Positions 1-47,362 of a DNA stretch of 47,362 nt are shown here, in pieces; position 1 is the first letter of the stretch, and each line of letters starts with the position of its first letter. This DNA comes from Halorubrum alkaliphilum. Lineage in GTDB: Archaea; Halobacteriota; Halobacteria; Halobacteriales; Haloferacaceae. The position numbers and the translations under genes were made by a program. Location: assembly GCF_017873815.1 (NCBI RefSeq), contig NZ_JAGGKQ010000021.1, forward strand, positions 1 to 47,362, read 5' to 3'. The notes beneath the pieces were generated by a model, which made no database searches, was not told the origin of the DNA, and saw only the letters and a program-made list of their open reading frames with translations.

Positions 1-1354
1 CTATCGCATCTTCTGACTCCAAGAACCGGTCTCTGACGCGGTAAAACCGTGAATTATCGACCCCACCCCGACGCAGTCTTGCGTTCAACAAGGCATCTGT
101 CGGGGAGAGGTTGAGTAACGACGTGTACCGATCGCGTTCCTCGTCGAGAACGAATTCGTTGGCAAGCACCCGCCTGAATAGTGTAATCGCTGCCTCGTAA
201 TCCGTGAAGACATTATCAAACGGCATGTCGTCTCGTTCGTTGTGTAACACGAAATTCCGTGAGTTAGAGTAGAAGTACTCTTTCGTCCCATCTGACGTAT
301 CCTCGAACGTTTCAGAGAACGCAGCAAGATCATCCACATCAACATTAAGCGACGTGACTAAATTCCGGATCTTGTCAGCCGTGGCGCTCCCCACAGTCTC
401 GTCGTGCGCTGCGTACCGTTCAGCCAGAACTTCCATCCCGGCCGCAATCGACGCAATCCGAGCATTCACAGTCCGATCACTCAGCATCGCATCGAGATAC
501 CACGAAATACACCGTTGGTACCGGTACTGTTCCGCTCTCTCAACAAATCGGTCATATCCGTGATCGAGAAACACTCGCACGTCGTTCGCACCGTCAATCC
601 GACCACCAGAGAAAGCATGACCGATATCATCACGCCACGTTGTCATCCACCGCTCGTATGTCCACGACACTGTGTCACCGTCAACCGCAGTGATTCGAGC
701 TCGAACCGGCGCGGGGAATACTCCTTGAACGAACGCTATCAACCATATCGCGGGTTGAAGAGTACACGATGCGTGATCGAATTGAATGTCTACCGGACCG
801 TTTACCGAGTGTGTTAGCGTAACCGTCGCGGTGCGAAGTGACCGCCTGTATTCTTTGATTTGCTGTATTCGCTCTTCGAACCCGTCCACTTGATGTGATT
901 GAATCGCGAACTCATCACGTTCCAAAAGCGGTGTGTCGTCCGGTTGCGGGAACCACGTATTTGGAACACGGAAATTCAGCACATCAAACTCGATCGTGGC
1001 ATCTTCACCGACAAACGCGTTGTCCGGAGCTGAATCGAACACAACAACAGACGGCGTGATCCCTGTTACTCGGGCAGTCCCGTCCCTCCCATCGAATTCC
1101 GTCGATGTAATTACTTTTTCCAACGTTACCGGGACGCCGTCACGAGTCTCTCCATGGAATTCATCGAATTGGGGGGGTTGAGAACCGGTTACCTGCCCGA
1201 TGGATTCTTCCACTGTCTCTAACGGCTCCACATCACCGGTCACGTCACCAGTAATGTCACCGGACTCGGTCAGCGACAGGTCAACAACACCACTCTCACC
1301 GTCCGTGTCATTGTCGAGAAGCACGGATTCGGCCGTGATAGCGTCGTTGAACAT
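1..1354 (-). CDS. ApeA-like HEPN ribonuclease, 3' end outside window
   Basis: The reading frame is open from an ATG at 1354 to the left window edge, giving at least 451 residues; it has no stop inside the window. The N-terminal part (about residues 50-230) is rich in beta strands and reads like the ApeA N-terminal domain (pattern GETRDGVPVTLEK, then VPNTWFPQP). The C-terminal part is helical and contains RNFVLHNE with R366 and H371, a perfect RX4H motif of catalytic HEPN RNases. Known ApeA proteins are anti-phage HEPN nucleases that act by abortive infection; that role here is inference. A TATA-like TTTATGT lies at 1391-1397, about 27 nt before a probable start site. It is divergent from the DUF3800-like gene at 1618. 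The HEPN call is firm; the ApeA subfamily is less certain. Confidence 0.72.
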   Translation of the reverse strand, partial: MFNDAITAESVLLDNDTDGESGVVDLSLTESGDITGDVTGDVEPLETVEESIGQVTGSQPPQFDEFHGETRDGVPVTLEKVITSTEFDGRDGTARVTGITPSVVVFDSAPDNAFVGEDATIEFDVLNFRVPNTWFPQPDDTPLLERDEFAIQSHQVDGFEERIQQIKEYRRSLRTATVTLTHSVNGPVDIQFDHASCTLQPAIWLIAFVQGVFPAPVRARITAVDGDTVSWTYERWMTTWRDDIGHAFSGGRIDGANDVRVFLDHGYDRFVERAEQYRYQRCISWYLDAMLSDRTVNARIASIAAGMEVLAERYAAHDETVGSATADKIRNLVTSLNVDVDDLAAFSETFEDTSDGTKEYFYSNSRNFVLHNERDDMPFDNVFTDYEAAITLFRRVLANEFVLDEERDRYTSLLNLSPTDALLNARLRRGGVDNSRFYRVRDRFLESEDAI

Positions 1355-1390
1355 GAGTATTGGTTGCTACGTGGATACTCCCGGGCTTGT

Positions 1391-1397
1391 ACATAAA
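1391..1397 (-). promoter_or_regulatory. TATA box of HEPN gene
   Basis: TTTATGT on the minus strand, centred about 40 nt upstream of the ATG at 1354. This predicts a leader of about 13 nt. Confidence 0.45.
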
Positions 1398-1580
1398 CCC
1401 AGTTCTGAGAGCGTGTCACAGCAACGCCTCACGATATTTCACCGGTGGTCGATTGAATTAACCGGCCAGGAAGCAACTCTTACCGACCGGCTGTTTCAGT
1501 CGATACTGTATATGAAGAAGAGGATTTCAACAAAGCCAAAAGTCAAGAAATACACGCGCAGCGACTAGCCAAGTTTGACA

Positions 1581-1588
1581 TTTATATA
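1581..1588 (+). promoter_or_regulatory. TATA box of DUF3800-like gene
   Basis: TTTATATA, centred about 33 nt upstream of the ATG at 1618. It predicts a very short leader of about 6-7 nt, as is common in haloarchaea. Confidence 0.6.
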
Positions 1589-1617
1589 GGCCTGTAAACA
1601 ACCTTATAATCGAACTG

Positions 1618-2502
1618 ATGTCATCTGGTCTGCGTCCATTAGCACTTCAAGAATCTTCTTCGGGCGATAGCAAGCGTGCGGCTCATGTTGTTGGTATTGA
1701 CGAATCTGGAAACTCTGCTGACGGAGCCTTTGTTCTCGCTGCTGTTCAGTGCCCGCGTAGTTCTGGTGAGCGACTAGCCGAGTTGCTCATCGAGTTAGAC
1801 CTTGATCCATGGGTGAGTAAGTCTTCTTCTGCCCCATCTACTCTCACAGACAGTGGGCTCACAGACACCGTAATAGAGTTGATTCGACAAATTCGCGATG
1901 AGCCGATCACTTGGCACGCCGCTGCATGCTGGGGGAATTGCCCGGTTGATAAGCAGGCGATGACAGCGTGTATAATTTCAACTAAATCTCTCACTAGGCA
2001 TCGCGACTCCCAAGGCGGGTATGAAGGAAATGCAGCTCTGCTACACGATGGTAAGGGCGACAACTTCGGTAATGGATATATCAAGCTTCGCCGAGCTGGG
2101 CGAACACAGTTTGAGGGATTTGGTGACCGGGAAACTCCTGTATTCATTTCAATGCTAGAATCTGGTGATAGAATTTATCCAGAGATAACCGCAGCCGACT
2201 ATATTGCTGGGTTAATCAGGTCAGAAATACATAATGAAGGGAGCATTGAGGCAGTTGATATTCCAATGATTGACCGTATCTCTAACTCTTGGTCAACGCC
2301 AAAAGACGCTTCTCCAGAACCTCAATACGAAATTCGAGCTCGAAACCACCAAAGAGAGCCAAAACGTCAAGATCGGGCGGCAGCTTGGATCGAAGGACGC
2401 CGCCCGCCAACGACTGATGCGTGGGGAGATCGGCCACTAGAGGCGATTGTCGATCGTTTGAGTTCTGATGTCGTGCGCAACTATCTACTGACCGAATTAT
2501 AG
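1618..2502 (+). CDS. DUF3800-like protein (RNase H-fold)
   Basis: 294 residues. The N-terminus has GIDESGNS (D28, E29), the hallmark first strand of DUF3800 proteins, which resemble RNase H-fold nucleases. Further acidic residues that could complete the site are D144/D148 in LLHDGKGDNFG and D194 in ITAADYIAGLI; the latter matches the DUF3800 C-terminal (A)D(F/Y)xAG motif. The tail (about 230-294) is basic and charged. It has a strong TATA box and is divergent from the HEPN gene, suggesting a two-gene defence or mobile-element cargo. Base composition is lower in GC than typical haloarchaeal core genes, consistent with transfer. Family assignment is by motif only; the activity is not known. Confidence 0.6.
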   Translation: MSSGLRPLALQESSSGDSKRAAHVVGIDESGNSADGAFVLAAVQCPRSSGERLAELLIELDLDPWVSKSSSAPSTLTDSGLTDTVIELIRQIRDEPITWHAAACWGNCPVDKQAMTACIISTKSLTRHRDSQGGYEGNAALLHDGKGDNFGNGYIKLRRAGRTQFEGFGDRETPVFISMLESGDRIYPEITAADYIAGLIRSEIHNEGSIEAVDIPMIDRISNSWSTPKDASPEPQYEIRARNHQREPKRQDRAAAWIEGRRPPTTDAWGDRPLEAIVDRLSSDVVRNYLLTEL

Positions 2503-2746
2503 AGTGGAAAGAACCGCCGGACGTCAACACACGTGCGCTGTGACCGCACATGCTAGCCAGACTAAGCCCCGCCCCAAAGGCAAGGGCTCAGTCTGCGTCC
2601 TCACTATAACCATGATATAGTGAAGATATAAAACTTGTGCTGATAAGCATTACCGCACCACGACACTACAGGATATTACTGAACAAATGGGATCGAACGG
2701 GTTTCAGCGGGAGTAACACAACCGATGACTTGTTCTGAGCGACGTC
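2503..2746. other. Intergenic region with two hairpins
   Basis: No gene is seen. The segment holds a hairpin at about 2558-2595 (CAGACT..GCCC paired with GGGC..AGTCTG), which could end the DUF3800-like transcript. A 7-bp inverted repeat CACTATA/TATAGTG lies at 2602-2622, directly followed by an orphan TATA-like GATATAAAA. The promoter-like signal faces right, but only a 9-codon ORF follows, so the gene it served may be lost. Confidence 0.4.
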
Positions 2747-2944
2747 CTACCAATCCAGTTCGATGTTCCGACCGCTGCTTTCGCCGCCGCCGACGTTCCC
2801 GAGCATTCTTGGTTTCATATCGGGGTGCCAGCTGTTGCCTCGCTGCTCAATCCAATCGTCAGCCTCGAGCTGACGGAGGACGCGGTAGACCGTCGACGGC
2901 ATACGGCGGATATCCGACCTCAGTATCGGCCAAATAAAGTACAC
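2747..2944 (-). pseudogene. Winged-helix regulator remnant
   Basis: A 65-codon frame with a recognisable winged-helix core: MPSTVYRVLRQLEADDWIEQ looks like a recognition helix followed by the wing (RGNSW). The C-terminal tail is GGGESSGRNIELDW. The family normally carries a full N-terminal helical part, which is missing here. Upstream sequence (2945-3000) gives no continuation and the start sits in the middle of the DNA-binding domain. I read this as the 3' remnant of a MarR/HTH-type gene left by rearrangement next to the integrase-like gene. Confidence 0.45.
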
Positions 2945-3241
2945 AATCGGTTTTGTGATGACTGCTCCCGTTGTGTGGTTAACTTGTGTGTTGGTTGTTC
3001 AACTTCCGACAGCCAACGCACAATAGTTTATTCCACCACTAGGTGGCTGCTGAGTCGTGCGATTTGTTCCGCTTCCAAACACTCTATGAGATGTTTCTGT
3101 CCACACAAGCTCTGACTCACGTCCTGCGGTTTTGAGCTTTGGAGTCTCAAACAACGACGATCAAGATTTGTAGTCAGTTTGGACCGGCTAACAAGAGATA
3201 CCCCAGTAACGAATATCACCCTCGGGTGGGCAGTACTAATC

Positions 3242-4909
3242 ATGTCGCAAAAATGGACTCTGGAGTATCTCCGGAACGGGTTCGTCGACGAGGTGAAGCA
3301 ACAGCGAGCAGAGCAGGGATGTAACACGAACGAGAAGCCGACCCACAAGTGGTTGCGGGAGAATGGATTCGGATACTTCCTCCAACGTGTCCGGGAACTT
3401 GGCATCCGTCCTGATGAATGGCTCTTCGAGGAATGTGGGTTCGAGCAGCCGAGAAAAGACTACCCGTGTAGCAACCCCGAAACGGTCCGGCGTGTCGAAG
3501 GCTGGCTTGAGTACGAGGACAACGTCGGCGAACGGCTCAACGGGACAAGCCTCTCGTCAGCGCGGACCCACCTCCGGCGCTCGATGGAGATCTCGAAGGA
3601 GACGACCGGGACAAGCGACATCTTTGAGCTCGGCCGCGGCGAGCGTGAGGTCTGCTTCAATCGCGCGGAACAGTTGATGGAAGGATTCAAAAGTGAGTTC
3701 GAAAGTGGTCAGAGCCGGTACAACTACGTGACGACCCTGCGGGACCTCCTCGCGCGGATGGAGGACAAAAATGTCGTCGACCATGACCCCCTAACACCCC
3801 TGGTCAGAGATTCTGACTGGGCTGGAGATTCGACACCTGTCACGATTGCGCCCTCCACATCGCTCGTGAAGGCGTACTTCGACGCCTGCGAGACACGGAC
3901 CGAGCAGATGGTGATGATCTGTCTGGCCGTGATGGGATGGCGGCCAGCTGACTTCTGTGACCCAGCAGCGATTCGGGACATCCACTTCGATGGAGAGCGC
4001 CCGTACGTCGAGTTCACGGATGACCGGAAGAATGGCCCCAGTCTCGTCCCCATCATCCTGTGTCAGGACTTCATTGAGCAGTGGGTGCGACTCGTCGAGA
4101 CGGTACCGGGCAACGACACAGCGCTGTTCCCATCTGACGCTTCCGACGACGGAGCACGGTCGAAGCAGTGGGTTCGAGATACCGTCACAGCGATCGGAGA
4201 GCGCGTCGACGAGACGCTTCGTAACGGTGAGAAGCCCACCCCGAGGCACTTCCGCAATTTCTGGTACACTGAGTACACGACGGCCTACGCAGAGTTCCGT
4301 CGAGACAACGACTTCGCAGCCTCGGCACAGGGGTCGCAGTCTGCCCGAATCCCGAGTACGTCGTACAACGATCCCCGCTATGGCAGTTGGTTCGACACGT
4401 TCGAACAGTTTGCCCACTCTAAGCTATCTATCCCGGTCGCTGACCTCGAGCCTGCCGACGAGATCGGCAGCATCGACATCGGCGATATCGATGGTGACGC
4501 GGCGTTCGACCTCGTTGAGACAGTCAGACAGGCCACACTGGAGGGCTGGGAAGATGCGAAGGCGTTGTTCCCAGCCGGGGCCGCCATCTACCTCACGAGC
4601 TACGTGGGCATCGCTGCTGGCCACACAGCGTCAACGTGGGTGTGGGTCAAACACCGTGGGATGTCGATGCATCCGGAGTTAGAGCACTACCCCAACATGA
4701 GTGTCCAGCGCCAGACAGGGCTCGGACTGGTTCTCGGAACTCTTCTCACGGCATTCCTCGGTTCGTGGCACGTGAACGGTACGTTCGAGAAATTGGCCTC
4801 GGGAGAGTTGACAGCGTGGGTTCCTCTGGTCTTCGCAGTCATCTACGCAGTCTGGCTGTTTGACCGGCAGTTGCCCGACCCCGATGATGCGGTCGAAGCA
4901 CTGGGATAA
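3242..4909 (+). CDS. Tyrosine-recombinase-like protein with C-terminal membrane segments
   Basis: 555 residues from the ATG at 3242; an upstream TTG at 3179 is in frame but less likely. The middle resembles the phage-integrase catalytic domain: AVMGWRPADFCD supplies an Arg (R234) in the position of the first catalytic Arg of the GLR motif, and PRHFRNFW (334-341) aligns with the HxxR box. In that box the His is replaced by Arg (R335) while R338 is kept. No clear nucleophilic Tyr in a GH..Y context was found. The last 120 residues contain about three hydrophobic helices (near AAIYLTSYVGIAA, GLVLGTLLTAFLG and PLVFAVIYAVWLF). Integrase-like domain plus membrane anchor is unusual. It may be a degenerate integrase or an integrase-fold protein with another role; function is not assigned. 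Confidence 0.55.
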   Translation: MSQKWTLEYLRNGFVDEVKQQRAEQGCNTNEKPTHKWLRENGFGYFLQRVRELGIRPDEWLFEECGFEQPRKDYPCSNPETVRRVEGWLEYEDNVGERLNGTSLSSARTHLRRSMEISKETTGTSDIFELGRGEREVCFNRAEQLMEGFKSEFESGQSRYNYVTTLRDLLARMEDKNVVDHDPLTPLVRDSDWAGDSTPVTIAPSTSLVKAYFDACETRTEQMVMICLAVMGWRPADFCDPAAIRDIHFDGERPYVEFTDDRKNGPSLVPIILCQDFIEQWVRLVETVPGNDTALFPSDASDDGARSKQWVRDTVTAIGERVDETLRNGEKPTPRHFRNFWYTEYTTAYAEFRRDNDFAASAQGSQSARIPSTSYNDPRYGSWFDTFEQFAHSKLSIPVADLEPADEIGSIDIGDIDGDAAFDLVETVRQATLEGWEDAKALFPAGAAIYLTSYVGIAAGHTASTWVWVKHRGMSMHPELEHYPNMSVQRQTGLGLVLGTLLTAFLGSWHVNGTFEKLASGELTAWVPLVFAVIYAVWLFDRQLPDPDDAVEALG

Positions 4910-5229
4910 GCCACTGCCCCCACAACTACGGGACCGTCCTTCTTCCACGTGAAAACTGTCCGCAGATCCAACTTTGATGCCAATGTTATTTTGGAGACGT
5001 TCGCCGTCATAAGGAGTTATTTTTACCCACCGGTTGTGGTGAGGCGTGATTTAAGATGTAATTAAGAACAGAAGCTAATTCCAGCTGTAGAGGCGCTTAA
5101 AAGCCAAAATAACCAACCCACGGTTTGTGACACTCATATAAAAGTCACAACCGACTCTCTTCGACTCACGCACGATTCCTGACGGAACCCTCCGGCGTCC
5201 TAGCGCCGGAGGAGTCGTGCTGCCACCCA
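4910..5229. other. Intergenic leader of the 5.2-7.5 kb operon
   Basis: No gene is supported here. It holds the promoter/operator at 5125-5150 and a GC-rich hairpin at 5189-5212 (CCTCCGGCG paired with CGCCGGAGG), inside a wider near-palindrome bounded by GCACGA and TCGTGC. The hairpin resembles the palindromic ends of IS200/IS605-type elements but no second end is visible, so that origin is only a guess. Confidence 0.4.
5125..5150 (+). promoter_or_regulatory. TATA box bracketed by TTGTGAC/GTCACAA operator
   Basis: A perfect 7-bp inverted repeat TTGTGAC (5125-5131) and GTCACAA (5144-5150) encloses a 12-nt spacer that carries the TATA-like CATATAAAA. A dimeric repressor bound here would occlude TBP. 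The first downstream gene products are the 55-aa ORF and a winged-helix protein, the latter a natural candidate for autoregulation. This is inference from position. Confidence 0.5.
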
Positions 5230-5397
5230 ATGACAGCAATCAACCCAAACAGGGTCAGGAGTGATAACTCTGGTCTCCAGAGTACCTCACTCGACACTGA
5301 CCTACAGACACACCGCGTCGCACAGTCCAGTTCTAAAATCCCGCCGAACCATCGCCAGCGAAACGCCGGTCGAACAATCATCGTGGGGTCGGTCTAA
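5230..5397 (+). CDS. Short hypothetical protein, first gene of nuclease operon
   Basis: 55 codons from an ATG at 5230. The stop codon TAA (5395-5397) directly abuts the GTG start of the next gene, which argues for translational coupling. The product is polar and slightly basic with no recognisable domain. It may be a genuine small protein or a translated leader; there is no independent support beyond the zero-gap junction and position behind the promoter. Confidence 0.35.
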   Translation: MTAINPNRVRSDNSGLQSTSLDTDLQTHRVAQSSSKIPPNHRQRNAGRTIIVGSV

Positions 5398-5781
5398 GTG
5401 ACCGAAGCCACCGACGATCCGACCTCGTTTGCCATCCCGATGGATCCAGACCGTGCGTTCAACGCAATCGCAAACAGTCGTCGCCGGCGCGTCTTGCTCT
5501 CACTCTCACAGTCGCATGGAGCAACTACCGCAGGTGATCTGGCCGTCGAAATCGCCGCCATCGAGAATGCGATTGACCCCAGTAAAATCAGGAGCAACGA
5601 ACGCACCTCAGTCTACATCTCGCTGACCCAATCGCATCTCGAGACGCTCGATGAGTGCGGCGCAATCGCGTTTGATGACCGATCGAAGTCCGTCTCTCCG
5701 ACAGACGCGACCGAACCCCTCGCCGAACACATCCGCCGGCTTCAAACCGCGTGCTACAAGCCGGACTCGGAGGGCGCCTAA
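5398..5781 (+). CDS. DUF7344-like winged-helix protein
   Basis: 127 residues, GTG start. The order of elements fits haloarchaeal DUF7344 winged-helix proteins: a short acidic lead, AFNAIANSRRRRVLLSL as the first helix, DLAVEIAAIE, a segment TSVYISLTQSHLETLDECGAI as recognition helix, and AFDDRSKSVSPT as the wing. The C-terminal region is an amphipathic helix. It is probably a DNA-binding regulator or the DNA-binding subunit of this operon. Its TAA stop overlaps the next ATG (TAATG, 5779-5783). The family call is from pattern; the target is unknown, but the bracketed promoter at 5125-5150 is a candidate. Confidence 0.65.
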   Translation: MTEATDDPTSFAIPMDPDRAFNAIANSRRRRVLLSLSQSHGATTAGDLAVEIAAIENAIDPSKIRSNERTSVYISLTQSHLETLDECGAIAFDDRSKSVSPTDATEPLAEHIRRLQTACYKPDSEGA

Positions 5782-6467
5782 TGACTGAGTACCAGCGTGA
5801 ATTGGAGACGCTCAGAAAGATCGACTCCAACTTCCACCGACTGTTCGAAGAAGTCAACGATGGTGACGACGTCGTTTCGATACCGGGTGGCGATCCACTC
5901 GCAACTCTGCGGCGGGCACGGGCAAAGATCGACACCGCACTGTTCGCGTACCGTCGCCGAACTGAGGACGCCACGCTCGCTGATGACGGGACCTGTCTAC
6001 TCCAGTGGGACCCACCGAGTGCGCCACCGCGTCGCCTCCGGTTTGAACCCGATAACACTGGCGAGTCCTGGACACGCCGTGAATTCGAGTGGACTGGCGC
6101 AGAGTGGCGCTCCTGTGGTAGCGACCGTGTCGAGGACGTCGCGATCCGCGCCCCAGCAGCCGCCCGGTATCCTGATCCTGTCGACCCGCCACCGCTCGAA
6201 ACGATGGTTGAGTGGATCCGTGACGGCTGGGCGCGTCCAGACCCGCCTGCGCTCGTGTTCGCGAAGACGGCCACAACCGAACAGGGCGTGGTCGTTTCCG
6301 TCGACGGCGAGCTCCGCTACCGGGAGCGCGATAGCCCACAGTGGTATCCTGCGACGACAGACGAGTTCTACCACCACCTTCGCACTCACGGACAGCCAAC
6401 GCTCCTACCGCTCTCAGAAACCGCACTGACTCGCCATGACTTCACTCCCAGCCCGCTCTCTCAATGA
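5781..6467 (+). CDS. Unknown acidic protein of the nuclease operon
   Basis: 228 residues from the ATG at 5781 that overlaps the preceding stop. I do not recognise the family. The N-terminal 60 residues are helical (ELETLRKIDSNFHRLFEEV, TLRRARAKIDTALFAYRRR). The rest is rich in Pro, Trp and beta-prone segments, with repeated RYRERDSPQWYP-like aromatic stretches. No signal peptide or membrane segment is seen. Its stop overlaps the start of the nuclease gene (ATGA at 6464-6467), so the three larger proteins are probably made in fixed proportion and may form a complex. Confidence 0.6.
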   Translation: MTEYQRELETLRKIDSNFHRLFEEVNDGDDVVSIPGGDPLATLRRARAKIDTALFAYRRRTEDATLADDGTCLLQWDPPSAPPRRLRFEPDNTGESWTRREFEWTGAEWRSCGSDRVEDVAIRAPAAARYPDPVDPPPLETMVEWIRDGWARPDPPALVFAKTATTEQGVVVSVDGELRYRERDSPQWYPATTDEFYHHLRTHGQPTLLPLSETALTRHDFTPSPLSQ

Positions 6468-7507
6468 CGGACGAACCACTCTCGCTTCCACCGGGATTCG
6501 ATCGTGGACTCACCCAGCTTATCGACGCGATCGAGACGCTCCGGGACGCTCTCTCAGACGAGGAGACACTTACGACCGTCCAAGCTGTCACCACACGGCG
6601 GCGGTTGTTCCTCGCGCTCTACCCGCTTAAGACGATCCGCCAACAGCTTGCGGATACAGAGCATTCCCCATCCCAAGGCGATCATGAGGTGATGACGTGG
6701 GATGGCCCTGCTCAGGCACTGTATCATATCGAACTACGTCTCGATCGGCTGCTTGAGGATCTCTCCATTCAGGGGTACGACCACTCCTCACAAGAGTATT
6801 CGATCGAGCAAACACTCGAAACGATTCAAGACCACATCGTCATTCTTCAGGACGCACTTTCTGAGGGGTCGACGGACAACTCCACGCAGCTTGAGAAACT
6901 CTCCAGTCACCGATCTGTCTATGCAGACGTGGCTGGGCGTGGGGTTGGCGATGGGCGATGGCTTGAGTATCAACTCCAACGCGCGTTGATGCGGTGGGGG
7001 TATCGAGCAGAGACGCGCCAGCACCTGTTCGGTCTCGAGGTCGACGTCGTCGCCAACCGGAAGCCAAAACAACGGCAGCCGACTGATTGGATTGTCGCTC
7101 AGTGTAAAGACTGGACGAGCGACACGATCACGCCGTCGACGATCTTCCGGCTGTGTACGATCGCGTTTGCCTGCCGGGCAATGCCGGTCCTCTGCCACAC
7201 AACCGAGATCACACCTCGGGCTGAGGAACTCGCCCGTCAGTTCGAAGTTCGGATCCTCGATCTGCGGGATCTTGAACGAGGTGCGCTTCCTGCACCCCAA
7301 GTGTACAAGCCGTCTGCTGAACTCAACGAGTGGCCTCCACAGTACAACGCTCGTGACGATCGGGGCACTCTCCCCGTCATGTTCTACGGAGAGCCTGGCA
7401 AACGGTTCAGCTACGTTCCTGGATTCACTCCCGTGGGGATGGACTACGACTATGAACCGATTGATACCGATCGAGACGACGATACGCATCCCGCAGCAGG
7501 CCACTGA
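6464..7507 (+). CDS. Mrr-like PD-(D/E)XK nuclease
   Basis: 347 residues. The N-terminal half (1-150) is helical and has no known domain. Residues 160-290 read as a restriction-endonuclease-like (Mrr_cat type) fold: GDGRWLEYQLQRALMRWGY (conserved Glu and helix), GLEVDVV with D194, then IVAQCKDW with Q213 and K215, i.e. the D...QxK form of the PD-(D/E)XK site. A helix-strand pair follows (RLCTIAFACRAMPVLCHTTE). The C-terminal 60 residues are a low-complexity acidic tail. Related domains cut DNA, often methylated or foreign. Here the gene closes an ATGA-coupled operon with a winged-helix protein, which suggests a DNA-targeting defence or competition system rather than a classical restriction-modification pair, since no methylase is present. 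Confidence 0.7.
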   Translation: MTDEPLSLPPGFDRGLTQLIDAIETLRDALSDEETLTTVQAVTTRRRLFLALYPLKTIRQQLADTEHSPSQGDHEVMTWDGPAQALYHIELRLDRLLEDLSIQGYDHSSQEYSIEQTLETIQDHIVILQDALSEGSTDNSTQLEKLSSHRSVYADVAGRGVGDGRWLEYQLQRALMRWGYRAETRQHLFGLEVDVVANRKPKQRQPTDWIVAQCKDWTSDTITPSTIFRLCTIAFACRAMPVLCHTTEITPRAEELARQFEVRILDLRDLERGALPAPQVYKPSAELNEWPPQYNARDDRGTLPVMFYGEPGKRFSYVPGFTPVGMDYDYEPIDTDRDDDTHPAAGH

Positions 7508-7713
7508 CGAATCACGTCTAGCGACCAAGTGCGATATGGTAGCGAGGGAATAGGTTTGATAAGTCCCTGCTGTTGGAATATGCTGTCGATCAGTTTTCGT
7601 TTGCTGACACTACCCTCTATACCATTTTGTAATTGTACGAGAACAAGACTGTCAGTCAGTAGATCACTCGTAGCTGCTGCTCGGCGGCACTGAAACCACG
7701 TCAAAACCGTAGT

Positions 7714-8340
7714 CTACTCGTCGTCAACGACGGTCGCCTCTTCAGGCGGTGCGATATCGAGTTCGGCAGCGCTGCGCTCGATTTCCTCGGGCGTCATCCC
7801 CTCAGCGTCAGCGAGCAGCTCGGTGAGCTCCTCGTCCGAGACCATATCGGCGTCGGCCGGGGCTTCACGACTCATACCCCCTTCTACCCGGCGCGAAGGG
7901 ATAAACGTGGGTGTCGGTTCACCACCATCTGACCACGACGGCGGGCGGCCCGGCGACCGACGCTCTTCGAAGACATCGACGAAGTACTCAGCCTCGCGTT
8001 TGAGGTAATTGGCACAGCCACGGATAACTGCTCCTCGACTTATCGGCAGCGGCGCATGCGCGAGTTGGAGGTGAACAGTCGGCTGCGAACGGCGGGCGAT
8101 GTCGACATGGAGTCCCTCGCGGTACACGTCATGCCCAAGTGCCGACGTCTCGTTGTGGTCCACCCGGGCGATCGCCGTTCATTCGATTGGGTCGGGAGCG
8201 ACGCGATAGTGAAGCTGAACGAGAAAGCGTGAGATGTGTTGCTGGTGCTGGTCGAACCCGACCGTGAGCAGGCAGTCACGACGGCCAGCTGGGACGTGCT
8301 TGGAGACGTCGTAGCCGGTCGGGAGTGACGGGGCACTCAT
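7714..8340 (-). pseudogene. Haloarchaeal hypothetical protein gene with in-frame nonsense codon
   Basis: A single reading frame runs from the ATG at 8340 to the stop at 7714 (209 codons including the final stop). It is interrupted only by TGA at 8179-8181, codon 54. Both sides read as one protein in the same frame (before: RVAPDPIE; after: TAIARVDHNETSALGHDV), and there is no shift. A TGG to TGA change is the simplest explanation, so a Trp was probably at this position. The downstream part could restart at the GTG at 8163 and give 149 residues, including a conserved-looking DVYREGLHVDI..PTVHLQLAH core and an acidic C-terminal tail. The family is unknown to me. Alternatives are sequencing error or readthrough. 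Confidence 0.6.
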
Positions 8341-8432
8341 TCGTTCGAGCCATCATCACCCGGTACGGTGTTGCTTTCACTTTTGCCCTCGAGGTCGGGG
8401 CACCATCCGGGCCTCGCTAGAGTTGTAATAGG

Positions 8433-8594
8433 TCAGTTCTCCCGCTCCCACCATTCATCGATTTCTTGCGCGCCGATGTCGACGGTTGCGGTGATCCCGC
8501 ACGAACAATGGATGCCGACGGTGCCGGGGTGCGTCGTGATCGGGCCCTTCTCCTCTCCACAGCCCGGACAGTTGACGCGGAAGATATCGCCCAT
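8433..8594 (-). CDS. Small zinc-ribbon protein
   Basis: 53 residues from the ATG at 8594. It contains CPGCGEEKG (CxxC) and HCSCG (HxC/CxC), giving enough ligands for one zinc site, followed by an acidic EIDEWWERE end. An in-frame TTG at 8645 would add 17 residues but lies inside the inverted repeat at 8638-8678 and is less likely. Haloarchaea encode many such mini-proteins; function is unknown. The 41-bp inverted repeat sits 44 nt upstream of this start. Confidence 0.5.
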   Translation of the reverse strand: MGDIFRVNCPGCGEEKGPITTHPGTVGIHCSCGITATVDIGAQEIDEWWEREN

Positions 8595-8637
8595 ACACAC
8601 CGATCCATGTGGTCCGGGAAAGCCGCTCTGCTCAGTC

Positions 8638-8678
8638 TTAACCAACGGTCGGTGGTAGAACTGCCGTCTGTTGGTTAA
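8638..8678. repeat. Bipartite inverted repeat, copy 1 of 4
   Basis: TTAACCAAC at 8638-8646 and GTTGGTTAA at 8670-8678. Here the arms extend perfectly to 13 bp (AGTCTTAACCAAC / GTTGGTTAAGACT). End-to-end spacing from TTAA to TTAA is 41 nt, the same as in the copies at 40194 and 46710 and one less than at 27676. It lies upstream of the minus-strand zinc-ribbon gene. Confidence 0.8.
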
Positions 8679-8852
8679 GACTGAAACCGCAGGACGGTGA
8701 GGGTGGTGGGTCAGTGTTCTAGATAGCCAGGCTAATCTGTTTCAGATGGCCTCTGCGAACGCGATCGACTGATTGCCATCAACTACAGGGTACGCATGTA
8801 TCTCGGTTGTTGAGTCGATTTTGTACGGTATGTTCGATTAGCGGCCGAATGC

Positions 8853-8859
8853 TTATGAT
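8853..8859 (+). promoter_or_regulatory. TATA box of hicBA
   Basis: TTATGAT, centred 27 nt upstream of the ATG at 8883, so the transcript is probably leaderless. This supports 8883 rather than an in-frame upstream start at 8874. Confidence 0.45.
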
Positions 8860-8882
8860 GCCGCTCTGGTAACATGGTGATA

Positions 8883-9185
8883 ATGAGCACCGAAACGAGT
8901 ACGAACGACGATGTCCGGAGTGGGCGAACGATTACGCTCACTCAGGCGGACGACGGCTGGTGGGTCGCCCGTGACGAGTCGACCAGTGTCGCAAGCCAGG
9001 GTGAGACGCGGCAAGATGCCCTCGACAATCTTGACGAGGCAGTCGCACTTCACAAGGGAGAAACCGGTGATTCGGTCGACAATTGGGAGGAGGAAAAAGA
9101 AGTCCTTGATGAACTCGGTATCGATCCTGATGAAGTACAGCAGGCTCGCGACGAGCACGATGGCCTCCCCGAGTTCATGCAGTAA
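8883..9185 (+). CDS. hicB: HicB-like antitoxin
   Basis: 100 residues from the ATG at 8883. The N-terminal half has the HicB degenerate RNase H-like pattern: ITLTQADDGWWVARDESTSVASQGETRQDALDNLDEAVAL, i.e. (G/W)W(V)A, ASQGET and the helix DALDNLDEA. The C-terminal half is acidic and helical and ends in an EFMQ tail. HicB neutralises the HicA mRNA interferase and often represses the operon. Here the antitoxin gene comes first, 5 nt before hicA, the reverse of the most common bacterial order but frequent in archaea and cyanobacteria. Confidence 0.85.
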   Translation: MSTETSTNDDVRSGRTITLTQADDGWWVARDESTSVASQGETRQDALDNLDEAVALHKGETGDSVDNWEEEKEVLDELGIDPDEVQQARDEHDGLPEFMQ

Positions 9186-9190
9186 GTCGG

Positions 9191-9439
9191 ATGGGTGCGC
9201 CTGATTTTTCCGGACGCGATGTCGTCAAAGCACTCTCGAAAAATCGCTTTGTCATCGTTGATCGGACCGGCAGCCACGTCAAGCTTCGATACGAGCACCC
9301 GACGAACGACGACGATATCCGTGTTGTCTCCGTCCCGCAACACGCTCGGATCCGAACTGGAACACTACGTAACATCGCAGACCAGTCCGGAGCAGAAGAC
9401 TTCGAGAAGTGGTGTCAGTGGATCGACCAGCAGTGCTGA
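9191..9439 (+). CDS. hicA: HicA-like toxin (mRNA interferase)
   Basis: 82 residues, full length for HicA. It has the dsRBD-like fold signature: SGRDVVKALSKNRF, then DRTGSHVKLRY with the catalytic His H29, and the strand SVPQHARIRTGTLRNIADQSG. HicA cuts mRNA independent of the ribosome until bound by HicB. It is co-transcribed with hicB, with 5 nt between stop and start. The pair probably stabilises the replicon. Confidence 0.88.
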   Translation: MGAPDFSGRDVVKALSKNRFVIVDRTGSHVKLRYEHPTNDDDIRVVSVPQHARIRTGTLRNIADQSGAEDFEKWCQWIDQQC

Positions 9440-9682
9440 TCGGTTATTCAATTTACAATTGCCACTAGCTCGGATATCGTTGTGTGGGTGTATATTTTGG
9501 GATAGCGTGAGTTACCCTGAAACGTGGTACTACAGTCGATCAGGCATGACTATCGGAATTCAATATCAATCATTAGAAGGACAGACACGCTATCGATGTA
9601 AGTAGGCGCTCGTCGATCGCCTGTCTGACGTAGATTTATGTGATAGAGGTATCATCAATAACATGTATGATGTGTAGAACCC

Positions 9683-9689
9683 GTATTAT
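9683..9689 (+). promoter_or_regulatory. TATA box of parA operon
   Basis: TATTATG, centred about 28 nt upstream of the parA ATG at 9714, predicting a nearly leaderless transcript. A GGTGA is also present at about 9701-9705. Confidence 0.4.
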
Positions 9690-9713
9690 GCGAAATATAC
9701 AGGTGAGACAGTA

Positions 9714-10520
9714 ATGCGAATCGATGTCGGGATGCAGAAAGGCGGCGTCGGCAAGACAACAACGAGTATCAACTTAGCTGGCGCGCTCGCTGACAGAGGT
9801 CATGATGTACTGGCTGTCGACGCGGATCCACAAGGTGGGCTCACGCTCAAACTTGGATACCGAGAGCAGTACCGCGAGGGAGAGTATGCACTCTATGACG
9901 TGCTGTCCGAGATGGGTCGTCTCTCACTGGATGATCTTGACGACCTGATCGTCTCCGGTGACGAGTTCGATATAGTGCCATCGCATATACGGAATTTCCG
10001 ATTAGAGAAGCATCTGTATTCAGAAGCCCGTGGGGTAGAAGCGCTGAAGATCGCTCTCGACCGGCTTACAGCAGAGTACGATTACGTGGTGATTGACTCA
10101 CCACCAAACCTTGGGCCGCTCGCTGATGGGGCTCTGCTGGCTGCTGAGAACGTGTTGTTCCCGAGCAATGCAAACACGATCGCGAAGGATTCGCTTGAGA
10201 TACTCTTCGATGAGATCGACACGCTCGAGGACAAGTTCGACGACGTGCAGATTTCGACAGTAGCCGCCGTGCTGAACGAGGTGGGGCAAGATGGTGTCAG
10301 CAACGAGATGCGGACATGGTTTGTCGAGACGTTTGGCGAAGAGTACGTATTCGAAATCCCGGACTGGGCAGCTGTCGAGCACGCAATCGAATACCGGACG
10401 TCGGTCTTCGCGTATAACCCGGATGATGCGGGTTACCCGTGGGACGCAGACAAGACAGACCAGCTACGGACCAAGTACAACGCCATCGCGGCACAAGTTG
10501 AATCTCTCAACAATGACTGA
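9714..10520 (+). CDS. parA: ParA/Soj-type partition ATPase
   Basis: 268 residues. It has the deviant Walker A KGGVGKTT (9-16), Walker A' VDADPQGG (about 36-42) and Walker B-like YDYVVIDSPPNLGP. These define the ParA/MinD ATPase superfamily, ParA branch, which moves plasmid DNA over the nucleoid. There is no N-terminal HTH, as in type Ib or chromosomal Soj proteins. The next gene overlaps it by 8 nt (start 10513, stop 10518-10520), and its product is the likely centromere-binding partner. Confidence 0.92.
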   Translation: MRIDVGMQKGGVGKTTTSINLAGALADRGHDVLAVDADPQGGLTLKLGYREQYREGEYALYDVLSEMGRLSLDDLDDLIVSGDEFDIVPSHIRNFRLEKHLYSEARGVEALKIALDRLTAEYDYVVIDSPPNLGPLADGALLAAENVLFPSNANTIAKDSLEILFDEIDTLEDKFDDVQISTVAAVLNEVGQDGVSNEMRTWFVETFGEEYVFEIPDWAAVEHAIEYRTSVFAYNPDDAGYPWDADKTDQLRTKYNAIAAQVESLNND

Positions 10521-10947
10521 TCCAAAAGACGAACTCGGCGCACGATTCGATGACCGTCGGGCCGATTCAGGTGATAACGAATCAGACGAGAGCGGCGATG
10601 ACGAGGCAGGTGATAATATGAGCCACTCGGATACGACGGATAACCCGAATAATACAGATACTACAGATAACTCGTATAATACGGGTAACACGAGTAGTGC
10701 AGGTAATGCAAGTAAGCCGGGACCGAATCCAGACCCAGACTCAACGCGGAATCGCCGGCAACTGGCGATGTACCTTCCAGAATCGAAGGCGGAACAGCTT
10801 AACAATCTCTACGATCGTCTCGATGGACAATCCAAGATAGCGGGTGAGGGTGGGATCGAAAAGCACGCCGATTTTATGGAGGCTCTCGTGGAGCTTGCGG
10901 TTGATCATGAAGACGAGCTAGCGGACAGACTTGGAATTGAGGAGTAA
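10513..10947 (+). CDS. Probable ParA partner (centromere-binding protein)
   Basis: 144 residues from the ATG at 10513. Residues 15-85 are a disordered, acidic stretch of degenerate repeats (TDN, NNTD, GNTS, AGN). Residues 88-144 form a compact helical domain beginning RRQLAMYLPESKAEQLNNLY, which has the look of a ribbon-helix-helix or short HTH protein (a strand followed by two helices). Overlap with parA and small size fit a ParB-analogous partner such as those of small plasmid partition systems. Homology was not testable here. Confidence 0.6.
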   Translation: MTDPKDELGARFDDRRADSGDNESDESGDDEAGDNMSHSDTTDNPNNTDTTDNSYNTGNTSSAGNASKPGPNPDPDSTRNRRQLAMYLPESKAEQLNNLYDRLDGQSKIAGEGGIEKHADFMEALVELAVDHEDELADRLGIEE

Positions 10948-10980
10948 GGAAGACAAGAGAGACGATTCACCCGAGGCAAT

Positions 10981-11529
10981 TCACCAAGGGCCATCAAATT
11001 CCACAAGAAGGCCACATCGTTCCACGAGACGGGCGAGTTCTCGCTGCTTCTGCCCTGAACTCAGATTCACCTCAACATAGTGTCCGCCAGTCAACTCTCG
11101 GGGTTGCTTCATTTCTTTCTCACCAGAACTCGTTTGCTTGTGGATGATCGGTCGCGTTCGGCCCGGGATATACGGAAGAGGTTCCAGCTTTGAGATGAGG
11201 TCGTAGTTTCGTACGAGATAATCTACCACCCCAATGAACGCGCTGGCCTGTTGTGTCTCCTCAAACTCAGTAAGGACCGTCTCGCCGTCAGAGAGTTGAA
11301 TCCGATACAAGTTGTCGTCGCCACGTTCTTGAGCGGTTACAGACTCCGAGACATCAGGTGTGAGTGAATCGGTACTACCACCGTCATCGATCTCGCTTTC
11401 AATGTCTTGGATGAGCCGGTCGATCATCTCCTTTGCCTGCGATTCTGCTGGTGACGCAAGTTTCTCTGAGACACGTTCAGCAAAGAGATTCGCAACCTCA
11501 GCAGCCAGTTCATCTTTTTCCACCTCCAA
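10981..11529 (-). CDS. Hypothetical protein; 5' end uncertain
   Basis: 182 residues if TTG at 11529 is used. It has an N-terminal coiled-coil-like helix (EKDELAAEVANLFAERVSEKL), then an acidic linker, then a C-terminal domain with YRIQLSDGETVLTEFE and basic KEMKQPREL. The same frame stays coding-like upstream as TQNEEWVTILDRIRELREAR to about 11600, without an ATG or GTG, before meeting a TGA. An ATG in another frame (about 11608) lies just before, so a one-base frameshift near 11600 may have removed the true start. Family not recognised. Confidence 0.5.
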   Translation of the reverse strand: MEVEKDELAAEVANLFAERVSEKLASPAESQAKEMIDRLIQDIESEIDDGGSTDSLTPDVSESVTAQERGDDNLYRIQLSDGETVLTEFEETQQASAFIGVVDYLVRNYDLISKLEPLPYIPGRTRPIIHKQTSSGEKEMKQPRELTGGHYVEVNLSSGQKQRELARLVERCGLLVEFDGPW

Positions 11530-11747
11530 CGTCGACCGAGCTTCCCGTAGTTCCCGAATACGATCGAGAATTGTGACCCACTCCTCGTTCTGGGTAACAC
11601 GTCGTCATGGCCACCACACACGGAGCATCTGGCTGACGGTTATAAACTGTCCGTGAAAGTGATCGATACAGCTTGTCAGAAGTACTAACGTAGGCGATCG
11701 TAACCGCTTGACTGCGTTTTGCTGGGACTGATCGCTCCCTCTCCGGA

Positions 11748-13016
11748 TCAGCTTAGTTGTCTGACCGCAGTACCGATCACGTCAACACCGATGTCAATGG
11801 CTGTCTCGTCGATGTCGAAGTACGCCGTGTGATGTCCTGCGGGATTGTTCGCACCGATACCGAGATACGCCGCCGTGCCGCCCCGTCGTTGAACGCGCCG
11901 GATGAGATACGAAGCGTCCTCACTCCCGCCGAATTCCTTTCGTATTATGCGGTCGACTGCACTGGTTGCGTCCGCCGCCACCTCGACCGTCTCGATCACG
12001 GACTCGTCGTTCTCGAAGGTGGTCGTCTTTCCGTAGAGTCCCGTCTCGTAGTCGACATCGTGCATCGTCGCCGCACCGTCTATCACCTCGCGTGTCCGGC
12101 CGAGCATGTACTCGTTGAGATCGTGGGTTCCACCGCGAACCTCGACGCGCATCGTGGCCTCCTCACAGATAACGTTCTGTGCGTTGTCGGCGTTGACCCG
12201 TCCGACGTTAACTCGGGTCTGGCCGCCTCCGTGCCGAGCAATTCCGTACAGGTTTCCGATCGCCGCCGTTGCGGCCTGAAGCGCGTTCCGTCCAGCGTTC
12301 GGCTCACCGCCTGCGTGTGCGGGCTCTCCTTCGAACGTGACATCGAGCTTGGCGTTCGCGAGCGGCGCGTCGTAGCTGGAAACGACGGTTCCGACGGGCT
12401 CGTCGAGTCCAACGTGAACCGCGAGCAGATGGTCGACGTCATCGAGGTAACCGGACTCGGCCATCGGCTTCCCACCGCGACCCCCCTCCTCGGCAGCTTG
12501 GAAAAAGAGCTTCAGCGTGCCGTCGAACTCGCCGTCGGCGAACTCGCGGGCCACGCCGAGTCCGATCGCGGCGTGTGCGTCGTGGCCGCAGGCGTGCATC
12601 TCGCCGGGATGAACGCTCGCGAATCCCTCGCGAGCCGGCCGGTGGTCGTCGTCCATCGCCTCCTGTCGCTCCAAGGCGTCGATATCTGTTCGGACTCCGA
12701 TCGTCGGCCCGTCACCGAACTTCCGGACAGCGACGAGTCCCGTGATGTCGCTCATCCGGTCGATGTACTCCGTCGGAGCGCCCGCTTCGAGGGCCCGTTC
12801 CCGGGCGGCGGCGACCTCGTTTTCGGGCGGTACGCCCATCCGTTCGTCCGGATTCACGCTGTCCGCACCGAGGTGCACCCCGTAGCCCAGCTCCTCGAGT
12901 TCGGCCGCGAGTAGCGCGGTCGTCCGGAACTCCTTCCAGCCGGCCTCCGCATGGGCGTGGAGGTCGCGACGGATCTCGTGTAAAGACGCGTCCGAAAACG
13001 CGGTGAGTGTGTCCAT
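11748..13016 (-). CDS. M20-family amidohydrolase (AbgA/IAA-amino-acid hydrolase type)
   Basis: 422 residues. It has the M20D hallmarks: HAHAEAGWKEF near the N-terminus, HACGHDAH at 141-148 (metal ligands), FFQAAEEGGRGG with the EE pair (E176, E177), a dimerisation domain with FEGEPAHAGGEPNAGRNA, and a terminal NNPAGHHTAYFDIDE. This family hydrolyses N-acyl or aryl amides such as aminobenzoyl-glutamate, auxin conjugates and N-acetyl amino acids. Unusually, the region before the first catalytic block has an insertion (about 52-92) as in AbgA. It is cytoplasmic. It lies beside a peptide importer and other peptidases, so a role in amide or peptide catabolism is likely. Substrate unknown. Confidence 0.85.
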   Translation of the reverse strand: MDTLTAFSDASLHEIRRDLHAHAEAGWKEFRTTALLAAELEELGYGVHLGADSVNPDERMGVPPENEVAAARERALEAGAPTEYIDRMSDITGLVAVRKFGDGPTIGVRTDIDALERQEAMDDDHRPAREGFASVHPGEMHACGHDAHAAIGLGVAREFADGEFDGTLKLFFQAAEEGGRGGKPMAESGYLDDVDHLLAVHVGLDEPVGTVVSSYDAPLANAKLDVTFEGEPAHAGGEPNAGRNALQAATAAIGNLYGIARHGGGQTRVNVGRVNADNAQNVICEEATMRVEVRGGTHDLNEYMLGRTREVIDGAATMHDVDYETGLYGKTTTFENDESVIETVEVAADATSAVDRIIRKEFGGSEDASYLIRRVQRRGGTAAYLGIGANNPAGHHTAYFDIDETAIDIGVDVIGTAVRQLS

Positions 13017-13165
13017 ACCGGGCTGACGGGACGGGATATAAAAAGGGTTGACACGCCGGCGAGCCGGACCGGCGTTTGACCGCCTCGTTCGACTCGGCGG
13101 GCCGAACGCGGAGTGATCGAACGAACTTGGGTGGTTTCAACTCCCCCGAGCGGCAACCAACGTCG

Positions 13166-14620
13166 ATGACGGATCACGAACGGGCTGCGACCGCGGTGGA
13201 CAAGTTGCTCTCGACGCTGGAGGCGGACGACCGGATCGCGTTCGCGGAGGCCGGTGGCGTCCACAGGGAAACCTCCGAGGTTGTCGTCACCGAACGCGAG
13301 GTGCGGAGCGATATCGAACACGCAACCGCCGGCGTCTGGTGTCGCGTCTTCGCCGATGGCTCGGCCGCCTACCGCTTCTCGACGGATCTTTCGGCCGACG
13401 GGCTCGAGGAACTCGCGGACCGGGCGGCGACAGCCGGCAAACAACTGGGCCAGTCGACGCCCGCCCGAGTCGACCTCGCCTCGCTCCACCGCGGGGTCCA
13501 TGACGGCTGGGCACGGGAGCCGACCACGGCGATCGATCTCGACACGAAACGCGAGCGGATCGCCGACGCGGTCACGGACCTGGACCTGTCGCTCGACCGA
13601 GCACGAGTCACCTACGAGGACCGACGGGTCGCCTCGGTGGTCGCGACGACCGCCGGCAGCGTCGTCCGAACCACCCTCGACCGCGCGAGTCTGGACGCCA
13701 CGCTCGTTCCGACCGACGCCGATTCGAAGGTTCGCCGCCACGCGGGCAGCACCCGCGGCGGCGCGTTTCTCGAGCGCGTGTCCGACGTCCTCGACTCCGC
13801 CGCCCGCGACGCGGCCGACCTCGCGGCAGCCGGGACGACGACGGCGACGACCGGGGACACGACCGTCGTGCTCGGTCCCGAGGCGGCCGCCCAGCTGTGT
13901 CACGAGCTTGCGGGCTACCTTGCCGCCGATCTGAAGGCGTTCGGGTTCACTCCCTTCGACCGCGGCGACCGGCTCACCGAGGCGCCCCTCACGATTGACG
14001 ACGGCGTCGCCGCCGGCTCCTGGGCCGCCCGCGCATACGATGCCGAGGGCCGGCCGACGACGCCCGTTCGGCTCGTCGAGGACGGTCGCGTCGAGTCGTT
14101 CCTTCATGACACACAGACCGCCGTGGAGGCGAACGCCGTCCCCGCCGGCAACGCCGTTCCCGCGCTCGGCTACGAGCAGGCGCCCCGGATCCACCATCGA
14201 CACCTCGACGTCGCGGCCGGCGACGCGAGCCGGGAGTCGCTTCTCGCCGACGCCGACGTCTACGTCCGCCGGTTCGCTCCGGGCCACTACTCCGATCCCT
14301 TCGAGCGCACCCAGCGGAGCGGCGAGATGCCGCCGAGCGCCCCCTACGCACACGATGTCGCCGAGCGGCTGGAGGGATCCGCCGACCGCGGTACGGTCGA
14401 GCTGTCGATCGCCGAAGGCTTCCGGATCGAGGGAGAGAAGCTCGGCGCGACCGTCTCGGGGACGGCCGTCTGGACGCCCGCAACCCTGGAGACGATCAAT
14501 GGGATCGGACGGGAGCGGGAGACGGTCACAGGGGTCGACTCGAAACACAAGTCACGGATTCCGTACGCGGTCACGGCGCCGGCGATGCGGCTGACGCTCC
14601 CGCTCGAGGAGTCGAGCTGA
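13166..14620 (+). CDS. TldD/PmbA-family putative metalloprotease
   Basis: 484 residues from the ATG at 13166; an upstream in-frame ACG-rich stretch is not likely coding. The pattern fits the U62 TldD/PmbA family: an N-terminal alpha-beta domain, then VVLGPEAAAQLCHELAGYLAADL, and a C-terminal beta barrel ending TGVDSKHKSRIPYAV. TldD uses an HExxxH zinc motif; here the equivalent is H246-E-L-A-G-Y251, so the second His is Tyr. PmbA/TldE partners lack the motif altogether. The gene therefore looks intermediate. No second family member is in this window. Very high GC. It is divergent from the M20 gene (149 bp between) and convergent with the importer operon. Confidence 0.75.
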   Translation: MTDHERAATAVDKLLSTLEADDRIAFAEAGGVHRETSEVVVTEREVRSDIEHATAGVWCRVFADGSAAYRFSTDLSADGLEELADRAATAGKQLGQSTPARVDLASLHRGVHDGWAREPTTAIDLDTKRERIADAVTDLDLSLDRARVTYEDRRVASVVATTAGSVVRTTLDRASLDATLVPTDADSKVRRHAGSTRGGAFLERVSDVLDSAARDAADLAAAGTTTATTGDTTVVLGPEAAAQLCHELAGYLAADLKAFGFTPFDRGDRLTEAPLTIDDGVAAGSWAARAYDAEGRPTTPVRLVEDGRVESFLHDTQTAVEANAVPAGNAVPALGYEQAPRIHHRHLDVAAGDASRESLLADADVYVRRFAPGHYSDPFERTQRSGEMPPSAPYAHDVAERLEGSADRGTVELSIAEGFRIEGEKLGATVSGTAVWTPATLETINGIGRERETVTGVDSKHKSRIPYAVTAPAMRLTLPLEESS

Positions 14621-14653
14621 GCGTGAAGTCCGAGCGCGAAGCGGTGAGCGGCG

Positions 14654-15760
14654 TCAGTCGTTCGCGGACGCCGCGGAGTCGTCTGGCGCGGTCGTGTCCG
14701 TGACGTCGTCGACGCGCGTCGAGTCGACGCCCTCCGCGGGCTCGTAGAGGTGACAGGCGACCTTCTGGCTGCCATCGAAGTCGGCTTTCGCCTCCAAGGG
14801 GGGGTCCTCCGTCTCGCAGATGTCGCCGATGTACTCCGAACAGCGACCGTGGAACCGACAGCCCGAGGGCACGTCGATGGCGTCGCCCACCTCGCCGGCG
14901 AGTTCGACCCGCTCCCGACCGACGCCCGGATCGGGGACCGGGACCGCGTTGATGAGCGATCTCGTGTACGGGTGCTGAGGGTGCTCGATCACATCCTCGG
15001 TCGGTCCCTTCTCGACGATCTTTCCCATGTACATGATCGCGAGTCGGTCGCACATGTGTCTGAGAAGCGATAGGTCGTGGCTGATGTAGACGACCGAGAG
15101 GTCGAACTCCTCGGTCATCCGCTCCATCAGCGAGAGCACGCCCGCCCGTAGCGAGACGTCGAGCATGCTCACCGGCTCGTCGGCGACGATGAAGTCTGGG
15201 TCCAACACGAGCGCCCGGGCGATGGCGACGCGCTGGCGCTGGCCGCCGGAGAGCTCGTGTGGATACTGATCGAAGTACTGGTCCGGCGGCTGCAGCTCCG
15301 CGAACTCCAGCGCGCGGCGAACCCGGGCCGTCTCGTTGCGGATGTCGTGGATCCGCAGCGGCTCCGCAATGGTGTCGTAGACCGTCATCCGCGGGTTCAG
15401 CGACTCGAAGGGGTCCTGGAAGATCATCTGGGCGTTCTGTCTGAACTGCACCATCTCCTCCTCGTTTGCGTCCGTGAGGTCAGTCCCTCTGAATCGGATG
15501 GAACCGTCGGTCGCTTCGTGGAGCTTCACGAGCGACATGCCCGTCGTCGTCTTCCCGCAGCCGGACTCGCCCGCGAGCCCAAGCGTCTCGCCGCGCTTTA
15601 GGTCGAAGGTCACGCCGTCGACGGCGTGGACGTAGTCGGATTCGCTTCCGGTCATGGCCCGCAGCAGACTGGAGATGAGCCCCTCGTCCACCTTGAAATG
15701 TTTCTGAAGATCACGGACCTCCAACAGCGTCTCGTCGTCGACAGGGTCGTTCAGGCTCAT
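14654..15760 (-). CDS. dppF: Dpp/Opp-type ABC transporter ATPase (DppF-like)
   Basis: 368 residues. It has Walker A GESGCGKTT, Q-loop FQDPFESLNPR, signature LSGGQRQR, Walker B DFIVADEP and H-loop YISHD. The C-terminal oligopeptide-transporter extension has the Cys pattern CRFHGRCSEYIGDICE, which in this family can hold an iron-sulfur cluster. It is the last gene of a five-gene operon read leftward from 20548; one nucleotide separates it from the preceding ATPase gene. It powers uptake of peptides or another solute; specificity cannot be deduced. Confidence 0.9.
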   Translation of the reverse strand: MSLNDPVDDETLLEVRDLQKHFKVDEGLISSLLRAMTGSESDYVHAVDGVTFDLKRGETLGLAGESGCGKTTTGMSLVKLHEATDGSIRFRGTDLTDANEEEMVQFRQNAQMIFQDPFESLNPRMTVYDTIAEPLRIHDIRNETARVRRALEFAELQPPDQYFDQYPHELSGGQRQRVAIARALVLDPDFIVADEPVSMLDVSLRAGVLSLMERMTEEFDLSVVYISHDLSLLRHMCDRLAIMYMGKIVEKGPTEDVIEHPQHPYTRSLINAVPVPDPGVGRERVELAGEVGDAIDVPSGCRFHGRCSEYIGDICETEDPPLEAKADFDGSQKVACHLYEPAEGVDSTRVDDVTDTTAPDDSAASAND

Positions 15761-15761
15761 C

Positions 15762-16829
15762 TCAGTCGTTCCCCTCCATCATCGTTCCTTCCTTCATCGT
15801 CCTGATCGCTCGCGCCGCCTCAGTGTCGGCCCAGGTCGCCGGGTCGTCCGCGCGCGCTCGAAAGCCGTCGTCGATCGCGTCCGCGTAGTGACAGTACGAT
15901 CGGAGACCGTTGTTGTAGTGTGCCTCCGGTTCGATCTCGCGACATTTCTCGGTCGCAAGCGGGCAGCGCTCGGCGAACCGACAGCCCGAGGGCGGGTCGA
16001 TCAGCTCCGGTGGATAGCCGGAGATCGACAGCAGGTTTTGGTCGGACTCGCGGATGTTCGGGAACGCCCGCTTCAATCCCATCGTGTACGGGTGATACGG
16101 CTTCCCAAATATCTCTTCGACGGGCCCCTCCTCGGCGATCTGTCCCGCGTACATCACGACCACCCTGTCACAGGTCTCCGCCACGACGCTGACGTCGTGG
16201 GTGATCACCATCATCGAGGAGTTGATCTCCTTCTGGATCTGGCCGATCCGTTTTAAGATCTGGTCCTGCATGATCACGTCGAGCGCCGTCGTCGGCTCGT
16301 CGGCCAGCACGAGCGACGGCTCCAACGCGAGCGCCATCGCGATCATCGCCCGCTGCCGCATGCCACCGGAGAACTGGTGGGGATATTCGTCGGCCCGTTT
16401 CTGATCGAGCCCGACGAGCTCGAACATTTCTTGGACGATCTCGTTCGCCTCGACGCGTCCGGTGCCGGGTCGATGCGTCTCGATCGCCTCCACGATCTGT
16501 TCGCGGATCGTGTAGACGGGGTCGAGCGCGTTCATCGCCGACTGAGCGATCATCGAGATCTCCTCCCATTTATATCGGCGACGCTGCTTCTCCGAGAGTT
16601 CAGTGAGGTCCTCGCCTTTGAACTCGATCGAGCCGTTGTTTATGTACCCCGCGTCGGGAAGGATGCCGATGATCGCCTTCGCGAGGGTGGTTTTCCCACA
16701 GCCCGACTCGCCGACGATCCCGAGGTTCTCCCCCTCCTCAATGGAGAAGGAGACCCCGTCGACCGCCTGTGCCGGGCCGGTCTCCGTTTCGTAGTAGACT
16801 TCGAGGTCTGAGACGTTGAGTACTGTCAT
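15762..16829 (-). CDS. dppD: Dpp/Opp-type ABC transporter ATPase (DppD-like)
   Basis: 355 residues. It has Walker A GESGCGKTT, signature FSGGMRQR, Walker B LVLADEPT, H-loop VITHD and the C-terminal CRFAERCPLATEKC extension. It pairs with the DppF-like ATPase to form the heterodimeric motor. The ATG directly abuts the stop of the permease gene (16829/16830), indicating tight coupling. Confidence 0.9.
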   Translation of the reverse strand: MTVLNVSDLEVYYETETGPAQAVDGVSFSIEEGENLGIVGESGCGKTTLAKAIIGILPDAGYINNGSIEFKGEDLTELSEKQRRRYKWEEISMIAQSAMNALDPVYTIREQIVEAIETHRPGTGRVEANEIVQEMFELVGLDQKRADEYPHQFSGGMRQRAMIAMALALEPSLVLADEPTTALDVIMQDQILKRIGQIQKEINSSMMVITHDVSVVAETCDRVVVMYAGQIAEEGPVEEIFGKPYHPYTMGLKRAFPNIRESDQNLLSISGYPPELIDPPSGCRFAERCPLATEKCREIEPEAHYNNGLRSYCHYADAIDDGFRARADDPATWADTEAARAIRTMKEGTMMEGND

Positions 16830-17813
16830 TTATCTGAGTTCGGGATTCGTGATTTCCTCGTAGCCACGGCCGATCAGGAACCCGCTGATCACCACGAGGC
16901 CGATACAGATGCCAGGCGGCACGAACCACCACCAGACACCGAAGTCAAGCGCCGCGTACGCACGCGAGGACTGCAGCATGGTTCCCCAGGAGACGCGGTT
17001 GGGGTCACCGAGGCCGATGAACGAGACGCCGGCCTCCGCGAGGATCGCCCACGCGATCGCGAACGCGCCGTAGAGGAACGACATGGGAAGCACGTTCGGC
17101 GCGAGATGTCTGGAGATGATGTGCCAGTCGCTGGCGCCCGCGACCTGTGCCGCCTTCACGAACGGTCGCTCCCGCAACGAGAGCGCCTGTGAGCGGATGA
17201 CACGCGCCGTCGAGCGCCACTGGAGCACGATGATCGCGAAGATGATGTTCCACAGGCTCGGGCCGAGCAGGGCGACGAGGATTATCACCGTCGGCAGAAG
17301 CGGCATCCCGTAGAGGAAGTCGACGATTCGCATCAGCGTGTCGTCGATCTTCCCGCCGTAGTAGCCGGCGGTCAGCCCGACCAGCGTTCCGATCCCCGCG
17401 GTGAACACCGCTGCGAGCAGCCCGACGAGCAGCGCAGCCCGCGAGCCGTAGATCAGCTGACTGAAGATGTCGAACCCCTCCGCCGTCGTTCCGAGGACGT
17501 ACACCGACTCCGAGTCGATGAACATCGGATCGACCCAGTCGGCGATGATGAGCTCCGCGTCCGTCTCGTACTGGCGGTTCAGCGGCTGGTGTGGCGCAAT
17601 GAACGGCGCGAAGATCGCCACGGCCATGAAGAACGCCATCGTGACCATCGCGAGCTTCACCAGCAGGTCGTTCGTGAGCATCCGCCACTGTTCCCCGAGC
17701 GTCTCACGCCAGAGCCGCAGGTTACGCTTCCATCGGTTCACCTGCTCTTCGCTCTCGTCGACTGTGCTGTCGTCGAGGTCCGCGAATATCGAGGGTTCGT
17801 CTTGTGTTGCCAT
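16830..17813 (-). CDS. dppC: ABC transporter permease (DppC-like)
   Basis: 327 residues. An N-terminal cytoplasmic stretch of about 55 residues precedes the first membrane helix (VKLAMVTMAFFMAVAIFAPF). The EAA loop is AAQVAGASDWHIISRHLAPN, the contact point to the ATPases. About six membrane helices are visible, ending in VVISGFLIGRG. It is six nucleotides after the DppB-like gene in the same operon. Confidence 0.9.
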   Translation of the reverse strand: MATQDEPSIFADLDDSTVDESEEQVNRWKRNLRLWRETLGEQWRMLTNDLLVKLAMVTMAFFMAVAIFAPFIAPHQPLNRQYETDAELIIADWVDPMFIDSESVYVLGTTAEGFDIFSQLIYGSRAALLVGLLAAVFTAGIGTLVGLTAGYYGGKIDDTLMRIVDFLYGMPLLPTVIILVALLGPSLWNIIFAIIVLQWRSTARVIRSQALSLRERPFVKAAQVAGASDWHIISRHLAPNVLPMSFLYGAFAIAWAILAEAGVSFIGLGDPNRVSWGTMLQSSRAYAALDFGVWWWFVPPGICIGLVVISGFLIGRGYEEITNPELR

Positions 17814-17819
17814 GGTTGG

Positions 17820-18794
17820 TTAGTCGTACGTCACCCGCGGGTCCAGGTAGCCGTACAGCAGGTCCGCGACGAAGTTCAGGATGATGATCGTCGCGGCGAG
17901 CACCATGAACGTGCCCTGTGCGACTGGGAAGTCCCGCCGCAACACCGCTCGAACCATCTCCCGTCCGATACCCGGCCACCCGAACACAGTCTCGATGAGC
18001 ACGCTGCCGCCGACTGCGTAGCCGAGCGCGATCGCAGCCGCGGTGAGGATCGGCAACATCGCGTTGCGTGCGGCGTGTTTGAACATGATCGTCCGCTCTC
18101 TCAGCCCCTTCGCCCGGCAGACGTCGATGAAGTCCTGTGAGAGCACCTCCATCATGCTTGATCGCATGATGAGGAGCGGATAGCCCATGTAGTAGAACGC
18201 GAGCACCGCGGCGGGTGCAAGCAGGTGATGCAGGAAGGTCGTCGTGAAGATGCGGCTCCACCACCCCCCATCCATCCCGGAGGTACCCATCCCGCTCATC
18301 GGGATCACACCGAGTCCCGCGCCGAAGATCCACAACACGATGAGGCCGACGTAGAACGTGGGCACGCTCCGTGCGGTGAGCGCGGTCACCACGGTTCCCT
18401 TCTCGAAGTTGGTCCCTCGGTACCAGCCGGTGAACACGCCGAGCGTGATCCCGAGGATGTACGCGATCACGAACGCGGTCAACATCAACACCAGCGTGTT
18501 CGGCAGGAACGTCCAGATCACGTCCCGCACCGGTTCGTTCGTGTGGAACGACTGTCCGAAGTCGAGGGTGAGCGCGTTCCGGAGGAACGCGATGTACTGG
18601 ACGTGGAGCGGATCGTTGAGGCCGAAGCTCTCGATTATCCGCTGTCTCGCCTCCGGCGTCATCTGTGCGGAAACGACGAACGATGTCGGATCGCCGGGCA
18701 TCAGACGAAACAGGAAGAACAGTACGGTACCGACTGCCCAAAAGGTCACGCCGAGTTGCAGCACCCGTCTGACGACGAAACTCGCTTTACTCAT
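17820..18794 (-). CDS. dppB: ABC transporter permease (DppB-like)
   Basis: 324 residues. The start is typical of DppB (FVVRRVLQLGVTFWAVGTVLFFLFRLMPGDP), followed by a periplasm-facing loop. The EAA motif is CRAKGLRERTIMFKHAARNA. The C-terminal helices end in LDPRVTYD, the usual family terminus. It forms the membrane channel with DppC. It lies 62 nt downstream of the binding-protein gene. Confidence 0.9.
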   Translation of the reverse strand: MSKASFVVRRVLQLGVTFWAVGTVLFFLFRLMPGDPTSFVVSAQMTPEARQRIIESFGLNDPLHVQYIAFLRNALTLDFGQSFHTNEPVRDVIWTFLPNTLVLMLTAFVIAYILGITLGVFTGWYRGTNFEKGTVVTALTARSVPTFYVGLIVLWIFGAGLGVIPMSGMGTSGMDGGWWSRIFTTTFLHHLLAPAAVLAFYYMGYPLLIMRSSMMEVLSQDFIDVCRAKGLRERTIMFKHAARNAMLPILTAAAIALGYAVGGSVLIETVFGWPGIGREMVRAVLRRDFPVAQGTFMVLAATIIILNFVADLLYGYLDPRVTYD

Positions 18795-18856
18795 GTTCGG
18801 TTGAAGTGGGTATCATTCTGGAGCCGCGGTCGCGGCGGGGATGGGTTGAATGGCCG

Positions 18857-20548
18857 TTACTCGGCCGGGAAGTGGACCATGCCGTCCTCGTCGAAGACGT
18901 ATCCGGCGTCCCGGAGCCGCTGGATGCCGGCATCGATGTCCTCGTCGTACCTGGTGACATCGTCGGTGTGGAGCGGGCCGAACGCCGCGCTGACGACGTT
19001 GAAGCCGGGCTCTGGCACGTCGAAGAGGATCTGTTCGACGATCGGGGTCCGCGGGACGGCGTTGAACGCCGCCTTCCGGACCTCGGGATCGTCGAGCCCC
19101 TCGGTTCGCGCGTTGGGCGTGCAGTGCCAGTACGACGTGGCGGGCTCCGTCAGGACGGTGATCTGGTCCAGGTCTCGGTTCTCGTCGAGCTGCCGGTCGA
19201 TCCGGCCGAACGTCTCGTAGGTGATGTCGCCCTCGCGCAGGCCCTCCCACACGGTCGACGCCTCGGGAATGATCCGCCAGATCCGCTCCTCGAAGTCGAC
19301 CGGCGCGAAGTGGTCGTCGAATCGTTCGAGGCCGAACTCGGCGCCCCGGTCCCAGTAGTTGAACTGGAGCGGCCCGGAGCCGACCGGTTCCTCGATGTTG
19401 ACCTGGCTCGGCTCGTCGCGGTCCGCCCAGCGATGCTCCGGCAGGATCGGGATCTGCGTGCCGACCAGCAGGTTGAACGGTCCGAGCGGCTCTTCCATGT
19501 GGATCCGGACCGTTTCATCGTCGACGGCCTCTGCCTCGTCGATGAAGTTCGCCTGCACCGAGTACAGCGGGACCTCGTTATCGGCGATGTAGTTGTACGA
19601 GAAGACGACGTCATCGACGGTGAGGGGCTCGCCGTCGTGGAAGGTGTGGTCGCGGATCGTGTACTCCATCGTGTCCTCGTCGACCCGTTCGAAGTCGGTG
19701 GCGAGGCTGACGTCGGTGTTGATCTCGCCCTCGTTGTCGAGCCGGACGACGCTGTCGTACATGATGTCGAAGTTGTACGTGTGCTTGTTCTCGTCGTTGT
19801 GGCCGAGGGGGTTCATCGTGTCGAGCGCCTCCGGCCAGTATCCGACCAACGTCTCCTCGCCGTCCAGCATCTCCAGGTTGATCATCGTCCAGTAGGAGTT
19901 GAACCCGAGCGGCAGGTCTGGCTCCCAGTTGGTGACCTTCTCGTTGTTGAAGACGGCCAGGAACGGCATGTCGACGATCGGCATCTGCGGCAGATCCTCC
20001 ATCAGGGTCTGCTGCAGGTCGTGGACCAGCTCGATCCGCCTATCCGCGTCGGGTTCGACGAGGTACTGATCCATCAGGTCGTCGGCGTCGGGGTTCTCGT
20101 AGCCCGCGAAGTTCCCGTCGCCGGGCGACGTGTTCTCGGAGTACATCGTGGAACTGAACTCCAGCACCGGGTCGATCGTAAAGAACGTGTGCCACGTCGA
20201 GAAGTCGTAGTCGTACTCCACGTCGACGCGGTTGAACAGCGTCCCCCACTCCAGCACCTCGACCTCCATGTCGAGCCCGATATTCTCTAATCGATCCGAA
20301 ATGAGGTTGACCGCGTCGTGGCGCGGCGGGTTGTAGCTCTGTGCGTTATTGAGGTATGTGTAGGTCGGTAGCTGCTCGCCGAGGTCGTCCGGGTCGGTTG
20401 CGTCGACGTCAGCACCACCGTCATCGTCGCCTCCGGGATCATCCTCGTCATCGGCGCAACCCGCCATTGCGGTGAGTCCAACAAGACCCGCTGTCGAACC
20501 CGCTTTGTTCAGAAACGCTCTCCGATTTGCTGTGTGTTCGGATGACAT
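18857..20548 (-). CDS. dppA: Tat-exported lipoprotein, peptide-type solute-binding protein (SBP family 5)
   Basis: 563 residues from the ATG at 20548. The signal has a twin-arginine motif (NRRAFLNKAG), a hydrophobic segment and a lipobox ending in Ala-Gly-Cys, so the protein is probably exported folded and anchored by lipid at that Cys. An Asp/Gly-rich acidic linker follows. Family 5 features are VDDVVFSYNYI, a DGEPLTV segment, and a C-terminal VRKAAFNAVPRTPIVEQILF. A TATA box at 20572-20578 centred 27 nt before the ATG indicates a leaderless transcript and rules out an in-frame upstream start. First gene of the operon; it captures the substrate outside the cell. Confidence 0.92.
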   Translation of the reverse strand: MSSEHTANRRAFLNKAGSTAGLVGLTAMAGCADDEDDPGGDDDGGADVDATDPDDLGEQLPTYTYLNNAQSYNPPRHDAVNLISDRLENIGLDMEVEVLEWGTLFNRVDVEYDYDFSTWHTFFTIDPVLEFSSTMYSENTSPGDGNFAGYENPDADDLMDQYLVEPDADRRIELVHDLQQTLMEDLPQMPIVDMPFLAVFNNEKVTNWEPDLPLGFNSYWTMINLEMLDGEETLVGYWPEALDTMNPLGHNDENKHTYNFDIMYDSVVRLDNEGEINTDVSLATDFERVDEDTMEYTIRDHTFHDGEPLTVDDVVFSYNYIADNEVPLYSVQANFIDEAEAVDDETVRIHMEEPLGPFNLLVGTQIPILPEHRWADRDEPSQVNIEEPVGSGPLQFNYWDRGAEFGLERFDDHFAPVDFEERIWRIIPEASTVWEGLREGDITYETFGRIDRQLDENRDLDQITVLTEPATSYWHCTPNARTEGLDDPEVRKAAFNAVPRTPIVEQILFDVPEPGFNVVSAAFGPLHTDDVTRYDEDIDAGIQRLRDAGYVFDEDGMVHFPAE

Positions 20549-20571
20549 ACCACTGAGTAACAAAATGAAAG

Positions 20572-20578
20572 TGATAAA
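20572..20578 (-). promoter_or_regulatory. TATA box of the importer operon
   Basis: TTTATCA on the minus strand, centred 27 nt before the ATG at 20548. It supports a leaderless mRNA for the whole transporter operon. Confidence 0.55.
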
Positions 20579-20726
20579 TCTATTGGTATTATAGATAGTT
20601 CGAACACGATCGACTGGATCTGGACAACGCAAATCGAAAAAGGTCTGATTTAGTTTGTTTTATTGGTGAATGTCGCTTTCATGCGTAACAGCATATGTTG
20701 CCGATACTCTCCAGACCGATAGTTGA

Positions 20727-20960
20727 TTACTTGCGATCGTGACTGTTCTCAACGTCGCTTTCCGCCCGTGCTGCGCGTCTCGCGTCCGCGAGCCGCCGGC
20801 GGTACTCCCAGTAGCCGCTCCCGACCAGCAGCGCTCCCAGTCCAATGCCGGTAACGGGATCGCCACGATACCAGAACCAAGCGATTCCGACCGCCGCGGC
20901 CAACGCCGAGAGACCGAGCGCGATCCGTGCACGCCCTCTGCTCCGTGCAACGTCTACCAT
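20727..20960 (-). CDS. Small two-helix membrane protein
   Basis: 77 residues. A basic N-terminus (RSRGRARI) is followed by two hydrophobic segments (ALGLSALAAAVGIAWFWY and VTGIGLGALLVGSGYWEY) and a charged tail (RRRLADARRAARAESDVEN). The charge pattern suggests an integral membrane protein with short loops. No family recognised. It stands alone between the importer and the peptidase gene, with the GC content of that block. Confidence 0.55.
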   Translation of the reverse strand: MVDVARSRGRARIALGLSALAAAVGIAWFWYRGDPVTGIGLGALLVGSGYWEYRRRLADARRAARAESDVENSHDRK

Positions 20961-21171
20961 CCTTTCGGTGCGCCTCTCCCTGACTCAGTCTTCGCTTCTT
21001 CCCTCCCCGATTCGCCTTTTTTCAGACGGTTCCCGGTATCCCTTGACCGCCGATCCGATGCGATTCTGGTCCGCTCCATTGATTGCCCGTACTGAACGAG
21101 CCTCAATAAATCCACACGGACTTCGACACCCTCGCAGCTCCAGTGGGGCTGTTATCCCGGTCGTGGCGGAC

Positions 21172-22566
21172 TCACGCGGACCGATCGCTCCACGGCCACG
21201 GACGCGGCTCACCCCACGGCCACGTACCCGTTGCTTTCATTCCGACATCGAACCCTTCGGTTATCGCCTCGGATTTAATATCCTCGGCCGCCCGCCCGTC
21301 GATCGACCGATCCGCTTCCGCGAGCTTCGCGACCCCTGCGGCACACAACACCGATAGGTCACGCAGGTCACGGGAGTCGAGCTTGTCGAGCGTGTCACCG
21401 TGCGTGTGGCCCCACCCCCGACCGCTCCCGTGAGAACTCGAACGGGCCTGAGAGGCGGCGACACCGCGCTGCACGAACGGCCAGTGATCGCTGTGAGGCC
21501 GGAGCCCGTCTTCAATTTCGATCGGCGCGTCGAACGCTTCGCTCACCTCCTCGAACGCCTCTCCGATCGCCTCGATCCCGTGCGTGTGGATTTCGAGGTC
21601 CCGCGAGTATCCCGCGCCATCGGCGTTGACCACGCACTTGACGCGATCGAGATCGTGAGAATGCGTCCAGTAGTAGGACCCGTACAGTCCGGTCTCCTCC
21701 GCGCCGAAGACGACGAATCGGACACGGGTCTCGAGCTCCGCTTCCATCGCGGCGAGGATCCGGGCCACGCCGACGACGAGCGCGGAGCCGAACCCGTTGT
21801 CGTTCGCTCCGGTCCCGACGTCATGTGCGTCGACGTGAGCGGTGAACAGCACCTCTTCGTCGGTGTCGGGGCCGACGACCGCCTCGACGTTCGCGGATGT
21901 CGCCGGTTCGTTTCGGGCTTCTACGGACAGTGTCGCCGCAATCCCGTCGTCGCTTCCGGCGTCTTTACAGTGGCGGGCGAGGCGTGCGCCGACCTCCTTG
22001 CTGAGCCCTACCGCCGGGATCGGTCCCGGTTCATTCGTGTGTCCAACGTCGCCTGTCGGCGGTAGCGCACCCTCGATATGATTATAAAAAAGAAACCCTT
22101 CTGCACCGGACTCGGCCGCGTAGCCGTACTTTTCGCTCCGATGTACCCATCGGCCGTAGTCGTCCGGCGTGAGACTCGACGCCATCGCGATCGATCCAGA
22201 GAGATCGACCCCCTCGAAGTCCGCTGGAAGGCCGTACCCCATGTCGACGACCTCGCCGCTGACCGTCCCGGACGGCGTCCCCGGAAGCTCGACGAGCTCG
22301 TGTGAGCCGTCGAAAACGACATCTCGCTCCCCGTGATGAACCGTCAACGACGCGTCTCCGCGCCACCATCCGGGGATCGGGAACGGCTCCTCCGTGATGT
22401 TGTCAAGACCGATTTTTTCGAAGGCGTCGGCGACCAGCCCCGCACCGATGGCTTCCCCCTCGTGGCCGGGCATTCGGTCACCGAGATCTGAGAGATCAGC
22501 GAGGAGGTTCCATGCCGTCGCGTCCGTGTACGCGTCACCGATCACCGTCGGATGGAGCGATGTCAT
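21172..22566 (-). CDS. M28-family aminopeptidase with PA-like insert
   Basis: 464 residues from the ATG at 22566, chosen because GGTGAC directly precedes it; an ATG at 22593 is also in frame. The metal-ligand blocks of M28 are present in order: TAHVDAHDVGTGANDNGFGSA (His and Asp), FGAEETGLYGS (catalytic EE pair), VNADGAGYS (Asp), LRPHSDHWPF and GHTHGDTLDKLD (terminal His). Between the N-terminal cap and the catalytic part, SGEVVDMGYGLPADFEGVDLSG to GFLFYNH reads as a PA domain. No signal peptide, so probably cytoplasmic. It likely removes N-terminal residues from imported peptides; zinc use is family knowledge. Confidence 0.87.
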   Translation of the reverse strand: MTSLHPTVIGDAYTDATAWNLLADLSDLGDRMPGHEGEAIGAGLVADAFEKIGLDNITEEPFPIPGWWRGDASLTVHHGERDVVFDGSHELVELPGTPSGTVSGEVVDMGYGLPADFEGVDLSGSIAMASSLTPDDYGRWVHRSEKYGYAAESGAEGFLFYNHIEGALPPTGDVGHTNEPGPIPAVGLSKEVGARLARHCKDAGSDDGIAATLSVEARNEPATSANVEAVVGPDTDEEVLFTAHVDAHDVGTGANDNGFGSALVVGVARILAAMEAELETRVRFVVFGAEETGLYGSYYWTHSHDLDRVKCVVNADGAGYSRDLEIHTHGIEAIGEAFEEVSEAFDAPIEIEDGLRPHSDHWPFVQRGVAASQARSSSHGSGRGWGHTHGDTLDKLDSRDLRDLSVLCAAGVAKLAEADRSIDGRAAEDIKSEAITEGFDVGMKATGTWPWGEPRPWPWSDRSA

Positions 22567-22773
22567 GTCACCACAAATAAACGACGGGAACATGAGCGTT
22601 TGGGAGCCGGCGTTCGACGTGACACCGTTCGGTTCCGCTACGGAACACTCGACACAACGGGGGAGATCGTCCCCTCGCAGTGCATTTCACCCTGTGAATT
22701 TTCAATGATGGTCTAACGTCTCGGTAAAACTGAAAATCCACACACTAAATACCGTAACTAATGTACGGGTAGT

Positions 22774-23208
22774 ATGGGATCGGTGACGCTACACCTCGCT
22801 GAAGGAGACCTCGACTACGCCGAGAGGCTCCTCAGTCGGAGTGATTTGCCTGTCGAGGACATCACGGCGTCCCCCGTGGAGATGTACTACGCGACGGCCG
22901 CAGCCGAACGGATCGGGATCGGCGGCCTCGAGGAGTACGGCGATGTCGGACTGCTGCGATCGGTCGTCGTTGAGCCCTCAAAACGAGGTCAGGGGTACGG
23001 ATCGATGCTCTGTGAGTCGTTAGAGACCATCGCACGAGACCGTGGCGTCGAAACACTGTACCTCCTCACGACAACTGCATCGGATTTCTTTGCTTCAGAG
23101 GGGTACACGACAGTTGAGCGATCGATCGCTCCGGACGCCGTTCAAAACACGACCGAGTTCGGTGAACTCTGTCCGTCGACGGCAGTGTGTATGCGAAAAA
23201 CACTGTGA
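22774..23208 (+). CDS. arsN2: GNAT acetyltransferase, ArsN2-like
   Basis: 144 residues. It has the acetyl-CoA-binding GNAT motif LRSVVVEPSKRGQGYGSML (V-x-x-x-x-R-G-x-G-x-G). The C-terminal segment LYLLTTTASDFFASEGYTTV and ending FGELCPSTAVCMRK with two Cys matches the ArsN2 group of arsenic-resistance-associated N-acetyltransferases. No other ars gene lies in the window, so the substrate remains open. TAAATA at about 22746 is placed for a leaderless start at 22774. Confidence 0.75.
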   Translation: MGSVTLHLAEGDLDYAERLLSRSDLPVEDITASPVEMYYATAAAERIGIGGLEEYGDVGLLRSVVVEPSKRGQGYGSMLCESLETIARDRGVETLYLLTTTASDFFASEGYTTVERSIAPDAVQNTTEFGELCPSTAVCMRKTL

Positions 23209-23477
23209 CTCTCACCGCGTCGCTGTTTCGATTGAGTCAGACGGGCCGGTCTGACCGATAGACGAGATACGCACTACATATTACAGGATACGCAGAACAC
23301 CACATAGGGTTGGTAGGAATCCGAGCTAGCGGTTCGCGGTTCTCGCCGGTCGACCGTTAACCCGACATCGCGGCTGAATAAGCCAGTACAGATATTATTC
23401 TTAGCTAGCAGTTTTATCACCGAACAGTTCGCACTCTCTTCTTTTGAGGGAGAAGATAGATCTGCCCGTGCTGAATT

Positions 23478-23511
23478 GAGTTTCCGATTTTGTTAAGAAA
23501 ATCGGAAACTC
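23478..23511. repeat. Perfect 14-bp inverted repeat (hairpin)
   Basis: GAGTTTCCGATTTT (23478-23491), loop GTTAAG, AAAATCGGAAACTC (23498-23511). All 14 bp pair. It could be a transcription terminator-like hairpin, a regulator site or the end of a mobile element; no partner copy was found in the window. Confidence 0.75.
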
Positions 23512-23555
23512 AAACGGCTAAGCGGCACAATTAGGGCTACAAGCTACTTAAAAAG

Positions 23556-23690
23556 ATGAGCGAGTCACCGAATTCGGAAGCTCAAAGCAGGCAAGCCCGA
23601 GTCTGGCTTACGCCCGAACAGCTGGTTTCACGCAGTCGAAGTAGCATTACTATATCTTGGCAACGAATGACACTATGGGAGCCCCTCTGA
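23556..23690 (+). pseudogene. Start of a tyrosine-recombinase-like gene (remnant)
   Basis: From an ATG at 23556 the frame reads a polar lead and then QARVWLTPEQLV, which closely resembles the opening of haloarchaeal XerC/D-type integrases (WLTPEQ motif). After that the frame becomes basic low-complexity and stops at about 23688. No catalytic domain follows in any frame. I read it as a 5' scar of an integrase gene; confidence is limited because the match is short. Confidence 0.3.
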
Positions 23691-23858
23691 GAAGGTTGGG
23701 TTTCGGGAGCAGTTGAAGGCTCGCCGCTCCCTGCTCATTAATGAGATGGCTCGTAGCGTCGATCGGACCGCTGCTGGCGAACGGCAGGCGGTTTTGTGTT
23801 CAGTGTTGGACTTCTACCCAACGCTTATACTGTTGGCCGATGTCTCAACAGGTGAGAG

Positions 23859-24176
23859 ATGGCCCAGGAACCGCTGTTCCAGTACACAAACGTCGAGGCC
23901 GGTCTCGTCGAGAACGTCGTGCTTCGGCCGACCGACGACACCGAGACGTACCCCTCGGGCTGGAAGTACACGCTCCATCTGGGCACTCTCGACGACCTCA
24001 CGCTCGTTCGATACGACAACTCCCACGAGGACACGAAAGGCCACGAACACCACACCGCAGCCGGCGATCTTGACGACGTCGAGTTCCCTGGAATGGAGGA
24101 CCGGCTTGTCGAGTTCTGGGCGAGCGCGGACGAGTACTGGGACGCTGTCGGCGGCGACCCGCCCCGGCCGCACTGA
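23859..24176 (+). CDS. DUF6516-like toxin
   Basis: 105 residues; GGTGAG sits just upstream of the ATG. The body has LRPTDDTETYPSGWKYTLHLG and LVRYDNSHEDTKGHEHHTA. The RYDNSH...HEHH block is typical of DUF6516 proteins, which occur as the toxin half of archaeal and bacterial pairs with a downstream HTH protein. The mechanism is not established. 27 nt separate it from its presumed antitoxin. Confidence 0.7.
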   Translation: MAQEPLFQYTNVEAGLVENVVLRPTDDTETYPSGWKYTLHLGTLDDLTLVRYDNSHEDTKGHEHHTAAGDLDDVEFPGMEDRLVEFWASADEYWDAVGGDPPRPH

Positions 24177-24203
24177 TCGAATACCGACACACGATACCCA
24201 ACC

Positions 24204-24620
24204 ATGACTACACTCCACATCACCGTCGGCGACCGAGAACAGCTCCGTGAGGACGCGCTCCAGTTCGTCCAAGACGTCGAGGCCGACGATCTCGACGATC
24301 AGGATGGAAAGGCAACGCTCCAGTTCGGCACCTACGACGACTTCGTCGACAGTCTCACGCCGCTGCGCCTTGAGCTCATCCGGGCGATCGCAGAAGAGGC
24401 GCCTGAGAGCATGCGCGAGGCAGCGCGTCTCGTCGAGCGTGACGTGTCCGACGTCCACTCGGACCTGAAGCAGCTGGAAGTACTGGGCATCCTCACGCTC
24501 GAGGAGGGCGGGCCCAGCGGTGCAATTCAACCCGTCGTCCCGTTCGACCGCATCGAGGTCCACATCGACTACCCGCTCATCGATAGCGGCGACGCCGATG
24601 GGACTCCCGCAAGCGCGTAG
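24204..24620 (+). CDS. Winged-helix antitoxin-like regulator (HVO_A0114 type)
   Basis: 138 residues. The N-terminal 50 residues are acidic, then a winged-helix domain: TPLRLELIRAIAEEAPESMREAARLVERDVSDVHSDLKQLEVLGIL..., where the third helix (VSDVHSDLKQLEVL) is the recognition helix and LEEGGPSGAIQP the wing. This class is regularly paired with DUF6516 genes, as here. It probably neutralises the toxin and represses the operon. Confidence 0.72.
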   Translation: MTTLHITVGDREQLREDALQFVQDVEADDLDDQDGKATLQFGTYDDFVDSLTPLRLELIRAIAEEAPESMREAARLVERDVSDVHSDLKQLEVLGILTLEEGGPSGAIQPVVPFDRIEVHIDYPLIDSGDADGTPASA

Positions 24621-24741
24621 TCACCACTCTCGGAGTGTCCTCGTGTGATGGTTACTCACGATTCACAATCACGCTGCTGTCCTCGAACAGTACTTTCACT
24701 CCGCTCGCCCGAACTATAAGTCACAGAGTCTCAAATTTTGA

Positions 24742-24813
24742 GGAGAGGGAGCACCGCTGAGTCGGTTTTAACAACCAGATCAGCTCTAAAACAGTGTCAC
24801 ACGCTCCCTCTCC
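24742..24813. repeat. 11-bp inverted repeat bracketing promoter and start of zinc-ribbon gene
   Basis: GGAGAGGGAGC (24742-24752) and GCTCCCTCTCC (24803-24813) are exact complements. The 50-nt spacer holds a TATA-like GGTTTTAACA (about 24764-24773) and the GTG start at 24794. A separate 13-nt palindrome CTCAAATTTTGAG lies just before the left arm. Possible operator or translation-controlling stem. Confidence 0.5.
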
Positions 24814-25009
24814 CCTCGAAGTAGCCCGTGAACTCGTGAGAATGAGTCCTAATGACCCAGAGACGGTCCGTGGCGACTGCTCGTTCTGTGGCGAGACAGT
24901 CACCGGTCGGCACGCAATCATCCACTATGAGACCGCTGGCGGTGGCCCTGGCGTGTGGGCCGAATGTCCAAGCTGTGGTGAGATCGTTGACCCCACCCAT
25001 GCTCAGTAA
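24794..25009 (+). CDS. Zinc-ribbon mini-protein
   Basis: 71 residues with GTG start (leaderless by TATA position); an ATG at 24842 is the alternative. Two CxxCG knuckles, CSFCGETVTG and CPSCGEIVD, with a His-rich segment between make a four-Cys zinc ribbon. The first 25 residues form a helix. Function unknown. It overlaps the next small gene by 11 nt. Confidence 0.6.
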   Translation: MSHAPSPLEVARELVRMSPNDPETVRGDCSFCGETVTGRHAIIHYETAGGGPGVWAECPSCGEIVDPTHAQ

Positions 25010-25154
25010 ACAGTTCATCCAGCAGATTGTTAGGCTCAAGCCGTCATCGACAACGCACCACGAGTGCCGTCAGTGTGGGTACAGCGTGGAGAAAGAAGTC
25101 GATGAATGTCCACAGTGTGGCTCTCACGAGATTGCGGCCTACGATCTTGAGTAA
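24999..25154 (+). CDS. 51-aa zinc-ribbon protein
   Basis: The ATG at 24999 overlaps the end of the preceding gene (stop at 25007-25009). It has a basic helical N-terminus, then CRQCGYSVEKEVDECPQCGS, a rubredoxin-like double CxxCG zinc site. It is translationally coupled with the preceding zinc-ribbon gene. Haloarchaeal mini-proteins of this type are numerous and mostly uncharacterised. Confidence 0.6.
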   Translation: MLSKQFIQQIVRLKPSSTTHHECRQCGYSVEKEVDECPQCGSHEIAAYDLE

Positions 25155-25189
25155 TCGCTGAGGTGTTCACGGTTGGTAGAGAAGGTTCT

Positions 25190-25243
25190 ATACCTTATGT
25201 ATCACCCGAACGCTAATATGGCTCCGATTGTTACATAAGGTAT
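25190..25243. promoter_or_regulatory. 12-bp inverted repeat around the TATA box of the DUF6788-like gene
   Basis: ATACCTTATGTA (25190-25201) and TACATAAGGTAT (25232-25243) are perfect complements with a 30-nt spacer. The spacer carries TAATATG at 25214-25220, centred 25 nt before the ATG at 25242; that ATG lies inside the right arm. The geometry suggests a bipartite operator controlling a leaderless gene. Confidence 0.65.
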
Positions 25244-25589
25244 GAAGCAGCCGTCACCACCCGCCTCGCTCCCGAAGTATCTCGCAGAGGGGCTCCCGAA
25301 ACAGGATGCGGAGACACTCCATGAGATACAGAACTACGTCGAGGTGCTCATTGAGTATCGCGACCAGTCGGTCGACACTGACGAGCTTCCCGAGGCTGCC
25401 GAGCCCGTCGACGAGTCCGAGAGCGCAGAAAGCGGGACCGTCGTCAAAGAGAAAGTCACCTGTGGCGACGACAGCTGTAAATGCGCAAGTGGGAATCCTG
25501 CGGATATGCACGGTCCGTATCTCTATCGCTACTATCGTGAAAACGGGACGATGAAATCGGAGTACATCGGGAAGCCGGGAAGCGAGTAG
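25242..25589 (+). CDS. DUF6788-like protein
   Basis: 115 residues. The N-terminal part (PPASLPKYLAEGLPKQDAETLHEIQNYVEVLIEYRDQ) is a helical domain also found in the 51-aa protein at 46765. A Glu/Ser-rich linker follows. The C-terminal part CGDDSCKCASGNPADMHGPY then LYRYYRENGTMKSEYIGK matches the DUF6788 pattern (CGKxxCxC...HGPYxY.YYR..G..KSKYIGK), which has three Cys and one His that may bind metal. DUF6788 proteins are common on plasmids and near transposons; the role is unknown. Confidence 0.65.
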   Translation: MKQPSPPASLPKYLAEGLPKQDAETLHEIQNYVEVLIEYRDQSVDTDELPEAAEPVDESESAESGTVVKEKVTCGDDSCKCASGNPADMHGPYLYRYYRENGTMKSEYIGKPGSE

Positions 25590-25637
25590 TGGTGTGAGAA
25601 GTTTGCCATAACCACCCGTTCGTGCCAACCTGCGGTC

Positions 25638-26075
25638 CTAGACTTTCCCGCGAAGGGTGTCATCAACGACATCAGCGAACGCAACGTTCTCACGCACCTG
25701 TTGCATCTCGACGGTGACGCGGTCTCCGACACTCGTTTCGGGAACGATCACGACGTAACCGTGCTCAACTTTCGCGATCCCGTCACCTTGGTCACCGAGA
25801 TTCTCGATTTCAACGTCTCGCTGTTCACCTTCCTCGACAGGCGGGCCGTCGTATTCGTGTTGCTGAGCAGCGTGGTCAGCTGACTGAGTGACCTCAGTCG
25901 TGTCGGTGGCTTCGGTATCGGACGTCGATGTCGATATGAGCGCAACACGGTATGTTTTATCCTCAGAGAGTGTCCCGGTGGCTATCTCACGGTCTGGCAC
26001 AGGTATCTGGTAGGTGCCATCGTCCTCCTCAACAGTCGCAGTATACAGTGTTTGGAGCGTCTCAGAAATGTCCAT
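25638..26075 (-). CDS. TRAM-domain protein
   Basis: 145 residues. Residues about 85-145 form a TRAM beta barrel: VEEGEQRDVEIENLGDQGDGIAKVEHGYVVIVPETSVGDRVTVEMQQVRENVAFADVV in pattern (GDGIA, VFVPG-like VIVPE, GDxV). TRAM domains bind RNA; in archaea single-TRAM proteins act like cold-shock chaperones. The N-terminal 80 residues (IPVPDREIATGTLSEDKTYRVALI plus acidic linker) are a haloarchaeal extension. It is encoded alone. Confidence 0.8.
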   Translation of the reverse strand: MDISETLQTLYTATVEEDDGTYQIPVPDREIATGTLSEDKTYRVALISTSTSDTEATDTTEVTQSADHAAQQHEYDGPPVEEGEQRDVEIENLGDQGDGIAKVEHGYVVIVPETSVGDRVTVEMQQVRENVAFADVVDDTLRGKV

Positions 26076-26178
26076 AAATCGCGTATTGTGTTGATTCGTG
26101 CCAGCTGACTTGTTTCTAGCGTTTCTAGTGCTCTCAACTGAATACCGTCGGTCTGATCAAGGTTCCCGAGAGACCACT

Positions 26179-26472
26179 TCAGGACTCATCGCCAGCATCA
26201 AACACGGCCGCAAAGTCTTCGAGGAGCTCCTGTGGCGATCGCTCATCACTACGAGACGGGAGTGGAGCTTCCCAGCATTCGATCTCGAGCGTGCGCGCAT
26301 TCGACACCGACTCCGGTTCGGTTGTCACATTGAAAATCCCGGTATGATAGATCGCCAGCAGTCGCTGCTCATGAACGGTGACGTAATCGATTCCGGCCCG
26401 GTCCAGGACTGTTGAAACATTAGTAGGCTCAGATAACGAGACAGAGACGCTTGGAGACGGCGAGTCGGTCAT
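26179..26472 (-). CDS. Hypothetical acidic protein
   Basis: 97 residues from the ATG at 26472; the in-frame upstream ATG at 26508 is less likely. The composition is haloarchaeal: VLDRAGIDYVTVHEQRLLAIYHTGIFNV, then an acidic helix (PQELLEDFAAVFDAGDE). No known motif seen. The gene is on the same strand as the TRAM gene, 103 nt upstream of it. Confidence 0.45.
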   Translation of the reverse strand: MTDSPSPSVSVSLSEPTNVSTVLDRAGIDYVTVHEQRLLAIYHTGIFNVTTEPESVSNARTLEIECWEAPLPSRSDERSPQELLEDFAAVFDAGDES

Positions 26473-26630
26473 ACCAGGTCCTAGGTCTATTCTACTGATA
26501 AAACCCAACTTGAGTACGATCCGGATACACCATCTGGCCAGTTGCCGTGGCCGGTCTGTCGTCTCCCAACGAGTACGATAGAACAGTCCTCCCGCAGTCT
26601 CGGCCGTGACAGTATCCGCCCAGACGCCGG

Positions 26631-27614
26631 CTACCCACCAGTTGAACGAGTATGGAAGGATGTCCCGGAGTCAAAGCTAGTGAGCTCGGTAATACGCTGC
26701 TCCAGTTCTTCGATTTCAGCTTGGAGCTCGGTTGTGTCTTCGTCGGCACCAGCCAACTGGTCTTTGAGCCCTTGGAGACGTGTTTCTTTCATCTCTTCGT
26801 CGACGTCTGCTTTCCGAACATACTCGCTTTCCTCGATATCGTACACATCGGATTCAGAGAGTGACGTTACCTCCAACGCATCGTCGAGTTTGCTCGTATC
26901 GACGCTCATCACCCGCTCGGGGTCGATCCCCTCCGCCTCCAGTAGCTCAACGACCGTGTCGTCATCTTTGAGTGTTCGATTTTGGCGGACAGTCCGCTGA
27001 ACGGAGCCGTATTGACCACTCACGGGTTGATCGTGATGGAGGCGGTCAAGCAAGACGCCACGAACCTCTTGCCGAAGGTCGTTGGCATTGCGCTGGACAT
27101 CTGACAGCAGCGTATAGAGGTTCACAAGCGTCGGCACGTCTAATTCGGTGAGTGACGTCATGTCGTGCTGCTCGAGCGCATCGATCAACAGGAGCGCGTC
27201 TGCGTACACCGGGATATCGGGCTCTTCTCGTGGGCCATCGTCGTGTTCGACCGTGTGCGCATCGACAAGTGGCGACGCTGTTGGCGTCTCGCTTTCAGAG
27301 AGGGTGCCGTCCCGGTCATCGATAGTGAATCGCGGATGGAGACTCATGACGGTGGCATACGGTTCAGCTCCGGGTGGGAGGCGATCGAGATCGAACGACC
27401 CAGTCGCATCGGCGACACGCTCAAACAGCGTCTCAAACTGCTCTCGCTGGAGCGGGACGGTCTCACTGTCGGCCTGATACTCGATCAGTACTCGGTGTTG
27501 CTGGACGTCGGTGATGTGAAACGGCTTCTGAGAGACCGGGGTGAGGAGTGTGGCGTCTGCTGAAAGTTCCTCCACGTTGTCGAGGAGGTTGTCCCACGTC
27601 ACTCGAAACGACAT
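26631..27614 (-). CDS. Hypothetical protein with C-terminal coiled coil
   Basis: 327 residues. The N-terminus (SFRVTWDNLLDNVEELSADATLLTPVS) starts a beta-rich domain of about 90 residues with FHITDVQQHRVLIEY. The middle has a helical module (LYTLLSDVQRNANDLRQEVRGVLLDRL) followed by YGSVQRTVRQNRTLKDDDTVVELLEAEGI, reminiscent of phage or plasmid accessory proteins. The end is a coiled coil (TRLQGLKDQLAGADEDTTELQAEIEELEQRI). I do not recognise the family. The 42-bp inverted repeat copy 2 lies 62 nt upstream of the start. Confidence 0.6.
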   Translation of the reverse strand: MSFRVTWDNLLDNVEELSADATLLTPVSQKPFHITDVQQHRVLIEYQADSETVPLQREQFETLFERVADATGSFDLDRLPPGAEPYATVMSLHPRFTIDDRDGTLSESETPTASPLVDAHTVEHDDGPREEPDIPVYADALLLIDALEQHDMTSLTELDVPTLVNLYTLLSDVQRNANDLRQEVRGVLLDRLHHDQPVSGQYGSVQRTVRQNRTLKDDDTVVELLEAEGIDPERVMSVDTSKLDDALEVTSLSESDVYDIEESEYVRKADVDEEMKETRLQGLKDQLAGADEDTTELQAEIEELEQRITELTSFDSGTSFHTRSTGG

Positions 27615-27877
27615 ACTGGCGATTCAGTACTGCGAGACAAAAGCATACGGGCGTACGTGATGGAGCTCACCGTGATTAACCAACAGAAAGCAACAGAAGC
27701 GCCAGTCTGTTGGTTAAGATCTTTCGAGCCTAGTGTCACAGCCGACGATAAGTACGGAGTGGGCAGCCCGCCACTATGATCTCTCACAACGTACTTTTCT
27801 GAAATGGTGTATAGGAGATCGACGATCTGCTCATGATCGTAGAAGTTTGGAATATCGGCGTAGTATGTGAGTTTCAT
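27599..27877 (-). CDS. Doubtful small ORF downstream of zinc-finger gene
   Basis: 92 codons; the ATG at 27877 comes 6 nt after the stop of the C2H2 gene, and the first 55 residues (MKLTYYADIPNFYDHEQI...) read as a plausible protein. The rest runs through inverted repeat copy 2 and looks non-coding. Either only a truncated protein remains or the ORF is chance. Confidence 0.25.
   Translation of the reverse strand: MKLTYYADIPNFYDHEQIVDLLYTISEKYVVRDHSGGLPTPYLSSAVTLGSKDLNQQTGASVAFCWLITVSSITYARMLLSRSTESPVCRFE
27676..27717. repeat. Bipartite inverted repeat, copy 2 of 4
   Basis: TTAACCAACAG (27676-27686) and CTGTTGGTTAA (27707-27717), perfect over 11 bp, 42 nt end to end. In the minus orientation the flanks TC upstream and TCAC downstream agree with copy 3. 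Confidence 0.8.
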
Positions 27878-27883
27878 GACGCT

Positions 27884-28981
27884 TCAGTCCTCCTGCTTAT
27901 CGACTGCGCCCCAGTCAGCGAGTCGGCTCTCGACTTCCTTGAGGCGTTCAGTCACCATCGGCGCTCCTTCGAGAGGAGTATCAACTTCAAGCGCCGTTCG
28001 GTATAATTCTACAGTCAGTTCTAGCTCTTCAGTCGTTAGCTGTGCCGTGTCATCAAGCCAGTAGCTATCTGCGAGTTTCTTGTACGCATAGGGATCCTCC
28101 GGGTACGCTTCGATGAGTGCTTCGAGCTCGGCCCTGCTGTCGGCTATTCTATCCAGTTCCACGAATGAATCGGCGACAAAGTGGTGAAAGTCAAGCAGGA
28201 ACTCGTCATCAGCGTCCGGGAACTGCTCGCAGACCTCCTGACAGAATTCGAGGCGTTTCTCATGATACGCCGAATTATCCTCAGCCACGCTGGCAAGATC
28301 GCTATCAAGCGAGCGAATGAAGGCCTCAAGAGAGAGAAATGCCGGGAGGCGTTGATCTGCTGCTTCGATAGTTGTGAGATCGTCTGGCGTTACAGCGACT
28401 GTGTACTCCCAAGCAGTAAGCCATCGGTCACAGGCCTCAACATCGTTTCCCTTCTCTCGGAGGTCGCGTCCCTCCTCTATGAAGTCGTAGATCCGTTCTG
28501 TGTTTGGGATATCCGGTATCCAGCGCTTCCAGAGTACCTGTGCCGCCATCCAAATAAAGTCTTGATCGTAGCCTGTGGCATCAACCTCGTATTCGGCTTC
28601 CCACTGCTCAGAGAGCGCAGTCGCCGAATTGTGGTTTTCCACCCGCTTCTGAAACGCAGTCTCGTTCGTTTCGATACCGTGGTCTGCGAGTTTCACGGTG
28701 ATCTCGTCCGTAGAGAGGGCTTTGACGTCGCTGAGTTCCCACGCATCAGCAGGATAGATACCGTTTGATGTATCGTCTGTTTGTTGCTCACGTTGGATGG
28801 GTTGGCTGGCATCCGCGTCTGTGTCGTTGCCACTCTCATCTACGCCGTGTTCCTCACCGTATTGCTCGACACGTTTCCGGTCAATCCGGCTCAGTTCGTC
28901 ACGTTCGTGGGCCTCATAGAGATGTTCACGGAGCGCAGCCTCTTCCTCGAAGGTTTGTTCGCAGTAGTGACAGTCGCTCAT
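27884..28981 (-). CDS. C2H2 zinc-finger protein with helical-repeat body
   Basis: 365 residues from the ATG at 28981. The first 25 residues form a classical C2H2 finger: CHYC at 4-7 and H20..H25 in REHLYEAH. An acidic linker (about 35-75) follows. Then comes a long alpha-helical region with TPR-like elements such as RWLTAWEYTVAVTPDDLTTIE and the pair LEALIEAYPEDPYAYKKLADSYW near the C-terminus. Single C2H2 fingers with tetratricopeptide-like repeats suggest a nucleic-acid-binding adaptor. Function unknown. Confidence 0.65.
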   Translation of the reverse strand: MSDCHYCEQTFEEEAALREHLYEAHERDELSRIDRKRVEQYGEEHGVDESGNDTDADASQPIQREQQTDDTSNGIYPADAWELSDVKALSTDEITVKLADHGIETNETAFQKRVENHNSATALSEQWEAEYEVDATGYDQDFIWMAAQVLWKRWIPDIPNTERIYDFIEEGRDLREKGNDVEACDRWLTAWEYTVAVTPDDLTTIEAADQRLPAFLSLEAFIRSLDSDLASVAEDNSAYHEKRLEFCQEVCEQFPDADDEFLLDFHHFVADSFVELDRIADSRAELEALIEAYPEDPYAYKKLADSYWLDDTAQLTTEELELTVELYRTALEVDTPLEGAPMVTERLKEVESRLADWGAVDKQED

Positions 28982-29380
28982 TAATCGAGAGCTATACATA
29001 CGGGTGGAAAAAGTACCAGGTCTCAACAGGATATTCGTGACGAACAACCAGATAACTTGAGCTGTCGGCTCCATCAAAGGGCCGACCTTACCAAGTGATT
29101 CGAACACTTTCGCGCTAATCGCTTGGTAAGCCAAGGAACATAGTACAAGATCGCAACACAGAATTCGTCGTGTATCTCGAAGGAGGACGCCGGCGCTAGT
29201 CTTGGGGGTAGACGATCTTGTGCGCCGCATTCTCAACGATATTCGCTTTCGGTTATGTCATATCGCACCTCTATTGAGCAAAGTCGGCCCTAAAGGGTCA
29301 CCGAGAGTCAGATACACGTTTGGCTGATGTGCTGTTTACCTAGCCGAAATTAGATTAGACTCGTCTGCGAACGATGGAAC
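28982..29380. other. Divergent intergenic region
   Basis: About 400 nt between the zinc-finger gene and the SWIM cluster. Promoter-like TATAs on both sides (GTATAGC near 28990 for the left gene, AATTAGATTA near 29348 for the right). Nothing else with structure was recognised. Confidence 0.35.
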
Positions 29381-30181
29381 ATGAGGGTCGACGAGGAAAC
29401 CATCCGAAATCGGAGCACGGACGCCGTGTTCGATCGGGGTGAAACGTACCGCAAGGAGGGACGTATCCAACAGCTTGACCGGTTCGAAAACCTCGTTACC
29501 GCGGCTGTCAGCGGGTCGAAACTGTACGACGTGACGATAAAGTTCGGTGGGCGCAGTCTCGATACGAAGTGCACCTGTCCGTACGACGGGAGCGGCGACT
29601 GCAAACACGTTGTCGCCGTGTTGCTGGATATCGCTGCTGGTCCGCCGGAAGACGAGAGCAAAGGCGTCGAGGAAGTTCTCGACGATGTGTCGGCCGACGA
29701 CTTACGTGGGTTCGTCCGTGACGTACTCGCCGAACACGCAGAGTTGCGCGAGCGGTTTCTCGCACAGTTCGGCGACGACCATAAGTCAGTTGAGAAGTAT
29801 CGTGAGGAGATAGCACAACTGTTCGAACAACATGCTGACCCGGTCGTGTTCGAGGCAATCGATTTCTCCCGGTTTTTCGATATCGCCGAGCAGTACCGCG
29901 ATCGGGACCGGAATCTGGCCGCTGCGACGGTGTATCAGGCCATATTCGAGGAAGTCGATGAGAAATCGAACTGGATCGACGGGGCCTACAACCACTACGC
30001 GAAAACCATCCAGACCGCACTCGACGGATACGCCGACTGCGTCCTCGCGACCGATCCGACTCCCGAAGAGTTCGACACGTACGCTGGCGTGCTGGAGAGG
30101 CGAGCGACGACAGAGCCACCGATCAACGACGAGCAGTTCTGGCGTGCACTCGACGATCTGGAGGAACGATACGAACAGTGA
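29381..30181 (+). CDS. SWIM zinc-finger protein A
   Basis: 266 residues. The SWIM zinc finger CxCxnCxH is C64-T-C66 ... C74-K-H76 within LDTKCTCPYDGSGDCKHVVAVLL. Upstream, FDRGETYRKEGRIQQL is the usual N-terminal helix and strand of SWIM proteins. The remainder is helical (DDVSADDLRGFVRDVLAEHAELRERFL and LAAATVYQAIFEEVDE). It is paralogous to the protein at 35285 over the first 200 residues. SWIM domains bind DNA or proteins and often accompany SNF2/helicase systems; here an XPB helicase lies nearby. Confidence 0.82.
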   Translation: MRVDEETIRNRSTDAVFDRGETYRKEGRIQQLDRFENLVTAAVSGSKLYDVTIKFGGRSLDTKCTCPYDGSGDCKHVVAVLLDIAAGPPEDESKGVEEVLDDVSADDLRGFVRDVLAEHAELRERFLAQFGDDHKSVEKYREEIAQLFEQHADPVVFEAIDFSRFFDIAEQYRDRDRNLAAATVYQAIFEEVDEKSNWIDGAYNHYAKTIQTALDGYADCVLATDPTPEEFDTYAGVLERRATTEPPINDEQFWRALDDLEERYEQ

Positions 30182-30239
30182 TGGCGTCGAACTCTCGGCA
30201 TCGGAAAATATTGATATCGCCCTGATATACCGTCTCGTA

Positions 30240-30872
30240 ATGACTGACATCGACCAGTACAAGACCTATCGGGAAGTCGGGACGCAATTGAACAGCGACA
30301 TCATGGAGGCGTACTCCGACCGCGAGCTGATCGTCGAATCCGCATCGGAACTGGACATCGGATTTGACGGACTGAACCTGGCCTACGAGTTCGAGTCCCA
30401 GATGGTGGCTCACTTCGAGTTCGCACTGTACGAATACCGCCGGGACAAGACCACCACGGCGGAACGCTACCTCGAAGCGGAGCGCTGGGAGAGTGAAACC
30501 GAACGGGACATTCTCGAAGCCACAGTCGACGCTGACCTCTCCCTGTTCGAGGTCGAATCCATCAGGGAGTCAGAGCCCCGTTTGACGGTAACCGACTTGT
30601 TGAACGACCGCGAAGAACTCACGCTTTTGGACGTCAACCTCAGCCGAACCGCAGAGCCGGGGGTCGTGCTGTTTTTCAGACCCGTTCGCTACGACGAGTT
30701 CACAACGACCTCGGGTGTCTCGTTTCCGTTCCCCGGCGAGGAGAAGGGCCAACTGCTGGACGAGCACGGCCGCAAGATAGATCCTGACGCGTCGAAATCG
30801 GTTTCCCGGCAGCGGTTCGTCACGTTCCACGACTTGTATCGTGACCACGGCATCCACATTCAGTACCGGTGA
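30240..30872 (+). CDS. Hypothetical protein of the SWIM cluster
   Basis: 210 residues from the ATG at 30240, 58 nt after the SWIM gene. Predominantly charged: a helical first half (LYEYRRDKTTTAERYLEAERWESETERDI) and a beta-rich second half ending FHDLYRDHGIHIQYR. No recognised domain. It is 6 nt before the pRiA4b-like gene, so co-transcribed. Confidence 0.6.
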   Translation: MTDIDQYKTYREVGTQLNSDIMEAYSDRELIVESASELDIGFDGLNLAYEFESQMVAHFEFALYEYRRDKTTTAERYLEAERWESETERDILEATVDADLSLFEVESIRESEPRLTVTDLLNDREELTLLDVNLSRTAEPGVVLFFRPVRYDEFTTTSGVSFPFPGEEKGQLLDEHGRKIDPDASKSVSRQRFVTFHDLYRDHGIHIQYR

Positions 30873-30878
30873 TCAACA

Positions 30879-31658
30879 ATGAGCGAGCCAGCAGACCGAT
30901 TCGTCATCGAGATCGGAATCGGAACGGTCGCGCATATCATCGATATGGACGCCGGCCAAGACGGAACGGACTCTCGCTTCTCACTCGGGGTCAGTGGTCC
31001 CGGCGAGAAGATGTGTAGTCGAGGGAACCGCTATCCAGGAGACAAACGAGTCACATTTGCGGAGTTTGCCTCCCACCACGATATCAATAAAACGGACTTC
31101 GAGGGCGACGCACCGGACGAAATCTGCTCGTATTGCTGGTCGAATACACGCGGCGCACTGGCGGACAAACAGGAGCGGGCTGACAACAACGTCTCCGAGA
31201 AGATCGGATCTGTCGGGTATCGGCTCCGGTGGAAGCAGAAGGGTCGAGCGCGAGACGAGTGGTACGATATCGTCGTCAGACCCGAGACGACGATGGCAGA
31301 CCTGGACAGACTCGTGTGTCGGTTCACCACGCTCGATGACTTCCACCTCCGGATGTACGGGCTCGAAGGCGAGTACCTAGACTCCAGCCTCAGAGTGCTT
31401 CCCAACCACCAGTACGAGGAAGCGGGTGACCGGACGTATACGAGAGCGAGCGAAATGACGATTACGGACGTCGCCGAACGGGCCCGACTCGGTGAGGGCG
31501 ACAGACTCAGTCTGGTCTATGACTTCGGGACGCCCTCGCACTACTACTGCATCGTCAAGGAGGTCTACGAACCAGACAGACTTGACGAGGTGCTCGACGG
31601 CGACAACGCGATCACGTCGACCGGTACGGCTGCGATCGTCACGGAGAAGCGACCGTGA
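30879..31658 (+). CDS. pRiA4b ORF-3-like domain protein
   Basis: 259 residues. The N-terminal 100 residues hold several Cys (MCSRGNRYPGD, EICSYCWSN) that might bind zinc. Residues about 112-240 match the plasmid pRiA4b ORF-3-like family: YRLRWKQKG..WYDIVVRPETTMADLDRLVCRFTTLDDFHLRMYG, then SLRVL, DVAERARLGEGDRLSLVYDFG and HYYCIVKEV. The domain is common in mobile regions and its biochemical role is unknown. It overlaps the next gene's GTG start by 4 nt. Confidence 0.75.
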   Translation: MSEPADRFVIEIGIGTVAHIIDMDAGQDGTDSRFSLGVSGPGEKMCSRGNRYPGDKRVTFAEFASHHDINKTDFEGDAPDEICSYCWSNTRGALADKQERADNNVSEKIGSVGYRLRWKQKGRARDEWYDIVVRPETTMADLDRLVCRFTTLDDFHLRMYGLEGEYLDSSLRVLPNHQYEEAGDRTYTRASEMTITDVAERARLGEGDRLSLVYDFGTPSHYYCIVKEVYEPDRLDEVLDGDNAITSTGTAAIVTEKRP

Positions 31659-32023
31659 CACAGGAGACAAACAAAGAGCGGAACAAACGCATTCGGAGGG
31701 AGATACTGACCGACGCCTACACCGCGAGTGAGCGGGCGATTAGCTGGTGCTACTACCTCGAATGCGAGATGACGTTCCCCTTCCAGGCGCGGTGTGTCGA
31801 AGAGAGAGGGATCTCACCGCTACGCGAGGTCGAAAAAGTGCCTGTCGTTGGGATGACGGACGAAGTCGTCAGTAGTCGTGAGATGTTCGTCCTCGTTGAG
31901 TGGATGGACAGAGAGTTCGGTGTCCTGTTATCACAACTCGAAGTGCTCGACGTCGATCAGGACACTCGGGACGCAGTCGACGACTGGCACTACTGGAACG
32001 GCGACGGCGACCGATTGGGCTGA
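31655..32023 (+). CDS. CcbP-like calcium-binding-type protein
   Basis: 122 residues with GTG start overlapping the previous stop (GTGA). The central block ISWCYYLECEMTFPFQARCVEE and the later EVVSSREMFVLVEWMDREFGV with terminal DDWHYW fit the CcbP (Calci_bind_CcbP) family, whose founding member binds calcium in a cyanobacterium. The last gene of the rightward set; it converges with the bax1 pseudogene 6 nt away. Confidence 0.65.
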   Translation: MTQETNKERNKRIRREILTDAYTASERAISWCYYLECEMTFPFQARCVEERGISPLREVEKVPVVGMTDEVVSSREMFVLVEWMDREFGVLLSQLEVLDVDQDTRDAVDDWHYWNGDGDRLG

Positions 32024-32029
32024 GTGCGA

Positions 32030-33753
32030 TCAGTCGCGCCCTGTTTCGACGGGCGAGGCGTACTCCTCGGCCAGTTCGACCACGTCGTAGACGTGCATTC
32101 CGGTTTTGAACCATAGCACGCGATCCGCGGAGTCTCCGAAGTCCTCGTCGGAACAGTCTAGTCGCTCCGAGACGGCTAACACGAAGTTATCGGCCTCAAT
32201 CTGCCGAATCTTCGCCAGTTTGGATGTCAGATACTCCGGCGTCCAGAATCCGATGATCTCCATGATTGCTCGCCGCCCATCGGGATGTTCGATGGCGAAA
32301 TCGGGGATCATCACTTCGGAACCGAGGTCGAAGACATCGTCTTCGCGCTGGAGGTCCCATTCGGTAGTCGCCCGTTCCCACTTCCGTGTAAGCGTTCGCT
32401 CGACGTCGCTGTCGAACCGCTGACCGGTGCTGTAATGAGAGACGAGACCATCAGTGTGATCGAGTGTGAACTGTTTGGTGTCACCGGCCGACCCCTCGTC
32501 GAGAATCTCTGCGCGCATCTCCCAGCGGTCGCACAGAGGGAGCGCGGGCAGGAAGTTCGCCATCCGGATGCCGTACTTCTGTGATTTGCGAAACAGCGAG
32601 ACTGGCCCGTCGAGTTCCACCTCGTAGCCCGCTGCCAGATCAGTGCTCGCGACGCGGGTCCCGTCCTGGTCGATGGGATAGATCCGGTGCATCAACCCGA
32701 ACAGCTTCATGTGACCTCCTCCTCGCCGTAAACGGCGAGGCTTCCCACGGCACCGCACCGCTGGGTTGGGATATTTGCTGGTTGACGACTCGTCGGCGTG
32801 ACGAGCCGATGGCGGGGCCACACCGCCGTTACTCCTATCCCCCGACAGGGGGACTCAGAGTTATCTTGACCGAGACACCACAGCGGTTCGAGAGGGTGTC
32901 TCGAACGTTCTGGATCTCGGAGTCCCGATATTGCGCAGTTGGGTGGGCGGTGAAACCGCCTCGGTGTATGTTATGTTACGATGTGACGCTAAATAAATAT
33001 CCCCATCAGCGTCAGAACGTGGTCTGTGGAAGACTTGTCGGATTCACTCCCGGCGTAAACGCCGGGATTCTCTCCTCGTAGAAAGATAGCTGAACACCGT
33101 TCCGAAGTTGTCCCACACCCGGATGTACATCTTTGGGGCGTCGTAGAGCACGGCCTGTGCCAGTGCCAGATTGTAGCGAGCTAGCAGCCAATCGACTGTC
33201 TGCTCGTGCTGGTCGACGTCTGCTTGCTATTCCCCGTTAGTTTCGTGGTCGCTGTACTCTCGCTCTCGTCGGCGTCTTCGACTATCGACTGGTCGCCGAA
33301 CCGAACCAGCCGCTTGTTGTCCTCCAGATCCGCGTACATACCCCGGTAACACTCCTCGAGTGAGATTCCAAACTCGTCGGCGACCGTACTGTAGATCTCC
33401 AGCTTCTGTGTGTCTTCGCCGAGCGTTGGCTGGCGAACGATCGGGTAGCGATCGTTGGCTCGCTCGAACAGTCGCTTCCGGATCTCACGCGGATTGGCAG
33501 CCGCCTGTTGCTCGAACTCACACTCGTCTCTGAGGAGTTTCGCCAACCCCTGGACGATCTTGTAGTCGGTATCGGCCACGGTCAGTTCGTCGATCGCATC
33601 GTCGAGTTCGCCTTTTGGTTCACCGAGATGGTCCTCAAACAGCGCGATCAACGTGGCTGCTGTCTCTCGATACCGCTCGTCGGAGATATCGATAAACAGC
33701 GGGCGGACTTCGCCATCGCGTGTTCGCGACCGGGCGAGGTCAGCTGTCAGCAC
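32030..33753 (-). pseudogene. bax1: bax1 (DUF790 nuclease), broken by frameshift and MITE
   Basis: The N-terminal part runs from the ATG at 33753 (14-nt overlap with the XPB gene) to about 33220. Then the frame shifts by one base near 33219-33228: frame 1 ends at 33181, while the next frame continues as DVDQHEQTVDWLLARYNLA to VRVW-like IRVWDNFGTVFSY. The coding sequence is next interrupted by a MITE (about 32715-33085) and resumes as KLFGLMHRIYP to the stop at 32030. The C-terminal half keeps the PD-(D/E)XK site (IPDFAI..IMEIIGFW). Bax1 is the structure-specific nuclease partner of archaeal XPB in DNA repair. Here its function is almost certainly lost, although both halves remain readable. 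Confidence 0.8.
32715..33085. mobile_element. IS200/IS605-type MITE inserted in bax1
   Basis: About 370 bp. Both ends carry palindromic hairpins of the same design: CCTCGCCG-TAAA-CGGCGAGG (32721-32740) and CCCGGCG-TAAA-CGCCGGG (33049-33066). This is typical of IS200/IS605 elements, which lack terminal inverted repeats and target duplications. The host frame is split between FGTVFSY and KLFGLMHR, so the junctions are clear within a few bases. The interior has several stable palindromes (e.g. CCCCC/GGGGG near 32841-32853) like the right-end RNA of TnpB elements. No transposase gene is left. Confidence 0.75.
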
Positions 33754-35152
33754 TACTACTCACTCCCTCACGTCGTCGCTGTGAGACGTACGTCTCCATC
33801 GTATTGGTCGCGATAATCTCGTAGAGCCGTGCTGGCTGGCGGTCGTCGGTCGGGCGGAGGATGCGGCCGAGTCGTTGGGCGTACTGTCGTTTCGATGCGC
33901 TCCCGGAAAGGATGATGCCCACGTTGGCCGCTGGCACGTCGATCCCCTCGTCGAGCACCTGTGAGGTGGCCAGCATCGAGTACTCGCCGCTCCGGAATCG
34001 TTCGAGAATCTCGGTGCGTTCGTCGGTGCCGGTCTGGTGTGTGATACACGGGAGGATGAACTCTTGGGAGATATCATAGGCGAAGTCGTTGTTCGCAGTG
34101 AAGATGATGACGCGGTCGTCATGGTGGCGTTTGAGAAGATTATCGAGTGTATCGAGTTTCTTTGTCGCTGTCCGCGCGATACGCTCTGCCCGCTGCTTTG
34201 CGACGAGCGCGCGTCGTCCCTGTGGGTCGTAGGACGTGCGTTTAAGAAACTCGGCGTACCCCTGTTCTTTCCAGAGATCGAAGTCGTGACTGTCGACATA
34301 ATCTCGGTAGATCTGGTACTCATCGTCGTATTCAGTCCGGTCCTCAGGTGTGAGGTCGACAGACATCTGGATGGTTTCGTACTCGCTGAGGAACTCACCG
34401 GCGAGGGCGTCGACATCTTCCTCGTGGACGACCGGCCCCATACGGTCTTCGAGTAGCGTCTCTCGTCCGTCGGCGCGTTCGTAGGTCGCAGTCAACCCGA
34501 GGCGATAGGGTGCAAGCGTCATTTCGGGAATCTGGAGGTACGTCTCGGCCGCCAAATGGTGGGTTTCGTCGGTGATGAGCAAGCCGAACCGGTCGCCGTA
34601 CTCGTCGATATAGCGATAGGCGCTGTCGTAGGTAGTGACTGTGAGCGCGCCGATATCGTGACTCCCTCCACCGAGGACGCCGACCTCATCGGTGAGTTGC
34701 TCACCGAACGCGTTGGTGAGCGTGGCGTGCCACTGGTTCATCAGATCGATGGTCGGGGTAACGACGAGTGCGCTGACACCGGCGTCGGCGATGGCCTGCA
34801 ATCCGAGGAACGTCTTCCCGCTGCCGGTCGGGAGGACGACCGTCCCCTTCCGGTCGTGTGTACGCCACGAGTCGAGTGCGGCCTGCTGATACTCACGCGG
34901 TTCGATCTGGAGTGCAGGTGTCAGTGCGAGGTCCGGGTACGCTCTGGCAGCGTCTTCGACATCGTGACTGAATCCACTATTGATGGTAGCCTGTCCACCG
35001 CCATCGTTCCACTGTCCGGCCCACTCGAGGAGTGCCCGGTACCGATACGCCTGGGCGCGATACGTATCGACGCGATCGTCCCACTCTGCGTGTGGAACCC
35101 CCTCAGGCGCGTCGTAGAGCAAGAGCGTTCCCTCGTCGAATTCGATCCGCAT
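33740..35152 (-). CDS. xpb: XPB/Rad25-family DNA helicase
   Basis: 470 residues from the ATG at 35152. Superfamily 2 motifs in order: REYQQAALDSW (Q-motif-like), Walker A LPTGSGKT (107-114), DETH box LLITDETHHL (D195), motif III LGLTATYERADGR, and motifs V/VI (LATSQVLDEGIDVPAAN; YAQRLGRILRP). The RED-like residues follow the DETH block as in XPB. Archaeal XPB works with Bax1 to unwind and cut damaged DNA. The partner gene directly follows (14-nt overlap) but is broken. The helicase frame itself is intact. Confidence 0.9.
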   Translation of the reverse strand: MRIEFDEGTLLLYDAPEGVPHAEWDDRVDTYRAQAYRYRALLEWAGQWNDGGGQATINSGFSHDVEDAARAYPDLALTPALQIEPREYQQAALDSWRTHDRKGTVVLPTGSGKTFLGLQAIADAGVSALVVTPTIDLMNQWHATLTNAFGEQLTDEVGVLGGGSHDIGALTVTTYDSAYRYIDEYGDRFGLLITDETHHLAAETYLQIPEMTLAPYRLGLTATYERADGRETLLEDRMGPVVHEEDVDALAGEFLSEYETIQMSVDLTPEDRTEYDDEYQIYRDYVDSHDFDLWKEQGYAEFLKRTSYDPQGRRALVAKQRAERIARTATKKLDTLDNLLKRHHDDRVIIFTANNDFAYDISQEFILPCITHQTGTDERTEILERFRSGEYSMLATSQVLDEGIDVPAANVGIILSGSASKRQYAQRLGRILRPTDDRQPARLYEIIATNTMETYVSQRRREGVSSSADS

Positions 35153-35284
35153 TTGGTACGTGAACGCACGACTGTCGGACGATTCAATCTGTCGGGCGCT
35201 AGCTGAGTGACAAAGCACCAACTCACGTCAGTGATAGCACAGCGTCACGTTTTGGGGACGTACCATAGTATACAGACACAAAAC

Positions 35285-37261
35285 ATGGACTACCCGACTC
35301 GGGATGAAATACGATCGCTCTGTACCGAACAGTCCTTCGAGCGCGGTGTCAATTATCACCACCAAGATCGGGTGCAGGAGCTGGATATCGATGGCGACGA
35401 GATCAGAGCAACTGTTCGGGGATCCAACTACTACGATGTCACTATCGATCTCGTGGACGATGCGGTCCGGTCTCGTTGCAGTTGTCCGTACAACTACGCG
35501 GGCGACTGCAAACACGTCGTCGCGGTCTTGCTCACCGTAGACGACCGAGACACCGAGACGGTGAGCGATCCCGAATGGGACGAGACGGTCGATGTCGAAT
35601 CGCTGATCGAACAGACGACCGTCGAGGACCTCCGAGCGTTTCTGCGTGACATCGTTGGGGAGGATCAAGATATCCGCGATCGATTCGTCGCGTTCGTCGG
35701 CGAAGACCCGGACAAGACTGTCTACGACTACAAACAGGAGATCGATCGTCTGTTCGACGACGCTGTCAGCCGCCGGGGAATGGTCGAACACGACACGCAC
35801 ATCGACTTCTCGCAATACACCGACCTCGCGGAGACACATAGAGAGCGAGGCCACGTCGATACGGCGACAGATGTCTACCGAGCGATTGCCGAGGCAATAC
35901 GGGAGAATCTGGACCGGGTCGACGACAGCAGCGGGTACTACGGCCGCGAGTTGGAACGCGCTATCGAGTCATATACAGAGACGCTCGCGGAACAGGAGTT
36001 CGACCACGAGCGAAAGCAGCCGTATATCCAGTATATCTGTGCGGAGTTCATCGGGGCAGACCACGGGTTCGCCAGCGACTACTACGACGACGCACTCCGA
36101 ACGCTCTGCACGACGGACGACGATCTCGAATACTGGCTGGAGCAACTCGATGCACACGTGTCCGGTGTCACGCTCGACGCAGTACTGTCGGGAAAGTCAC
36201 TCTCGAAAGCGGACGACCGACGAGATGAAACTGAAGACAGCGTCGATACATCCGACGGATCAGCGAGAGACGACGATTTCACAGACAATCCCGAGCGGAC
36301 GGACGACGTTCTCTACGTATCCGATTTTACTGACGGACCGCTCAGTACCGACGAGTTCACCGGTGGAGCAATAGATGTCGAACACTTGGCCGTCGGGACA
36401 CTGGAACTCGAGTACTTCGTCGGTGACGCGTTCGAGAAGTTACGCATCGATGAACCGACGACCGTCGAGAGACACACCGCTAGCGTTGAACCGACCGAAT
36501 CAGGAACGACCGACACGAAGATGTCGTCGTCACTCCAGAAGCGTCGGATATTTTCGACCTACGTTTACATCCTCGAAGAACTCGGCGACGAAGACGCCCT
36601 CTCGCAACTCTACGAGGAAATCCACCTTGAGAGCAAACGATTCTGCAAAGAGTACGCCCGACGACTGATCGACGAGGGCAACGAAGACCGTGCGATCGAA
36701 GTCGTCGAAGGTGGTATCCATACGTTCCGATCGCCTCGTAACCTTCGCTGGCTCGCTGCCGACCTCTACGAGGACCGGGATATGGACGAGTACCGTACCA
36801 CGCTGAAACAGTTGTTTCTCGATCATATGGAGTGGGCAGCGTACGATGACCTGAACTCGGTCTGTGACGATCAGGAGTGGCAGTCGATCTACGAGGAATT
36901 CGAACGGCATTTCGAACGGGACGATAGGAAGGACCTCGTCGCACTGTACGTCCACGACGACGACCTCGAAAAGGCGTTCGTCGAACTGAAAGAGAACGCA
37001 GACCTCTCGTCAGTTCGCCAGTACCGTGATCCAGTCGCGACCACTGCGCCGGCCGAGTATTTCGAGCTCTACCGGGAACTGCTCGTCCCGTTTGCCGCCG
37101 GCGACACCGGTCGACGACACTACCGAGACATCGCCGACCACTTAGAGGAGATGCAGGGGTTGGTCCCCAAAGCGCGGTTCGAGGAGTTCGTCGGTTTCCT
37201 GAAAGACAAGCACTCGAACCGGCCAGCGTTTCTCGACGAACTGAAGAAGGCCGGGTTTTGA
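35285..37261 (+). CDS. SWIM zinc-finger protein B (long paralogue)
   Basis: 658 residues from the ATG at 35285. The SWIM finger is C65-S-C67 ... C75-K-H77 within VRSRCSCPYNYAGDCKHVVAVLL, nearly identical to protein A at 29381. The next 180 residues also correspond to protein A. Then comes an acidic disordered linker (about 310-345), and a C-terminal half of TPR-like helices (YARRLIDEGNEDRAIEVVEGG, LRWLAADLYEDRDMDEYRTTL). It is divergent from the XPB gene with 132 nt between. A common SWIM gene probably gave rise to both. Confidence 0.82.
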   Translation: MDYPTRDEIRSLCTEQSFERGVNYHHQDRVQELDIDGDEIRATVRGSNYYDVTIDLVDDAVRSRCSCPYNYAGDCKHVVAVLLTVDDRDTETVSDPEWDETVDVESLIEQTTVEDLRAFLRDIVGEDQDIRDRFVAFVGEDPDKTVYDYKQEIDRLFDDAVSRRGMVEHDTHIDFSQYTDLAETHRERGHVDTATDVYRAIAEAIRENLDRVDDSSGYYGRELERAIESYTETLAEQEFDHERKQPYIQYICAEFIGADHGFASDYYDDALRTLCTTDDDLEYWLEQLDAHVSGVTLDAVLSGKSLSKADDRRDETEDSVDTSDGSARDDDFTDNPERTDDVLYVSDFTDGPLSTDEFTGGAIDVEHLAVGTLELEYFVGDAFEKLRIDEPTTVERHTASVEPTESGTTDTKMSSSLQKRRIFSTYVYILEELGDEDALSQLYEEIHLESKRFCKEYARRLIDEGNEDRAIEVVEGGIHTFRSPRNLRWLAADLYEDRDMDEYRTTLKQLFLDHMEWAAYDDLNSVCDDQEWQSIYEEFERHFERDDRKDLVALYVHDDDLEKAFVELKENADLSSVRQYRDPVATTAPAEYFELYRELLVPFAAGDTGRRHYRDIADHLEEMQGLVPKARFEEFVGFLKDKHSNRPAFLDELKKAGF

Positions 37262-37611
37262 GCAATTCCGTGCTGTTCGCTGAACGTTCACCCGTGATAC
37301 TGAGCCCAGCCCTGATCGATAGTCAAAATCAGAGAGACAGGATTCCAACAACGATCTTTCGGGATACGCGCGAACAGCGCCCGTGGACGATACCCTCTCG
37401 GTCGAGACGCGGGACGTGACACTCTCGACCGGAGACTACGCCATCCCGGCCGATTATACACATAATGGTAAACACCCATCAGCCACAGTTCGCGGTCGAA
37501 TGCAAGTCCGGGCAGGACTTCCTCACCGCACGATTGAGATGGAAATACGCTCAGCACTTTCGGAGATTTCACGCGAGGCAGACAGTCCCACGCCACACGT
37601 GTTATCAGGAA

Positions 37612-37636
37612 GAATTCACGAAATGGTGGGGTGTCC
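37612..37636 (+). repeat. ORB-like repeat a
   Basis: GAATT-N4-GAAATGGTGGGGTGTCC; variant of the consensus GAATT-N3-TGAAACRGTGGTGGGTGTC. Lies beyond the 3' end of orc1. Confidence 0.6.
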
Positions 37637-37670
37637 TCAGAAGAGCAGAGGAGGTCGCTGGGTATCCTGA

Positions 37671-37696
37671 AATTGCTGAAACGGTGGGGGGTGTTG
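37671..37696 (+). repeat. ORB-like repeat b
   Basis: AATTGCTGAAACGGTGGGG followed by GGTGTTG; same orientation as repeat a, 59 nt further right. Confidence 0.7.
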
Positions 37697-37739
37697 TAGA
37701 GAGATGAACACGGAGTCGAAAATCACCCCAACAACAAGA

Positions 37740-39065
37740 CTACGCGTTCGGTCGATCAGCACTGATATGTTCGAAATCGATATCTGCGAACCGAGCCGTA
37801 TCCTTGAGAACTTCGACAGCGATCTCGGTATCGACCTGGAGCTGGTACTCCCAAGCAGGACCACCGATCGAACCCGCGGTCACCTTTTCGCCTTCGGCGA
37901 TACCTTGCATGTCGAGTTCACGGAGATGGTCTTTGAAGCGTCGCTGACCGAGTTTGTCGGCATCAATTCGTGAGGCGACACTCTTGTACACGCCGTAGAT
38001 CGGTTGAGCTCGGACAGGAGCATCCCCGGAAATTTCCAGGGCAGTGAGCGCGGCAAGGGCAAGATGAGCTTGTGTCGTCATTTCACGCATAGCCTCGACG
38101 ACGGCTTCTCGTTCAACGAGCGCCTGAGCTTCACGAGCGTGCTCTGCACTAACTTGGTTGTCACCGTGTTTATCCGCCAATTCGCCGGCTTTGCGGAGAT
38201 ATTTGATTGCTTGGCGAGCGTCGCCCGTATCTTGTGCCGAAAGTGCAGCGACGAGTGGGATCACATCATCCGTCAGTACACCACTCCGAAACAGATACTC
38301 CTGCCCGGATTGGTCGATTTCGACGACAGTTCCCTCCGAAACTCCATCGGCGTCGACTTCGTTGATCGGAGTCAGTTCGGTATCGCGGAACGCCTTCGCT
38401 GCGCGCCGGCGGAGGATCTGCTGGAGCTGCGTCGCATCATACGGTGAGAATAGGACGGAATCGTCGTAGAGCGAACTCTTCACTTTCGGACTGAGATTAT
38501 CCCGCCACTGGAGGTCGTTACTGATGCCGATGATGCTGGGGAAGACGTGGTCCTCAACGTAATCCTGCGCTCGAGCTCGGGGGAGACTGTAGAGAATCCG
38601 GTCGTCGTCTCCGAGCGTATCGATTTCGTCGAGGACGATGATGATCGTGCCACCGATCTCGTTCATCGCCTCGAACATCATGTCCATCACGACGTCGGTT
38701 GCGTAACCAGTCGGCCGGCTGTTGCCGGTGAGTTCCTGGTAGATACGGGAAGCGGCCTTGTATGACGTTGAGAGATCATGTGATTCACAGGAGACATATG
38801 CCGTCGTGAGGTCCAGATGATCGGATTCTTCCTCGGCATGAGCCTGCAGTTCGGAGAGTTTGGCTTTCGCAGCGGCAGTTTTTCCTTGACCGGCCTTCCC
38901 GTGGAGGAACACGTTGTTGGCACCGACTCCGCGAGCCGCGGGAGCTAGTGACATATGAAGATCTTCCATCTCGTCAGTTCGTTCGGGGAGATTGTCGGGA
39001 TGGTATTCCTCACGAAGGACCTCTTCTCGTTGGAAAATAGGCGAGGTATTCGAGAACTGGGTCAT
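37740..39065 (-). CDS. orc1: Orc1/Cdc6 origin-recognition protein
   Basis: 441 residues from the ATG at 39065, which lies 27-28 nt after a TATA box (39090-39097) so the mRNA is leaderless; longer in-frame starts are excluded by this. AAA+ motifs: Walker A HGKAGQGKT (55-63), Walker B IIIVLDEID (D146, E147), sensor 1 IIGISNDLQWRD, arginine-finger region LSPKVKSSLYDD. The C-terminal winged helix (about 345-441) ends in GGPAWEYQLQVDTEIAVEVLKD. It binds the ORB elements listed here and loads the MCM helicase. Its own origin array surrounds it on both sides. Confidence 0.93.
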   Translation of the reverse strand: MTQFSNTSPIFQREEVLREEYHPDNLPERTDEMEDLHMSLAPAARGVGANNVFLHGKAGQGKTAAAKAKLSELQAHAEEESDHLDLTTAYVSCESHDLSTSYKAASRIYQELTGNSRPTGYATDVVMDMMFEAMNEIGGTIIIVLDEIDTLGDDDRILYSLPRARAQDYVEDHVFPSIIGISNDLQWRDNLSPKVKSSLYDDSVLFSPYDATQLQQILRRRAAKAFRDTELTPINEVDADGVSEGTVVEIDQSGQEYLFRSGVLTDDVIPLVAALSAQDTGDARQAIKYLRKAGELADKHGDNQVSAEHAREAQALVEREAVVEAMREMTTQAHLALAALTALEISGDAPVRAQPIYGVYKSVASRIDADKLGQRRFKDHLRELDMQGIAEGEKVTAGSIGGPAWEYQLQVDTEIAVEVLKDTARFADIDFEHISADRPNA

Positions 39066-39089
39066 ATGCGGAATCATCTGAGCAAGAGA

Positions 39090-39097
39090 TAATAAAA
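39090..39097 (-). promoter_or_regulatory. TATA box of orc1
   Basis: TTTTATTA on the minus strand, centred about 28 nt upstream of the ATG at 39065. It decides the start codon. Confidence 0.6.
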
Positions 39098-39158
39098 CCC
39101 CGGTTACAGCAATGTCTAGAATGTCGTCAACTAGAGGCTCTAAACGAAATAGACAGAC

Positions 39159-39186
39159 CACACCCCCACCACCGTTTCAGCAATTC
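39159..39186 (-). repeat. ORB-like repeat c
   Basis: On the minus strand GAATTGCTGAAACGGTGG then TGGGGGTGTG. The best match to the consensus. Inverted relative to repeat d across the AT-rich region. Confidence 0.75.
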
Positions 39187-39463
39187 TCGTGCGAAAGAGT
39201 AGGAACGATCAATCCTGACGGAAACACACGTTATACTACGAAGACACGGTTCTCAACCACTGTTACCTCTATTTTAGTCGGATTAAAGACACAGCGACTC
39301 TTATTATATTATATATTCTTTTCCTTTAGTAGTAGTAAGTGTAGTAGTAAGAGAGTAGATAGAGCAGTTACAACAAGTATAACAACCTACATTTGAAGGG
39401 TTTATAAGAGAAATAACTCTGGCGGGACTCGTCTTCGTATTCGACCCGATATCTAATTCGGGT

Positions 39464-39490
39464 GAATTGATGAAACAGTGGTGGGGGTCC
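39464..39490 (+). repeat. ORB-like repeat d
   Basis: GAATTGATGAAACAGTGG then TGGGGGTCC. Right border of the AT-rich unwinding element. Confidence 0.75.
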
Positions 39491-39689
39491 CAACGGCATC
39501 CGTTACTTCGATTTAACTGTTCATCCGGGAATGTCATGTTTACTTCCTCCGACGAGTTCTTAAGAGACGTGTGTGGTCTCTATTCTTCCGAGGTAGTGTT
39601 TCTCAGGTCTCCAAAATCGAGTGTTAACTACTTTACTGTTTTGAGTAACGCACTCACTCGAACTCTAGGGAATAGTGTTCGTCCAGCTG

Positions 39690-39720
39690 AATTAATTCCT
39701 GAAACACTGGTGGGTGTCAG
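39690..39720 (+). repeat. ORB-like repeat e
   Basis: GAATTAATTCCTGAAACACT then GGTGGGTGTCAG. Same orientation as d. Confidence 0.7.
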
Positions 39721-39821
39721 GCGGATTTATATGAGTTAGCGTATCTCTTGCCCCGGAACCGAATTCGTGAATCTACTCTCTCCAGATATGTTTATGACTC
39801 TCATTCTCCGATACTCTCGCT

Positions 39822-39849
39822 AAATTCGTGAAACAGTGGTGGGTGTGTC
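39822..39849 (+). repeat. ORB-like repeat f
   Basis: AAATTCGTGAAACAGTGG then TGGGTGTGTC. Same orientation as d and e. Confidence 0.7.
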
Positions 39850-40193
39850 TCCGATAGCGGTTGCTCAGACTCTTACCAAACGCTGAGAGCAGTTTTGTTC
39901 GCGACCGCGTCGGTGGTTACACTCGAACGGATAGTGTGAGAGAGCGGCTGGATCTCAGCGTCGATCTACTGGTGTACAGTTTGAAATACTCGAAGTGCCG
40001 GTGTGGGGACGTAGGCGATCAACCTCTTCCAGCACACCCACTACGACCCGCACTCCTCTTGCCAATCACAGCGACTGGCAGCACCGACTCTGTAGTGTGA
40101 AACCAGATCGCCGCCCAAGAGAAACGTGTACCCGACAAGTGTATGATCGAGGTAATATCCGACGTTCGGTAGTTAGACAGCAGGATGCTGTGA

Positions 40194-40234
40194 TTAACCA
40201 ACAAAGATAGCAAAACCCGAAGTATGTTGGTTAA
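40194..40234. repeat. Bipartite inverted repeat, copy 3 of 4
   Basis: TTAACCAACA (40194-40203) and TGTTGGTTAA (40225-40234), 41 nt end to end. Located inside the origin region, between ORB-like repeats f and g, not directly upstream of an evident gene. Confidence 0.8.
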
Positions 40235-40294
40235 GATCGCTCACTCTCATGGAAAACTGCTGGAAAGACCCATCGCTAATGGAGTCTGTTGTTT

Positions 40295-40319
40295 CACTTG
40301 AAGCAGTGGTGTGTGGGCT
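40295..40319 (+). repeat. ORB-like repeat g (degenerate)
   Basis: CACTTGAAGCAGTGGTG then TGTGGGC. Weaker match to the consensus than copies b-f. Confidence 0.45.
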
Positions 40320-40390
40320 CAATAACTGGTATAGATCGCGTCTAACTCTCCACCGTTTCCGCAGCTTTTGTTGACGAGTGATCGCGGGAA

Positions 40391-40420
40391 TCCGCACACC
40401 ACCATTTCCGAAGCTATTCA
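40391..40420 (-). repeat. ORB-like repeat h (degenerate)
   Basis: On the minus strand GAATAGCTTCGGAAATGG then TGGTGTGCGG. Inverted relative to d-g; it may close the origin array on the right. Confidence 0.45.
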
Positions 40421-40482
40421 CGAGAGAACAAGGGGACTACGAAAGAGGCGACGTAATCAGGATGAGGCCGGATCGCCCCAAT

Positions 40483-41806
40483 CTACTCCTCCCTTCCCGG
40501 TGGTTGGACGATATCTCCAAGAGATCGAACCAACTCTATCCCGTTCTCGTAGTTAGTCGTCACCCGATACCCTTCTTCATCCTGCTCAACGGCCCCTACG
40601 CTGGGATGCGCGAGCAGTTGGAGGGCGGATCGAATCTCTTCGGTGGTTGGGATATCGTTCGAGTCCTCCATGCCCACGACGATCCACCGGACGTCCTCCG
40701 CTGTCTCTACGGCTCCGTCGGCACGCTCGAGAGCTCGGATGACCGCAAGCAGGGTTTCTCCAGCATCGATCCGGTCCTGGATGTACTGAGGAGGTCGAGT
40801 CTGTCGTCCTGGAAGGCTCCTGAGCGTGTCAAGAGGGCCAATATCTCCTCGTGTGGGACGGCATACTCGTCCCGGCGATCGAGCAGCTCGACGATGTCGT
40901 CAACGGCGATGGTCGTTAGCTCGGTCGTTTCGGCGTTATCGATCACCTTCGGAGCAAAGCCTGGGGCGACCACGATGGCGTGATCAGCCCCACGCTGGCG
41001 CCGGTGTTTGTCCACGTTGGTGACCTCTAGAAAGTTGACTCGCCCGTTCCCTCGGGCCTTCACTTCGACAACGACGTGTTCGGGGGATCGGATCTCCACG
41101 TCGGTATCACCCCCTCCTTCGATCCAGTCGGCGGCACAGCCCAGCCGAGAGAAAGCCTTCGCAACGAGTTTCTCGAACTCCTCGTGGGCGTTCCCGTCCG
41201 TGCTGGCCGCCCGGAGCTGGTCGGCGAGGTCGGGAGTTGGTCCGTCGTCTTCATCGTCGACGGGGTGAACACGTTCGCCGGCATCGGTCAGGTCGGCAAT
41301 GGCAGTCTCGACTGATTCCTCGCCAGAGAGTTGGTTGAGGCGCTTGTCAGCGACCCGGGTGAATCCCTGCGGGCGGTAGGTCTCGTCGTAGCCAACGAGT
41401 TCGTTGAATTCCTCAATGTCGACGTCAACCTCCTCAATATCGGTGAGGAAAGTCATGTACTCCCAGGGGCTTTCCTCGTTCCAGCGACCGTGTTCAACGT
41501 TCTCTCTCCAGAGATACTCCGCAAGGTCGGGGTCGTGTCGGAGTTGGAGGACTTGTGCCCTCGCGACGAACGCGCCATCGTGGTAGACGAGCGCGATATC
41601 GTTGCGTTCGACGTTTCGCCACGTCCCGTCTACTGAGGTACCCCAGACGTGGACGAGATGTCGTCAGATGTCGTCCGAAATAGTTCGAGGTCCTCGTTAT
41701 TGAGATAAGACTCAATATCCGCAATTGGGTGCCCATCTCGGATGAACTGTTTGTAGTCCTCAAACGCGTCGTCGCGACCAGCGGGGAGGATCACGATTCC
41801 GGTCAT
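40483..41806 (-). pseudogene. EVE-like/PD-(D/E)XK restriction endonuclease, two frameshifts
   Basis: Three frames join into one protein of about 440 residues. Part 1 starts at the ATG 41806 (MTGIVILPAGRDDAFEDY) and leaves frame near 41665. Part 2 continues without a start codon as RHLVHVWGTSVDGTW, then VERNDIALVYHDGAFVARAQV, a PUA/EVE-like barrel, and on through the nuclease core HEEFEKLVAKAFSRLG, GGGDTDVEI, VVVEVKAR (catalytic D and ExK). Part 3 begins near 40790 where the frame shifts again: QYIQDRIDAGETLLAVIRAL to the stop at 40483. The architecture fits a modification-sensing barrel fused to an Mrr-like nuclease. A tandem 10-bp GACGACATCT at the first lesion suggests slippage between short repeats. 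Probably inactive. Confidence 0.75.
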
Positions 41807-42151
41807 GCTTGAGTGAAAATCATTGGTGGGAAACAAGTAATTGGCTACAACTTCATTGACTCTGTTAATATCCTAAGGAGCTGATAGAATTGGTGTGCGA
41901 GATACAGAGGGTGAGCCCAGTATTTTCCCCAATTATTTCACGTTCCTATTGATGAATCAGCCGCTCGGTACTTCAACCTTACATACCGCTCCGCATACTT
42001 CTGAGGGTTAGGTACCAAATATCTTTGTTCTAGGACTGTTTGATAGTAAATAAGCTATGTACCGTTATTCCGGCTTGGGCCAGCAGCAGAACTGGTGGCG
42101 AGTTCGAATCGGCACCGACAGGACCAATTGCTGTATCTCTGTGGTCGAATA
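41807..42151. other. Divergent intergenic region
   Basis: About 345 AT-richer nucleotides between the restriction pseudogene and the Bat-like regulator. It should hold both promoters; TAGTAAATAAG near 42046-42056 is a weak candidate for the regulator. No repeat or small gene recognised. Confidence 0.35.
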
Positions 42152-45034
42152 ATGATCGCTTCTTCCCCAGTCATCGATTCGTCGACGGTGTTGCTCGTCG
42201 GAACAGACGACTGGCTCACGCGATTCGCCACGACGCTCGAGGCACGGACTAACGCGACTGTGCATACAGCCGAGGGCAAAACGGAGGCGCTTGACATCGT
42301 GGAAAAGGGGACCGCTGACTGTCTCATTAGTGAGTACGCACTCAAAGAGATGACCGGACTCGATCTCCTTAGAGAGATCCGCGAGGAAACGACTGCGCTA
42401 CCAGTACTACTGGGTACTACTGCCGGGAACGAGGCCATTGCCAGCGAGGCGATCGGAGCCGGTGTCAGCGATTACATCGCACTCGTGGAACCAGTTGAGG
42501 AGATGGCCGACGAACTCATCGAGCGAACTGAGTGTGTCCTCCGATCTGCTCAGCGGTCGGCCACACAACGGGAGCGAGCCAGACAGTTTGACGCGATATT
42601 TAACGATTTGCGGACCGCAACGTGGGTGCTTGACCAGGATGGTGCACTCACCCGTGTGAACGAAACCGCACGGGAGATGATCGATACAGACGTCGAATCG
42701 GTCGTTGGCGAACCCTTCGAGACACTTCCGTGGTGGTCACAGACCGATACAACGAACACAGATATCCAACAGATCGTGGAGGACGCACTAGGTAACAAAT
42801 TTGGCAACGCGGTCGTCACACAGCCGCTACATATCGAGGACCCGCGCGTGATCGATCTCTCTGTGCGCCCAGTCGAAAACGAACGTGGCGAGGTCGTTTC
42901 AATTGTCGTTGAAGGCGTCGACATCACCGAGCGTGTCGACCTCGAACGTAGCCTCCGTCAGTCAGAGGAACTCCACCGTGTTACGCTGAACAACATGACC
43001 GACACGGTTCTCATCACGAACGAAGACGGCGGGTACACCTATGTCTGTCCCAACGTCCACTTCATCTTCGGCTACACGGCCGATGAGATTCACGAGCAAG
43101 GAACGATCGACGACCTCCTGGGTGAGGATCTCTTCGACCGTGCCGAACTCGCGAAAGACGGTGTTCTCAAGAACATCGAAACCACGGCCACGGACAAGGC
43201 TGGTCGCGAACACACGCTCTTGGTCAACGTTCGCGAAGTCTCAATTCAGGACGGAAGCCTCCTCTTCAGCTGTCGGGATATCACGAAACGCAAGCAGCGT
43301 GAGGAAGCACTCGCAACGCTCCATGAGACGGCCCGGGATTTCCTCTACGCCGAGACTCACCAAGAGATTGCCCAGCATATCGTCGACGATAGTCCTAGTG
43401 TACTAAACCTGAATGCGAGTGCGGTCTATCTCTTTGATGCCGATACCAACAATCTCCGACCCGCAGCGCACTCGGCCACAATAAAAAAACTCAACGGACC
43501 GCTCCCCACTGTTCATGCCGACGGAGAAACACTTCCAAGTTACAGTTTTGTCGAGGACGAAGCATTGTTTTTCGACGATGTACACGAGACTGACCGACTC
43601 GAAAACCGGGCGACTGACCTTCGCAGTGTAGCCTACATTCCACTTGGCGATCACGGGGTATTCATCGCTGGTTCAGACCACGTTGGCGTCTTCGACGACG
43701 TAACCCGGGAACTGGCCGATCTACTCGCCGCAACCGCTGAGGCAGCCCTCGACCGCATTACACGAGAGTCCCGACTCCGTGAACAGGATCGCACACTCCA
43801 GCAGCAAAACGAACAGCTCACCGCTCTGAACCGCATCAACGAGACGATTCGTGAGATCGATCAAGCAGTCGTACAAGCCGAAACGCGGGATGAGATCGAT
43901 CATACCGTCTGTGAACTGTTGACTGCCGATGATCGGTTCAGATTCGCCTGGATAGGTACGGTTGACCCGACGACCGACACTATCGAGCCACGGGCCTGGG
44001 CTGGCTCCGAACAGGGATATCTGGATAGTCAGTCATTTGCCGTCGACATAGAAAATACAGAGCCAGCTGGACAAACCGCGGCCACTGGCGACGTGACTAT
44101 GGTGTCGAACGTCGCTGCCGGGCTCCGTGATGAACTATGGCGTAAAGACGCGCTCGCTCGTGACTACCTATCTGTATTGAGCATTCCCCTCGTATACAAC
44201 GACCTCACGCACGGCGTCCTGACGGTCTACGCGCCGACCCAAGATGCGTTCGACGACACGACGAAGACCGTCCTAGCCGAACTCGGCGAAACAATTGCGT
44301 CTGCTCTCAGTGCGATCGAGCGGAAAAATGCGCTACTTACGACATCGATGACGCGTGTCGAGTTCACCATCGATGATCCGGTCTTCGTCCTCTCACGACT
44401 TGCGAAGGACGCTGGGTGTACTCTCTCGTACCAGGGGGGAGTCCAGCAATCCAGAGAGGGGAGTTATGTGTTCGTCACCGTTGAAGACGCATCGCTGGAA
44501 GACGTCGTAGAAGCTGCCTCGCAGTTGGTTGCTATCGGTGATGTCCAGACGATCAGCACCGAGGATGAAGGCGGCGTTCTACGACTCCGGCTTACACAGC
44601 CGTTTCTCGCCTTAGAACTGGCCGATCATGGCGCCGTGTTTCGTGAAGCGACGGCTGATCCGATCACGACGACACTCGTCATCGATATCCCGGACAGTAT
44701 CGACGTCCGAACGATCACGCAACTCGTTCGCGAGACGTTTTCCACTGTCGAACTCCGTTCCAAACAGACACACGACCAGACCGCTGCACACGATCTCTAT
44801 TCGAAATTCCTCGACAAGCTAACCGAGCGACAACTCGAGGTGATCCAAACCGCATACTACAGTGGGTATTTCGAATCGCCACGCGAGAGCACCGGGGAAG
44901 ACGTTGCAGCGACGTTAGGAATTTCTCCGCCCGCATTCTATACACACGCTCGGACCGTCCAGCGCAAACTTTTTGCGACGATTTTTGAAGAGAACAACCT
45001 CCCTATCGCTGCTTCTGTTAAGACGGTTGAATAA
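42152..45034 (+). CDS. Bat-type multi-sensor transcriptional regulator
   Basis: 960 residues from the ATG at 42152. Domain order: a receiver-like domain (1-120), PAS (about 145-265), PAS (about 275-390, with NEDGGYTYVCPN and FSCRDITKRKQREE), GAF (about 395-540), GAF (about 570-735), the Bat signature region and a C-terminal HTH_10 (LTERQLEVIQTAYYSGYFESPRESTGEDVAATLGIS). In the receiver the phospho-acceptor Asp position is Glu (LISEYALKEM, E61) and the usual Lys-Pro is Glu-Pro, so it is probably not phosphorylated. Bat proteins sense redox or light and activate bacterio-opsin and other genes. Its place before gdhB suggests local control of glutamate metabolism. Confidence 0.85.
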   Translation: MIASSPVIDSSTVLLVGTDDWLTRFATTLEARTNATVHTAEGKTEALDIVEKGTADCLISEYALKEMTGLDLLREIREETTALPVLLGTTAGNEAIASEAIGAGVSDYIALVEPVEEMADELIERTECVLRSAQRSATQRERARQFDAIFNDLRTATWVLDQDGALTRVNETAREMIDTDVESVVGEPFETLPWWSQTDTTNTDIQQIVEDALGNKFGNAVVTQPLHIEDPRVIDLSVRPVENERGEVVSIVVEGVDITERVDLERSLRQSEELHRVTLNNMTDTVLITNEDGGYTYVCPNVHFIFGYTADEIHEQGTIDDLLGEDLFDRAELAKDGVLKNIETTATDKAGREHTLLVNVREVSIQDGSLLFSCRDITKRKQREEALATLHETARDFLYAETHQEIAQHIVDDSPSVLNLNASAVYLFDADTNNLRPAAHSATIKKLNGPLPTVHADGETLPSYSFVEDEALFFDDVHETDRLENRATDLRSVAYIPLGDHGVFIAGSDHVGVFDDVTRELADLLAATAEAALDRITRESRLREQDRTLQQQNEQLTALNRINETIREIDQAVVQAETRDEIDHTVCELLTADDRFRFAWIGTVDPTTDTIEPRAWAGSEQGYLDSQSFAVDIENTEPAGQTAATGDVTMVSNVAAGLRDELWRKDALARDYLSVLSIPLVYNDLTHGVLTVYAPTQDAFDDTTKTVLAELGETIASALSAIERKNALLTTSMTRVEFTIDDPVFVLSRLAKDAGCTLSYQGGVQQSREGSYVFVTVEDASLEDVVEAASQLVAIGDVQTISTEDEGGVLRLRLTQPFLALELADHGAVFREATADPITTTLVIDIPDSIDVRTITQLVRETFSTVELRSKQTHDQTAAHDLYSKFLDKLTERQLEVIQTAYYSGYFESPRESTGEDVAATLGISPPAFYTHARTVQRKLFATIFEENNLPIAASVKTVE

Positions 45035-45064
45035 CAAACTATGGATCATTAAGATGGTTTGTTA
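45032..45064 (+). terminator. Inverted repeat after the regulator gene
   Basis: TAACAAAC (45032-45039, starting at the stop codon) pairs with GTTTGTTA (45057-45064), with a 17-nt loop. It may be a terminator-like hairpin or an operator for the gdhB operon promoter downstream. Confidence 0.35.
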
Positions 45065-45147
45065 ATCAACAGCCCAATATTCCCTTATACACTTATTATC
45101 TATATGTAGAGTGCCCTGGTCCGTGTGCTGGCACTCGTGAACTCACT

Positions 45148-45291
45148 ATGAAAGATATCGACCCTGAAACAGACGAAGAAACCACATACGAGTGCTTCGA
45201 GTGTGGAAAAATCATCATCGCAGAGACCAGCCCCAGCCAGTGTCCCGACTGTAGTGGATCGATGCGAAACCGTCAAATGCCGCTCGAATGA
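45148..45291 (+). CDS. Rubrerythrin-like mini-protein (DUF7129-like)
   Basis: 47 residues. [24 protein letters not shown] holds two CxxC knuckles of a rubredoxin-type metal site; the end MRNRQMPLE is typical of haloarchaeal rubrerythrin-like domain proteins. The stop overlaps the gdhB start (ATGA at 45288-45291), so the two are translationally coupled. It may bind zinc or iron and could have a redox role linked to the downstream enzyme; this is inference. Confidence 0.75.
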
Positions 45292-46595
45292 CTATGGCCT
45301 CCAAAGCCGATACTACCCGCGACGAGTCAGGCGACGAGGCGGAATCATCGATCGAGTCGGAATCTGCGCTCGAAACGGCCCGTCGCCAGCTGTACCAAGC
45401 TGCCGATCACCTCGACATTGATCCGAACGTCGTCGAGCGTCTTAAACACCCTAAAAAGGTTCACGAGGTGACGATCCCCATCGAGCGGGACGACGGAACT
45501 GTCGAAGTGTTCACGGGCTATCGAGCCCAACATGACAGCGTCAGAGGTCCGTACAAGGGTGGGCTTCGGTACCACCCGCACGTCACCCGAGACGAGTGTG
45601 TCGGACTCGGTATGTGGATGACCTGGAAGTGTGCCGTTATGGACCTGCCCTTCGGCGGGGCCAAAGGCGGCGTCGCTGTCAATCCAAAGGACCTGAGTTC
45701 GGACGAAAAGGAGCGGCTCACTCGTCGGTTCGCGCAGGAACTTCGTGATGCCATCGGCCCCAATCAGGATATTCCCGCGCCTGATATGGGAACGGATCCA
45801 CAAACTATGGCGTGGTTGATGGACGCGTACTCGATGCAAGAAGGTGAGACAACACCGGGTGTTGTCACCGGCAAACCGCCGATCGTTGGCGGCAGTAAAG
45901 GGCGTGAAGAAGCCCCTGGTCGAAGTGTCGCGATCATCACGCAGTTAGTCTGCGAGTACTACGACCGGGAACTCACAGACACAACTGTCGCAGTCCAGGG
46001 CTACGGGAGCGTCGGGGCGAATGCCGCACGATTGCTGGACGAGTGGGGCGCGACCGTCGTCGCGATCAGCGACGTGAATGGGGCGATGTACGATCCTGAG
46101 GGGATCGATACAGCTTCTGTCCCGTCACACGATGAGGAACCGGAAGCCGTCACCACGTATGCGGACACCGTAATCTCGAACGACGAATTGCTCACACTCG
46201 ACGTCGACGTACTCATTCCAGCGGCACTGGGGAATGTGATCACCGAAGAGAATGCGGAGGCGATCGCTACAGACATCGTCGTCGAAGGCGCTAATGGCCC
46301 GACGACCTCGACGGCCGATTCGATCCTCGCAGAGCGAGATATCGCGGTGATTCCCGATATTCTCGCCAATGCGGGCGGCGTTACAGTGAGCTATTTCGAA
46401 TGGCTCCAGGACATCAATCGGCGGTCCTGGTCGCTCGAACGGGTGAACAACGAACTCGAAACGGAGATGCAGGCCGCCTGGCAGGCCGTCCAGACAGAGT
46501 TCGAACACCGAGACGTCACCTGGCGAGATGCAGCCTACATCGTGGCACTCACACGTATTGCTGAGGCCCACGAGGCACGAGGCCTCTGGCCCTAA
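45288..46595 (+). CDS. gdhB: Glutamate dehydrogenase
   Basis: 435 residues, family length. The substrate domain has [36 protein letters not shown] with the active-site Lys, and [14 protein letters not shown]. The Rossmann domain has [17 protein letters not shown] (GxGxxG-type fingerprint) followed by [22 protein letters not shown] and [10 protein letters not shown] complete the family signature. It interconverts glutamate and 2-oxoglutarate plus ammonia with NAD or NADP; coenzyme choice not determined. An acidic N-terminal extension of about 30 residues is haloarchaeal. Another in-frame ATG two codons in (MTMAS) is an alternative start. Confidence 0.95.
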
Positions 46596-46657
46596 CTCAA
46601 GTTAGACATGACGGTGAGACAACCAGGCCCGATAACGCGTAATCACCCATCCTATTT

Positions 46658-46677
46658 ATGAATAGTTCACTATTCAT
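46658..46677. promoter_or_regulatory. 9-bp palindrome, possible operator
   Basis: ATGAATAGT-TC-ACTATTCAT is a perfect dyad with a 2-nt centre, as expected for a dimeric HTH regulator. It lies 63 nt downstream of gdhB and 33 nt before inverted repeat copy 4. Confidence 0.45.
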
Positions 46678-46709
46678 GCTCTTCAGAATCAGACAGAGCC
46701 AATATCTAA

Positions 46710-46750
46710 TTAACCAACAAAACTATAGATAGGCGGTCTGTGTTGGTTAA
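46710..46750. repeat. Bipartite inverted repeat, copy 4 of 4
   Basis: TTAACCAACA (46710-46719) and TGTTGGTTAA (46741-46750), 41 nt end to end. The spacer carries TATAGAT (46724-46730), placed about 27 nt before a start site at about 46753, just outside the right arm. So here the arms flank the promoter of the 51-aa gene at 46765. Confidence 0.8.
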
Positions 46751-46764
46751 CGTAAGAGCAGCCG

Positions 46765-46920
46765 ATGTCCTACGAACCCCCGATCCCACCGGCGAACCTC
46801 CCGACGGAGGTCGTCAACGCGCTCAACGAGTCGACTCCAGACCATCTTCGAGAGGTGGCCACGTACGCTGAAGTGCTAGCCGAGCACAAGGAACAGTCGA
46901 TCACATCGACAGGCGCGTGA
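46765..46920 (+). CDS. 51-aa protein related to the N-terminus of the DUF6788-like protein
   Basis: The ATG at 46765 follows inverted repeat copy 4. The product (IPPANLPTEVVNALNESTP, then LREVATYAEVLAEHKEQS) aligns with residues 6-45 of the protein at 25242 (PPASLPKYLAEGLPKQDAE, then LHEIQNYVEVLIEYRDQS). The metal-binding C-terminal half is absent, either a genuinely short form or truncated by the transposon that follows. Function unknown. Confidence 0.6.
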   Translation: MSYEPPIPPANLPTEVVNALNESTPDHLREVATYAEVLAEHKEQSITSTGA

Positions 46921-47010
46921 TCTTGTCTGATGGCGGTGAACCAGATCGAACTGGTCGTGGAGCGTCTCCGAAGCGCTGGTGAGCCCGGTCTCCGGGATGG
47001 ACCGTCGCTG

Positions 47011-47031
47011 TCGGCGGCGGACCGCCGCCGA
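47011..47031. repeat. GC-rich perfect palindrome near IS end
   Basis: TCGGCGGCGG-A-CCGCCGCCGA, 10 bp arms with a 1-nt centre. It lies downstream of the transposase stop and may be a terminator-like or IS-end structure. Confidence 0.5.
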
Positions 47032-47077
47032 CGCGACAGCGTCGCCACTCACGATCCCTGTCCGGATCGGTGGACAG

Positions 47078-47362
47078 CTACCGGAAGAACCGGTCGTCTA
47101 ATGGTTGATTCGCTGGAACAGCCCTGCGCACACCAAGCGCTGTCCAAGCGGCCCGCAGCACCATCTCACAGAACTCCGTGAACGGCCATCTCCAGAGGCG
47201 GCGCCCCCCGCGGCGGGGCGCCGCCACGTACCGCCAGTGTAGATACCGCCAGCTATTCTGGAGCAGCAGGCTCACCACAAACATCACCAGCCGTAGCCCA
47301 GCGTCCTGAGAACTGGTGAATGCGAGGCTCTGCTTGGCTAATCGGTAGCTCGACTCGATGCC
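47078..47362 (-). mobile_element. IS4-type (ISH3-like) transposase, C-terminal part at window edge
   Basis: The open frame enters from the right edge and stops at 47078-47080, giving the last 94 residues. It begins GIESSYRLAK, where Glu and the Lys seven positions later fit the E(6)K part of the Y(2)R(3)E(6)K signature of IS4-type DDE transposases, so the catalytic Glu is included. A hydrophobic stretch (LRLVMFVVSLLLQNSWRYLHW) follows, as in haloarchaeal ISH3-like enzymes. The left end of the element should lie between 46921 and 47078, next to the 51-aa gene; no terminal inverted repeat can be tested without the other end. Confidence 0.7.

Follow-up and report, generated by a model that had tools for sequence, protein, structure and literature searches.

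Two units at a haloarchaeal locus, probably juxtaposed by mobile DNA: a distant ApeA-like HEPN gene and a putative RNase H-fold protein–RNA module

ApeA is a stand-alone HEPN anti-phage protein in which an N-terminal domain (ApeA_NTD1, PF18862) is followed by a HEPN domain (HEPN_Apea, PF18739). The N-terminal domain ApeA-NTD1 has been published as consisting mostly of beta strands, and the HEPN superfamily is characterized by a second conserved acidic residue, typically within an Ex3[KR] motif (PMC3710099). A 2026 preprint cited in PMC13405049 reports, by its title, that deoxydinucleotides trigger ApeA. According to a published description, DUF3800 (PF12686) is a nuclease with an RNase H fold (PMC12669027). 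The antitoxin of type III toxin-antitoxin systems (ToxIN) consists of multiple RNA repeats (PMC8860590). In TnpB systems, a nuclease with an RNase H-type fold is found beside a conserved ncRNA, the omega RNA. Comparable protein–RNA pairs have time and again turned out to be antiviral, RNA-guided or toxin-antitoxin systems.

The window analysed here is one entire contig of 47,362 nt. The original prediction had placed two divergent nuclease-type genes at its left end, one coding for an ApeA-like HEPN ribonuclease and the other for a DUF3800-like protein, and had taken them for one system. The present analysis very probably reveals two independent units instead, namely a HEPN gene related to ApeA and an RNase H-fold protein with an ncRNA, which were juxtaposed by mobile DNA. 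This degree of confidence applies to the anatomy (two separate units, an ApeA-related HEPN protein and a protein–RNA module) and leaves aside the inhibitor mechanism discussed below, which is the leading guess. The features of the locus are as follows.

1–95, no strand assigned: mobile-element end with the terminus CTTGCGTTCAACAAGGCA at 78–95; in-frame read-through places about 30 foreign residues on the HEPN ORF.
96–1354, minus strand: homologous part of the predicted gene for an ApeA-like HEPN ribonuclease, with its start codon at 1354 (15-member alignment A2, AlphaFold model, hhalign to ApeA).
242–259, minus strand: codons of the RX4H motif R366-N-F-V-L-H371.
1355–1475, minus strand: DNA native to the region upstream of the HEPN gene, within the block 96–1475 common to locus L040.
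1473–1538, no strand assigned: dispersed repeat in the supposed shared control region, right border of the HEPN block (own-genome copies, common boundaries).
1618–2502, plus strand: gene of a predicted RNase H-fold protein, 294 aa, hereafter P0002 (18-member alignment A4, invariant acidic residues, structural model, Foldseek).
2513–2604, minus strand: predicted gene of a 92-nt ncRNA that folds into a three-way junction, tail to tail with the RNase H gene (conservation, structure, covariation, covariance model).
2626–2640, minus strand: putative BRE/TATA promoter element of the ncRNA, minus-strand sequence GCACAAGTTTTATAT (TATA-like strings at −28/−29 in 26 loci).

The minus-strand ORF that runs from 1354 to the left edge of the contig (1354..2, 451 aa) and contains R366-N-F-V-L-H371 could be confirmed as originally described. 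A search of 391 genomes of the class revealed 14 further HEPN relatives, with identities to the window protein of 21–91% across the family alignment, plus many short matches limited to residues ~414–451. Three RX4H strings occur in the window protein compared to 0.63 expected by chance, so that the argument rests on conservation and not on the motif itself; only the string at 366–371 was conserved, with R366 and H371 invariant in 15/15 members. In the AlphaFold model (pLDDT 83.9, pTM 0.84), the N-terminal half was beta-rich, in agreement with the published ApeA-NTD1, while the C-terminal half was helical, with the motif located within helix 363–371, as in HEPN proteins, which carry a catalytic RX4-6H in a helical domain. 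The second acidic feature of the superfamily could also be observed, as E308 was invariant in 15/15 members, position 312 was K or R in 8/15 (E in the window protein) and R313 was present in 13/15. A PDB fold search with the model returned chance matches only, with no meaningful match to a solved structure, and a PDB sequence profile search gave nothing significant for either the HEPN or the RNase H family. The HEPN relatives extend only four residues past the end of their homology to the window protein, and the short matches represent the mobile-element end, which indicates that the HEPN gene is nearly complete and bears a foreign tail at this locus. Thus, the predicted truncation at the left edge is real for a few C-terminal residues, but the protein is not half missing, its last ~30 residues being read from the mobile-element end. 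Carrying this tail, the gene may be damaged here.

Scans of the HEPN and RNase H proteins against Pfam, NCBIfam and PADLOC returned nothing useful. No relevant Pfam match was obtained for the window HEPN protein or any of the 15 members, and the PADLOC ApeA models did not match the window protein and hit one relative only, weakly (E 0.009). Since these models miss the window protein, haloarchaeal ApeA sequences were collected (eight genuine ApeA proteins of the same class, gathered by Pfam profile) and the profiles were compared. The hhalign comparison of the HEPN family with haloarchaeal ApeA gave E 1.1e-6 over 348 columns in one direction and 2.3e-7 in the other, with scores of 57.8 and 62.9 compared to at most 20.8 in 30 column permutations and 19.0 for the reversed profile. 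The N-terminal and HEPN domains, taken alone, each matched their own ApeA counterpart (best E ~2e-4), with no cross-match between the two. DUF4145, a different HEPN family, scored only 22–25 against the HEPN family profile. A bridging homologue from outside the class (L143) matched the HEPN family with E 3.4e-16 and Pfam HEPN_Apea with E 0.001, below the cut-off; the neighbouring protein has a TaqI-type specificity domain. Both ApeA and the window family have a beta-rich N-terminal domain followed by a C-terminal HEPN domain with RX4H. The profile evidence supports the HEPN family as a distant homologue of ApeA, though not a member by existing models. The predicted likeness to ApeA therefore survives as distant homology, colinear across both domains, but not as a match to any Pfam or PADLOC ApeA model above its cut-off. 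The window family is distinct within the haloarchaea, in which genuine ApeA is also present.

No gene recurred beside three or more of the HEPN relatives, which indicates a stand-alone gene; ApeA is likewise a single gene without a constant partner. The neighbours of several relatives, in hand-picked loci without a control set, included a PLD/SNF2 helicase with a methylase, an N6 methylase, UvrD with a PD-(D/E)XK nuclease, GmrSD and a SIR2-like protein, and such defence-type surroundings at several loci are a further likeness to ApeA. In two related loci, the HEPN gene has the gene of a DUF4238 protein as its direct neighbour (L050:9861-10997 and L052:7397-8536). A full-length relative with 50% identity was found in an 88.7-kb IMG/VR contig (IMGVR_UViG_3300027007_000012; L145:5001-6401), which represents a tailed virus and contains terminase and portal genes; a thymidylate synthase gene lies nearby. 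This relative is perhaps a virus-borne ApeA-like protein directed against competing viruses. Three further representatives of HEPN clades, scanned against viral contigs, gave no match. Homology, motif conservation and the defence-type neighbours point to a stand-alone, divergent ApeA-like HEPN ribonuclease with a putative function in defence. Its N-terminal domain would sense infection, and paired HEPN domains (RX4H) would then cut RNA, halting the growth of the infected cell. A divergent haloarchaeal ApeA-like branch of this kind escapes present defence catalogues.

Repeats were present at both borders of the HEPN unit. Sixteen loci matched window 1–95 at 77–100%, with the matches ending at window 93–98 and the flanks unrelated, and a DDE transposase-like ORF adjoins one copy of this element in the window's own genome (L002). 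The repeat at 1473–1538 has at least six further copies in the same genome. In the closest HEPN locus (L040), which carries an intact copy from Haloarchaeobius, homology covers exactly window 96–1475, with 91.6% identity. The 263-bp intergenic DNA was accordingly composite, consisting of upstream DNA native to the HEPN gene as far as 1475, the repeat at 1473–1538 and then the upstream DNA of the RNase H gene. As the homology block is bounded by repeats on both sides, the supposed shared control region is better read as a junction of unrelated neighbourhoods; the predicted 263-bp spacing was correct, but not its nature. The termini of the two repeats, TTCAACAAGGCA and TTCAACAAAGCCA, are alike and lie in the same orientation, which suggests that both represent the ends of insertion elements related to each other. 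Farther along the window, a minus-strand gene (40710–41456) codes for an Mrr-type restriction endonuclease domain (PF04471, E 1.1e-7). A ParA-like gene (9714–10517) and a Cdc6/Orc1-like gene (37743–39161) could also be identified, which suggests that the window is a replicon or an integrated element. The plus-strand ORF at 3242–4906 codes for a 555-aa protein that is hydrophobic towards its C-terminus and gave no Pfam match; judged by eye, it is possibly recombinase-like.

The divergent plus-strand ORF at 1618–2502, with its G-I-D-E-S-G-N start, was likewise present as described. Relatives of P0002 were found in 31 of the 391 genomes, its own included. The best structural match of the P0002 model (pLDDT 84.0, pTM 0.88) was RNase HII (PF01351), with a Foldseek E of 3.6e-7 and a probability of 1.00, and a GIDE-type first strand is common to both proteins. 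This topology, together with the acidic residues D28, E29, D144 and D194, which were invariant in the 18-member alignment, supports the prediction that P0002 is an RNase H-fold protein. However, the TM-score to RNase HII was only 0.42 by query and 0.53 by target, and the sequence profiles were barely related (E 0.0026); ten of ten genomes checked also carry an ordinary RNase HII. P0002 resembles DUF3800 in its N-terminal strand, which bears DESG, and in the P..(A)D..A motif of a C-terminal helix, but 0/18 members matched PF12686 at E ≤ 10 by hmmscan, and the profile-profile score was only 24–28. Both families were rejected as the family of P0002 because the sequence profiles scarcely exceed background. 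Of the original assignment, the RNase H fold holds, while DUF3800 is reduced to a resemblance in motifs. P0002 found no match in viral contigs or phages.

DNA similarity around P0002 continues past the stop codon. In 21 aligned loci, a block of ~92 nt begins between 3 nt before and 12 nt after the gene end and is better conserved than the gene, and the same loci showed no counterpart upstream. In the window, the predicted ncRNA gene lies 10 bases beyond the RNase H gene and is encoded by the other strand. The minus-strand sequences share one three-way junction, formed by P1 of 5 bp, a long P2 hairpin and a P3 hairpin with a 7-nt loop, and the window copy folds with −50.1 kcal/mol (z = −4.0). 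P1, the base of P2, and P3 can be formed by 18/18 aligned RNAs, with compensatory changes such as C-G, U-A and A-U at P1 position 4, and the G-U pairs are compatible with the minus strand only. Among 29 distinct ncRNAs, 90.9% of cells were paired, with 82 double-change cells compared to 24.6 in shuffled data and a covariation score of 0.393 compared to 0.135 shuffled and at most 0.091 with partners slid, in an alignment (A8) that was fitted to the model and thus favours the structure. With A7, an alignment not fitted to the model, RNAalifold found 16 pairs, six of them with double (compensatory) changes, which is a weaker signal but points the same way. The length across homologues was 90–96 nt, almost wholly structured. 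TATA-like strings cluster 28–29 nt before the 5′ end in 26 loci, with none equally far from the opposite end. The covariance model R2, used for the RNA searches, detected the ncRNA as a single copy in its own genome (E 1.5e-15). No match at E ≤ 1 was found in Rfam for window 1–5000 on both strands (4227 families), and ARAGORN revealed no tRNA or tmRNA in window 2400–2750. Interpretation of the block as a transposon end was rejected, given that genomes nearly always have a single copy and that an upstream end to match it is lacking. A second ncRNA copy occurs in one genome (G083, C4:340374-340465).

The ncRNA was present beside every intact P0002-family gene examined, including eight loci outside model building (L070, L077–L083), and, among loci unused for the model, even beside nucleases only 26–29% identical. 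No intact nuclease without the ncRNA was seen among the P0002-family loci examined; the nuclease genes that lacked it looked broken, being in pieces (G212) or altered at the C-terminus (L099). The ncRNA was found in 37/322 genomes, 32 of them with strong matches, while the five weak ones (G153, G027, G116, G185 and G257; E 0.001–0.01) were treated as chance. The 32 genomes comprised 25 with P0002 relatives, two with decayed nuclease remnants beside the ncRNA (L172 and L179) and five whose ncRNA has no nuclease gene nearer than 1.5 kb (orphan loci L164, L168, L163, L175 and L176, in genomes G155, G061, G128, G141 and G316). No convincing copy of the RNA was seen in four haloarchaeal DUF3800 loci that were read. 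Beyond the ncRNA promoter, five genomes carry a gene for a ~130-aa winged-helix protein (including L096:4427-4834, L098:4050-4457 and L102:8801-9190), and in three other genomes (L091, L092 and L097) a comparable place is taken by another protein, of 105 aa. A winged-helix regulator across the promoter would fit control of the RNA supply. Based on the linkage, the RNA structure and the promoter sequence, the RNase H-fold protein and the 92-nt ncRNA (1618–2604) likely constitute a two-part module whose components would act jointly.

Two other readings of the locus were weighed against this arrangement. A true divergent two-nuclease defence pair with one shared promoter region would account for two nuclease-type genes lying adjacent and divergent here. 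However, the RNase H gene was absent at all 14 other HEPN loci, including the one ~92% identical, no HEPN homologue was seen in the neighbourhoods of 20 RNase H loci, and genome co-occurrence of the two families was at chance level (2 observed vs. 1.2 expected, Fisher p = 0.34). A repeat lies inside the region said to be shared, and the HEPN homology breaks exactly there. The adjacency is accidental and the pairing unique to this locus, an outcome that the original prediction had itself named as refuting it; the divergent-pair reading is largely refuted and retains hardly any probability. What had been flagged as a pair is a neighbour effect, and a false lead is thereby removed. Nearly as improbable is a reading in which the element past the RNase H gene is no RNA gene but simply a conserved terminator of transcription or the end of a mobile element. 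Its position within ~12 nt of the stop codon would suit such an element, but the three-way junction with compensatory changes, the G-U pairs fitting only the minus strand and the minus-strand TATA at a fixed −28 argue for an RNA gene, as does its occurrence nearly always as a single copy per genome without a conserved upstream end.

Regarding mechanism, the ncRNA would bind the RNase H-fold protein and control its activity; inhibition, in an arrangement like that of a toxin and its antitoxin, is the most likely form of this control, and an RNA-dependent nuclease ranks second. The RNA alone is tolerated while an intact nuclease alone was not seen, the pattern that an RNA antitoxin predicts; yet an RNA that has a job of its own would fit the asymmetry as well, and the orphan RNAs number only five. 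Inhibition of the nuclease consequently receives the largest share among the mechanisms but stays tentative. Somewhat doubtful is the possibility that the ncRNA serves as a scaffold or guide for an RNA-dependent nuclease in the manner of TnpB and omega RNA, as the RNase H-type fold with its invariant acidic residues and the tight linkage to one structured RNA would allow. The near-fixed length and almost complete structure of the RNA leave no obvious variable guide segment, its gene is convergent with its own promoter and not on the same strand with the gene's 3′ end, and it persists without the nuclease. Rather unlikely is a reading in which the ncRNA serves the cell in some other way, for instance as a regulator, and is processed or degraded by the RNase H-fold enzyme. 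Orphan ncRNAs in five genomes, at least two of them (L164 and L168) with an intact promoter, and the winged-helix regulator gene beyond the promoter in five genomes are in its favour, but both parts are patchy (RNA in 37/322 and protein in 31/391 genomes), unlike a core RNA. With inhibition preferred among these mechanisms, the chances appear about even that the module is a previously undescribed haloarchaeal one in which a dedicated, convergent 92-nt RNA with its own promoter holds or directs an RNase H-fold nuclease, for addiction or antiviral purposes, on plasmids and chromosomes. A conserved ncRNA family absent from Rfam is in any case tied to an RNase H-fold protein. Several groups of salt-loving archaea are genetically tractable, and the module, being compact and nearly always single copy in such organisms, is directly testable.

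In comparison with known systems, the module resembles type III toxin-antitoxin systems (ToxIN) in the genetic pairing of a ribonuclease-type protein with a structured RNA. The type III RNA is an upstream, co-transcribed tandem repeat, whereas a single downstream RNA with its own TATA element is encoded on the opposite strand here, and the ToxN-type toxin is not known to have an RNase H fold. The likeness to TnpB lies in an RNase H-type fold beside a conserved ncRNA; P0002 differs in its smaller size and in that no TnpB domain was found in it, and its RNA lies on the opposite strand with no guide segment seen. Because the tested type III features fail and no sign of TnpB with omega RNA could be detected, the module is rated as belonging outside the known families, though it may still work in the manner of a type III toxin-antitoxin or a TnpB/omega RNA system.
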